Source of the DNA: an uncultured Akkermansia sp.
Lineage (GTDB): Bacteria; Verrucomicrobiota; Verrucomicrobiia; Verrucomicrobiales; Akkermansiaceae
NCBI GenBank assembly: GCA_900548895.1
Contig: URLZ01000018.1
Span: 1 to 42,586, forward strand
DNA: 42,586 nucleotides
Reading direction: 5' to 3'
Below are positions 1 to 42,586 of this stretch, one piece after another; the stretch's first letter is position 1; each line of letters opens with the position of its first letter. The position numbers and the translations under genes are program-made. The notes beneath the pieces are model-generated. The model was not told where the DNA came from and did no database searches. It saw only the letters and a program-made list of their open reading frames with translations.

Positions 1-509
<509 letters not shown>

Positions 510-518
510 GCGGGCGCC

Positions 519-547
519 ATTATATCAGGTGCCGCTTATCTTGACAA
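519..547 (-). promoter_or_regulatory. Sigma-70 promoter of the edge lipoprotein gene
   Basis: On the minus strand, TTGTCA (547-542), 17 bp, then a perfect TATAAT (524-519). Only 9 nt separate the -10 from the ATG at 509, and there is no Shine-Dalgarno sequence. The expected start point lies about 3 nt before the ATG, so the message should be leaderless. Confidence 0.75.
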
Positions 548-991
548 GCCCGATGATTGACATGCTCAGCGGGATCTTTTTCTCGGAAATCCTCCCTGTG
601 TTTTGTCGGAGAGACTCCCCGTGGCGTTCGGGCTTCGTTCCCTTGCCGCCGAGGGGTAGAGCTGCTGCACGTGGGGGTGATGCGGCGGTTGAAGTCTGCG
701 GGGCGCGAGCGCTGAGGGTCGTGCGCGGCGGGAGTCCGGTAGTCCCCGGTGCACTGGGGGCTCAGAGGGGTGAGAATTCGTCGGAGCGGCGCCGTGGCGG
801 CGCGCGGCGTTTTTTCGAGCTCGCAGCCGAGGCTGAGCTCGGCGCATGAGGAGCTGGTAGAAACTGCTGTTGGGCGCCTGCTGAACGAGCTGTGGAGCGA
901 CCGTTGAACGGCTGTTAAACGGTCTTTGTCGGGCGGTGAAGAGACGGTGAGGGGGTGGCGAAGGACCGGGTTGGCGGGCTGTTGTTTGTGC
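548..991. other. Intergenic region, no gene seen
   Basis: This is the space between the divergent lipoprotein and glyS promoters. Open frames here, such as 337-849 on plus and 566-1087 on minus, have Arg/Pro/Ala-rich noise composition and no start signal. I see no hairpin terminator or RNA gene. Confidence 0.5.
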
Positions 992-1019
992 TTGCAATTC
1001 GATGGGCTTGCTGTAGAAT
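992..1019 (+). promoter_or_regulatory. glyS promoter, leaderless spacing
   Basis: TTGCAA (992-997), 16 bp, TAGAAT (1014-1019). The start codon of glyS begins 9 nt after the -10, with no ribosome binding site between. Confidence 0.65.
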
Positions 1020-1028
1020 AGCCGAGTT

Positions 1029-2612
1029 ATGGCAGACCGTACACAGACTGATCCGGTTCGGATGGAAAAAATTGTCAGCCTCTGCAAGCGCAGAGGGTTT
1101 ATCTTTCAGGCTGCGGAGATTTACGGCGGCCTCAACGGGTGCTGGGATTACGGCCCCCTCGGCGCGGAGCTGAAGCGCAATGTGAAGGATTACTGGTGGC
1201 GCGTGTTCGTGCAGGAGCGCCCCGATATTGTGGGGATGGACGGTGCGATTCTGACGCACAATTCGGTGCTGGTGGCTTCCGGTCACGTGAGCGGCTTCAC
1301 GGATCCGCTCTGCGATTGCCTGCTGAGCAAGGAGCGCCTGCGCGCTGATCAGATTCCGCCGCAGAGCGGTGTGGCTTTCTGGTGGAGCGGTGCGGCCCGC
1401 AAGGACGGCAGCTGGAGCACGAAGAAGGAGTTTTCGATGCTGGTGCCCTCCGATTCGGAGAAGGACGCCAAGACGGCGCGCAAGGGGGCTCTTCAGTATT
1501 ACAGCCAGATGTGCGGCCACGGCGCCCAGCCCGGCGATGTGGAGCTGCTCGATGAGCGCACGGAGGCGGTGATGGACAGTGTGCGCTACAACCCGGCGAA
1601 CGGTTCGCTGGTGACGGAGGCTCGCTCGTTCAACCTGATGTTCCGCACGACGATTGGTGCGGCATCGGATGAAAATGACCCGAGCAGCATCGGCTGGCTG
1701 CGCCCGGAGACGGCGCAGAGCATTTTCTGCCAGTACAAAAACATTCTCGATTCGTCGCGCATGAAGCTGCCCTTCGGCATTGCCCAGATCGGCAAGTCCT
1801 TCCGCAATGAGATCAATCCGCGCAACTTCACCTTCCGCTCGCGCGAGTTCGAGCAGATGGAGATTGAGTATTTCTGCCGTGCGGAGGATGGCTTGCGCCT
1901 GACGGATGAGTGGCTGGAGTCCTGCCTCTGCTTCTACGAGAATATCGGCATTCCGCGCGACAAGATTCACATCCTCGATGTGCCGGACGGCGAGCGCGCC
2001 TTCTACTCGAAGAAGACTTACGATCTGGAGTACGCCTTCCCCTTCGGCGTGCAGGAGCTTCAGGGGATCGCCTATCGCACGGATTACGACCTGACCCGCC
2101 ATCAGGAGGGCTCGGGCAAGCCGATGGAGTATTTCGATGAGGCGACGCGCGAGAAGTTCATTCCGCACGTGGTGGAGCCCTCGGCCGGCTGCGACCGCAC
2201 GGTGCTGGCGGTGATTTGCGAGGCCTACGACGAGGAGGAGCTCGGCAAGGACGGCAAGAGTGATGTGCGCACGGTGATGCACTTCCACCCGCGCATGGCG
2301 CCGATCAAGGCGGCGGTGTTCCCCCTGCTCAAGAAAAATGAGCAGCAGGTGCGCATCGCTCACGAGATTGAGCAGGAGCTGCGCCCCTACATGAATGTCT
2401 TTTATGATGAGGGCGGTGCCGTCGGTCGCCGCTATCGCCGCCAAGATGAGATCGGAACGCCGTTCTGCATCACGGTGGACTTCGAGACGCTCGGCGAGGG
2501 CGAGGATGCTTCGCTGAAGGATACGGTGACGATTCGCCACCGCGATTCCATGGAGCAGGAGCGTGTGGCGATCAAGGATTTGCTGCACTGGCTGCTCAAG
2601 CGCATTCGCTGA
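1029..2612 (+). CDS. glyS: Glycyl-tRNA synthetase, single-chain alpha2 type
   Basis: Class II aminoacyl-tRNA synthetase that charges tRNA-Gly, 527 residues. Visible family motifs are WDYGPLG near residue 40, the motif 2 region FRNEINPRNFTFRSREFEQME (about 255-275), the RPETAQ motif before it, and motif 3 SAGCDRTVLAVICEAYDEE. The C-terminal anticodon-binding domain begins around RMAPIKAAVFPLL. It is somewhat longer than the usual ~460 residues. The segment after SGFTDPL, which in many bacterial homologues carries CxxC and CPxCG zinc-type pairs, is here a longer insert with only scattered cysteines. This is the homodimeric archaeal/eukaryote-like form, not glyQ/glyS alpha2beta2. The start is set by the promoter 9 nt upstream. 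A strong terminator follows, so the gene is probably monocistronic. Confidence 0.95.
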   Translation: MADRTQTDPVRMEKIVSLCKRRGFIFQAAEIYGGLNGCWDYGPLGAELKRNVKDYWWRVFVQERPDIVGMDGAILTHNSVLVASGHVSGFTDPLCDCLLSKERLRADQIPPQSGVAFWWSGAARKDGSWSTKKEFSMLVPSDSEKDAKTARKGALQYYSQMCGHGAQPGDVELLDERTEAVMDSVRYNPANGSLVTEARSFNLMFRTTIGAASDENDPSSIGWLRPETAQSIFCQYKNILDSSRMKLPFGIAQIGKSFRNEINPRNFTFRSREFEQMEIEYFCRAEDGLRLTDEWLESCLCFYENIGIPRDKIHILDVPDGERAFYSKKTYDLEYAFPFGVQELQGIAYRTDYDLTRHQEGSGKPMEYFDEATREKFIPHVVEPSAGCDRTVLAVICEAYDEEELGKDGKSDVRTVMHFHPRMAPIKAAVFPLLKKNEQQVRIAHEIEQELRPYMNVFYDEGGAVGRRYRRQDEIGTPFCITVDFETLGEGEDASLKDTVTIRHRDSMEQERVAIKDLLHWLLKRIR

Positions 2613-2670
2613 GGCCTCTCGTTGCTGACGGTGGTCGGCTGTCGGGTTGGCCGCCGGGAAACGGTTTTTC

Positions 2671-2706
2671 AAGCCGCTCTGCACGCTGGTGCAGGGCGGC
2701 TTTTTT
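2671..2706 (+). terminator. Intrinsic terminator after glyS
   Basis: A 14-bp stem with one G.U pair (2671-2684 with 2689-2702), loop GCTG, and a run of six T at 2701-2706. It separates glyS from the phage-like cassette. Confidence 0.85.
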
Positions 2707-2790
2707 GTGCGGCGGATGGGGGTGGCAGCAGCGGTTGAGGCGGCTTTTCTGCCGAGGGGCGGGCAGGTGAGGCGGTGGAGGGGAGCTTGG

Positions 2791-2820
2791 TTGACCGCGG
2801 GGGCTCACCTCGGGCATGAT
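2791..2820 (+). promoter_or_regulatory. Possible promoter of the phage-like cassette
   Basis: TTGACC (2791-2796), 18 bp, CATGAT (2815-2820). The -10 matches four of six consensus positions. The ATG at 2828 lies 7 nt downstream, the same arrangement as at the host genes in this window. If this is right, the cassette is expressed from a host-type vegetative promoter. Confidence 0.4.
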
Positions 2821-2827
2821 GGCTCGC

Positions 2828-4072
2828 ATGCCGATACGTATGCGAGAGTGGGGCATGCTGCGAGCCCCGGAAAACAACACCCGAGTGCCGGTGGGCGGCT
2901 TGTCCGGCTGGGCTCAGGTGGCGTCGCAGCTCGGGACGGGGATCCGCGATTTGGCGGAGACGGGTACTCAGATGGCCGAGGAGCGCCGCGAGGTGCAGAA
3001 GGTGGCCGATCAGGCAAAGCTGGCCGCCCGCTTGCAGGAGGTGAATGATGAGGCTCAGCAGCAGCTCCGGGATGAGCAGCCGCGCGACTGGGCCTACGCC
3101 TGGCGGCAGGCGAGTGCTCCGGGGATTGCCGAGGCGGTCTCGGAGCTGCCTGAGGAGCAGCGCGCGGCGGGACGGGCGATGGCTGATTGGCTGAGTGCGC
3201 GCGCTTCGCTCGAGGCCCAGCGCGATCACGAGCTTTCACGCATTGAGGATTCGAGGCGCAGCTGGCAGCAGCGCCTCGATGAGGCCGTGGCCTCCGGCGA
3301 TGAGCAGAAGGCCGGGCAGTGGCTTGAGGCGGGGCGGCGCGTGTTCGTCCCGGAGGCGGAGATGGAGCAGCGCGGGGCCGAGGTGGCCAGCCGCTGCTGT
3401 TTGTCGCGCTGGCAACAGCGCTTGGCGGAGTCGCCGGCGCGCGCGCTGGGCGATTTGGCGGAGGCGGCGCCGGAGGCATGGCCCGGCGCGGAGACTGACC
3501 GCCTTCGCTTGCAGGAGCAGGCGGTGCAGACGCGCAAGGGGATGCGCCGCGAGCTGGCGCAGGGGCTCGCCGATGATCTGCGCCGAGGACAGCGACGCGA
3601 TGCGGATCGCCTGCAGGAGATGCAGCGCGCCGGCCTGATCAGTGCGGAGCAGCTGGCCGAGGCCCGCAAGCCTGTGGTGGCAGCCGGGCCGGCGACGCTT
3701 TCGGCTTGGATGCGCCGCGTGGATGAGTGCCCCGACGATGAGGAGGCGCGTACGGAGCTGAGCCTCAGCATCGAGACCTCTCCCTTGGAGGCGAGCCGCC
3801 GCCGCGAGCTGCTGGAGCGTTTGAACGATGGGGCCGCGCTGAGTGCGGCGGATCGCTCTTGCCTGAGCAGGAGCCTTTATGATTGGTATGGCCGCGGCTG
3901 TTTCGGCTGCGCGGCCGATGTGCAGTCGCAGCGCACGTATTTGCGCCTGCAGCGCGAGGGCTTCAGCCTGCTGCGCCGTGAGGGCAGTGAGGCGGCTGCG
4001 GAATGGCTGGAGAAGCAGCGAGAGAGCGCCGGGCGCTGGGTTTGTTTTGAATTTCAACAGAATTGGGTATGA
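2828..4072 (+). CDS. Phage DNA-ejection / internal virion-like coiled-coil protein
   Basis: A 414-residue protein of mostly charged, Gln/Arg/Glu/Ala-rich helices. The N-terminus (MPIRMREWGM, then RVPVGGLSGWAQVASQLGTG near residues 19-38 and DLAETGTQMAEERREVQ) follows the pattern of podovirus internal virion or ejection proteins: a short basic start, a Gly-rich patch, then a long coiled coil. A repeated helical motif with QKAGQWLEAGRRVF and ARALGDLAEAAPEA fits that family's helical hairpins. This is pattern recognition, not a database hit. An in-frame ATG at 2816 is possible; I chose 2828 because of its spacing to the putative -10. The stop overlaps the next start as ATGA (4069-4072), so it is coupled to the giant gene. 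Alternative: an unrelated coiled-coil scaffold protein. Confidence 0.6.
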   Translation: MPIRMREWGMLRAPENNTRVPVGGLSGWAQVASQLGTGIRDLAETGTQMAEERREVQKVADQAKLAARLQEVNDEAQQQLRDEQPRDWAYAWRQASAPGIAEAVSELPEEQRAAGRAMADWLSARASLEAQRDHELSRIEDSRRSWQQRLDEAVASGDEQKAGQWLEAGRRVFVPEAEMEQRGAEVASRCCLSRWQQRLAESPARALGDLAEAAPEAWPGAETDRLRLQEQAVQTRKGMRRELAQGLADDLRRGQRRDADRLQEMQRAGLISAEQLAEARKPVVAAGPATLSAWMRRVDECPDDEEARTELSLSIETSPLEASRRRELLERLNDGAALSAADRSCLSRSLYDWYGRGCFGCAADVQSQRTYLRLQREGFSLLRREGSEAAAEWLEKQRESAGRWVCFEFQQNWV

Positions 4073-7000
4073 AACCGTATCGTGATGACAGGTCGGAGGC
4101 GGCGGCAACGGAGCCGTCGTCGGGTCAGACGGGCCGCGCGGCTGATGCTGTGGCGGCGAAGGAGAAGACGCGCCGCCGTGCGCCGGCGGACGCAGGGGCA
4201 GCGCCTTCGTCGCGCCGCGCTTCCGAGGTGAGTGCCCCGGCGGCGGAGGCCATGCTGACGGATCCGTCGCTGGCAGCGGATCTCGCGACGGCTTCGGCTT
4301 CGGTGCCGGCGGAACCGGTTCCCGAGTTTGCCGAGCGGCCTGCTCCGGTGGCTCGGGTGAGGGGCGGCGGTGCCGGGGCGGCGTCCGCTTTCTCTCCGGC
4401 CGGAGAGAGTGTTGCCGCAGGCTCGGCGGCGGCTGAGGCGGTGAACCGCGAGGTGTCGCGCGGCGGCGAGGCGTCGGGAGAGCCCGGCCCCGCAGCGGCG
4501 TCACGGGCGGAGGCCTCCCGCTCGTCTGTGTCTCGGGCGTCGGCGTCGGGCTCTGCCTCCGAGGGGGTGTCCGCATCGTCGGAGCTGCCGGCGTCGACGG
4601 CAACGGCTGATTCCGGGGATGCGGCCTCTTTCGGTGCCGCCGGAGTCGCGGGCGCAGGAGCTGAAGGAGGCTCAGGCGTCGCGGGAGAAGCTGCGATGCC
4701 CGGTGCCGTAGCGTCGGGCGCTGCCGTCGGGATGCCGGCGGGAGCGCTCGCGGCGGCGCCGACCGGGGCTTCCGGAGCTCCTGGGCAGTCGGGCGGCTTT
4801 GCCCCGACCGCAGCTGCGGTCGGGCTTCCGGGTGCTGCCGGGAGGGAGGCGTTCGGTGCGTCTCCGCAGGCTTTTTCCGCGGGCGGGGGCGGTGTTGCGG
4901 CGCCGGACTTTGTCCCCGGGGCTGTGCCGGGGTCTGTTCCCGGTGCTGGCGTTCCCGGTGCGGGCGTTCCCGGTGCGGGCGTTCCCGGTGCGGGCGTTCC
5001 CGGTGCGGGCGTTCCCGGTGCGGGCGGGCTGCTTCAGGGGGCTGTGCCTCCGGAGGCGGCTGCTCCGTTGTCGGGCAACGGTGAGCGTTCGCTGCGCCAT
5101 TCGGGCTTGTTTTTGCGCTCGGAGCAGAGTGATCGCTACTGGAAGCGCGTTCTCGTGGGGGATTTGCGCCGCGTGCCGGAAGAGGTGCGGCGCCGCGCGG
5201 GGGCTGATGAGCCAGAGCTCGATGAGGAGGAGCGCCGCTATCGCTTGGCCGGCGCGATCAATCGCTCGTGGGTGTCGGATCACGGTGAGTATTCGCGCGA
5301 GTACATCACGGAGAACTGGGGCCGCATGCGCGCCGAGTTGGCGCGGCGTCTCGGGGTCGTCGATGATGAGGAGGAGCTCTTCCGCGCGATTTCGCTGCGC
5401 TCGGATGAGGATCCTCTGCGCCGCATGGCTCGCGACTTGTTCGAGGGCGCCTATGCCGCCGGGCTGGAGGGTCAGGAAGCTTTCGACCCGGGGGCGTCGC
5501 TTCAGCAGTTGCAGGCGCCGCAGCAGCAGGCGGCGCGACTGATCGTTTTTGAGGGGTTGACGGCGGGGCAGGCGCAGCGCGAGCGCTATTTGCCGCTGGC
5601 GCAGCGCGTTGCCGACGGCCTCAGGGCCTACGATGCTGCGGAGAGTCAGCTTTTCTCTGCGCCGGATGTGGTGGCTTCTCTGCCGGCGCTGAGCGAGGCG
5701 GCCGGGCAGCTCGCGGAGATGCCGCAGCAGGAGCGCTACCTCGTGTATCACCTCGCGGCTGGCTTGCGCCCGACCGGTCAGGCGGGGCAGGCATCGGGAG
5801 CTGAGGGCACGGAGGATGAGGGACTGGGTTCCGCGATGCTGCGCGCTGTGCGGCGCGGATCGGTCAACCTCGGTGTCGGCGCTGCGCAGGCGCTGGGGCA
5901 GTTCTCGTCCTCACTGGTGCGCCATCTGGGCGAGAATCTGGATGATTCGCTGGGTACGGACATGGCGGGGGGCGCTGAGGTGCTGGATCGTCACTTGGTG
6001 GTGCACGACGAGCTGCGCCGTCTGGCGCAGCACGAGGTGTATCCGCTGGGGCAGGCGGCGGGTGCGTCGCGCGTGGAGCAGTATCTGATCGATGCGGCGC
6101 AGGCGACGCCGTCTTCGGTGCTGGCCTTCTGCTCGGGTGCCGGGTTCGCGGGGCTGACGCTCAGCGGTGTCGGCGAGGCCGTGGCCGAGGCCCGCAGTCG
6201 CGCCCCGATGGGCGACCGCGATTTGCAGCTGGCTGCCGGGGTGATTGCCGGCACGATTCAGGCCGGGATCTATGCGGGCCTCGGCAAGTTGGGTTCGCAG
6301 GCGCTGGAGCAGTCGGTCGCGTCGCTAGTGCGCGCGGGTGGTTCGGGGGTGAAGGGGTATTCCGCTGCGGCCCTTCGTTCTCTCAGCCATCTGACGGGGG
6401 AGTCGGTTCGCCTGCTGCTGGCGGGCAAGGCGGCGATGGCGACGGATCTCGCCACGCAGGAGCTGGCGGCTCGCGTGGACGGCACGGCTTCGAACATTGA
6501 CTGGAGGGCCTTCGGTGACAATCTCACGGACATTGAGGCGAATATGCGCGAATCGGCGATGCTGCTGCCCTATCTGCTCATTGCGTCGGGGCGCGTGGCG
6601 CTGCGCCATTTTCGCAGCCGAGAGCAGGTGCTGGGCGATGGCTCGGCGCTGTTGGACTGGGGACTTTCGGAGAAGGAGAGGGAGGCGGTGATGCGCGAGA
6701 CGGATTTGGATGTGCAGGGCGAGCGGCTGCGCGAGGCGCTGCGCAAGAGCCCGCGATGGTCCTCTCCCGATTTCCCGGAGGAGGCGATGCGCAGTCTGCT
6801 GCTGCTCAACACGGATTATTTCCGAGGTTTTTCGGAGCCGAAGGTGGTGCGCGATTTCCTGCGCCTGCCGGCGGAGAGCTCGGGGGTGAAGCGCGAGGAG
6901 TTTCCCGCTCTCCGCGAGGGGGACAAGGATGCTGAGGATCGGGTGCTCAAGCGCCCGTGGGCGCGCCCCGAGCTGCTTCAGCGTTCGGAGCGCCTGAGTC

Positions 7001-10000
7001 GTGTTTTGCCCATTTGGGATGCCTGGTGGAGTAAGTCGCACCTGCTCAGCTCGTCTGATACGAGCCCGCGCAGTCAGAACCGCCGCATCCGCGAGGAGAC
7101 CTTCGGCAGGCGTCTGCGCTATGCGTTTGAGCTGAGGAATCCGTCGGCTGTTATGCAGGATCGTCTGGAGATGAGCGGAGCCTATGCGCCCCACGCTGAG
7201 GAGGAGCGCCGCCTCGTGATTGCGGACCGCTTCGCCGAGATTCAGGATTTGTCGTATCAGTTCCTGCTCAATTCATACACGCTCGATTCGATGCTGAGAA
7301 CGCCTGAGGCAATCTCGTCGCTGGTGAAGCGCTCGGAGCGCATGCGTCAGTCTCTTCTGGGCGGTGTGGCTCAGATGGTGCTGGGGTTGGCATCGGGCAA
7401 GTCTCGGCAGGAGGTCTTGAAGGACTTTGCCGGCAGCTTCAACTATTACTACAAGCGTCGCAGCTTTCAGATCAGCGCTCCGCAGTGGATGCGCGAGGCA
7501 AAAGCAAATCACTTGCGGCATTTGGATCGCTTGCTGGAGCCGGCGAATCGCGGGGTCTTGGATGATGTGCCCAACGAGGTGCTTCAGGCGGTGCGCGTGC
7601 TTGCCGGCTTGGAGGCCTGCGGGACGGCTCTCTTTGATCTGCTGCCGCTCAGCCCGGGCTTCATGACGGCCCTCTCGCGGGGTATGACGCCGATGCAGGC
7701 CTACGGGCACTTGCTCGGCCGAGAGTTGCAACTGGACGAGAAACAGAGGCTCGCTCTGCCTGAAGACGCGCGATTCGATGAAGCCTCGGCTCAGGATATT
7801 TCGGAGTATACGGAACGCAACCGAGAGCTCTATGAGCGTTATCGCGGTCTGACGGGCCGCGGCCTGGAGTCCTCGGAGGGCGAGGACGGGCAGACGTACT
7901 GGCGCGTGCTGCGCCCCAACGGGCGCTACACGCACTGGCACGCTCAACCGGAGCAGGCGATCAACGAGCTGGCGGCCCAGTCTTCGCTGTCCTTCATGTT
8001 GTACAACACATCGCCGCGCCGCTTGTTGCAGGAGGGGGCCGTGCGCCGTGCGCTGGATCTGAGCAGCTGGCTGCCCGTGCGGCCGCATGAGTATTCCGCC
8101 TATGATCGGCTGTGCAGTATTGCGCTCGATGAGCTGAGCCGCTTCTGGCAGGGCTCGGCGCTGCGCATGCAGCCCGGCATGGAGGTGAAGCGCCTGCGCT
8201 ACCGCTTCCGCATCGGGGCTCGCAATCTGGGCATCTCGCCGATTCTCAAGCCTCGCGGGGCTCCCGGCAGCGGCTACGAGGTCGATGCCTTCTCGGTGGC
8301 GACGCCGCTGGGTATGATTCAGGCGCGCCTGCACGCCTTCTGGCGACGCCAGCTGGGTAGTGAGGCGGTGGACGCGCAGCAGGCCGGGCGTCTGCTCGTC
8401 GCATCCGGCGTGCTGCGCGAGGATCAGGTGCAGCGCATCCTGCGGGCGGCGCGCCCGAGCATGCGGGAGCGGCGACAAGGTGCTCTGTCGCCCGATAAGG
8501 TCGAGAGGCGCAATGCGCGGCTGGCGCGGCATCTGGCTAAACTCAGTCTGCACTACATGCTCTCGCAGCTTGATACGATGACGCTGCCGGAGCCGGTGCG
8601 CGAGTGGCTGGCGCTGTCGCCTTTCTGCACGCTGCCGCTGGAGGTGCGTCGCAATATGAAGAGCGTCAAAAAGGAGACGAGTGTGCCCATCTCGAACGGC
8701 GCACCGCTGCTGTTGCGCTGGGCGAATCGCCGCAGTATGCTGCGCATGCAGCGCTACGCGGGGGCGGCAGACAAGGTTCGGTCCTTCCTCGCGGCGCCTT
8801 CCGTCTTTGCCGATCGCCTGCCGAAGCTCCTCAAGCGCTCGCTGGGGATGGACCCGACCGCCAACTTGGAGCAGGCTTGGTGTTTTCACCTCAGCGGCGC
8901 ACAGACGCAGTACAATACGGATCAAAGCTGTCTCAATCTGCTCACGGAGCCGGTGGAGGCGTGGCGCCTTCTGGCTCCGGAACAGAAGGCGGAGATGCTC
9001 GAGGATATCGAGCTTCCCGCCGAGCGCGGCTTTGATGCAACGCTGCCTCCGACGGGCGCTGCGGGAAGTGTGAGCGCTCTCGATGCTGCGGGGACATCCG
9101 CCGCCGACGAGTCCGGGGCAGGCGCTGCTGCTTGGGAACAGAGGCTTCGCGAGCTGGATGCGGTGCTGCGGGAGCATCCCGAGCTACACCGCTTCTCCTT
9201 GTTGCCCGATCGCAGCTCCGTCGTGGTTGAACTGCAGCCGATCGAGTATGAGGAGCCAAGCCGTCAGGAGGTTTTGCCGGCTTGGCAGAGCGGGAGTATC
9301 GGCGGTGCGTCGGTGCCCTTCCGTATGCTGAACCGGACGGTTCCGCGTGAGGATTACCGTGTCGGGAATGTCGCCGCGCTGCCGGCCGATTTGGCCGCGG
9401 ATGCCCGGACGTTGCCCGCCCTGCGCACGCTCGATGTGCTGCGCAGTTATGTGGTCTCGCTTCCCTTTGCAACGGAGCAGGGCATCTGGTGGAAGGGGAA
9501 ACGCTACGGCGGCTTCGACGGTGAGATGCCGACGGAGATCTACGAGAACTGGAAGGATCGCCCGGTGCTGCAAGGCCTCTTGGAGATGTTTGCTCGCATC
9601 GATGACGTTCTGGCGGCCTCGGGCGAGGAGAGGATGGACGTCTGCGGCGTGCAGCTGCTGCCGATGGGCGAGAGGCCCGACACGCGGCCTTGGTCTCTGG
9701 TGTCGCTCTACCGCGACCCGGCCCATCCCGAGATGCTCTATCGCCTCATGCCCGGTGAGCCGGATTCACCGGGCGTGCCGATGCGGCGCCCCTACATCGT
9801 CAACAGTTACCACGGCGCCTACCTGCAAAAGAAGCATCGAAAGCACGTGTATGAGATGGACGACTTCTGCTACGGCATGGTGCCCTTGAATCTCTTCCGC
9901 CCCTTTGAGCCCCGTAACTACAACGAGAAGCACATGGAGGCCTGGAAGCGCGAGGCCGTCGAGTACACGATTGACGGCATCCTGGCGCGCGCCGAGAGCA

Positions 10001-10692
10001 TGGAGAATCAAAGCGAGCCTGATGCGTTGCTGGATGAGGATCTCGAGTCGGATGCTCCGATCGATGAGGAGAGCGAGCCGGTAGCTCCGATGGATGAGCA
10101 GGGTGAGTCCTTCAGCAGTTCGGCGGCGGCTCTGGGCTGGCGAGAGCTGCTCATGCGCCTTTGTGAGGATACGGCGCTGAGTCATTCGCTCATCGATCTG
10201 GAGCCTCAGCAGATGACGCCCGGACAGGCTCTGGCGGTCTCGCTGGCCCGTGAGATTATCCTCACGCACAGCGGTAGCGATGCCGAGGCGCCGGAGCGGC
10301 TGCGGCAGCTGGCCCGCCGCATTCGCCTCAACCCGTCGCTGCGGCGCCAGCTCGCGACGGCGCTCTTCGAGAGCTTGGACCGCCAGCGGCTGGGGCTCGG
10401 CTCGCGCCGCCCGGTCGCGCGTCTGCACGCCATCTCGGTGACGGAGACGGAGCCTGACGTGGCTCCCGAGGCGGCACCTGATGGGACACCCGAGGTGACA
10501 TCAGGCTCGGAGGAGGCGTCCCGCGAGGAGCCCAGCGAGATGTCCGGAGAGAGCCGTCAAGATCCGACCGGGGAGATGTCACGCGAGATGTCCTCGGAGA
10601 CGTCCTCGGAGACGTCGGGCAGGCGGGATGAGGCTGCACCGAACGCTGCGCGGGCATCGGCTGAAGAGTTGCAGGGAGGTGAAAGTTCATGA
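4069..10692 (+). CDS. Giant 2207-residue virion/polyvalent-like protein of unknown function
   Basis: I recognise no enzymatic domain. Layout: residues 1-340 are Ala/Gly/Ser/Pro low complexity and include six VPGAG units (290-319). From about 345 there is a helical, Arg/Glu/Leu-rich body reaching about 1980. It contains a Gly/Ala-rich hydrophobic patch at 682-745 and another around 831-846 that could insert into a membrane. An acidic tail (about 1985-2030) precedes a final folded stretch, and the last 80 residues are Ser/Glu/Met-rich with short repeats. Large size, a disordered N-terminus, membrane-active patches and a position between an ejection-like protein and a terminase suggest an internal virion or 'polyvalent' protein that enters the cell with DNA. 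This is inference. ATGA overlaps at both ends place it in one operon. The frame is intact over 6.6 kb, with codon use like its neighbours, so it is not an obvious pseudogene. Confidence 0.7.
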   Translation: MKPYRDDRSEAAATEPSSGQTGRAADAVAAKEKTRRRAPADAGAAPSSRRASEVSAPAAEAMLTDPSLAADLATASASVPAEPVPEFAERPAPVARVRGGGAGAASAFSPAGESVAAGSAAAEAVNREVSRGGEASGEPGPAAASRAEASRSSVSRASASGSASEGVSASSELPASTATADSGDAASFGAAGVAGAGAEGGSGVAGEAAMPGAVASGAAVGMPAGALAAAPTGASGAPGQSGGFAPTAAAVGLPGAAGREAFGASPQAFSAGGGGVAAPDFVPGAVPGSVPGAGVPGAGVPGAGVPGAGVPGAGVPGAGGLLQGAVPPEAAAPLSGNGERSLRHSGLFLRSEQSDRYWKRVLVGDLRRVPEEVRRRAGADEPELDEEERRYRLAGAINRSWVSDHGEYSREYITENWGRMRAELARRLGVVDDEEELFRAISLRSDEDPLRRMARDLFEGAYAAGLEGQEAFDPGASLQQLQAPQQQAARLIVFEGLTAGQAQRERYLPLAQRVADGLRAYDAAESQLFSAPDVVASLPALSEAAGQLAEMPQQERYLVYHLAAGLRPTGQAGQASGAEGTEDEGLGSAMLRAVRRGSVNLGVGAAQALGQFSSSLVRHLGENLDDSLGTDMAGGAEVLDRHLVVHDELRRLAQHEVYPLGQAAGASRVEQYLIDAAQATPSSVLAFCSGAGFAGLTLSGVGEAVAEARSRAPMGDRDLQLAAGVIAGTIQAGIYAGLGKLGSQALEQSVASLVRAGGSGVKGYSAAALRSLSHLTGESVRLLLAGKAAMATDLATQELAARVDGTASNIDWRAFGDNLTDIEANMRESAMLLPYLLIASGRVALRHFRSREQVLGDGSALLDWGLSEKEREAVMRETDLDVQGERLREALRKSPRWSSPDFPEEAMRSLLLLNTDYFRGFSEPKVVRDFLRLPAESSGVKREEFPALREGDKDAEDRVLKRPWARPELLQRSERLSRVLPIWDAWWSKSHLLSSSDTSPRSQNRRIREETFGRRLRYAFELRNPSAVMQDRLEMSGAYAPHAEEERRLVIADRFAEIQDLSYQFLLNSYTLDSMLRTPEAISSLVKRSERMRQSLLGGVAQMVLGLASGKSRQEVLKDFAGSFNYYYKRRSFQISAPQWMREAKANHLRHLDRLLEPANRGVLDDVPNEVLQAVRVLAGLEACGTALFDLLPLSPGFMTALSRGMTPMQAYGHLLGRELQLDEKQRLALPEDARFDEASAQDISEYTERNRELYERYRGLTGRGLESSEGEDGQTYWRVLRPNGRYTHWHAQPEQAINELAAQSSLSFMLYNTSPRRLLQEGAVRRALDLSSWLPVRPHEYSAYDRLCSIALDELSRFWQGSALRMQPGMEVKRLRYRFRIGARNLGISPILKPRGAPGSGYEVDAFSVATPLGMIQARLHAFWRRQLGSEAVDAQQAGRLLVASGVLREDQVQRILRAARPSMRERRQGALSPDKVERRNARLARHLAKLSLHYMLSQLDTMTLPEPVREWLALSPFCTLPLEVRRNMKSVKKETSVPISNGAPLLLRWANRRSMLRMQRYAGAADKVRSFLAAPSVFADRLPKLLKRSLGMDPTANLEQAWCFHLSGAQTQYNTDQSCLNLLTEPVEAWRLLAPEQKAEMLEDIELPAERGFDATLPPTGAAGSVSALDAAGTSAADESGAGAAAWEQRLRELDAVLREHPELHRFSLLPDRSSVVVELQPIEYEEPSRQEVLPAWQSGSIGGASVPFRMLNRTVPREDYRVGNVAALPADLAADARTLPALRTLDVLRSYVVSLPFATEQGIWWKGKRYGGFDGEMPTEIYENWKDRPVLQGLLEMFARIDDVLAASGEERMDVCGVQLLPMGERPDTRPWSLVSLYRDPAHPEMLYRLMPGEPDSPGVPMRRPYIVNSYHGAYLQKKHRKHVYEMDDFCYGMVPLNLFRPFEPRNYNEKHMEAWKREAVEYTIDGILARAESMENQSEPDALLDEDLESDAPIDEESEPVAPMDEQGESFSSSAAALGWRELLMRLCEDTALSHSLIDLEPQQMTPGQALAVSLAREIILTHSGSDAEAPERLRQLARRIRLNPSLRRQLATALFESLDRQRLGLGSRRPVARLHAISVTETEPDVAPEAAPDGTPEVTSGSEEASREEPSEMSGESRQDPTGEMSREMSSETSSETSGRRDEAAPNAARASAEELQGGESS
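4936..5025 (+). repeat. 15-bp minisatellite encoding VPGAG x6 (elastin-like)
   Basis: Six tandem copies of GTTCCCGGTGCGGGC. The first (4936-4950) differs by one base and the other five are identical. The unit is in frame and encodes VPGAG, an instance of the elastin-like pentapeptide VPGXG. Near identity at DNA level implies recent expansion, and copy-number change keeps the frame. Confidence 0.95.
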
Positions 10693-12287
10693 ATGATTCC
10701 CCTCCTAGCCTGCGCGGGCGCCTCGATGACCCCCTCTGGCGCCTGCAGAATCTCTACTGGATTGAGGACAAGGCCGGGCGCATGCGGCGCTTTCGCCTCA
10801 ACGAGGCTCAGCGACGCCTGCACCGAGGACTCTGGTTCCGCAACGCCGTGCTCAAGGCGCGCCAGTTGGGGATCTCGACCTACGTGGCGCTGCTGATGCT
10901 CGATCGCTGCCTCTTCACGCCGAACTTTCATGCGGGCATTATCGACAAAACGCTGCCGGATGCCGAGCAGAAGCTGGAGAAGTTGCGCTTCGCCTGGGAG
11001 CACCTCGACTATGAGCCTCCTCAAGCGGAGGCGGGCGAGCGTGCGCTCGCCTGCCTCGGTGCCATGATCAAGCAGCGCAGCGGGCAGATGAAATCGGGCA
11101 GTTGCCGCCCGCTCAGCGATGCGCGCACGCGCCTGGCCTTCGCCAACGGCAGCGACGTCCGCCTTGGCACCACGCTGCGCGGTGGCACGCTGCAAATGCT
11201 GCACGTCTCGGAGCTCGCGCACGTCTCGGTGCACGCTCCCTGGCGCGCTCGAGAGATCCGAACCGGCGCCATCAACACGGTGGCGGCTGACGGTACGATC
11301 ATTCTTGAGAGCACGCATGAGGGCGGGCGCTACGGGGTGAACTACGAGATGATGCAGCAGGCGATGGAGAACAGCGCGCGCGGCGAGCTCTTGCCGCTCG
11401 ACTTCCGCTTCTTTTTCTTCAGCTGGTTTGACAATCCCGAGTACGCGCTGCCGGGCCGCGCCCACTGGAGTGACAGCCTGGCCGACTACTTCGAGAAGAT
11501 CGAGCAGGCGGGCACGACGCTGAGCACGGCGCAGAAGCTCTGGTACTCGCGCATGGAGCGGACGATGGGCGCCGCCATGCGGCAGGAGTATCCCTCGACG
11601 CCCGAGGAGGCCTTCAGCACGGGCAATGACGGCGCCATCTACGGCACTCAGATAGCGCTGCTGCGCGAGCAGGGGCGCATCGGGGCCGACTTCAGCTTCC
11701 GCTCCGATGAACCGCTGTACACGGCCTGGGACCTCGGTCTGAGCGACTACACGGCCATCTGGCTCGTTCAGCAATACGGCGGGCAGGTGTACTGGCTGGA
11801 TCACTACGCGGCCAACCAGCTGCCGGTGGAGCATTATGCGGGCAAAATTCACGAGTGGGAGCAGGCTTTCGGCCCCGTGGCCGCCCACTTTCTGCCGCAC
11901 GATGCCGCTCACCGAGATCCGCACGGGCAGTCCTACGTCGAGAGTCTCGCCGCGCTGGGCATCGAGGCGGTGCGCGTCGTGCCGCGCACGCCCGACATCT
12001 GGAGGGGCATCAACGCCCTGCGCGGGCTGCTGTCGCGCAGTTGGTTTCACCGCCGCACCCTGCTGTCGCGCGTCAACCTGTGCGGGGAGCAGGAGCCCTC
12101 GGGCCTCAGCTGTCTGGAGCGCTACCGCAGCGCCCCGGCGGGGGCTTCGGGCTCACTTCGCGATGCTCCCCTGCACGACGCCTGCTCGCACAGCGCCGAT
12201 GCTGCGCGCATGTTTGCCGAGGCGCTCAGCCACGGCATGGTATCGCCGGTGCAGCTGAGGCGCTCCGCCCGCCGAGCGCTGATGTGA
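10689..12287 (+). CDS. terL: Phage terminase large subunit (ATPase-nuclease)
   Basis: A 532-residue DNA-packaging motor. The N-terminal ATPase has the terminase-style Walker A KARQLGIST (residues 56-64), a Walker B-region segment LHVSELAHV, and the coupling motif ESTHEGG preceded by AREIRTGAINTV. The C-terminal RNase H-like nuclease shows AWDLGLSDYTAIW (D348, D353), an HDAAHRD segment with D405, and HSADAARM with D504, so the acidic residues look intact. It starts at an ATG overlapping the previous stop (ATGA) behind a strong GGGAGGTG ribosome binding site, in contrast to the SD-less host genes around it. No small terminase, portal or capsid gene is adjacent, and here terL comes last, whereas phage maps usually put it before the virion genes. 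Confidence 0.88.
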   Translation: MNDSPPSLRGRLDDPLWRLQNLYWIEDKAGRMRRFRLNEAQRRLHRGLWFRNAVLKARQLGISTYVALLMLDRCLFTPNFHAGIIDKTLPDAEQKLEKLRFAWEHLDYEPPQAEAGERALACLGAMIKQRSGQMKSGSCRPLSDARTRLAFANGSDVRLGTTLRGGTLQMLHVSELAHVSVHAPWRAREIRTGAINTVAADGTIILESTHEGGRYGVNYEMMQQAMENSARGELLPLDFRFFFFSWFDNPEYALPGRAHWSDSLADYFEKIEQAGTTLSTAQKLWYSRMERTMGAAMRQEYPSTPEEAFSTGNDGAIYGTQIALLREQGRIGADFSFRSDEPLYTAWDLGLSDYTAIWLVQQYGGQVYWLDHYAANQLPVEHYAGKIHEWEQAFGPVAAHFLPHDAAHRDPHGQSYVESLAALGIEAVRVVPRTPDIWRGINALRGLLSRSWFHRRTLLSRVNLCGEQEPSGLSCLERYRSAPAGASGSLRDAPLHDACSHSADAARMFAEALSHGMVSPVQLRRSARRALM

Positions 12288-12288
12288 G

Positions 12289-12309
12289 CCGGACTTTTCG
12301 CGAGTCCGG
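12289..12309 (+). terminator. Hairpin after terL, weak terminator candidate
   Basis: A 7-bp perfect stem CCGGACT/AGTCCGG with a 7-nt loop, 2 nt after the terL stop. There is no T tract, so it may be a 3' end stabiliser or a factor-dependent end. Confidence 0.35.
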
Positions 12310-12352
12310 AGGCGCTCATCCGTCTACGGTTCAGAGCACCGCTGCGTTCGGC

Positions 12353-12395
12353 AAAAAAAAGGCAGCACCCCGCGTCGCGACAGGCGGGGTGCTGC
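12353..12395 (-). terminator. Intrinsic terminator of the TIGR04073-like gene
   Basis: A perfect 12-bp stem (12362-12373 with 12384-12395), 10-nt loop, followed on the minus strand by eight T (12360-12353). It lies 30 nt after the minus-strand gene's stop and also fences that gene off from the convergent cassette. Confidence 0.88.
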
Positions 12396-12425
12396 ACTTG
12401 AAAATATCCGGCGCGGGGCTCGGGA

Positions 12426-12857
12426 TCAGTCCGCCTGCGTGCGGCTGTAGTTGTACTTGCTCTGGAAGCCGAGCTCCTCGGGGAATTCGGAGAAGCCGGA
12501 CCAGACGTTGTACTCCTTGAGCCCGCTGCGGCCGCAGCTGCCCTGATAGGGCGGGCGGTAGGTGCACTTGTAGGTCGGAGCCCAGAAGGTCACCAGCTCG
12601 TAGAAGCCGTAGCCGATGCGCGTGAAGGTGCGTGCAATGCCGTCCACAATACCGACGGAGAAGCCCGCGTAGTCACCCTCCGCGGAGTTCCAGCGGATCA
12701 TCGTCACGGGGATTTCTTCAACGGCATAGAGGATGTTGCCGATGGCTCGGCCGAGCTTGCGGGTCGCCGTGTACTCGGAGGCGGGAGGCGCCTGAATGTC
12801 GGCGTAAACCGAGCCCGCTACGGCAAAGAGGAGTGTTGTAAGGAGTAAGCGCTTCAT
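12426..12857 (-). CDS. TIGR04073-like exosortase system-associated secreted protein
   Basis: 143 residues with a clear signal peptide (MKRLLLTTLLFAVAGSVYA, cleavage after residue 19). The mature protein has the arrangement I associate with TIGR04073: RKLGRAIGNILYAVEEIP, then a Gly-rich stretch GFSVGIVDGIARTFTRIG, then GFYELVTFWAP. That family is found mainly in Verrucomicrobiota/Planctomycetota genomes with exosortase (PEP-CTERM) sorting, and its function is unknown. Two cysteines near residues 98 and 108 could form a disulfide. A weak GGTG lies a few bases before the ATG and a possible TAATAT -10 is 18 nt upstream. The gene is convergent with terL and has its own terminator. The family call rests on remembered motifs. 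Confidence 0.65.
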   Translation of the reverse strand: MKRLLLTTLLFAVAGSVYADIQAPPASEYTATRKLGRAIGNILYAVEEIPVTMIRWNSAEGDYAGFSVGIVDGIARTFTRIGYGFYELVTFWAPTYKCTYRPPYQGSCGRSGLKEYNVWSGFSEFPEELGFQSKYNYSRTQAD

Positions 12858-12923
12858 GACATCACCAGTCTTACCATATTAGCCTCGTTCTGGCAAGTGA
12901 AAAAGTCAATGCCCGAGCGACTT

Positions 12924-14180
12924 TTACGCTTCCCCGAGCAGGGACTCGGGCAGCGGCGTGTGAATTTCCTCATCCGTGAGGTAACAGCCCGGGTCAGAGC
13001 CGTACCAGTTGCCGTTGGCGAAGGCCGCGCGGGTGCGGAAGCCGCCGCCGCAGAGGCCGAAGTGCACGCAGCCGGCGCAGCGCCCGCTGAGGAGCTTCTG
13101 GCGCTCGGCCGGGTCCTCGCTGCCTCGCAGCTCGCGCAGCGTGGCAGCCGAAGGAGCGAGCGATGCTTCCCAGACCTCGGAGAACTTCTGCGTCTTGACA
13201 TTGCCGAGGGTGACGCCCTGCCAGAACTGGTCGGGGTGGATGTTGCCCTGAGTGTCGATGTTGGCGATGCCTCGGCCGGAGCTGTTGGCGCCGCCGCCGT
13301 TCCAGCGCAGCAGGCGCAGCGTTTCCGCCGCCAGCGGCGAGCCCTCGCGGAGCTGGCGCAGCAGCAGGTAGATGCCGTCGGCGGGCTGCGTCACCGTGAG
13401 CAGCTCGCGCGGCTGCCCCTCGGCCTGCCACTTCTCCGTGCGAGCGATGAGCATGTCGATGGCCGCGCGCGCCTCCTCGGGCTTCAGGCTCGCGACATCC
13501 ACGCCGCGGCCCGTCGGCACGAGGTGGTAGAAGCAGACGCGGCGAATATTGTGCTCCTCGATGAAGTCGAGGATCTCACTCATGCTTCGGACGTTGTTGC
13601 GAGTGAGCGTCAGGCGAAGCCCCGTCTTCTGCCCCACTTCCTCACAGAGGCGGAAGCCGCGGATGGCTCCATCAAAGGCTCCGGGAACCCCGCGGAACTG
13701 ATCGTGAACGGCGCCGATGCCGTCCAGAGAAATGCCGACGTAGGCCACCCCCAGCTCCTTGAAGAGCGCGGCCATCTCGGGCGTGATGCGCGTGCCGTTC
13801 GTCGAGATGGTGACCTTGAGCCCGCGCTCCGTGGCGCGGCGCAGCAGGTCGGGCAGGCGCGGGTGCAGCAGGGGCTCGCCGCCCGAGAGCAGCAGGGCGC
13901 TGACGCGGTAGTCGGCCAGATCGTCAATCACGTTGCAGCACTGCTCCCAGTTCAGCTCGCCGGGGTAAATCTCGGCGTGCGAGTCAGCATAGCAGTGGAT
14001 GCAGCGCAGGTTGCAGGTGCGGGTAATGTTCCAGACGACGATGGGCTTGCGGGTGCGTGAGGACGTCGGCGTGCAGGCGGCCGTGCTGGCGTGGGGGTCG
14101 CGGGAACCGTGTCCGCTGCCGTAGCGCAGGTGGTCTGCCGGCTGTTCCAGACCGGTCCAGAGTCGGGTGATATTGATCAT
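12924..14180 (-). CDS. ahbC: AhbC-type radical SAM enzyme (12,18-didecarboxysiroheme deacetylase)
   Basis: 418 residues. In the alternative, siroheme-dependent haem pathway, AhbC removes the two acetate side chains of 12,18-didecarboxysiroheme to give Fe-coproporphyrin III. Evidence: the N-terminus MINITRLWTGLEQPADHLRYG has the family's short leader pattern. The radical SAM cluster motif is CNLRCIHC (C56, C60, C63), the GGEPL SAM motif follows, and the C-terminal cysteine-rich SPASM-like region contains CAGCVHFGLCGGG and a later Cys. The frame is open 25 codons further upstream, but family alignment favours the ATG at 14180. The leader just before it is pyrimidine-rich with no SD. It lies 126 nt downstream of ahbD on the same strand, so co-transcription is likely. 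ahbAB and siroheme genes are not in this window. Confidence 0.82.
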   Translation of the reverse strand: MINITRLWTGLEQPADHLRYGSGHGSRDPHASTAACTPTSSRTRKPIVVWNITRTCNLRCIHCYADSHAEIYPGELNWEQCCNVIDDLADYRVSALLLSGGEPLLHPRLPDLLRRATERGLKVTISTNGTRITPEMAALFKELGVAYVGISLDGIGAVHDQFRGVPGAFDGAIRGFRLCEEVGQKTGLRLTLTRNNVRSMSEILDFIEEHNIRRVCFYHLVPTGRGVDVASLKPEEARAAIDMLIARTEKWQAEGQPRELLTVTQPADGIYLLLRQLREGSPLAAETLRLLRWNGGGANSSGRGIANIDTQGNIHPDQFWQGVTLGNVKTQKFSEVWEASLAPSAATLRELRGSEDPAERQKLLSGRCAGCVHFGLCGGGFRTRAAFANGNWYGSDPGCYLTDEEIHTPLPESLLGEA

Positions 14181-14306
14181 GGTGAAGGGGAAAGTCAGTG
14201 CGTTGTGTTGCTGAGAAAAGTCGGGTGCCCGGTGGGGAAAAACGGAGAACTGCAAAGATGCGGGCTCTGCGGATTTTCGGGGGGGGCTGCGTCAGGTCGA
14301 TGCGCT

Positions 14307-15404
14307 TCAGGAGGTCGCGCAGGCTGTCGAACTGCCTTCGGCGCCGTCGCGGCGCAGCGCAGCCGGGATGTAGCTGCAGAGCGGCTCGCAGGCCATCATG
14401 TCACCGGTCAGGCCGTAGGCGCGCGCTCGCGAGCCGCCGCAGACGTGGCGGTACTCGCAGGCCCCGCACTTGCCGCCCAGCGCATCGTCGTCGCGCAGAC
14501 GCACGAAGATGGGGTGCGTGCGGTAGACGGTCGCCAGATCATCGGTGCGCACATTGCCGGCCGTCAGCGGCAAGAAGCCGCTGGGCTGAATCTCGCCGAT
14601 GTGCGAGATGAACAGCACGCCCTTGCCGTCGCGCGTCTTGGCGAGGTGGCGGGGCGGCACGCCGGTGCGGCGCGCGGCAGCGAGCAGGGTGCGGCGGTAG
14701 TGGTGCCCCTCCGTCGTCTTGACGGCGAAGGGCAGCTCGTGTCGCAGGCTCTCCAAGCGATTCCAGAGAGCTTCAAGCTCGTCGGCCGTGGGCAGATCAT
14801 CAGCCGTGGCGCGCCCCGTGGGCACAAGGACGAACACACTCCAGACATCCGGGTGAATCTGCTTCATCAGCTCGATGAAATCGTCCATCTGATCCAGCGT
14901 CGAGTGCGCCACTGTCGTATTGATCTGCAGCTCAATGCCGGCCTCGCGGGCCATGCGCGCGGCCTCGAGCGTGCGCTCAAAGGTGTGCGGCACCCCGCGG
15001 AAGGCGTCGTGGCGCTCGCGTGTGGCGCCGTCGAGGCTGAGGCTGAGGCTCTGCACGCCCGCGCGGCGCAGGCGCGCAAAATCCGTCTTGAGCAGGCGCG
15101 GCGTCGCCGCCGGGCTGAGGGCCACGCGCTGGCCCTGCGAGGCCGCCCGCTCGATGATATCGTAGATATCGCGACGCATCATGGGGTCGCCGCCCGTCAG
15201 CACGAGCATCGGCGGCGCCAGTTTCACAATCTCATCCACCAGCCGCAGTGCCTCCTCAGCGCTCAGCTCAGCCGGATTCGGTCTGGGCTGCGCAACGGCG
15301 CGGCAGTGGCGGCAGGCGAGGGCGCAGGCGCGCGTCAGTTCCCAGAAGAGAATGAAGGGGCGCTCTGCGTAGTCGATGGAGGGGAAGGAGGGGTGCGTAG
15401 CCAC
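14307..15404 (-). CDS. ahbD: AhbD-type radical SAM haem synthase (Fe-coproporphyrin decarboxylase)
   Basis: 365 residues. AhbD oxidatively decarboxylates the two propionates of Fe-coproporphyrin III to vinyls, making haem b. The N-terminus RPFILFWELTRACALACRHC carries the CxxxCxxC cluster ligands (C27, C31, C34), followed by LTGGDPMMR as the SAM-binding GGD variant. The C-terminal auxiliary cluster region has CGACEYRHVCGGSRARAYG and a final Cys in EPLC, all typical of AhbD. The start is GTG at 15404, 9 nt after a good promoter, so a leaderless GTG message is predicted. Related maturases (tungsten-cofactor or PqqE-like) share this architecture, but adjacency to an AhbC-like enzyme makes the haem role the best reading. 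Confidence 0.83.
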   Translation of the reverse strand: MATHPSFPSIDYAERPFILFWELTRACALACRHCRAVAQPRPNPAELSAEEALRLVDEIVKLAPPMLVLTGGDPMMRRDIYDIIERAASQGQRVALSPAATPRLLKTDFARLRRAGVQSLSLSLDGATRERHDAFRGVPHTFERTLEAARMAREAGIELQINTTVAHSTLDQMDDFIELMKQIHPDVWSVFVLVPTGRATADDLPTADELEALWNRLESLRHELPFAVKTTEGHHYRRTLLAAARRTGVPPRHLAKTRDGKGVLFISHIGEIQPSGFLPLTAGNVRTDDLATVYRTHPIFVRLRDDDALGGKCGACEYRHVCGGSRARAYGLTGDMMACEPLCSYIPAALRRDGAEGSSTACATS

Positions 15405-15413
15405 GGTGCGGGC

Positions 15414-15442
15414 ATTGTACCCGCCTCACCCCGCCTTGGCAA
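15414..15442 (-). promoter_or_regulatory. ahbD-ahbC promoter, leaderless spacing
   Basis: Minus strand TTGCCA (15442-15437), 17 bp, TACAAT (15419-15414), then 9 nt to the GTG start of ahbD. Confidence 0.7.
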
Positions 15443-15784
15443 GCCCCTTTTTGAGTGATTCCAGATTCCGAGGCGCCGAGCGTCGGTGGATTTCGGGAAT
15501 CCGTGTGAGTGCCGCGCCCGGATGGCGGTGACTCCCGACTCTATCAAGCTGCGGCCCGAGTGCGTGCGGAGGCACCCGCTGACGCTTCACTCTCTCTCGT
15601 TCAATCCTCGGCTGAGGGGGCGTATCTGAAGGGACTCGGTGCGTGGCTTGACCGGGAGTCCGGAGAGGGGCTGAGCTGGGGAACTTGGGGGGAGCTTGGA
15701 GAGGCCTCGCGTCTCCGGCCGAGGCCCTTTCGGTGATTTTTTTGTGTTTGTCGCGCCTTTGTTGATTCTTTGGCGATAAAATTC
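15443..15784. other. Intergenic region between ahbD and rpsU
   Basis: No protein-coding gene is seen between the divergent ahbD and rpsU promoters. It holds the plus-strand terminator-like element at 15703-15743, which has no obvious upstream gene. Confidence 0.4.
15703..15743 (+). terminator. Orphan terminator-like hairpin
   Basis: A 7-bp stem GGCCTCG/CGAGGCC (15703-15709, 15720-15726), then a seven-T run at 15737-15743 starting 10 nt after the stem. The distance to the T run weakens the call. No plus-strand gene ends upstream, so it could close a small RNA or be chance. Confidence 0.3.
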
Positions 15785-15813
15785 TTGACAGCCCTGATGT
15801 GCTGTGCTATCCT
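15785..15813 (+). promoter_or_regulatory. rpsU promoter
   Basis: Perfect TTGACA (15785-15790), 17 bp, TATCCT (15808-15813). The downstream bases GCCGTCCCG (15814-15822) recur almost unchanged at the rpsP promoter. A leader of about 37 nt is predicted, with an AACAACCA element at 15839-15846 and no Shine-Dalgarno sequence. Confidence 0.8.
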
Positions 15814-15856
15814 GCCGTCCCGTTCCCGGACAAAGTTTAACAACCATACCAATATC

Positions 15857-16099
15857 ATGCGTTCCGTCACTGTACGTAAAGGAGAACCGATTGATCGCGC
15901 CCTGAAGCGCCTGAAGACCAAGCTCGACACCGAGGGCATCCTCGAGGAGATGCGCCGCCGTCGTGCGTTTGAGAGCCCCATGGATGAGAAGCGTCGCAAG
16001 GCTCGCTCCGCCAACAAGCGCAACAGCGTCAAGTGGCGCTTCACGAACAAGGAAGAGATTCCGGCTGCTGCCGTGACCCCCGCCACCCCTGAGGCCTGA
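15857..16099 (+). CDS. rpsU: Ribosomal protein bS21
   Basis: An 80-residue small-subunit protein that sits near the 3' end of 16S rRNA. It shows the family pattern: MRSVTVRKGEPIDRALKRLK at the N-terminus, then EEMRRRRAFESP and a Lys/Arg-rich helix KRRKARSANKR. The usual length is about 64-80, and here a short Ala/Pro/Thr tail extends the C-terminus. The frame is open 29 codons further upstream but crosses the promoter, so the ATG at 15857 is the start. The leader is AT-rich and lacks SD, notable because bS21 helps position the anti-SD region of the ribosome. It is monocistronic, with a strong terminator. Confidence 0.95.
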   Translation: MRSVTVRKGEPIDRALKRLKTKLDTEGILEEMRRRRAFESPMDEKRRKARSANKRNSVKWRFTNKEEIPAAAVTPATPEA

Positions 16100-16127
16100 A
16101 TCCCTTTTGTTCGGGAAAATCTTCTGC

Positions 16128-16166
16128 GTAAGCCCGCCTGAGTCTCAGGCGGGCTTACGCTTTTTT
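16128..16166 (+). terminator. Intrinsic terminator of rpsU
   Basis: A perfect 15-bp inverted repeat (16128-16142 and 16144-16158, so the tip must open to form a loop), followed by six T at 16161-16166. Confidence 0.92.
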
Positions 16167-16444
16167 GTCGATGCGTGCATCGGTGCGCACGATTGACTTT
16201 TCTCGCCGCGGGCTCGTGTCTCGGCAGTGCCTTGCGCCGGGAAATGCCCTTAACTGTCGAGCTCTCTCGGCGGATGCGCCTTGTGGAGTCATGATTCAGC
16301 CCGATGGCGGCGGAGGACATGATGAAGGAGCGATGGCTCCGGCTCTCGTTTAGAGAGGGTGCGACGACTGACGGGGCTCAATCAGCCCGAGGAATGGCAG
16401 AAACGGCCCGCTGAAGAGCAAGACGCGCTTTTCCGTTTTTGGAC
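16167..16444. other. Intergenic region upstream of tmk, no gene seen
   Basis: No supported coding frame or RNA structure. Short ATG-initiated frames on both strands lack start signals and coding-like composition. Confidence 0.45.
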
Positions 16445-16473
16445 TTGCGGAGGGTTGGGGGCTGTGATAGGCT
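16445..16473 (+). promoter_or_regulatory. tmk promoter, leaderless spacing
   Basis: TTGCGG (16445-16450), 17 bp, TAGGCT (16468-16473), then 7 nt to the ATG at 16481. Confidence 0.55.
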
Positions 16474-16480
16474 ACGCCGC

Positions 16481-17104
16481 ATGACAACGGATTCACCTCA
16501 CCTACGCGGGCGCCTGATCGTCTTTGAGGGCATTGACGGCTCGGGCAAATCAACACAGATTCGGGCGCTGGCGCCCTATCTCCGCGCGTGCGGTATTGAG
16601 GTGGTGACGGACTGCGAGCCGACGCACGGCCCGTGGGGAATGAAGGTGCGAGAGGCCGCCCTCGCGGGGCATCGCCTCAGCTTGGATGAGGAGGTTGCCT
16701 GCCTGCTCGAGGATCGCCGCGAGCACGTGCGCGATCTCATCGAGCCCTCGCTGGAGCGAGGCGCTTGGGTGCTTCTGGATCGCTATTATCTCTCGATGAT
16801 GGCCTATCAGGGAGCGAGCGGTGCGAATGTGGAGGATATCCGCGAGTGGAATGAGGCCTTTGCCACGGTGCCCGATGTGGCCTTCTGGCTTGATGTGCCC
16901 GTGGAGATGGCGCTCGACCGCATGAAGCAGCGCGGGATCGCGGGGGACGCCTTTGAGCACGAGCCCTTCCTTGCGCAGTGTGCTGCGATCTACTCGCGCA
17001 TGGAGATGCCGTGGCTGCGCCGTATTGAGGCCGACGGTACTCCCGAGGAGACGCAGGCCCGCATCCGCGAGGTGATTCGCGAGCTGCTGGCTCAGCGAGA
17101 TTGA
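16481..17104 (+). CDS. tmk: Thymidylate kinase
   Basis: A 207-residue cytosolic nucleoside monophosphate kinase that converts dTMP to dTDP with ATP. The P-loop FEGIDGSGKST spans about residues 15-25. The substrate-binding DRYYLSMMAYQGA motif follows in mid-protein and the LID region lies around RMKQRGIAGDAFEHEP. Length is normal. A 14-codon upstream extension is open but crosses the promoter, so the ATG at 16481 is preferred. The downstream eight-T run at about 17106-17113 is not preceded by a clear hairpin. Confidence 0.93.
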   Translation: MTTDSPHLRGRLIVFEGIDGSGKSTQIRALAPYLRACGIEVVTDCEPTHGPWGMKVREAALAGHRLSLDEEVACLLEDRREHVRDLIEPSLERGAWVLLDRYYLSMMAYQGASGANVEDIREWNEAFATVPDVAFWLDVPVEMALDRMKQRGIAGDAFEHEPFLAQCAAIYSRMEMPWLRRIEADGTPEETQARIREVIRELLAQRD

Positions 17105-17312
17105 TTTTTTTTCTGCGGGATGGATTCCCGCAGCGGCGGGAAGTTTTACCGGAGGCTCCGATCCCAGCCCATGATTCCGTCCCGGCCCGGGTGGTCGTCT
17201 GAGGAGGCCGGGCGAGGATAAAAATCGCCCCCGGATCGAGATCCGGAGGCGAGAGGAGATGGTTCAGCGCGTCTCTGGGCTTGGCGCATGCCTCCCCGAC
17301 GTAGCGGAGGAC

Positions 17313-17341
17313 GCCTCGGGCGCCCGAGCCGTGCCCGAGGC
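17313..17341 (-). terminator. Hairpin downstream of the phosphodiesterase gene
   Basis: An 8-bp stem GCCTCGGG/CCCGAGGC with a 13-nt loop, 16 nt after the minus-strand stop at 17358. No T tract follows, so termination is uncertain. The rest of 17105-17357 holds only another short GC palindrome (17231-17246). Confidence 0.3.
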
Positions 17342-17357
17342 AGTCGCCCGCGGTCGC

Positions 17358-18119
17358 TCAGTCTCCCGTGGGCGAGGTGCCGCTGCGCAGGGCGTCCGCA
17401 AAGCTTGCGGGCATGCCGGTGCGCGCGAGCCCGGCGATGGCCTGCTCCACGTCGTAGGGGAGGCGGCGCAGTTGCAGCGTGTCCGTCTCCGTATCGTAGA
17501 GCGCGTAGGCCGCGCGGGGGTCGCCGTCGCGGGGCTGGCCGACGGAGCCGGGGTTGATCAGGTAGTGGCTGTCGGGCTCGAGCTGGATGCAGATTTCATC
17601 GCAGTCGGGGGCCGGCGTCATGCAGCCGAGCTCTTCCACGAGGCCGTCGGCCGTTTTGCGGAAGAGGGCGGGGCGGTGGGTATGGCCGGTGAAGAGGCGC
17701 TTCTCCGGGTAGAGGCTGAAGGCGCCGGCGGCGCTCTCCGTCGTGGTGATGCGCATCCAGTGTTTGCCTCGCTTGGGGGCGTGCAGCAGGCGCAGGCCCT
17801 CGCGCACGGTGGTCAGCGGCAGGTCGCCCAGCCACTTTTTCTGCTCGCGGCTCAGCATGGCTGCCGTACGGTTCATCATGCGCACGAACAGCGCGAGGCG
17901 GAAGACGCCGCGCTGCAGCAGCGCGGCTTCGTGGTTGCCCTGCACGGCGCCGGAGAGCAGGGGCATGAGGAGGTTGAGGCAAGCGGCGGGGTCGCCGTTG
18001 AAGCCAATGTGATCGCCGAGACTCAGGTAGCCCTCGGCTCCCTGGCTCGAGGCATCTGCCAGAACGGCCTCCAGAGCCTGGAGGTTGGCATGCACATCGC
18101 TGAGGATGGCCAGCTTCAT
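17358..18119 (-). CDS. YfcE/MJ0936-type metallophosphoesterase
   Basis: 253 residues of the calcineurin-like phosphoesterase superfamily. The metal-binding blocks are all visible: D8-x-H10 in ILSDVHANLQ, LGDHIG, GNHEAAL, GHTHRP, and PGSVGQPRDG near the end. Relatives hydrolyse cyclic or simple phosphodiesters; the physiological substrate cannot be read from sequence. It follows obgE by 60 nt on the same strand, so the two may be co-transcribed. The space before the ATG is AT-rich without SD. Confidence 0.85.
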   Translation of the reverse strand: MKLAILSDVHANLQALEAVLADASSQGAEGYLSLGDHIGFNGDPAACLNLLMPLLSGAVQGNHEAALLQRGVFRLALFVRMMNRTAAMLSREQKKWLGDLPLTTVREGLRLLHAPKRGKHWMRITTTESAAGAFSLYPEKRLFTGHTHRPALFRKTADGLVEELGCMTPAPDCDEICIQLEPDSHYLINPGSVGQPRDGDPRAAYALYDTETDTLQLRRLPYDVEQAIAGLARTGMPASFADALRSGTSPTGD

Positions 18120-18179
18120 GGTGAAATAATGAGGGGTATGTAAAAAGAGCTTGTCAGGTTGACGAAAGAACGACGGAAA

Positions 18180-19220
18180 TCAGGAATTCTGCAACAGTTG
18201 CTGCAGGCGTTCCTTGAAGGCAGGGATGCCTTCGCCCCGCGCCGCAGAGATGGGGATGATCTCTTGCTTGGGGAAGCGTTGGCGCAGGCGCTCGAGATTC
18301 TCGGCGGAGGCTTCTTCATCCATCTTGTTGGCGACGATGACCCAGGGGCGCGCGGCCAGCTCTTCCGAGTAGAGCTTGATTTCGCGGCGCAGCGTTTCGA
18401 CGGCTGCGATGGGGTCGTGCTCCAACCCGGTCATGTCCACCACAAAGAGCAGCAGATGGCAGCGCATGATGTGGCGAAGGAACTCGTGGCCGAGGCCTCG
18501 GTTCTCGGAGGCACCCTCGATGATGCCGGGGATGTCAGCCACGACAGCGCGGCTGTAGTCCGGGAACTCGACGACGCCGACGATGGGTTGCAGGGTGGTG
18601 AAGGGGTAATCGGCCACCTTGGGGGTGGCGCGGGAGATGGCGCTCAGCAGTGTGCTCTTGCCGGCATTCGGATAGCCGACAAGGCCGGCATCGGCGATGC
18701 GGCGCAGCTCCAGAAAGAAGACGCCGGACTCGGCCTCGGTGCCGTACTCGAACTCCAGCGGCGCTTGGTTCGTCGCGGTGCGGAAGTGCCAGTTGCCGCG
18801 CCCGCCCTTGCCGCCCTGACAGAGCACGAAGCGCTCGCCGGGCTCCGTCAGATCGGCAATCTGTTCCATCTCAATGCCGTCGCCCTCGCGCTCCAGCCAA
18901 GTGGCCTCCTGCATGGTCGAGGCGTTGCTGCGGTAGACGATGGTGCCGGGCGGCACGCGGCCGATGACCGTCTTGCCGTCGCGGCCGTGCTTGCGGGCGT
19001 GCATACCGGGCATGCCGTCCGTGGCGATGAGCTTGGGGTCGTAGAAGTAGCTGCGCAGGTCATTCGTGCCGGTGCTGACCTCGAGAATGACGCTGCCGCC
19101 GTCGCCGCCGTCGCCGCCATCAGGGCCGCCCCGGGGGACAAACTTCTCGCGTCGGAAGCTGGCGAGGCCGTTGCCGCCCTTGCCCGCTTTGGCAAAGATT
19201 CTGATGTTGTCGACGAACAT
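18180..19220 (-). CDS. obgE: Obg family GTPase
   Basis: A 346-residue GTPase acting in 50S subunit assembly. The N-terminal Obg fold starts MFVDNIRIFAKAGKGGNG and has the Gly-rich GGPDGGDGGDGG stretch (31-42). The G domain has GYPNAGKST (182-190), DIPGIIEGA (229-237), NKMD and the SAARGEG motif. The protein ends soon after the G domain, so the variable C-terminal OCT domain is absent. Twelve upstream codons are open, but they overlap the -10/-35, which fixes the start at 19220. It is divergent from lipA. Confidence 0.95.
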   Translation of the reverse strand: MFVDNIRIFAKAGKGGNGLASFRREKFVPRGGPDGGDGGDGGSVILEVSTGTNDLRSYFYDPKLIATDGMPGMHARKHGRDGKTVIGRVPPGTIVYRSNASTMQEATWLEREGDGIEMEQIADLTEPGERFVLCQGGKGGRGNWHFRTATNQAPLEFEYGTEAESGVFFLELRRIADAGLVGYPNAGKSTLLSAISRATPKVADYPFTTLQPIVGVVEFPDYSRAVVADIPGIIEGASENRGLGHEFLRHIMRCHLLLFVVDMTGLEHDPIAAVETLRREIKLYSEELAARPWVIVANKMDEEASAENLERLRQRFPKQEIIPISAARGEGIPAFKERLQQLLQNS

Positions 19221-19227
19221 GCCCGAC

Positions 19228-19256
19228 AGCATAGCTGACTTTGCCGCTTTTTGCAA
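19228..19256 (-). promoter_or_regulatory. obgE promoter, leaderless spacing
   Basis: Minus strand TTGCAA (19256-19251), 17 bp, TATGCT (19233-19228), then 7 nt to the ATG at 19220. Confidence 0.65.
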
Positions 19257-19454
19257 GCTTTTATCCTTCGCGCGCGCGGCGCGCCCCCGCGCAAGGCCCG
19301 ACGCGGCATCCTCCGTGACGCGCGACGATCGGCAAGGGCAAGTGCCGTGGCGCGTTCTCGGGAGGCGCTTGTTCAGAGCTCGTCCGGAACGCGGTGGGGG
19401 CGGCCCGTTGGCGCAAGATCAGGCGGGCAATTTCGACGCGCCCTCCCTTTAGCC

Positions 19455-19483
19455 TTGCTTTTCGCGCGGATTTCAGGCATAAC
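19455..19483 (+). promoter_or_regulatory. lipA promoter candidate
   Basis: TTGCTT (19455-19460), 17 bp, CATAAC (19478-19483), then 9 nt to the ATG at 19493. The -10 is weak (four of six), but its position matches the leaderless arrangement of neighbouring genes. Confidence 0.4.
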
Positions 19484-19492
19484 GGTCGGAGC

Positions 19493-20410
19493 ATGACGGA
19501 CGACATGAAGCACAAGCCCTCGTGGCTGAAGGTCGTGGTGCCCAAGGGTGCCGTGTTCAAGGGAGTGAATCGCCTGGTCCGCGAGAACGGACTGGTAACG
19601 GTCTGCGAAGAGGCGCTCTGCCCGAATCGCGGCGAGTGCTGGAGTCACGGCACCGCGACGTTCATGGTCGGCGGCGAGGTCTGCACGCGTGCCTGCGGCT
19701 TCTGCGCGACGCGGACGGCCCGCCCGAAGCCCTTGGACGCCGAGGAGCCGCGCAAGGTGGCTGAGGCCGTGGCGCAGATGCAGCTCAAGCACACGCTGGT
19801 GACGATGGTGACGCGCGACGATCTTCCCGACGGCGCGGCCGGGCACATCGCCGCCACGATCCGCGAGATTCGCCGCCTCAGCCCTCAGACGATCATCGAG
19901 GTGCTGACGTCTGACTTCAACGGCAATGAGGAGGCTCTGGCCGCGGTGCTGGATGCTCGCCCTCACATCTTCAACCACAATCTGGAGACAGTGGAGCGCC
20001 TCACGCCCATGGTGCGCTTCCGCGCCCGCTACCGCCGCTCCCTCCACGTGCTGCGCCGCGCGCTGGAGCTGGCGCCCGGCATGGTGGTGACGAAGAGCGG
20101 CATCATGCTTGGGCTCGGCGAGACGCGCGAGGAGCTGCTGCAGAGCATGGATGATCTGCGCGAGCAGGGGGTGACCGTGCTCACGCTCGGCCAGTACCTG
20201 CGCCCCTCGCCCCGCCATCTGCCGGTGATGCGCTACGTGCGCCCCGAGGAGTTCGACGAGCTGCGCGACATCGCCTTGGATAAAGGCTTCCGCCACGTGG
20301 CCAGCGGCCCGCTCATCCGTTCCTCTCACCATGATGCGAACTTCCGCCCCGAGGAAGACGTCATCGAGGCTATCGAGGCGGATCTCCGCCGCCGCGGAGA
20401 AATAAAGTGA
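19493..20410 (+). CDS. lipA: Lipoyl synthase
   Basis: A 305-residue radical SAM enzyme that inserts two sulfurs into protein-bound octanoyl groups to make lipoyl cofactors. The auxiliary sacrificial cluster motif CEEALCPNRGEC (C38, C43, C49), the radical SAM motif CTRACGFC (C64, C68, C71) and the C-terminal RSS motif in SGPLIRSSHHDAN are all present. In many homologues the last motif reads RSSYHA, and here it is RSSHHDA. The start at 19493 (MTDDMKHKPSW) is chosen over a 33-codon upstream extension that runs through the promoter. lipB is not adjacent. Its stop codon overlaps the first putative activator site for glnN. Confidence 0.95.
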   Translation: MTDDMKHKPSWLKVVVPKGAVFKGVNRLVRENGLVTVCEEALCPNRGECWSHGTATFMVGGEVCTRACGFCATRTARPKPLDAEEPRKVAEAVAQMQLKHTLVTMVTRDDLPDGAAGHIAATIREIRRLSPQTIIEVLTSDFNGNEEALAAVLDARPHIFNHNLETVERLTPMVRFRARYRRSLHVLRRALELAPGMVVTKSGIMLGLGETREELLQSMDDLREQGVTVLTLGQYLRPSPRHLPVMRYVRPEEFDELRDIALDKGFRHVASGPLIRSSHHDANFRPEEDVIEAIEADLRRRGEIK

Positions 20411-20464
20411 CAAATTTGTAATACATTTTTGTCAAAAGAAAAGTCTTGTTTTACAAAATTGTCA
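20408..20464 (+). promoter_or_regulatory. Putative enhancer (UAS) sites for the glnN sigma-54 promoter
   Basis: TGACAAATTTGTAAT (20408-20422) and TTTACAAAATTGTCA (20450-20464) are inverted copies of each other (13 of 15 matching), with centres about 42 bp apart, close to four helical turns. A third, weaker TTGTCA-ended copy lies at 20420-20434. They sit about 105-160 bp upstream of the predicted start point, the usual range for an AAA+ activator of sigma-54. The whole stretch is strikingly AT-rich against its surroundings. Which activator binds cannot be told. Confidence 0.5.
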
Positions 20465-20542
20465 GAAATGAGAGAGCCGTTCAAGGCCTCAAGAGAAAAA
20501 ATACGCTTTGGACACCGAGCCTGCGGCACTTTCTTCAAAAGT

Positions 20543-20557
20543 TGGCACGCGGTTTGC
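20543..20557 (+). promoter_or_regulatory. Sigma-54 (RpoN) promoter of glnN
   Basis: TTGGCACG-CGGT-TTGCTT (20542-20559) is a near-perfect match to the -24/-12 consensus TGGCAC-N5-TTGC. The GG and GC doublets have the correct spacing. The predicted start point is near 20569, giving a leader of about 60 nt. Confidence 0.85.
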
Positions 20558-20630
20558 TTCACTTAATGGCGAGGAGCAGGGCCTGCGCATGAAAGCGTCC
20601 CTCCTTCACCGACACATTTCCCCCAATACT

Positions 20631-22736
20631 ATGTCTACGCACACCATGACTGATTCGGCAGAGGGCCTTGAAGCTCTCTATGGCAGCGATACCTTCGGGA
20701 TCAAGACGATGGAGAAATATCTCTCCAAGTCGGCCTTCAAGAAGCTGATGGTGACCATCCAGAAGGGTGGCCGCCTCGACCCGGGCATTGCCGACGAGGT
20801 CGCTCAGGCGATGATGGTGTGGGCCATCTCCAAGGGCGCCACACACTACACGCACTGGTTCCAGCCGCTGACGGATGCAACGGCCGAGAAACACGACTCC
20901 TTCGTCGAGCCGGATGGCAAGGGCGGCATGATCTGCGAGTTCACGGGCAAGTCGCTCATTCAGGGCGAGCCCGATGCCTCCTCCTTCCCCTCGGGCGGCA
21001 TTCGCGCGACCTTCGAGGCCCGTGGCTACACGGCCTGGGATCCGACTTCGCCGGCCTTCATCAAGCGCACGGCCAACACGGCTACGCTCTGCATCCCGAC
21101 GGCGTTCTGCTCGTACACGGGTGAGGCGCTGGACAAGAAGACGCCGCTGCTGCGCGCCATGTCGGCCGTGGCTCGCCAGACGACGCGCGTGCTCAACTGC
21201 TTCGGCGTGAACCCGAGCTTTGTGGACAGCAATCTGGGCGCCGAGCAGGAGTACTTCCTCATTGATCGCGATCTCTACCTGCAGCGCCCCGACCTGATTG
21301 AGACGGGCCGCACGCTCTTCGGCTGCCTGCCGCCCAAGCATCAGCAGATGGAGGACCACTACTTCGGCTCGATCAAGGAGCGCGTGCTGGAGTTCATGAC
21401 CTCGGTGGATCACGCCCTCTGGGCTCTCGGCGTGCCGGCCAAGACGCGCCACAACGAGGTGGCCCCCGGCCAGTTCGAGATTGCCCCGCTCTTTGAGCCG
21501 ATCAACGTGGCGGTTGACCACAATGTGATGATCATGGACATCCTGCAGCGCCAGGCCCTGAAGTTCAATCTGGTGTGCCTGCTGCACGAGAAGCCCTACG
21601 CCGGGGTGAATGGCTCGGGCAAGCACAACAACTGGTCGCTGTCCACGCCGGAGCTCGGCTCGCTCTTCAGCCCGGGCAAGACGCCGCACAGCAACCTGCT
21701 CTTCCTGACCTTCCTCGCAAGCGTGATTCAGGCGGTTGACCTGCATGCCGATCTGCTGCGCGCCTCGATCTCCAAGGCGGGCAATGACCACCGCTTGGGC
21801 GCCAACGAGGCTCCGCCCGCGATCCTCTCCATCTTCCTCGGCGACCAGCTCACCGACATCATCGAGCAGATCAAGGCCGGCGGTGCGAAGAGCTCGGCGG
21901 CCAAGACGACGATGGAGCTGGGCGTTGACACGCTGCCCGCTCTGCCGAAGGATACGACGGACCGCAACCGCACCTCTCCCTTCGCCTTCACGGGCAACAA
22001 GTTCGAGTTCCGCGCCGTGGGTTCATCGCAGACCTGCGCCTGGCCGATGGCCGTGCTCAACACGATCGTGGCCGAGACGCTCGACGAGGTGGCGACGAAG
22101 CTGGAGCCCTGGGTCGGCAAGCCCGAGTTCAAGGACAAGGTGACGGAGCTCATCACCGAGATGGTGACGAAGCACGATCGCGTGATCTTCAACGGCAACG
22201 GCTACTCCGATGAGTGGATTGCCGAGGCGGAGCGCCGCGGCCTGCCGCACCTCAAGACGACGCCCGAGGCTCTCAAGGTGCTCGCCAAGCCCGAGACGAT
22301 TGCCCTGATGGAGAAGTACGGCGTGCTCACCAAGGCTGAGCTGCTGGCTCGCATCGAGGTGCAGGAGGAGAACTACGAGAAGCTGATCGACATTGAGGCG
22401 AAGACCTGCCTCAACATGCTTCAGACGATTTACACGCCGGCGGTGGCCGCACAGATGACGGAGATCTGCGGCACGGTGGCCTCGATTCAGGCTGCCGGCA
22501 TCACGTCCGGCCTCACCGCTGCCCGGGACAAGGCGGAGCGAGTCGGTGCTCTCTACGATGAGCTGCTCGGCAAGACCTCTGCCCTGAGCGCGGCGATTGA
22601 AAAGGGCTGCCCGGAATGCATGAAGACCTGCATGGCCGATGCCCGCGAAACCGTTGATGCCCTCGAGGCTATTGTGGATGCCGACCTGTGGCCGGTGCCC
22701 ACGTACGCTCAGATGCTCAACATCCACAGCAAATAA
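20631..22736 (+). CDS. glnN: Glutamine synthetase type III
   Basis: A 701-residue enzyme that assimilates ammonium: glutamate + NH3 + ATP to glutamine. GSIII length and blocks are present: [46 protein letters not shown] for ATP/metal binding, and [17 protein letters not shown], a GSIII hallmark. The C-terminal helical extension ends around [13 protein letters not shown]. The start at ATG 20631 is preferred; an in-frame ATG at 20589 downstream of the predicted start point is a possible alternative, which would add 14 residues. The leader is C/T/A-rich without SD. Regulation by nitrogen status through sigma-54 is strongly suggested by the promoter. A terminator follows. Confidence 0.95.
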
Positions 22737-22778
22737 GAGTAGTTGAGGAGGTCGCGTGAGTGCGCGATTTCCCGAACG

Positions 22779-22813
22779 GCCGGAGCCCCGGGTGGGGCTC
22801 CGGCTCTTTTTTT
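22779..22813 (+). terminator. Intrinsic terminator of glnN
   Basis: A perfect 11-bp stem GCCGGAGCCCC/GGGGCTCCGGC (22779-22789, 22794-22804), loop GGGT, and a T-rich tail with seven T at 22807-22813. Confidence 0.93.
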
Positions 22814-23064
22814 CGCGTCGGCTTTTTGCTGGCCATCGTTTTCCGGCGATGGGCGGGCGACGCGCGAGAGCCGTTTCCCCGAGCTCTCGCCGAGCACTTC
22901 TCTGCCGGCCTGCCGAGCGCCTGCCGAAGGGCTGACGCCGAGTGCAGGCTTTCCCCGTCGCGGTATGGTAGCTCCGCTCTCCTGTCCCGCCGGACTCAAG
23001 GGTTTGCGCGAGCGCGAACGAATCCGGGCGCCGGCGCGTTGGTTTCAGTCGTGCCCCGCGGCGT
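22814..23064. other. Intergenic region, no gene seen
   Basis: With the glnN terminator it makes up a gene-free stretch of about 330 bp between glnN and the small minus-strand gene. Open frames are Arg/Ala-rich noise. Confidence 0.45.
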
Positions 23065-23247
23065 TTACGGAACGCAGGTGACGAGGGCCTTGTCGTCGCT
23101 GACGATGACTTCGCTCTCGGGGGCGACGAAGAAGCCTTGGCTGTTAGCCGGAAGGCTCAGCAGCGTGACTCCTTCGGCGGTGCTGACGGTGCAGCCGACA
23201 GCGGTGCTGACGGCGTAGATGCGCGAGATGGTGGTGGTGATGTTCAT
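23065..23247 (-). CDS. Small 60-residue protein of unknown function
   Basis: MNITTTISRIYAVSTAVG followed by a Val/Ser/Thr-rich segment with SQGFFVAPESEVIVSD and ending TCVP. The composition (beta-prone, no Arg/Pro noise) differs from the surrounding spurious frames and looks like a compact beta-structured protein. It has no signal peptide and two cysteines. A TACACT -10 (23261-23256) lies 8 nt before the ATG, the spacing seen at other genes here, although its -35 (TGGCTG at 18 bp) is poor. The general look recalls small structural or decoration proteins of phages, but I do not recognise a family. It is divergent from recQ. Confidence 0.55.
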   Translation of the reverse strand: MNITTTISRIYAVSTAVGCTVSTAEGVTLLSLPANSQGFFVAPESEVIVSDDKALVTCVP

Positions 23248-23255
23248 AGGTCTTC

Positions 23256-23261
23256 AGTGTA
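23256..23261 (-). promoter_or_regulatory. -10 element of the small gene
   Basis: TACACT on the minus strand, 8 nt before the ATG at 23247. Only a weak -35 is visible, so this is tentative. Confidence 0.35.
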
Positions 23262-23473
23262 GCGCGCCTCTCCCAAGCTCAGCCAGCTTTTGCAGCGGCA
23301 GGGGTCGACTTGCCCGCCGCGGGGCGAAAGCGGCGGATGCGACTTTGGAGAGACTGGTGAGATAACAGGTCCGGGGCTGTCGGCAGCGCTGCCCGCGCGG
23401 AGGGTGTACGTTCGCAGGCGAGCCGCCCCTTGCTCTGCTTTGTCCCCGTCTCGGGTCTTGCCGCTATTGCGCC

Positions 23474-23502
23474 TTGCCGCGCATGGCGTTGTGTGGTATC
23501 AT
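23474..23502 (+). promoter_or_regulatory. recQ promoter, leaderless spacing
   Basis: TTGCCG (23474-23479), 17 bp, TATCAT (23497-23502), then 8 nt to the ATG at 23511. Confidence 0.6.
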
Positions 23503-23510
23503 CACGGGGC

Positions 23511-25670
23511 ATGGATGAGCAGAAGACAGCGAGGGTGCAGGAGAATTTGGAGCGCTACTTCGGCTTTTCGTCTCTGCGCCCCGGGCAGGATGCGGTGGTT
23601 GAGGCCGTGATGGAGGGCCGCGATGTGCTCGCCATCATGCCGACGGGCGGCGGCAAGTCGCTGTGTTATCAACTGCCGGCTCTTTGCCGAGAGGGGGTTA
23701 CGGTGGTGGTCTCTCCGCTCATCGCATTGATGAAGGACCAGGTGGATGCTCTGGTGGCGCGCGGAATTCCGGCGGCTGCGGTGAATTCAGCGCTCGGCGC
23801 GGATGAATACCGCCAGGTGATGGCGGATCTGCGCGGCGGGCTTTTGCGCCTCATCTACGTGGCCCCCGAGCGCTTTGCGCAGGAGGGCTTCATGGCGACG
23901 CTCTCGCGCCTGCCGATTGCGCTTCTGGCCGTGGACGAGGCGCACTGCCTCAGCCAGTGGGGGCATGATTTTCGCCCCGATTACCTGCGCCTCGGCCGGG
24001 CTCGCGAGGCTCTGGGCTTTCCGCAGACGATAGCCCTGACGGCGACGGCGACTCAGCAGGTGCGCGAGGACATCCTCCAGACGCTCGGCTTGCGCGAGCC
24101 CGCCGTCATTATCCGAGGCTTCGCTCGTGATAATCTCGACTTCGCGATCACGCACTGCGAGAACCACCGAGCGAAGTATGAGCGCATTCGCGAGATCATG
24201 CGCCGCTGGCGCACGGGGATCATTTATTGCTCAACCCGCAAAAACGTCATGCGCGTGTATGATGAAATCAGCGGCGCGGGCCCGCGCGTGGTGGCGTATC
24301 ATGCCGGCATGACGGATGCCGAGCGCGAGTTCTCGCAGAACGCCTTTATCTCGGGCGAGGCTGACGTCGTGGTGGCGACGAACGCCTTCGGCATGGGCAT
24401 CGACCGCGCCGATGTGCGCTTTGTGGTGCATTTTGAGATTCCGGGCAGCGTGGAGGCCTATTATCAGGAGGCGGGGCGAGCGGGGCGCGACGGCGAACCC
24501 TCGGTCTGCGAGCTGCTGTTCAACCACGTGGATCTCAAGACGCAGGAGTTTTTCTTCGAGGGCAGCAACCCGCCCCTGCACATCGTGCGCTCGCTCTACA
24601 GCCTGCTGTGCGCCTCGTGCAGCCGCGAGGGCCACGAGCTGATGATGACAGTGGATGAGATGGCGGAGCGCCTGGGTCGCGAGGTCAACCCCATGGCGGT
24701 GGGCACGGCTCTCTCGCTGCTGATACACGCCGGGGCGATTGAGCGCTTTGACGTGCCGGGGCGCGCGGTGCGCGGCACGCGGGTGCTGAATCCGGAGCGC
24801 AGCTTCGCGATGCTGGAGATCGATCGCGAGGCTCTGGAGGAGAAGGCCCGCCGCGACCACCGCAAGATTGAGGCCATCACGCGCTACGCCTACTCGACCA
24901 TTTGCCGCCAGCAGTGGATTCTCGATTACTTCGGCGACGAGGATGCCGGCCCCTGCGGCCACTGCGATGTGTGCCGCGCCGAGGACGCCCCGGAGTGGGA
25001 GCCTCTGGAGGGCGAGGAGCTGCTGACGGTTCGCAAGGCTCTCGCGGGCGTTGCGCGCGCCTCCCGCCGCGACGCCGAGGGGCACTGGCAGGCGATCTAC
25101 GGGCGCAGCAAGATCATGGACATGCTGCGCGGGGCGCAAAACGCCTCGATGCACCGCTACCTGACTTCGCTGTCCACCTACGGCTTGCTGCGCCACCTGA
25201 CGGACCGAAAGCTCAAGGCTCTCTTCCGCGCGATGCAGGATGCCGGCCTGGTGATGACGACGGGCGGCGAGATGCCGCTGCTGACGCTGACGCCCAAGGG
25301 GGAGGACGTGATGCAGAGCCGCGCGCCGGCCCGCCTCTCTCCCCGCGGTTGGAGCGATCGGGCCATCCCCTCCGGCAAGGAGCCCACGGCCCCCCGCCGC
25401 GCGGCTCGAGCGATTTTGGACGGCATCGCCATCGGCCGCATGGACAAGGAGCTCTATGGCCACCTGCGCGAGTTGCGGCAAGGCATCGCCAAGGAGCACG
25501 GCCTGCCCGTGTACCGCGTGCTGCGCACGGAGACGCTGCGCGAGCTGGCGACGAGCAAGCCGACGACGATCGAGGCCGCTTCTCGCCTCAAGGGCGTGGG
25601 TGCCTATACGGCCCGCCGCTACCTGCGGGCCTTCGTCGAGCTCATCCGCGATTACGAAGGCGTGGAGTGA
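23511..25670 (+). CDS. recQ: ATP-dependent DNA helicase RecQ
   Basis: A 719-residue 3'-5' superfamily 2 helicase for recombination and fork repair. Helicase core: MPTGGGKS Walker A (43-50), AVDEAHCLSQWGHDFRPDY (DEAH box and RecQ loop), ATATQQVRED, and the motif VI region YYQEAGRAGRDG. Next comes the zinc-binding subdomain with four Cys (CRQQW, then CGHCDVC), a winged-helix region, and a C-terminal HRDC domain from about KELYGHLREL to the end. All domains are present, so it is full length. The frame is open 27 codons upstream through the promoter, so 23511 is the start. The 3' end overlaps the convergent acyltransferase gene by 19 bp. Confidence 0.95.
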   Translation: MDEQKTARVQENLERYFGFSSLRPGQDAVVEAVMEGRDVLAIMPTGGGKSLCYQLPALCREGVTVVVSPLIALMKDQVDALVARGIPAAAVNSALGADEYRQVMADLRGGLLRLIYVAPERFAQEGFMATLSRLPIALLAVDEAHCLSQWGHDFRPDYLRLGRAREALGFPQTIALTATATQQVREDILQTLGLREPAVIIRGFARDNLDFAITHCENHRAKYERIREIMRRWRTGIIYCSTRKNVMRVYDEISGAGPRVVAYHAGMTDAEREFSQNAFISGEADVVVATNAFGMGIDRADVRFVVHFEIPGSVEAYYQEAGRAGRDGEPSVCELLFNHVDLKTQEFFFEGSNPPLHIVRSLYSLLCASCSREGHELMMTVDEMAERLGREVNPMAVGTALSLLIHAGAIERFDVPGRAVRGTRVLNPERSFAMLEIDREALEEKARRDHRKIEAITRYAYSTICRQQWILDYFGDEDAGPCGHCDVCRAEDAPEWEPLEGEELLTVRKALAGVARASRRDAEGHWQAIYGRSKIMDMLRGAQNASMHRYLTSLSTYGLLRHLTDRKLKALFRAMQDAGLVMTTGGEMPLLTLTPKGEDVMQSRAPARLSPRGWSDRAIPSGKEPTAPRRAARAILDGIAIGRMDKELYGHLRELRQGIAKEHGLPVYRVLRTETLRELATSKPTTIEAASRLKGVGAYTARRYLRAFVELIRDYEGVE

Positions 25671-26755
25671 GATCGTGCATCCGGCACTTTTCCTGCCGGA
25701 TGCCAGCGGCTCCCGAGAAATATGAAGGAGGTCAGTCGGCTCAGCCTCAGAATGCGGCAGATCAGATAACTGATCAGTGTGATGATGAGGGCGGCTCCTA
25801 CCCACACGACAGCCGGGCTGACGGGATATATCCAACCGCTCAGCTGATGCACGATTTGGCTCACGACTCCGATGAAATAGCCTTGCAGAAAGAAGATGCC
25901 CAGCGTGTTGGCTCCTATGGACTGCAACAGGGGCGGGATAGAGGCCAGGGGGCTGATGAGCATACTGCCGGCGATCAGAATCAGGGAGCCGGCAAGGCCG
26001 ATGAGGACGCGCAGCAGATAAATGTAGAGGTTGTCTGCGTGAAAGCCGCTGGAGTTCAACCAAGCCTTGTGGGCGCTGAGGTAGACGACATAGTCCGGTT
26101 GCCACAGAGCGTAGCTGAGGAGAAATATCGGAAGGACGATCGCGAGAATGAGGCGCGCCCTCTGTTGCAGAAAAGTCTGATGCCGACGAAGAATGAGGCC
26201 GGCGACAAAAAAGATATACATTTGTCCGAGGTAGAGAAAGGAGGTCTCCCAAGCTCCCGTTGAGAGGAGAAGCGCCGGTATGAGCAGCCCGGCGTAGAAG
26301 CTGCGGAGCAGGGCGAGGCCGATGCCGGCCGTCATAAAGCAGAGGAAGAGGCAGCCGATAAACCAGAACCCGATACAGTTGATGTAGGGAAAGGTGAAGG
26401 TGCCGATGCCCAGAAGTTTGGCGTAGACGATGCGGAAGGCGATGGCGGGCAGGACCAGTTGGAGAAGCTTGTCGGTAACGAGTCTGGTGAGGGGACGAGT
26501 CAGTGCCCTCTGAGCAAAGTAGCCCGAGATGACAAAGAACAGGGGCATGTGGAAGGTGTAGATGAACTCAAAGAGGGGATGACTGAAGAAGTCGTTCCCC
26601 CCGTTGACGGATAGGGCGTTTTGAATAACGTGCCCCAAGACGACGAGGTAAATGGCGATGGCTTTGACAAGGTCTAAGCGTGCGTCGCGCTGCGGAGCAG
26701 CCGCGGAACGCAGGGGGACTGAGGAGGGGGATGAAACGAGGAAATTAGTGGTCAT
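25652..26755 (-). CDS. Acyltransferase family 3 membrane protein
   Basis: 367 residues, very hydrophobic, with about ten membrane segments. After a short Ser/Pro/Arg N-tail it reads RLDLVKAIAIYLVVLGHVI, the start typical of Acyl_transf_3 with its catalytic-type His, then FIYTFHMPLFFVISGYF. Such proteins O-acetylate or otherwise acylate cell-surface glycans or lipids. The gene begins 4 nt after the alpha-galactosidase stop, so the two are almost certainly one transcript, which hints at a carbohydrate substrate. Its 3' end overlaps recQ tail-to-tail by 19 bp. Confidence 0.85.
   Translation of the reverse strand: MTTNFLVSSPSSVPLRSAAAPQRDARLDLVKAIAIYLVVLGHVIQNALSVNGGNDFFSHPLFEFIYTFHMPLFFVISGYFAQRALTRPLTRLVTDKLLQLVLPAIAFRIVYAKLLGIGTFTFPYINCIGFWFIGCLFLCFMTAGIGLALLRSFYAGLLIPALLLSTGAWETSFLYLGQMYIFFVAGLILRRHQTFLQQRARLILAIVLPIFLLSYALWQPDYVVYLSAHKAWLNSSGFHADNLYIYLLRVLIGLAGSLILIAGSMLISPLASIPPLLQSIGANTLGIFFLQGYFIGVVSQIVHQLSGWIYPVSPAVVWVGAALIITLISYLICRILRLSRLTSFIFLGSRWHPAGKVPDARSHSTPS
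25678..25702. terminator. Hairpin at the recQ / acyltransferase convergence
   Basis: A perfect 9-bp stem CATCCGGCA/TGCCGGATG with a 7-nt T-rich loop on plus, just after the recQ stop and inside the acyltransferase C-terminal codons. It lacks a proper T tail. It may act as a weak bidirectional transcription end. Confidence 0.4.
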
Positions 26756-26759
26756 GCTG

Positions 26760-28880
26760 TTACAGGTTTTCGAAGAGAATGAGGCAGGATTGCAGCGGGC
26801 GGCTCCAGCGAATCGGCAGGCCGGTGGCCATCAGAGTATCCCCGCCGAGCTCGCGACCGCTGAGCGGGCAGAGGCTGCCGGCCTCGTCCTGCCCGGGCTC
26901 GCTGATCCGATAGCGGGCTTCGGCATCGAGGCCGCGCAGGGGCAGGCGCGTATGCTGGTGGGTGAAGACCCGCTGCGTGGTGCAGGCGATGAGCAGGGCA
27001 CGCGTGCCGCGACGGCAGAGCAACGCGCAGTCCGGCCCCTCGTAGGGCGAGACGAGGCGGTAGAGATCGCCGAGTTGGACGATGGGGCGCAGCTCGCGCG
27101 CGAGGCTGAGGCGCTCGCGCAGAGCTCGCCGCTCTTCATCACTCAGCTTGCGCGGATCGAGCTCCAGCCCGAGGCGTCCCGCCAGCGCCACGTCAAAGCG
27201 AAACTTCAGGCTGCTGGCGCGCTTGGTGTAGAGATTCGGCGAGGCCGTGACATGGCAGCCGATGGCGTTGGCCGGGAAGAAGTGGGAGGCGCTCCACTGC
27301 ATGCGCAGGCGGTCGTGAGGATCGGTGTTGTCACTCAGCCAGAACTCCTCATGCAGAGCCGCCGCGCCGAGGTCGAGGCGCGCCCCGCCGGCGGAGCAGC
27401 ATTGAAAACTCACCTGCGGAAACTGCCGCCGCAGCTCGCGCATGATGCGGTAGTAGGCCGTGATGTAGTCAAAGGGAATGTTGCTCTGACGAGCGGGCGG
27501 GAGCCAGGAGGAACCGGCATCGCTGATTTTGCGGTTGCAGTCCCACTTGATGTAGCTGATGCCCGGGCAGTCGCGCAGCAGCCGAGCCATGCTCTGAAGG
27601 ATGTAGTCCTGCACGGCGGGGTTGCAGAGATCGAGCACCAGCTGGTGGCGCTCCTCCTTCGGCGGGCGGGAGGGAAGGTGCAGAGCCCAGTCCGGGTGGC
27701 GGCGCGCCAGCTCGCTTCGGGGGCTGACCATCTCCGGCTCCACCCAGAGGCCGAAGCGCAGCCCCAGCTCGCGGGCTCGATCGCAGAGAGGGGTGAGCCC
27801 GCGCGGGAACTTGCGCGCATCCGGCTGCCAGTCCCCCAGCGAGCTCGTGTCGTCATCGCGCCGGCCGAACCAACCGTCGTCGAGCACGACGAGATCAACG
27901 CCGCTCAGCCCCGCGCAGTCCTCGATCAGCGCGATCATGTCGCGCTCATTCACATCAAAGTGCAGCCCCTCCCAGCTGTTGAGCAGGCAGGGCCGCAGCT
28001 CGCCCCCGCGCGGCAGCACCCGCTGCCTGAGGTAGCGATGCAGGCGTCGGCTGGCCTCCCCCTTGCCCCTGTCGCTGAGCGTCAGCACAAACTCCGGCAG
28101 CTCCAAGCTCTGACCGCCCGCGAGGTGATAGGGCGAGTGGGCAAAATCGTGCCCGGCCCTCAGGTAGAGATGGCCGTAGTCGCTGTGCTTGAAGCTCAGC
28201 TCGTAGTCGCCGCTCCAGCAGAGAGCCCCCAGCAGGCAGCACCCGCTCTCCTCGCTCGCTCTCTCGCCAAGAGAGAGCAGGAAAGCCGGGGTGCCGGCCT
28301 GAGCATTCTGAATGCCGCTGCGCGAACCGATGGTGCAGCAAAGCCCGCGCTCGATGCGCTGCTCACTCAGGTAGTTCTCGCCGGCCCAGGCGCCGCGGAA
28401 GGCGCTGAGGTGGTAGGCGTCGGCGCGCAGGCGCATGCCGAAGCTGTCCGCTCGCAGCAGCAGAAGCTCGTCGCTGCCGGTGTTGTGCAGCAGGATGCGC
28501 TGCGTGAACAGATCCTCCTCCTCCCAAGCGCTCAGGGTGACAGTGACGCGCAGCGTCGGGTGCTGCGCGTCGACGAGTTCGAGAACCAACCTCCGGCACG
28601 AGCCCTCATCCTGCTCCTCGCGGTGGCTGCGGTAGCGCAGCTGAAGGGACGCCGTGCCGTCGGGAAGCCTCACATTGAGCAGGGATTCCCCGCTGTAGTT
28701 GCCGAAGGGCTGACGCTCATCGAGATCCGTCGCCACCAAGGGCCAGTCCGTGCCCGGATCGGCAGCCCCCACCTCGTCCGGGTGGCGAAGCTTCGGACCG
28801 AGGTAGCGGAGCAGCACGGCGCCGTCGTCTTGCAGTGCCAGACTCAGCTGGCAGTGGCGTGTTAACAGATGGAGCAGCAT
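26760..28880 (-). CDS. Alpha-galactosidase, GH36 family
   Basis: A 706-residue glycoside hydrolase releasing terminal alpha-galactose. The GH36 plan is visible: an N-terminal beta-sandwich region (to about 320), then a TIM barrel with VVLDDGWFGRRDDD, FGLWVEPEMV, the nucleophile motif YIKWDCNRK (D447) and the acid/base region SDNTD (516-520), followed by a C-terminal beta domain. No signal peptide is visible from the ATG at 28880, so it is probably cytoplasmic. Forty-three extra codons upstream are open but cross a pyrimidine tract and look untranslated. The message leader is almost pure C/T, with no SD. Confidence 0.9.
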   Translation of the reverse strand: MLLHLLTRHCQLSLALQDDGAVLLRYLGPKLRHPDEVGAADPGTDWPLVATDLDERQPFGNYSGESLLNVRLPDGTASLQLRYRSHREEQDEGSCRRLVLELVDAQHPTLRVTVTLSAWEEEDLFTQRILLHNTGSDELLLLRADSFGMRLRADAYHLSAFRGAWAGENYLSEQRIERGLCCTIGSRSGIQNAQAGTPAFLLSLGERASEESGCCLLGALCWSGDYELSFKHSDYGHLYLRAGHDFAHSPYHLAGGQSLELPEFVLTLSDRGKGEASRRLHRYLRQRVLPRGGELRPCLLNSWEGLHFDVNERDMIALIEDCAGLSGVDLVVLDDGWFGRRDDDTSSLGDWQPDARKFPRGLTPLCDRARELGLRFGLWVEPEMVSPRSELARRHPDWALHLPSRPPKEERHQLVLDLCNPAVQDYILQSMARLLRDCPGISYIKWDCNRKISDAGSSWLPPARQSNIPFDYITAYYRIMRELRRQFPQVSFQCCSAGGARLDLGAAALHEEFWLSDNTDPHDRLRMQWSASHFFPANAIGCHVTASPNLYTKRASSLKFRFDVALAGRLGLELDPRKLSDEERRALRERLSLARELRPIVQLGDLYRLVSPYEGPDCALLCRRGTRALLIACTTQRVFTHQHTRLPLRGLDAEARYRISEPGQDEAGSLCPLSGRELGGDTLMATGLPIRWSRPLQSCLILFENL

Positions 28881-28883
28881 GGT

Positions 28884-28953
28884 CGGGAATCGGGGAAGGG
28901 GGGCAGCGGAACGGGGAACGGAAGGGAAAAGGAGAGGGGAAGGGGAGAGGAAC
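28884..28953 (+). repeat. Polypurine / G-run tract upstream of the GH36 gene
   Basis: About 70 bases that are nearly all A and G on the plus strand, with several runs of three to six G. The minus-strand transcript would carry a C/U-rich leader. The plus strand has G-quadruplex or triplex potential. Confidence 0.7.
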
Positions 28954-29082
28954 GTCTTGTAGCAGCCGATGAGACCAGTCGACGGACACACAGGAGGCAA
29001 CGAGCGCAATCACGCCATCAGCGGGGGCAGGCGGCGAAGTCCGGAGAGCCGAATTCCGCGAAGGCCTCCGCCCTCATAGCCC

Positions 29083-29814
29083 TCACTCGTAGCGGCGGCT
29101 CTTGAGACGCGCCGCGCGCAGGCGCTCGCGCTCATCGTAGGCCTGGCGTCCGAGCGCTGACTGGGGATCAAGGTCGCGCGCCGCCTCCAGCGCCGCGATG
29201 GCCTCGAGCAGCGTCGCCTCCGATTCCGGCGTGTGCGCCCCTTGGCTCAGCAGACTGTACTGCTGCATGAGCAAGGGATAAAGTGCACGCAGCCCGATAA
29301 GCTGGCGGTCCTCCGTCCCCGCGCAGGAATCCTCGAGCAACTGGCGCGCCCGCTGAATGTAGAGTCGGCAGGCGGGCAGATCCGTCGGCGGGCGGAAGTT
29401 CAGCCGCGCAAAGAGCAGGTAGCGCGAGGCCTCGAAACGCCGCCGCTGCGCCTTGGCGGCGCGATCCGGCGCCGTCGCGTATTGCTGCGCGGCGCGGAGG
29501 TGCTCCGCACTCAGTCCCTCCACCGGCAGGCAGGCGTAGCAGCCCTGATCGTCGGCGAGAGCCACGCAAGGCAAAATCGACACGCCGTCGCGAATCGCCA
29601 GAATCGCACGTCGCGCCTGCGCCTCCGAGTCACAGCGGCGACTCAGCGGCACCTGCACCCAGCTCGCCGACGGGTCGAACTCGCGCAGCGCGCGCAGTTG
29701 CTCATCCGGCGCGGTGAGCTCCGCCCCCTCGGCAACGTACACGCGGTACTCGCGCGCGTCGAGCGAGGTCGCCGCCAGAGACAGCAGCAGAAAGAGCTGC
29801 GAAACAAGCCTCAT
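29083..29814 (-). CDS. Secreted protein of unknown function
   Basis: 243 residues. A signal peptide MRLVSQLFLLLSLAATSLDA is followed by the mature start REYRVYVAEG. The first half contains SILPCVALADDQGCYACLP, with three Cys in a short span, and reads somewhat like a thioredoxin-fold or disulfide-bonded domain. The second half is helical and rich in Ala/Arg/Leu/Glu, resembling TPR-like repeats (ARLNFRPPTDLPACRLYIQRA, then LLEAIAALEAARDLDPQSAL). I cannot assign a family. Its ATG overlaps the jag stop (ATGA at 29814-29811), so it is translated with jag, an unusual partner for a secreted protein. Confidence 0.75.
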   Translation of the reverse strand: MRLVSQLFLLLSLAATSLDAREYRVYVAEGAELTAPDEQLRALREFDPSASWVQVPLSRRCDSEAQARRAILAIRDGVSILPCVALADDQGCYACLPVEGLSAEHLRAAQQYATAPDRAAKAQRRRFEASRYLLFARLNFRPPTDLPACRLYIQRARQLLEDSCAGTEDRQLIGLRALYPLLMQQYSLLSQGAHTPESEATLLEAIAALEAARDLDPQSALGRQAYDERERLRAARLKSRRYE

Positions 29815-30278
29815 TCAGCGCGGCTGATGGTGATGCGCTTGAAGCGCGATTCCGTCTGCTCCGACTCCGTGCGAATGCCCGGAATCTGCGCCAGAGCGTG
29901 GTGCACGAGCCTCCGCTGGTAGGCGTTGAGCTCCTCCATGCGAAGCGGCTTGCCCGTCTTGAGCACGCGCTCCGCGCGCGAGCGGGCCCGGCGCAGCAGC
30001 TTCGCCTCCGCGCGCTCGCGGTAGCGGTCGCAGTCGACGCGCACGCGCGGCGCATCCTCCCACTCCGCCTGCACCATGCGGTTCACGAGATACTGGAGAT
30101 CCTCCAAGCGGTCGCCCTCATCACCGATGAGAAAGCGCGCGTCGGGGCTCTCGAGCATGAGCGTGATGCTGTCCTGCTCGCAGGGCTCAACCGTGCAGGT
30201 GTACGTGAAACCCAGCGGCGTCAGAATGCGTGAAAGCGCTGCCGTTGCCAAATCTGTCAGACGTTCAATATCAGCCAT
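29811..30278 (-). CDS. jag: Jag/KhpB-type RNA-binding protein (KH + R3H)
   Basis: 155 residues with two nucleic-acid-binding domains. The KH-type fold (about 12-82) has the loop FLIGDEGDRLEDLQYLVNRM, where Gly-x-x-Gly is the RNA-contact loop. The R3H domain (about 92-155) has the helix MEELNAYQRRLVHHALA and ends SRFKRITISRAE. The N-terminal Jag-N domain of Firmicutes homologues is missing, as is usual in many Gram-negative groups. Jag/KhpB works with KhpA in post-transcriptional control of cell elongation. The yidC/rnpA neighbours often seen are not here. The leader before the ATG is a pyrimidine run (CTCTTCCCTTTTTT). Confidence 0.88.
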   Translation of the reverse strand: MADIERLTDLATAALSRILTPLGFTYTCTVEPCEQDSITLMLESPDARFLIGDEGDRLEDLQYLVNRMVQAEWEDAPRVRVDCDRYRERAEAKLLRRARSRAERVLKTGKPLRMEELNAYQRRLVHHALAQIPGIRTESEQTESRFKRITISRAE

Positions 30279-30420
30279 AAAAAAGGGAAGAGATCAGGGC
30301 GCCGCCGCATCGGGCCGCGCCGGTGGGGAAGAGATATCCGGCTCTCGGGGCCCGGCCGAGGCAGCCTGATCAGAGGAGCTCGGCCGGAGGAATCCGGTTC
30401 GCCCGCGCCGGCGGCGGGGC

Positions 30421-30463
30421 ACAAAGACGCGCGGGCAGCCACCGGATCGAGCTGCCCGCGCGT
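30421..30463 (-). terminator. Terminator-like hairpin after the BI-1 gene
   Basis: A perfect 13-bp stem (30427-30439 with 30451-30463) and 11-nt loop, 16 nt after the BI-1 stop. On the minus strand it is followed only by CTTTG, so the T tract is weak. Confidence 0.6.
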
Positions 30464-30478
30464 GCGAGACTCAGTGCC

Positions 30479-31174
30479 TCAACGCTCGCGCAGCAGGTTG
30501 AGGATGAAGAGGAAGAGGTTGAGGAAGTCCAGATAGAGCTGCGTCGCCCCGTGAATGGAAGCCTTGGCCCGATCCTCACCCTCGAGCGAGAGCGCGATCA
30601 TGTTGAGCTTCTGCGTGTCGTAGGCCGTCAGAGCCGAGAAGAGCAGCACGCCGATGCCCGAGATGGCCAGATCCATCGTGCTGCTCTGCACGAAGAGATT
30701 GACCAGCATCGCAATGATCAGACCGATGAGCACCATCGTGAAGAAGCGCCCGAAGCCCTGAAGGTTGATGCGCGTCGTCGCGCCGAAAATGCTCATCACG
30801 GCGAAAGTACCGGCCGTGCAGGCGAGCGCCGTGCCCAGAGCATTGGAGCCGGCCACGGCCACGGCGGGCCCGAGCGCCAGACCCTCTATGGCCGCAAAGA
30901 CCAGAAGCATGGCCCCGAGAGCCGACGAGCTGAGGCGCGAGCTCAGAAAGCCCATGGCCAGCAGCACGGCAAAAGCGCCGATGAGGCACAGCCACATGTT
31001 CTGAGCCACCCAGAGCAGCAGCTGCATATCCGTCACCGCCCATGCGGCGGTGCCAGCACTGACGAGAAGAGAAACAGCCATCCACGCATAGACGCGGTTC
31101 ATGAAACTGCGCACGATGATGGCGGCGCTCTCCCGAGTCATGGTTGATGGAGAAGCGTATGATTCCTGTTGCAT
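30479..31174 (-). CDS. Bax inhibitor-1 / YccA family membrane protein
   Basis: 231 residues with seven predicted membrane helices. A short polar N-tail is followed by FMNRVYAWMAVSLLVSAGTA and evenly spaced hydrophobic segments. The family C-terminal pattern LTAYDTQKLNMIA and then GATQLYLDFLNLFLFIL is clear; the Asp residues of this region form the pH-sensing pair in structurally studied relatives. Bacterial members are proposed Ca2+ leak channels or FtsH-interacting factors. An excellent promoter gives a leaderless start at 31174. Confidence 0.9.
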   Translation of the reverse strand: MQQESYASPSTMTRESAAIIVRSFMNRVYAWMAVSLLVSAGTAAWAVTDMQLLLWVAQNMWLCLIGAFAVLLAMGFLSSRLSSSALGAMLLVFAAIEGLALGPAVAVAGSNALGTALACTAGTFAVMSIFGATTRINLQGFGRFFTMVLIGLIIAMLVNLFVQSSTMDLAISGIGVLLFSALTAYDTQKLNMIALSLEGEDRAKASIHGATQLYLDFLNLFLFILNLLRER

Positions 31175-31183
31175 AGTTCGCTC

Positions 31184-31211
31184 ATTGTATCATGAGAGGC
31201 CTCCATGTCAA
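31184..31211 (-). promoter_or_regulatory. BI-1 gene promoter, leaderless spacing
   Basis: Minus strand perfect TTGACA (31211-31206), 16 bp, TACAAT (31189-31184) preceded by TGA (an extended -10), then 9 nt to the ATG. Confidence 0.78.
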
Positions 31212-31551
31212 GCAAGCTGACGCAAATTGCCGTGCCTGTTAGCGTGGTGGAACAAGCTTCGCCCAAGCGCTTGAGCTCCGGCGCCTCACGTGGAGGATCG
31301 GGAGCGGCGCAGGATGCGCCCTCTCGCGGTTTAAACGTAAGCCGCATGCCCTCCGACGCCTCCTTCCGTCATCACCCGAGCCTTAGCGGGGCGGCCGGTG
31401 CTCGGTGCGCCGGGCGGAGGTCATCTTGCCACCGACGGAAGCCCTCTCCTCGGCCTTGGAGGCGACCCGCTCCGTAGCCGGTGGGCGAAAAGCCGCGCAA
31501 GGAAGCGGCGCGGGCTGCGCTGCACGCGGGAGCGCTCGCCTCTCTTTGGTG
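31212..31551. other. Intergenic region between divergent BI-1 and pyrE promoters
   Basis: No gene is supported. A plus-strand frame at 31205-31477 begins inside the opposing -35 and becomes Arg/Ser/Pro noise. No RNA fold was recognised. Confidence 0.45.
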
Positions 31552-31580
31552 TTGATTTTCGCGACCGGGAAGGGTAGAAT
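31552..31580 (+). promoter_or_regulatory. pyrE promoter, leaderless spacing
   Basis: TTGATT (31552-31557), 17 bp, TAGAAT (31575-31580), then 9 nt to the ATG at 31590. Confidence 0.7.
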
Positions 31581-31589
31581 GCGGGCGTT

Positions 31590-32156
31590 ATGAGCAAAGC
31601 CAAAGACGAACTTTTGCAGATCCTGCTGGACAAGTCCATCAAGACGGGACATTTCATTCTGGCCAGCGGCAAGGAGAGCGACCTGTACTGTGACTGCCGC
31701 GTGACGACGCTGGATGCCCGCGGCGCCAACCTGATCGGCGAGCTGGGCTGGCAGCTCGTGCAGGAGGAGATTCTGCCGAAGTTCCCCGGCGTTGAAGCCA
31801 TCGGCGGCATGACCATGGGGGCGGACCCGATTTCGCTGGCCATCGGCATGTACTCCGCCTCCTCCCCGCGCCCCCTCAAGATCTTTACCGTGCGCAAGGA
31901 GGCCAAGGACCACGGTCGCGGCAAGCGCATCGAGGGCAACTTTGCCCCCGGGCAGCAGGTGATCGTCGTCGATGACGTGATCACGACCGGCGGCTCGACG
32001 CTCAAGGCCATCGACGCCATCGAGGCCGAGGGCGGCAAGGTTGTTGCAGCCCTCGTGCTGGTGGACCGCGAGGAAGGCGGCCGCGAGGCCATCGAAGCCC
32101 GTGGCGTGCCGGTGTTCCCGCTCTTCACTCGCAAGAGCATCTTCGGGGACAAATGA
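31590..32156 (+). CDS. pyrE: Orotate phosphoribosyltransferase
   Basis: A 188-residue type I phosphoribosyltransferase joining orotate and PRPP to make OMP in pyrimidine synthesis. The PRPP-binding motif VIVVDDVITTGGST is at 124-137. The N-terminal half has HFILASGKESDLYCDCR, the orotate-binding region, and FTVRKEAKDHGRGKRIEG is the flexible catalytic loop. Length is normal. No attenuator is visible, and none would fit if the message starts 9 nt from the promoter. A GH3 gene follows after 115 nt. Confidence 0.93.
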   Translation: MSKAKDELLQILLDKSIKTGHFILASGKESDLYCDCRVTTLDARGANLIGELGWQLVQEEILPKFPGVEAIGGMTMGADPISLAIGMYSASSPRPLKIFTVRKEAKDHGRGKRIEGNFAPGQQVIVVDDVITTGGSTLKAIDAIEAEGGKVVAALVLVDREEGGREAIEARGVPVFPLFTRKSIFGDK

Positions 32157-32271
32157 GCCCGGCGAGGCGCGGGCGGGGCCGCCGCGGTTCGCCCCGGTCC
32201 TCCGCCCCCGCGCCTCCGCCATTCCCTCACCCTCCCCCTACACACTCACACCCACCCTCCCTCGCACGGCA

Positions 32272-33336
32272 ATGCTGCCCGTTCTGGCCGGTATCGAAGG
32301 CGTCGAGCTGACGCCGGAGGAGCGCGAGCTCTTCACGCGCCTGCAGCCCGCAGGCTACATCCTCTTCTCGCGCAACATCGTCGACTACGAGTTGACTCGC
32401 GAGCTGACAGACGAACTGCGCCGCCTGACGACCGGCCCCGATGAGCCCATCATCGCCATCGACCAGGAGGGCGGGCGCGTCGTGCGCACCGCCGCCATCG
32501 GCGTGCATCTCCCCTCGGCGGAAGCTCTGGCGGCGACCGGCAGCGAGCACCGCATCCGCCAAGCCGCCTACCTGACCGCCCGCGGCCTGCAGGCCCTCGG
32601 GGTGAACACGGACCTCGCCCCGGTGCTCGATCTGGGCTCCGCGCACGCCAATGCCCTGCCGGGGCGCTGCTGGGGCAGCGAGCCCCAGTCCGTCATCAGC
32701 AAGGCCGGCGTCTGGAACCGCGCTTTGGCCGAGGCCGGCGTGCTCAGCTGCGGCAAACACTTCCCCGGCATGGGCGCCGCCACCAGCGACCCGCACGTCT
32801 CCCTCCCCGTCCTGCATGGCACGCGCGAGAGCTTTTTGCGCGAGGCCACCCTCCCCTTTCTCGCCCTCATGCCCGAGCTGCCCTCGCTCATGATCGCGCA
32901 CCTGCGGCTCGCCGACTGGGATGAGAGCCTGCCCACCTCGCTCTCGCCCGCCCTCATCCGCGACTTTCTGCGCCTTCAGCTCGGCTATGAAGGCTTGGTG
33001 CTGACCGATGACCTCTGCATGGGCGCGATTGCACAGGATTTCCGCCCGGAGGAATCGACCGTGCTGGCCCTGCGCGCCGGGGCGGATCTGCCGCTCATCT
33101 GCCACCGCGCCGTCGACTGCCTGGAGAGCGTCGCCGGCGCCGTCAGCGCGCTGCCGCGCGAGCAGCTGGCCGACACCGAGGAGCGCCTCGCCCGCTTCCG
33201 CCTCATGATCCACACGCCGCCGCCCTTCTCCTTCATCCAGTGGAATGATTACCTGAAGGCCGTGGACGAGTTCGCCCGGCAGGTGCCCGAACTCCCGCGC
33301 GGCCCGCTGCCGGATTCCGCCGTGCAGCATTATTGA
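32272..33336 (+). CDS. GH3 glycoside hydrolase, NagZ-like
   Basis: 354 residues, the single-domain GH3 length typical of beta-N-acetylhexosaminidase NagZ in peptidoglycan recycling. Motifs: IAIDQEGGRVVR, GVNTDLAPVLDL, GKHFPGMGAATSDPH (NagZ consensus is KHFPGHG followed by DSH, so the second His is Met here and DSH is SDPH) and VLTDDLCMGAI with the nucleophile Asp. No signal peptide, so it is probably cytosolic. The variant His positions make exact specificity less sure. The ATG at 32272 is preceded by a 45-nt stretch with no G at all (32219-32263) and no SD. It converges on recF. Confidence 0.85.
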   Translation: MLPVLAGIEGVELTPEERELFTRLQPAGYILFSRNIVDYELTRELTDELRRLTTGPDEPIIAIDQEGGRVVRTAAIGVHLPSAEALAATGSEHRIRQAAYLTARGLQALGVNTDLAPVLDLGSAHANALPGRCWGSEPQSVISKAGVWNRALAEAGVLSCGKHFPGMGAATSDPHVSLPVLHGTRESFLREATLPFLALMPELPSLMIAHLRLADWDESLPTSLSPALIRDFLRLQLGYEGLVLTDDLCMGAIAQDFRPEESTVLALRAGADLPLICHRAVDCLESVAGAVSALPREQLADTEERLARFRLMIHTPPPFSFIQWNDYLKAVDEFARQVPELPRGPLPDSAVQHY

Positions 33337-33369
33337 GATCAAGGCCGCGCGGAAGACGGCGCCCCCGGC

Positions 33370-34422
33370 TTAGGCGATCAGGCGCCCGCCCTTCAGGTGC
33401 ACAACGGGCAGGGGAGGCTCCTCCCCGTGCAGCCAGTCCAAGTGCGTCGTCGTGATGAATACCTGCGTCTCCTCCGGCAGCCGAGCCAGCAGCGCCCGGC
33501 GCCGCGCCGGATCCAGCTCGCCGAAAACATCATCGATCAGCAAAATCGGCGCCATGCCCGTCTCCGCCTCCAGCAGCGAAGCCTGCGCCAGCTGCAGAGC
33601 CGTGGCCAGCGTGCGCTGCTGCCCCTCCGAGGCAAAAGCCGCAGCATCAGCCCCGGCAATGCGCAGCAGAAAATCATCGCGGTGCGGGCCGACGGAGGTG
33701 AAGCCCAGCCGCTCATCATCGGGTAGGCTGCGCTCCAGTGCCTCGGCCAGAGGCAACTTCGTCGACGGGCGGTAAATCAACTCCACACTCTCGCCACCGC
33801 CCGCAATGCCCGCATGCTGCTCGCCAACCTGCGGCTGCAGCAAATCGAGAAGCTGGCGCCGCATCGACGTCAGCGCATCGCCATGGCGGCTGAGCACATC
33901 CGCGAAACTCCGCAGAGCTGCTCCGTTGCGCCGAGGCTGGCGCAGCAGCGCGTTGCGCGACCGCAGAGCCTTGCGGTAGGCTTGCAGCGACGCCCGGTAG
34001 GCCGGGTGCCACTGCGCGCCGAGAAAGTCCAGATAGGCGCGGCGCTGCTCGGCATTGCCGCTCACCAGCCCGATATCGCCGTTGCCCAGCCACGTCACCG
34101 GCGGCGCCCCGTGCAGATAGTCCGCAAAATCGCGGCAGACTGCCCCGCGGAAACTCAGCTCAAGCCGCCGATCTTGCCAGCGCACGCGCCGCGTGCCCTC
34201 CGTCGCATCCAGAGAGACCCCGAAGGCCCCGCTCCCGTGGCTCGCCAGACGATCCAGCCGCGTCGCGCGCGGCGAATGCAGCGTGAGCGCGAAACAGAGC
34301 GCCTCCAGCAGACTCGTCTTGCCCTGCGCATTGCTGCCCAGCAGCAGAGCCCCTTCCGCGGGAATCTCCCAGCGCAGAGAAGAGTAGCAGCGAAAACTGC
34401 TCAGCCGCAGCGAATGAAGCAT
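33370..34422 (-). CDS. recF: DNA replication and repair protein RecF
   Basis: A 350-residue SMC-like ATPase that loads RecA at gaps. Walker A GSNAQGKT (29-36), the ABC signature region ASEGQQRTLATALQLA, Walker B PILLIDDVFGELD and FITTTHLDWL at the end are all present. The start MLHSLRLSSFRCYSSL at 34422 is taken in preference to a 14-codon extension. It follows the plsC-like gene by 16 nt, probably in one transcript. It is not next to dnaA/dnaN here. Confidence 0.94.
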   Translation of the reverse strand: MLHSLRLSSFRCYSSLRWEIPAEGALLLGSNAQGKTSLLEALCFALTLHSPRATRLDRLASHGSGAFGVSLDATEGTRRVRWQDRRLELSFRGAVCRDFADYLHGAPPVTWLGNGDIGLVSGNAEQRRAYLDFLGAQWHPAYRASLQAYRKALRSRNALLRQPRRNGAALRSFADVLSRHGDALTSMRRQLLDLLQPQVGEQHAGIAGGGESVELIYRPSTKLPLAEALERSLPDDERLGFTSVGPHRDDFLLRIAGADAAAFASEGQQRTLATALQLAQASLLEAETGMAPILLIDDVFGELDPARRRALLARLPEETQVFITTTHLDWLHGEEPPLPVVHLKGGRLIA

Positions 34423-34438
34423 GAGCGTCAGAAGCGCA

Positions 34439-35065
34439 TCAGTAGCGCGTCGGCAGCGCCGCAATAGCCTCCATCACCTTGTGACCGATCGCCCGCTGCT
34501 CATCGCGCGTGCGCGCCCGGAGCTCCTGCGGCGTGAAGCTGATCGGGTCTCCGATGGAGAGCGTAATCGGGCGCAGGCGCAGGCGGGTGCTGTGAATCGG
34601 CAGGCAATCATAGGCCCCCTCAATGCGGATCGGCTGCACCGGAACCGTCGCCAGACGGCTGATGATCAGCCCGATGCCGGGCATCGCCTCGTGAATCTTG
34701 CCGTCGGGTGATCGCGAGCCCTCCGGGAAAATCACAATGGGCTCGCCGGCGCGCACCATGCGCAGCACCCTCATGATGCTGGCCGGATCCGGCCGCTCCT
34801 GATCAATCGGCAGCGCCCGGCAGTGCGGCAGCAGGCGGTGCATCAGCGGGTGATCAAAGAGCGTCTTGCGCGCCAGAAAGTACACCGGGCGCTCGAAGAG
34901 CTGCCCCACCATCGGAGGATCCAGAAAACTCTGATGGTTGACCACATAGACACAGGGCCCCTCCTCAATCAGCTTCCGCCGCCCGATGACCTTCAGATCA
35001 AAAAAGGCGCGAGCCAGCCCTCGCACAATGTGGTAGCCGATAAAATACGTGAGGTTCATCTTCAT
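34439..35065 (-). CDS. plsC: 1-acyl-glycerol-3-phosphate acyltransferase (PlsC family)
   Basis: 208 residues. PlsC-type enzymes transfer an acyl chain to lysophosphatidic acid at the inner membrane. The catalytic HX4D motif is NHQSFLD (H44, D49). The second block FPEGSRSPDG and the later IEGAYDCLP region are present, and the N-terminal segment TYFIGYHIVRGLARAF is membrane-seeking. Start: ATG 35065 or ATG 35059 (MNLTYF). A GAATAT with an upstream TTACAC at 18 bp lies 8 nt from the second ATG, which fits the leaderless rule of this window. It sits 158 nt from cmk upstream and is followed by recF. Confidence 0.85.
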   Translation of the reverse strand: MKMNLTYFIGYHIVRGLARAFFDLKVIGRRKLIEEGPCVYVVNHQSFLDPPMVGQLFERPVYFLARKTLFDHPLMHRLLPHCRALPIDQERPDPASIMRVLRMVRAGEPIVIFPEGSRSPDGKIHEAMPGIGLIISRLATVPVQPIRIEGAYDCLPIHSTRLRLRPITLSIGDPISFTPQELRARTRDEQRAIGHKVMEAIAALPTRY

Positions 35066-35223
35066 AAATATTCCGCGTGCGTGTGAAGTGCGTGTAAAAA
35101 ACGTAGAGTCACTCGTTGACCCGTCCTTGCCGAAACAATCACCGAGACCCGAGCGTGGGAGCTTCATTCCCTGCCGAGCGCACCGAGCGTCTCTGCCTTG
35201 ACAGGAGGAAGCTGCACGTCGCC

Positions 35224-35868
35224 TCAGGCCTGAGCCAGGCGGCTGATGACATCATCGGCAATCAGATCGACAACCTGCGCAATGCTCATCTCCGACGTAT
35301 CCACCAGCTTCGCATCCGGCGCCTGCACCAAAGGAGCACAGGCGCGCTGGCTGTCCTTGCGATCGCGCTCCGCAATCGAATCCGTCAGCCCCTGAGCCGC
35401 GCGACGAGCCGCGCGCACCTCCTCCGAAGCCGTCACGAAATACTTGAACGGCGTCTCGGGAAACACCACCGTGCCGATATCGCGCCCCTCCATCACCACC
35501 GCCTCGCGGCGATTGTACTCGCGCTGCCGCTCCACCAGATACGCCCGCACCTGCGGAATCGACGCCACCGACGACACCTGCGCATTCGTCTCCGGCGCCG
35601 TCAGCTCATCGCCCAGCTCGCGCCCCTCGCAGAGCACGCAGGAAACCGCCCCCTTTTTGCCGAAACTCAGCGGCAGCTCGGGCAGCGCCCGAACAACAGC
35701 CTCCGTATCCGCCGGATCAATACCCCGCTGCAGCAAACACCACGTCACCGCGCGATACATCGCACCCGTATTGATGAACGTGAAGCCAAGGCGCTCGGCA
35801 AGCAAGCGCGCAACCGTAGACTTGCCCGATGCAGCCGGGCCGTCGATAGCGATGGCGGGAGGATTCAT
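35224..35868 (-). CDS. cmk: Cytidylate kinase (internal start of the NadD-Cmk frame)
   Basis: 214 residues. Phosphorylates CMP/dCMP with ATP. Starts MNPPAIAIDGPAASGKSTVAR, a textbook Cmk N-terminus with its P-loop, then FINTGAMYRAVTW, EGRDIGTVVFP and the C-terminal SIAERDRKDSQRACAPL region. A sigma-70-like promoter lies 8 nt before this ATG, so a free Cmk is expected. However, there is no stop between this gene and the upstream nadD frame, which runs into it without a frame change (see the fusion entry). The product is certain; whether it also exists as a fusion is not. Confidence 0.92.
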   Translation of the reverse strand: MNPPAIAIDGPAASGKSTVARLLAERLGFTFINTGAMYRAVTWCLLQRGIDPADTEAVVRALPELPLSFGKKGAVSCVLCEGRELGDELTAPETNAQVSSVASIPQVRAYLVERQREYNRREAVVMEGRDIGTVVFPETPFKYFVTASEEVRAARRAAQGLTDSIAERDRKDSQRACAPLVQAPDAKLVDTSEMSIAQVVDLIADDVISRLAQA

Positions 35869-36714
35869 ATGAACGGATTGTAGCGCAGAGGGCCGGGCAT
35901 TGTCCAGCCTAAACCGCCCGCAGGAGCAAAAGAGGCGCTGCACCGCCACCGCCAAATCCCCCGGCATCTGCCCCGCCGGCACAGGCTCCCCGCGCAGCAG
36001 CGCCTCGCGGATCGCCGACGAAGACGCCGGATGCCGCGCCACAATAAAACGCACCCGCAGCCCCGGGCGCTCCAGCGGCGCACCCTCCCCGCGGTGATAA
36101 ACAATGAAGCGCAGATGCCTCGCCAGCCAATCGAAGCGCGCCCAGCGGTGCAGCTCATTCCACTGATCCGTCCCCATCAGCCAGCAGAGCTCATCCTGCG
36201 GATGCAGGCGTTGCCAGCACTCCACCAAGCGCCAGGTCCAGCTCGGCGGCGGCAACTCCAAATCCAGCGTCGACACCTCCATCCCCCGCTCGCCGCGCAG
36301 CGCCCGCCGCAGCAGCCAGAGCCGCACCCCCGTCGCAAACAGCGGAGGCCGCTGCAACTTGAAAGGCGAAAGCCTCGCCGGTAAAAACACAACCCGATCA
36401 GCCTCATCAGACTCCAGCACCGCCCGAGCCATCGCCAGATGACCGCCGTGCACCGGGTCAAAACTCCCGCCGAAAAGACACACCCGGCGCCCGCATCCCG
36501 GCAAACCTTCCGCCGTCGGTGAGTTCGCTGCAGAATCGCTCACGAACTCCTTCGTCGCAGACGGAGACGCCACCGGATTCTCCGCCAGCGGCATCCCCTC
36601 CGGCTGAACCACTGCGTCGGACATCGCCTCGGACGCCTCGATGTGCGCCTCCGGCATCCCCTCCGGCATCCCCTCCGGCATCTCGGACCCGGCAGCCCCC
36701 ATCGGCGGCATCAT
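35224..36714 (-). CDS. nadD: NadD-Cmk in-frame fused reading frame (nicotinate-nucleotide adenylyltransferase + cytidylate kinase)
   Basis: From the ATG at 36714 one uninterrupted frame gives 496 residues. Residues 1-76 are a Met/Pro/Glu/Ser-rich linker including MPEG repeats. Residues 77 to about 262 are NadD, with FGGSFDPVHGGHLAMA, the MGTDQWNELHRW block and the PASSSAIREALLRG signature; it makes deamido-NAD from NaMN and ATP. Residues from about 263 to 282 are encoded by the DNA holding the cmk promoter, and 283-496 are Cmk. NadD alone normally ends near 190-210 residues. A one-base insertion in the GGTTTAGG region would restore a stop, so a recent indel or a sequencing error could have created the fusion. 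The start overlaps the M23 peptidase stop (TGATG) behind a GGAGGG ribosome binding site. Confidence 0.75.
   Translation of the reverse strand: MMPPMGAAGSEMPEGMPEGMPEAHIEASEAMSDAVVQPEGMPLAENPVASPSATKEFVSDSAANSPTAEGLPGCGRRVCLFGGSFDPVHGGHLAMARAVLESDEADRVVFLPARLSPFKLQRPPLFATGVRLWLLRRALRGERGMEVSTLDLELPPPSWTWRLVECWQRLHPQDELCWLMGTDQWNELHRWARFDWLARHLRFIVYHRGEGAPLERPGLRVRFIVARHPASSSAIREALLRGEPVPAGQMPGDLAVAVQRLFCSCGRFRLDNARPSALQSVHMNPPAIAIDGPAASGKSTVARLLAERLGFTFINTGAMYRAVTWCLLQRGIDPADTEAVVRALPELPLSFGKKGAVSCVLCEGRELGDELTAPETNAQVSSVASIPQVRAYLVERQREYNRREAVVMEGRDIGTVVFPETPFKYFVTASEEVRAARRAAQGLTDSIAERDRKDSQRACAPLVQAPDAKLVDTSEMSIAQVVDLIADDVISRLAQA
35877..35906 (-). promoter_or_regulatory. cmk promoter inside the NadD-Cmk frame
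   Basis: Minus strand TGGACA (35906-35901), 18 bp, TACAAT (35882-35877), 8 nt before the cmk ATG. It is translated as linker if the fusion is real. Confidence 0.6.
36649..36684 (-). repeat. 12-bp tandem repeat in the NadD N-terminal extension
   Basis: Three tandem 12-mers (plus-strand form CTCCGGCATCCC, the third with one change). In the coding direction they read MPEG, and each copy carries a GGAGG directly before an ATG. Confidence 0.85.
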
Positions 36715-37406
36715 CACAGACCCTCCGTATCCTTGTAGGGCAGGAAGCAGCCGATCGGCATCTTGATAAACTTCTCCTCCGGCTTCAGACGGCGGAGACT
36801 CTTGATAAAGCGCGACAAATCGCCGTAATTGGCCGCCGTCTTGGGAATCCCCTGGTGCCCGCAATTCGCCAGCACATTGAAGTGCAGCTCCGCATGCAGG
36901 TGAGCCGGGAACATCCCGCGATTCGTCCCGATCGTCCCGATCTGATCACCGCGGCGCACCAGCTGGCCCAACTGCACATCAATGCGATCCAAATGCGCGT
37001 AAAGCGTTTGGCAGCAAAGCACCTTGCCCGAGCCCGGATCACGGAACGCGTGGCGCACAATCACCACCTTACCCCAGCGGCCGCGCGCATCAGCCGCATA
37101 GGTCACAAGACCGTGGCCGATCGTATAAACCGGGTCTCCGAGATCCGAATTGCCGCCACCCACACCATTCCAGTCCTCACCCATGTGGCGAGGCGTGCGC
37201 AAACGCAGACCGCGAGACTTGTAATAACCCTCTGCGTCAGGCTTGCCGACAGGAAAATCAAAACCATCCGCGAGCGGCACAAAAGCCCACTTGCCGTCCT
37301 CAGTCTTCCGCGCCATGGTGGCAGCCTCCGCCGCACTGAACAGCACCATCACCATCGCCAAGAGAGCCGGAAGAACCGCCATCATCAGTCTGCCGCGCAT
37401 GAACAT
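36714..37406 (-). CDS. M23 family peptidase, exported
   Basis: 230 residues with an N-terminal signal or anchor segment (MFMRGRLMMAVLPALLAMVMV, cleavage likely near AEA-A). LytM/M23 zinc motifs: H74-x3-D78 in RHMGEDWN, YAHLDRIDV, and HLH (169-171) in AHLHAELHF. The domain acts on peptidoglycan cross-bridges in the periplasm; the metal ligands appear complete, so it may be active rather than an EnvC-type activator. A longer insert between the two halves (GRWGKVVIVRHAFRDPGSGK) is usual for the family. The start is chosen from the promoter 6 nt upstream. The stop overlaps the nadD start. Confidence 0.88.
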   Translation of the reverse strand: MFMRGRLMMAVLPALLAMVMVLFSAAEAATMARKTEDGKWAFVPLADGFDFPVGKPDAEGYYKSRGLRLRTPRHMGEDWNGVGGGNSDLGDPVYTIGHGLVTYAADARGRWGKVVIVRHAFRDPGSGKVLCCQTLYAHLDRIDVQLGQLVRRGDQIGTIGTNRGMFPAHLHAELHFNVLANCGHQGIPKTAANYGDLSRFIKSLRRLKPEEKFIKMPIGCFLPYKDTEGL

Positions 37407-37412
37407 GCCCGC

Positions 37413-37441
37413 ATGCTACCATGTTCCGCCCCCCATTTCAA
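37413..37441 (-). promoter_or_regulatory. M23 peptidase-nadD promoter, leaderless spacing
   Basis: Minus strand TTGAAA (37441-37436), 17 bp, TAGCAT (37418-37413), then 6 nt to the ATG at 37406, so the transcript could start at the A of ATG. Confidence 0.65.
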
Positions 37442-37448
37442 GCAGTAA

Positions 37449-39425
<1,977 letters not shown>

Positions 39426-39464
39426 GCGAGGGCACACCGGGCCGAGAACGCCCGCAGAACACAA

Positions 39465-39504
39465 GCACAAAAGCCGCCGGCGTGATGTCCGGCGGCTTTT
39501 GTGC
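39465..39504. terminator. Bidirectional terminator between thiC and dusB
   Basis: A perfect 16-bp stem (39465-39480, 39489-39504), 8-nt loop, with A and T runs inside the stem (AAAA/TTTT) that serve both strands. Confidence 0.82.
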
Positions 39505-39545
39505 GTCCGGGGCCTCGGGAACAAACCCCGAGCCCCTGCGGCAAG

Positions 39546-39628
39546 CCTCATCGCCAACAGCCTCATTGCCAACAGCCTCAGCCCACCGCCCTCAACCCGG
39601 CAGCAGAGCCCTCAGCCCGGCAGCAGCG
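39546..39628. repeat. Short tandem duplications at the 3' end of dusB
   Basis: Two 15-mers CCTCATCGCCAACAG (39546-39575, one change) and two 20-mers (39589-39608 and 39609-39628, two or so changes). The second pair duplicates the codons and stop region at the end of dusB. Confidence 0.75.
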
Positions 39629-40589
39629 GCTTCAGCAGAGACTCCAACTCCGCATAACTCGCCACCCGAGAAAGCGCCGGCCGCAGCGGCTTCGAGCCCG
39701 GAATCCCCTTCGCATAGGCCAGCAAGCGAGCCCTCATAGCCCTCATCGTCGGCAACTCCGCCCCATAGTGCCCACTCTCCAGCGCCAGGCGCGTGTGGCG
39801 TAGCATCAGAGCAATCCGCTCCTCCACCGGCGGCTCCGGCAGCACCTCCCCCGTGCGCAAATAATGCTTCGCCAGCCGAAAAATCCACGGCGCATGCATC
39901 GCCGCGCGGCCGATCATCACCCCCGCCAGCGCCGTCTCCTCCCGCGCCCGCTTCACCTGCATCGGCGTCGCCAGATCACCATTGCCGATCACCGGAATAG
40001 ACACCAGCCGAGCGCACCGGTCAATCATCCCCCAGTCCGCCGAGCCCCCGTACTGCTGCGCCCGCGTCCGGCCGTGAATCACGAGCGCCTGCACCCCCAC
40101 ATCCTCCAAGCGGCGCACCGCCTCCGGCGCATTCACGTGCTCCGCATCCCAGCCCAGCCGCAGCTTCACCGTCACCGGGCAAAGCCCCTCCAGCGCCCGC
40201 ACCATCGCCCCCGCCGCCCGCTGCAGCAGCGGCAAATCCCGCAGCAGAGACGAGCCCCCGTTCTTGCCCACCACCTTCGGCACCGGGCAGCCCGCATTCA
40301 AATCCAGAAAATCCGGGTGCAACTCCTCCGCAATCCGGCGAGACGCCTCCGCCAAATGCTCCGGATTACTGCCGAACACCTGCACCCCCAGCGGGCGATG
40401 CGACTCCTCAAACTCCACATAGCGACGATTGCGCTCCCACGCCTGCAACACACCCTCGGCAGACACAAACTCCGTCACCATCACATCCGCCCCCTCCTCC
40501 TTGCAGAGCGAGCGGAAAATCGGATCCGTCACCCCCGCCATCGGCGCCAGATACAGCGGAAACCCCTTCAACCAAGGCATCGTCGTCAT
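39612..40589 (-). CDS. dusB: tRNA-dihydrouridine synthase, DusB type
   Basis: A 325-residue FMN enzyme that reduces specific uridines in tRNA. MPWLKGFPLYLAPMAGVTD at the start is the FMN-site block. The catalytic Cys is in LNAGCPVPKVV, followed by KNGGSSLL, VTVKLRLGW, VIHGRTRAQQY, PVIGNGDL and MIGRAAMHAPW. All are DusB/DusA hallmarks; I favour DusB from general similarity. Fifteen upstream codons are open but contain the promoter. The C-terminus carries a small duplication at its stop. Confidence 0.92.
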   Translation of the reverse strand: MTTMPWLKGFPLYLAPMAGVTDPIFRSLCKEEGADVMVTEFVSAEGVLQAWERNRRYVEFEESHRPLGVQVFGSNPEHLAEASRRIAEELHPDFLDLNAGCPVPKVVGKNGGSSLLRDLPLLQRAAGAMVRALEGLCPVTVKLRLGWDAEHVNAPEAVRRLEDVGVQALVIHGRTRAQQYGGSADWGMIDRCARLVSIPVIGNGDLATPMQVKRAREETALAGVMIGRAAMHAPWIFRLAKHYLRTGEVLPEPPVEERIALMLRHTRLALESGHYGAELPTMRAMRARLLAYAKGIPGSKPLRPALSRVASYAELESLLKPLLPG

Positions 40590-40596
40590 ACCCCGC

Positions 40597-40625
40597 ATCC
40601 TACCACAGCCACCCGCCCCATGCAA
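40597..40625 (-). promoter_or_regulatory. dusB promoter, leaderless spacing
   Basis: Minus strand TTGCAT (40625-40620), 17 bp, TAGGAT (40602-40597), then 7 nt to the ATG at 40589. Confidence 0.65.
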
Positions 40626-40686
40626 GCCCGCCATGCCTCAGGCCCCCGCCGGCCCCCACTCCGCGCGCACCGCCCGGGCAGCCGCC

Positions 40687-41490
40687 TCAGCGATACGTCG
40701 CGCAGCGATTCAGCCACCCCTGCAACCAGCGAGACTCCCCGCGAGACGCCGGCGCATTCTGCACCCGCCGGCGCAGCACGGCCGCCGCCGCCCGAGAAAA
40801 CTCCGCCGTCGCCGCGCGCCCCTGCGGATAGCCGCGCATCTCCTCCAGCACCTGAAGCAGCCCCCAGCCCTGCCCGCGGTAGCGCTCCGACGCCTTCGTC
40901 CCCTCACCCTTGAAATTCACATAATCCACCAAGCAATACATCCCCTGCGTCGTCGCCGCCAAAGCCCGGTAGCGCGCCTGCACATCCTGCGGGCGCGACG
41001 AGCAACTCATCATGCGCCCCAGAGCCTCGCGCGAGCGCAGCACAATAAACTCCGTCTGCAAGCGCACATGCCCCGCCAGCCAGCGGCGCATCGCATCCGC
41101 CCGGCCGCTGCGATCCGCGAGAAAAGCCTGCTTGTTCGCCCACGGCGCATCCCCCAGAAAGAACGACGGCACCTGCACCCCGCGCTGCCGAGCATACGCC
41201 ACAAAGCGCGGGAAACTCTCATCAAAAGGAGCCTGCACCCCCGCCGGGAACCAAATGAAATGCCCGATGCCCAGCGACGGAAAATCCTCCCCCGCATTCC
41301 AAGACACCAGCCCCTCCGTCGAACCCGCGCACTCATTCTGCCAAATGCGGCGCCCCAGCGCATCGAGATTCAGCGCCCCGGCAGCACCCGCTGCCGCACG
41401 CTCCCCCCGCGCCCCCGAAGCATCCCGCTGCGCGGGCACAGCGCAGGACACCAGACACAAAGGCAAAGCCAGATAAAACATCAACCTCAT
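40687..41490 (-). CDS. Lipoprotein with lysozyme-like motif
   Basis: 267 residues. A signal sequence with lipobox LVSC (Cys 16) predicts a lipid-anchored envelope protein. After an Ala/Gly-rich linker the domain reads GRRIWQNECAGSTEGLVSW, then FPSLGIGHFIWFPAG. A Glu-containing helix followed by a G-x-GH turn resembles the catalytic site layout of phage-type lysozymes (Glu, then TIGYGH). The order fits but the spacing is longer, so glycan cleavage is inference. The rest is helical, with VDYVNFKGEG, YRGQGWGLLQVL, and Arg/Ala-rich helices. I know of similar uncharacterised proteins but no defined function. The promoter is 8 nt upstream, so the gene is leaderless. Confidence 0.75.
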   Translation of the reverse strand: MRLMFYLALPLCLVSCAVPAQRDASGARGERAAAGAAGALNLDALGRRIWQNECAGSTEGLVSWNAGEDFPSLGIGHFIWFPAGVQAPFDESFPRFVAYARQRGVQVPSFFLGDAPWANKQAFLADRSGRADAMRRWLAGHVRLQTEFIVLRSREALGRMMSCSSRPQDVQARYRALAATTQGMYCLVDYVNFKGEGTKASERYRGQGWGLLQVLEEMRGYPQGRAATAEFSRAAAAVLRRRVQNAPASRGESRWLQGWLNRCATYR

Positions 41491-41498
41491 ACCCCCTC

Positions 41499-41526
41499 AT
41501 TCTAGCAGCTCCTCCCCACCTGTAAA
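41499..41526 (-). promoter_or_regulatory. Promoter of the lysozyme-like lipoprotein gene
   Basis: Minus strand TTTACA (41526-41521), 16 bp, TAGAAT (41504-41499), then 8 nt to the ATG at 41490. Confidence 0.6.
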
Positions 41527-41595
41527 GCCCAAGCCGCTGCTGCGGTGCAGAAAAGCAAGGCGCGAAAAAAAACGGAGAAAGTTCCGTCTTTGTGC

Positions 41596-41624
41596 TTGAC
41601 CTCTGCCTGCATTCGTGATATCTT
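41596..41624 (+). promoter_or_regulatory. rpsP promoter
   Basis: TTGACC (41596-41601), 17 bp, TATCTT (41619-41624), followed by GCTGTCCCG (41625-41633), nearly the same as at rpsU. The leader is about 65 nt, with AACAACCA at 41670-41677 and an AT-rich SD-less start region. Confidence 0.78.
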
Positions 41625-41695
41625 GCTGTCCCGCCTTGCAGTATTGCCCCGCGCAGAGGCTGCAAGTGGAACAACCAAAATATCACTTTTCAATT

Positions 41696-41941
41696 ATGGT
41701 AGCAATTCGTTTGAACCGTCAGGGCGCCAAGGATCGTCCTTACTACAAGATCGTCGTCGTTGACAGCCGTGATCGCCGCGATGGCGACTTCATCGAGCAG
41801 GTGGGCACCTACAACCCCATGGCTGAAGGCGTGAACTACACCCTTGACCTCGAAAAAGTCGACAAGTGGGTGAAGAACGGCGCCCAGCCGTCCGAAACCG
41901 TCGCCTCCATCATCAAGAAGGCTCGTGCTGCCCAGGCCTGA
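41696..41941 (+). CDS. rpsP: Ribosomal protein bS16
   Basis: An 81-residue small-subunit assembly protein. [40 protein letters not shown], the [20 protein letters not shown] block and a short Ala tail make the family certain. The ATG at 41696 is taken; an open extension of 27 codons runs back to the promoter. The usual partners rimM-trmD-rplS do not follow within the window, and a strong terminator closes the gene alone. Confidence 0.96.
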
Positions 41942-41974
41942 GGCCACTGACCCTCTTTCCTTGGTTGTTTCTAG

Positions 41975-42006
41975 ACGCACCCTCGCAAGAGGGTGCGTTT
42001 CTTTTT
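41975..42006 (+). terminator. Intrinsic terminator of rpsP
   Basis: A perfect 10-bp stem ACGCACCCTC/GAGGGTGCGT with a GCAA tetraloop, followed by TTCTTTTT. Confidence 0.93.
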
Positions 42007-42477
42007 GCCCGAAGAGCAGGGCCTCTCTCACCCCACCGCACCGCCGGCGCGAGAAAAGCGCCACCCTCAAGAAGAGGCGTAAGCTTTCATCGCGTCTCTG
42101 CCCCTCAACCGCTCGCTGAGCCGATCCGGCTCCCCGCCCCTCACGTGACCCCTTCGCGGGCGCTCTCCCATCCTCTCCGCTGCGAGCGACGCGCGTCCGC
42201 CTCACATCACCCGGCACCACGCTCGCTGCATGCCCTTTGGCCACGGCTCCGCAGCAGCTACCTTTACGCCGCTCCCCCTCTGCGCGCTCACGCGCGCCCT
42301 CCAGCCGTGGCCATTGCGGCTTGCGGGCCCCACGCAGCACACCACCGCAGCCGCCGCACTCACGCGGGCCACCTGATCCCGCCCTGCGCTCGAAACGCCC
42401 CACCGCCCCACCCGTCCGGGGGCGAACAATCAAGCCCGCCTCAGTAAAACGGCAGCTTTGTCACGCAAACCGCGTCG
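42007..42477. other. Intergenic region, no gene seen
   Basis: A C-rich stretch of about 470 bp. Long frames on both strands (for example 42433-41690 minus) are Arg/Gly/Ala noise, and the minus one runs antisense through rpsP. No tRNA, tmRNA or RNase P RNA signature was recognised. Confidence 0.45.
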
Positions 42478-42586
42478 ATGCTCCCCGGAGACTCAAAAAA
42501 GTCACGAAAAATGCCCCCTCAGCATCAGCGACTTGTGAAGAATCTGCAAAAAATCCGCAAAAAAGAGCAAAAATTCAGCGAAAAAA
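42478..42586 (+). CDS. Possible gene start running off the right edge
   Basis: An open frame begins after a TAA at 42445-42447 and continues to the edge. Candidate starts are ATG 42478 and ATG 42511; from the latter it reads MPPQHQRLVKNLQKIRKKEQ and continues Lys/Glu/Gln-rich. The amphipathic basic pattern is protein-like, and an AT-rich SD-less upstream resembles rpsU/rpsP. With only 25-36 codons visible I cannot name it. The A-runs could equally be non-coding curved DNA. Confidence 0.25.
   Translation, partial: MLPGDSKKSRKMPPQHQRLVKNLQKIRKKEQKFSEK
42495..42586. repeat. Phased A-tracts at the right edge
   Basis: Runs of five or six A start at 42495, 42507, 42548, 42559, 42569 and 42581. 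The last four recur every 10-12 bp, in phase with the helix, so intrinsic DNA bending is expected. Confidence 0.6.

Follow-up and report, generated by a model that had tools for sequence, protein, structure and literature searches.

A packaging and ejection cassette of Akkermansia as the candidate motor of a proposed dispersed, podovirus-like gene transfer agent

The three-gene cassette

The window, the whole stretch of 42,586 nucleotides analysed here from an uncultured Akkermansia sp. (contig URLZ01000018.1), holds a cassette of three genes, A, B and C, the last of which encodes a terminase large subunit (TerL). The features of the locus are collected in Table 1. As stated in the preliminary description, the three frames are intact and overlap by ATGA, at 4069-4072 between A and B and at 10689-10692 between B and C. 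An in-frame ATG of A lies further upstream at 2816 and would give 418 aa, but the start that yields the 414 residues originally described is favoured by the consensus start of the homologues, MAIRMKEWGML.

Table 1. Features of the cassette and its surroundings in the window
Feature	Position	Strand	Description
glyS	1029-2612		upstream of the trio
glyS intrinsic terminator	2671-2702	+	14-pair stem and T-run; upstream boundary of the cassette
Gene A	2828-4072	+	first cassette gene, 414 aa; all-helical and internal-virion-protein-like, in the gp15 position
Gene B	4069-10692	+	2207 aa giant, gp16 position
15-bp tandem repeat	4936-5026	+	6.1 copies; encodes a Gly/Ala/Val/Pro repeat within the N-terminal, low-complexity region of B
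Gene C (TerL)	10689-12287	+	terminase large subunit, 532 aa
LKARQLGIST motif of TerL	10851-10880	+	residues 55-64; 10/10 invariant in 23 sequences
Hairpin behind TerL	12289-12309	+	without T-run; read directly from the sequence
Intrinsic terminator of the TIGR04073 gene	12353-12395	-	hairpin, then minus-strand T-run; downstream boundary; read directly from the sequence
TIGR04073 gene	12426-12857	-	downstream of the trio; family match 1.2e-24

The flanking genes glyS and TIGR04073, each with its own terminator, were found as previously described, although the downstream terminator was missed by a strict terminator scan. The hairpin reported behind TerL is present and lacks a T-run. A host-like promoter had also been proposed in front of A; the match at 2791-2820 proved to be at chance level, with two matches found between 2400 and 13000 where shuffled sequence gave 1.1 on average. 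Searches of the window for Rfam families and for tRNAs returned no matches.

Identity of the encoded proteins

TerL was identified by PHROGs matches of 4.5e-41, 7e-41, and 2e-24 and by Pfam Terminase_6C at 2.2e-5. Among 23 aligned sequences, LKARQLGIST, the motif in the Walker-A position, is invariant, as are E175, D348, D405, and D504. The apparently complete active site noted earlier thereby extends to motor and nuclease residues that are invariant throughout the alignment. The 25 trio TerLs form one clade with a support of 100 beside Akkermansia prophages. These prophages also carry the closest TerLs outside the trio, with up to 50% identity, while named phages reach 36%. The best viral-contig TerL among the matches listed shares 39%, and a plasmid search gave 16 records with TerL matches, the best at 36% among five of the 16.

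Up to E 1, Pfam and NCBIfam gave no match for either A or B, and in PHROGs a single match at 0.86 was obtained for A and none for B. An alignment of 29 A sequences contains invariant residues including W96, R147, W150, and G161, numbered from the 2816 start. Compared by hhalign with the gp15-position proteins of prophages, A reached a probability of 83% and an E-value of 9e-6 over 311 columns. Its structure was predicted by AF2 with a pLDDT of 87.4, and this fold had 11 matches at E <=0.001 in a viral structure library (best 3e-6, probability 1.00), but the TM-scores relative to the query were low, at 0.26-0.41. Lower among the structural matches, at E 0.03, stood "Internal virion protein B" of Aeromonas phage PS. 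Against the PDB, A had no match by sequence and a best E-value of only 0.24 by fold. The label "ejection-like" that A had been given is moderately supported by these profile and structure comparisons, the TM-scores being low.

For B, 30 relatives were found at 30-100% identity, while no match at E 0.01 occurred among 50,697 phage records. In hhalign comparisons, B matched the gp16-position giants of the Akkermansia prophages G044 and G005 with a probability of 99.2% and an E-value of 3.6e-19 over 514 columns, both giants being partial sequences that end at the edges of the stretches examined. The giants of four other prophages gave no match, and gp15-position proteins remained under 1%. By profile comparison, B is a homologue of the giant that these two prophages carry in the gp16 position.

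Occurrence of the trio across Akkermansia

Of 49 trio-type Akkermansia loci, 45 show the A-B-C operon, and the other four are interrupted by contig starts. Intact frames were found in 47/47 cases for A and 49/50 for B, where the single exception ends at a contig edge. Among the loci compared, L036 alone has glyS next to the trio and L001 alone has TIGR04073 there, so the conserved position between these genes that the preliminary description asked about is not general. In eight trio-less genomes, the 2.0-2.3 kb beside glyS held nothing recognisable of the three genes, a weak test of an empty site because glyS adjoins the trio only near the lineage of the window itself.

Each genome carries one trio-type TerL. 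A second TerL of the same family was absent from 22 of the 32 trio genomes surveyed, while the other 10 hold a prophage-type one; such extra TerLs number 0 to 3 per trio genome. A TerL fragment in G133 was considered as a decayed trio copy and rejected, as it is of the prophage type (42-43%).

Particle genes elsewhere in the genome

The preliminary description had noted an absence of other phage genes. This holds for the neighbourhood of the cassette but not for the genomes of relatives, in which the capsid, portal, and tail genes were found. Outside the trio, 33 trio genomes (32 of the 42 TerL-positive genomes plus G006) carry the capsid in 33/33, the nozzle in 33/33, and the portal, adaptor, and gp14-like protein in 32/33 cases each. 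For the genome of the window itself, capsid and portal are inferred from these relatives. In G118, PHROG matches were obtained for the major head protein (2e-55), the portal (labelled "head-tail adaptor", 2e-82), the adaptor (labelled "tail protein", 2e-41), and an internal virion protein (7e-4). The nozzle was assigned by gene order and sequence together with a PHROG "tail protein" match of 1.6e-89 to its N-terminal 562 aa. Beyond the close A. muciniphila group, the gp14-like protein is matched weakly, with E-values from 3e-26 to 8e-9. Neither a small terminase nor a receptor-binding fibre or lysis gene was identified for the trio-type set.

The portal lies together with a 93-aa gene and a scaffold-like gene, and the tail adaptor adjoins them divergently, while the major capsid, the nozzle, and the gp14-like internal protein each stand alone. 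In G118, a single contig of 2.66 Mb, the genes of the set occupy five places that are 0.1-1.3 Mb apart; this mapping covers all but 0.4 Mb, and 112 kb of the covered part reads N. In all six genomes with a single long contig (G118 and five others), 80 kb or more separate each of TerL, capsid, nozzle, and portal from the other three. With host genes on both sides of the trio in the window and the structural genes elsewhere in relatives, the set does not have the layout of a contiguous prophage. A shared promoter motif was not detected in G118: no 9- to 12-mer was common to three or more of four upstream regions, and for 14 of 15 pairs among six upstream regions the best 20-mer match did not exceed the maximum of 12 shuffles. 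The exception was the pair of gp14 and nozzle upstream regions (16 versus 14).

The best viral-contig capsid among the matches listed shares 40%. The portal cassette also occurs, at 97-100%, in four viral-contig records of IMG/VR. They were rejected as phages carrying the set, as 4.6-4.8 kb are collinear with the G118 chromosome and other DNA lies alongside, which in L421 and L424 is partly prophage-like; this reading covers 12.8-13.1 kb of each 35-40-kb record.

Inheritance, selection and joint presence

Host and cassette trees were compared in 22 genomes with glyS as the single host gene. The TerL and glyS trees have 12 of 19 splits in common, with a Mantel r of 0.903 that was reached in 0 of 2000 permutations, while B and glyS have 11 of 19 splits in common (r 0.833). 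The set is mostly vertically inherited and co-diverges with its host. In 20 pairs, some with saturated dS, dN/dS amounted to 0.03-0.17 for TerL, 0.10-0.49 for A, and 0.11-0.43 for B. This check, proposed with the preliminary description, places TerL under purifying selection, and B is fast evolving yet also under purifying selection.

Among 40 genomes with a glyS at least 77% identical, nine lack the set, which is therefore dispensable. These nine Akkermansia-clade genomes without the trio TerL have neither such capsids (0/9) nor such portals (0/9). The joint absence gave Fisher values of 2e-9 for the capsid and 2e-8 for the portal, with genomes treated as independent despite their relatedness; the nine may reflect few loss events.

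These results weigh on two of the readings first offered for the cassette. One is an ordinary prophage remnant, in which three genes survive from an old phage. There are Akkermansia prophages whose TerL, portal, capsid, and giant proteins are related, and the gene order of the trio matches theirs if circularly permuted. The intact frames, the purifying selection, the one trio-type TerL per genome, the vertical inheritance, and the fact that trio, capsid, and portal are missing together although unlinked already contradict this reading, and it is regarded as extremely improbable. The other is a satellite or helper-dependent element that would divert the packaging of a phage already in the cell or newly arriving. 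With nothing but TerL and ejection proteins, such an element might in principle take over the capsids of a helper, and a minority of trio genomes hold a prophage-type TerL. On inspection, neither an integrase nor a replication gene was noticed next to the trio. However, most hold no second TerL of the family that could mark a helper, the genomes have dedicated capsid, portal, and tail genes of their own, and TerL follows the host tree rather than the path of a mobile, helper-dependent element, which leaves the satellite very improbable. For the third reading, in which a domesticated module cooperates in trans with capsid genes at other sites, relatives provide strong support: they hold genes for capsid, portal, adaptor, and nozzle, as well as scaffold-like and gp14-like genes, away from the trio.

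Interpretation as a probable gene transfer agent

Quite probably, the trio provides the motor and the ejection proteins of a domesticated particle of podovirus-like (T7-type) build, for which gene transfer agent (GTA) is the best description, with its other parts supplied in trans. It is also fairly likely that Akkermansia, including A. muciniphila, carries a functional GTA of the podovirus type, with capsid, portal, nozzle, inner core, and motor encoded at separate chromosomal places and with DNA exchange controlled by the bacterium. In T7, the internal core is ejected for the passage of DNA, and the counterparts gp14, gp15, and gp16 serve DNA translocation. By analogy, a fraction of Akkermansia cells would express the set under some condition, and scaffold and capsid would build a head on the portal. 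TerL would fill this head with host DNA, because genes at distances of 0.1-1.3 Mb would be too far from each other to enter a particle as a single genome. The gp14-like protein, A, and B would form an internal core that is ejected via adaptor and nozzle and carries the DNA across the recipient envelope, and the delivered DNA would recombine in sister cells.

Six features of GTAs were defined by Kogay et al. 2022 (PMC9662315). Particle proteins of caudoviricete origin, for which sequence similarity is accepted as evidence, are seen in the PHROG and Pfam matches of TerL, capsid, portal, adaptor, nozzle, and internal protein. Endogenization across multiple loci is seen in the five places of G118 and similarly in the five other single-contig genomes, and vertical inheritance with co-diversification in the comparisons of glyS with TerL and with B. 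The other three features are particles filled mostly with random host DNA, a GTA genome too large or scattered to be packaged whole, and delivery of the DNA to other cells. Particle formation, packaging, and host-DNA delivery would be expected from the gene content, the spacing of 0.1-1.3 Mb would keep the complete set out of any one particle, and what points to delivery into other cells is the retention of the ejection-like proteins. Bearing indirectly on packaging, a study of particles purified from mouse faeces reports contigs with transduction patterns among which Verrucomicrobia stand at 3.5x the contig abundance (PMC7667829), in a passage that gives neither genus nor pattern type.

Two further readings concern the use of such a particle. 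A killer particle (PBSX/tailocin-like) would pack host DNA and kill related strains instead of transferring genes. The same genes would then be conserved, and PBSX is described as a GTA-like precedent that does not inject its DNA (PMC12946183). Against this, the gp14-, gp15-, and gp16-position proteins are kept, A and B are under purifying selection, and the invariant nuclease and motor residues of TerL would be unneeded by a pure killer; we consider this reading unlikely. Capsids have been exapted for other cargo in other systems, and a capsid set serving protein, RNA, or a structural role would suit a function known from genes alone. As a motor for packaging dsDNA is retained with its two active sites, alongside an ejection-like set, this is judged quite improbable, and the GTA is preferred.

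If this interpretation is true, the set is an undescribed podovirus-derived GTA with unusually dispersed genes, the first that a literature search found in Verrucomicrobiota, and in a widely studied gut symbiont. It would offer a testable mechanism for gene exchange in Akkermansia and make the exchange of host DNA in a mucin-degrading gut symbiont a trait controlled by the bacterium. Its split architecture would be extreme, easily missed by prophage finders, and old enough for co-divergence with most of the clade. The finding suggests that a phage particle can remain under joint selection after its genes scatter over the chromosome. Capsid, TerL, and portal can serve as marker genes for virome and proteome data, and the nine related set-less genomes are natural negative controls.

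Comparison with known systems

The structural genes are more dispersed than in the GTAs compared here. PBSX of Bacillus subtilis is a contiguous defective prophage. Like PBSX, the Akkermansia set is phage-derived and, as its genes suggest, would pack host DNA; unlike this killer, it is dispersed and has an ejection-like set. In RcGTA, the main structural genes sit in a single cluster, whereas capsid, portal, nozzle, and motor of Akkermansia are all apart. Domesticated caudoviricete genes, vertical inheritance, and several loci are common to both, but the Akkermansia set includes connector, tail-tubular, and internal-core-like proteins of the T7 type, and its host belongs to Verrucomicrobiota. 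In Rhodobacter capsulatus and relatives, RcGTA (Rhodogtaviriformidae) is described as five loci of about 20 kb in all (PMC9662315).

FpGTA of Faecalibacterium likewise belongs to a gut commensal, with a predicted podovirus-like particle and separate loci (PMC12946183, Nat Commun, January 2026). In contrast to the Akkermansia set, it consists of two operons, the first of which joins a possible TerS, TerL, portal, scaffold, and capsid, and its host is of a different phylum; the main text of that paper on FpGTA makes no mention of Akkermansia or Verrucomicrobiota.

Close resemblance is found to the podovirus-like Akkermansia prophages G044, G005, G112, and G144. Their TerL is homologous at 40-50% and their portal at about 40%, their capsid shares 34-71% with the GTA-type in those checked, and the adaptor, nozzle, and gp14- to gp16-position proteins are homologous as well. 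The genes of these prophages are clustered and sporadic, whereas those of the GTA-type are dispersed and vertically inherited, with one trio-type TerL per genome.

Conservation of the cassette in Akkermansia

The three intact reading frames at 2828..12287 of the forward strand (A, 414 aa; B, 2207 aa; C, 532 aa; together the trio), their ATGA overlaps and the flanking glyS and TIGR04073 genes were all borne out when the sequence was re-read. The same holds for C as the terminase large subunit (TerL), which matched PHROG 2472 (4.5e-41), PHROG 26724 (7e-41), PHROG 2 (2e-24) and Pfam Terminase_6C (2.2e-5). The possible promoter suggested in front of the cassette was dropped, its promoter-like site being at chance level. 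Across 23 aligned TerLs, residues 55-64 (LKARQLGIST), E175, D348, D405 and D504 were invariant, which we take to be the motor and nuclease residues of TerL. A and B gave zero matches to Pfam and NCBIfam at E <= 1, and PHROGs returned nothing for B and one match for A (0.86). The window opens with a run of 34 G (1-52) that may reflect an assembly error or be a genuine homopolymer edge. Two radical-SAM-like frames of 443 and 365 aa, called by eye from their cysteine motifs, adjoin the TIGR04073 gene on the reverse strand (12924-15404).

The scan of species genomes with TerL yielded 95 relatives, of which 80 were kept in 76 loci. Forty-nine loci were of the trio type (L001-L049 minus L048, plus L059); a 3.2-kb trio-type stub (L061) stands outside these, and L048 and L050 were of the prophage type. 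The order A, B, C was identical in 45 of the 49, and in the remaining four (L001, L013, L019, L026) the contig starts within the cassette. Gene A of L045 was missed by tblastn and by frame search, yet grouped into the A cluster. Within Akkermansia, A, B and C form a conserved operon. The synteny asked about in the preliminary description, between glyS and the TIGR04073 gene, did not hold in general; the flanks vary from lineage to lineage.

In the protein search, the best 120 of 3065 TerL relatives were 54-99% identical, and the named rows among the relatives listed comprised three Akkermansia and one nematode. The latter, a Cylicocyclus nassatus protein (P0111) 72% identical to the trio TerL, is presumably bacterial contamination of that assembly. 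The top TerL identity was 36% in named phages and 39% in viral contigs among the matches listed. B had 30 relatives (30-100% identity); a search of 50,697 phage records yielded none.

Intact frames were found for A in 47/47 cases (at least 403 aa), for B in 49/50 (at least 1601 aa; the exception, L026, is truncated where its contig stops) and for C in 53/53, prophage L048 counted in. Over 20 pairs compared with a Nei-Gojobori script, dN/dS was 0.026-0.166 for TerL, 0.097-0.494 for A (one pair undefined) and 0.112-0.428 for B (two undefined), with several dS above 1.5 and close to saturation.

Similarity of A and B to prophage proteins

Some Akkermansia genomes also hold clustered prophages, whose TerL is 40-50% identical to that of the trio. 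Past TerL, the prophage of genome G044 carries portal, scaffold-like, capsid, adaptor (PHROG 394, 5.6e-9), nozzle (PHROG 376, 9e-100) and gp14-, gp15- and gp16-position genes, the putative T7 positions being named from gene order. The gp15- and gp16-position proteins had no PHROG match, the latter being incomplete where the examined stretch ended.

A profile of 47 A sequences matched the gp15-position proteins of two prophages (83% probability, E 9e-6, 311 columns) and those of four others (79.8%, 1.4e-5, 180 columns). The B profile matched the gp16-position giants of the first two (99.2%, E 3.6e-19, 514 columns) and gave nothing against those of the other four. Crossed comparisons (A with gp16-position, B with gp15-position) stayed under 1%. 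By profile, A is thus probably gp15-like and B gp16-like. The predicted fold of A was all-helical (AlphaFold2, pLDDT 87.4). Against a viral library the model had 11 matches at E <= 0.001, with low TM-scores and no telling names; at weaker E, Podoviridae proteins and an "Internal virion protein B" appeared. Neither sequence nor fold of A matched the PDB.

Dispersed structural genes

The preliminary description had called for a search for portal, capsid and tail genes elsewhere, and these were found away from the trio in trio genomes. The G044 portal as query matched in 37/38 genomes. One orthologue, grouped at 306-340 bits and 37-41% identical to the query, occurred in 32/33 trio genomes, in all 32 away from the trio. 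The exception, G180, misses the adjacent adaptor too, as would be expected from a gap in the assembly. At E <= 1e-3, capsid (61-100% to that of G118) and nozzle were found in 33/33, adaptor in 32/33 and a gp14-like gene in 32/33 (missed in G158) of these genomes, which had been picked for having the trio TerL. Stops were flagged in four trio capsid rows and, from the matched ranges, sit at or beside the query end. Small terminase, fibre, lysis and regulator genes were not identified.

Among 14 portal neighbourhoods, these portals, here called gene transfer agent (GTA)-type, were 60-100% identical to that of G118; in 12 the portal is followed by a 93-aa gene and a scaffold-like one, and in 11 a divergently read adaptor precedes it, neighbours being missing because the examined stretches ended at the portal.

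The layout was mapped in G118, a single contig of 2,664,102 bases of which 2.26 Mb were examined, and loci L042, L043 and L044 of named A. muciniphila genomes (G004, G001, G005) behaved the same. In six single-contig genomes, distances of 80 kb or more separated TerL, capsid, nozzle and portal, with portal and adaptor 1.2-2.1 kb apart. The gp14-like gene of G149 is 1.9 kb from TerL, and in some metagenome-assembled genomes capsid and TerL share a contig (about 8 kb apart in G184, about 34 kb in G069).

Positions of the trio and of the structural genes in genome G118
Feature	Position	PHROG match
Trio	462,976-471,123	
Capsid	1,787,044	major head protein, 2e-55
gp14-like gene	1,892,980	internal virion protein, 7e-4
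Nozzle	starts near 2,207,815	tail protein, 1.6e-89
Portal cassette and adaptor	2,502,978-2,506,924	head-tail adaptor (portal), 2e-82; tail protein (adaptor), 2e-41

In the G118 gp14-like gene (1,892,977-1,893,513), a terminator-like hairpin with a T-run overlaps the predicted start; translation therefore probably begins at a methionine further in (MGFDPAS...). A separate prophage-like remnant without TerL lies at 1,628,768-1,643,622 and has matches to several proteins from the prophages of G044 and other genomes.

Four IMG/VR contigs (L421-L424) have portals 97-100% identical to the G118 portal. Their portal cassette adjoins DNA that is absent at this place in G118 and differs among the records, as if this spot drew insertions; the cassette would thereby have been swept into predicted viruses. 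Three other Akkermansiaceae genomes of 4.9-5.8 Mb (G042, G148, G136; loci L168-L173) carry homologues of TerL (42-43%), portal, capsid, adaptor and the gp14-like gene within about 105, 58 and 35 kb, respectively, and G042 and G148 have the chromosomal surroundings of TerL in common. These sets may represent either a related GTA at a half-dispersed stage or prophages of old standing.

Joint presence and vertical inheritance

By glyS, 40 of 195 sampled family genomes formed the Akkermansia clade (full-length, at least 77% to the window's glyS). The trio TerL occurred in 31 of them, and in G172, where the glyS match is weak. The nine without it (G163, G083, G182, G178, G155, G105, G008, G133, G097) had no GTA-type capsid (partial 31% matches in G083 and G008) and no GTA-type portal (matches of 36% in G008 and 31% in G083). 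In G008, the one searched for adaptor and gp14-like genes, the adaptor match was weak and a gp14-like gene was not found. Fisher tests gave 2e-9 for capsid (33/33 against 0/9) and 2e-8 for portal (32/33 against 0/9), figures that overstate independence as the nine absences may stem from few losses. No GTA-type capsid was found in eight sister-lineage genomes. Among 288 order genomes, capsids of 61-100% identity fell in 33 trio-clade rows, G359 (63%) presumably among them. Second capsid copies occurred in G053 (74%), G044 (71%) and G005 (63%), the last two within prophages. The set behaves as a single system though its genes are unlinked.

In a quick-method TerL tree with long branches among prophages and phages, 25 trio TerLs formed one clade (SH-aLRT 100), next to Akkermansia prophage TerLs (support 85), with the A. 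muciniphila group separate from the remainder. For 22 genomes and glyS as the one host gene, the glyS and TerL trees had 12/19 splits in common, and support for one of these in the glyS tree was 20. The Mantel r was 0.903 (0/2000 permutations as high). The glyS and B trees had 11/19 in common (r 0.833).

Comparison with known gene transfer agents

The set probably goes back to the domestication, in an Akkermansia ancestor, of a podovirus-like prophage with clustered genes, which scattered while joint selection persisted. Judged from sequence, such a scattered, jointly selected set fits a GTA, and the retained ejection-like set favours delivery over a killer particle.

In the published literature, mainly open-access with subscription journals and preprints little covered, no GTA title among those listed named an Akkermansia or Verrucomicrobia system, and a review was the one paper bringing GTAs and Akkermansia together. 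The available part of PMC7667829 describes mouse-gut contigs with transduction patterns, Verrucomicrobia being at 3.5x their contig abundance, with contigs and pattern type unspecified there. Six GTA features are set out in the accessible portion of PMC9662315, and three of them were found in the Akkermansia set; that the GTA genome would not be fully packageable follows from the gene spacing. PMC12946183, with 0 occurrences of "akkermans" in its main text, presents the Faecalibacterium GTA (FpGTA) as the first element of this kind from the human gut microbiome and also as the first GTA of podovirus-like morphology.
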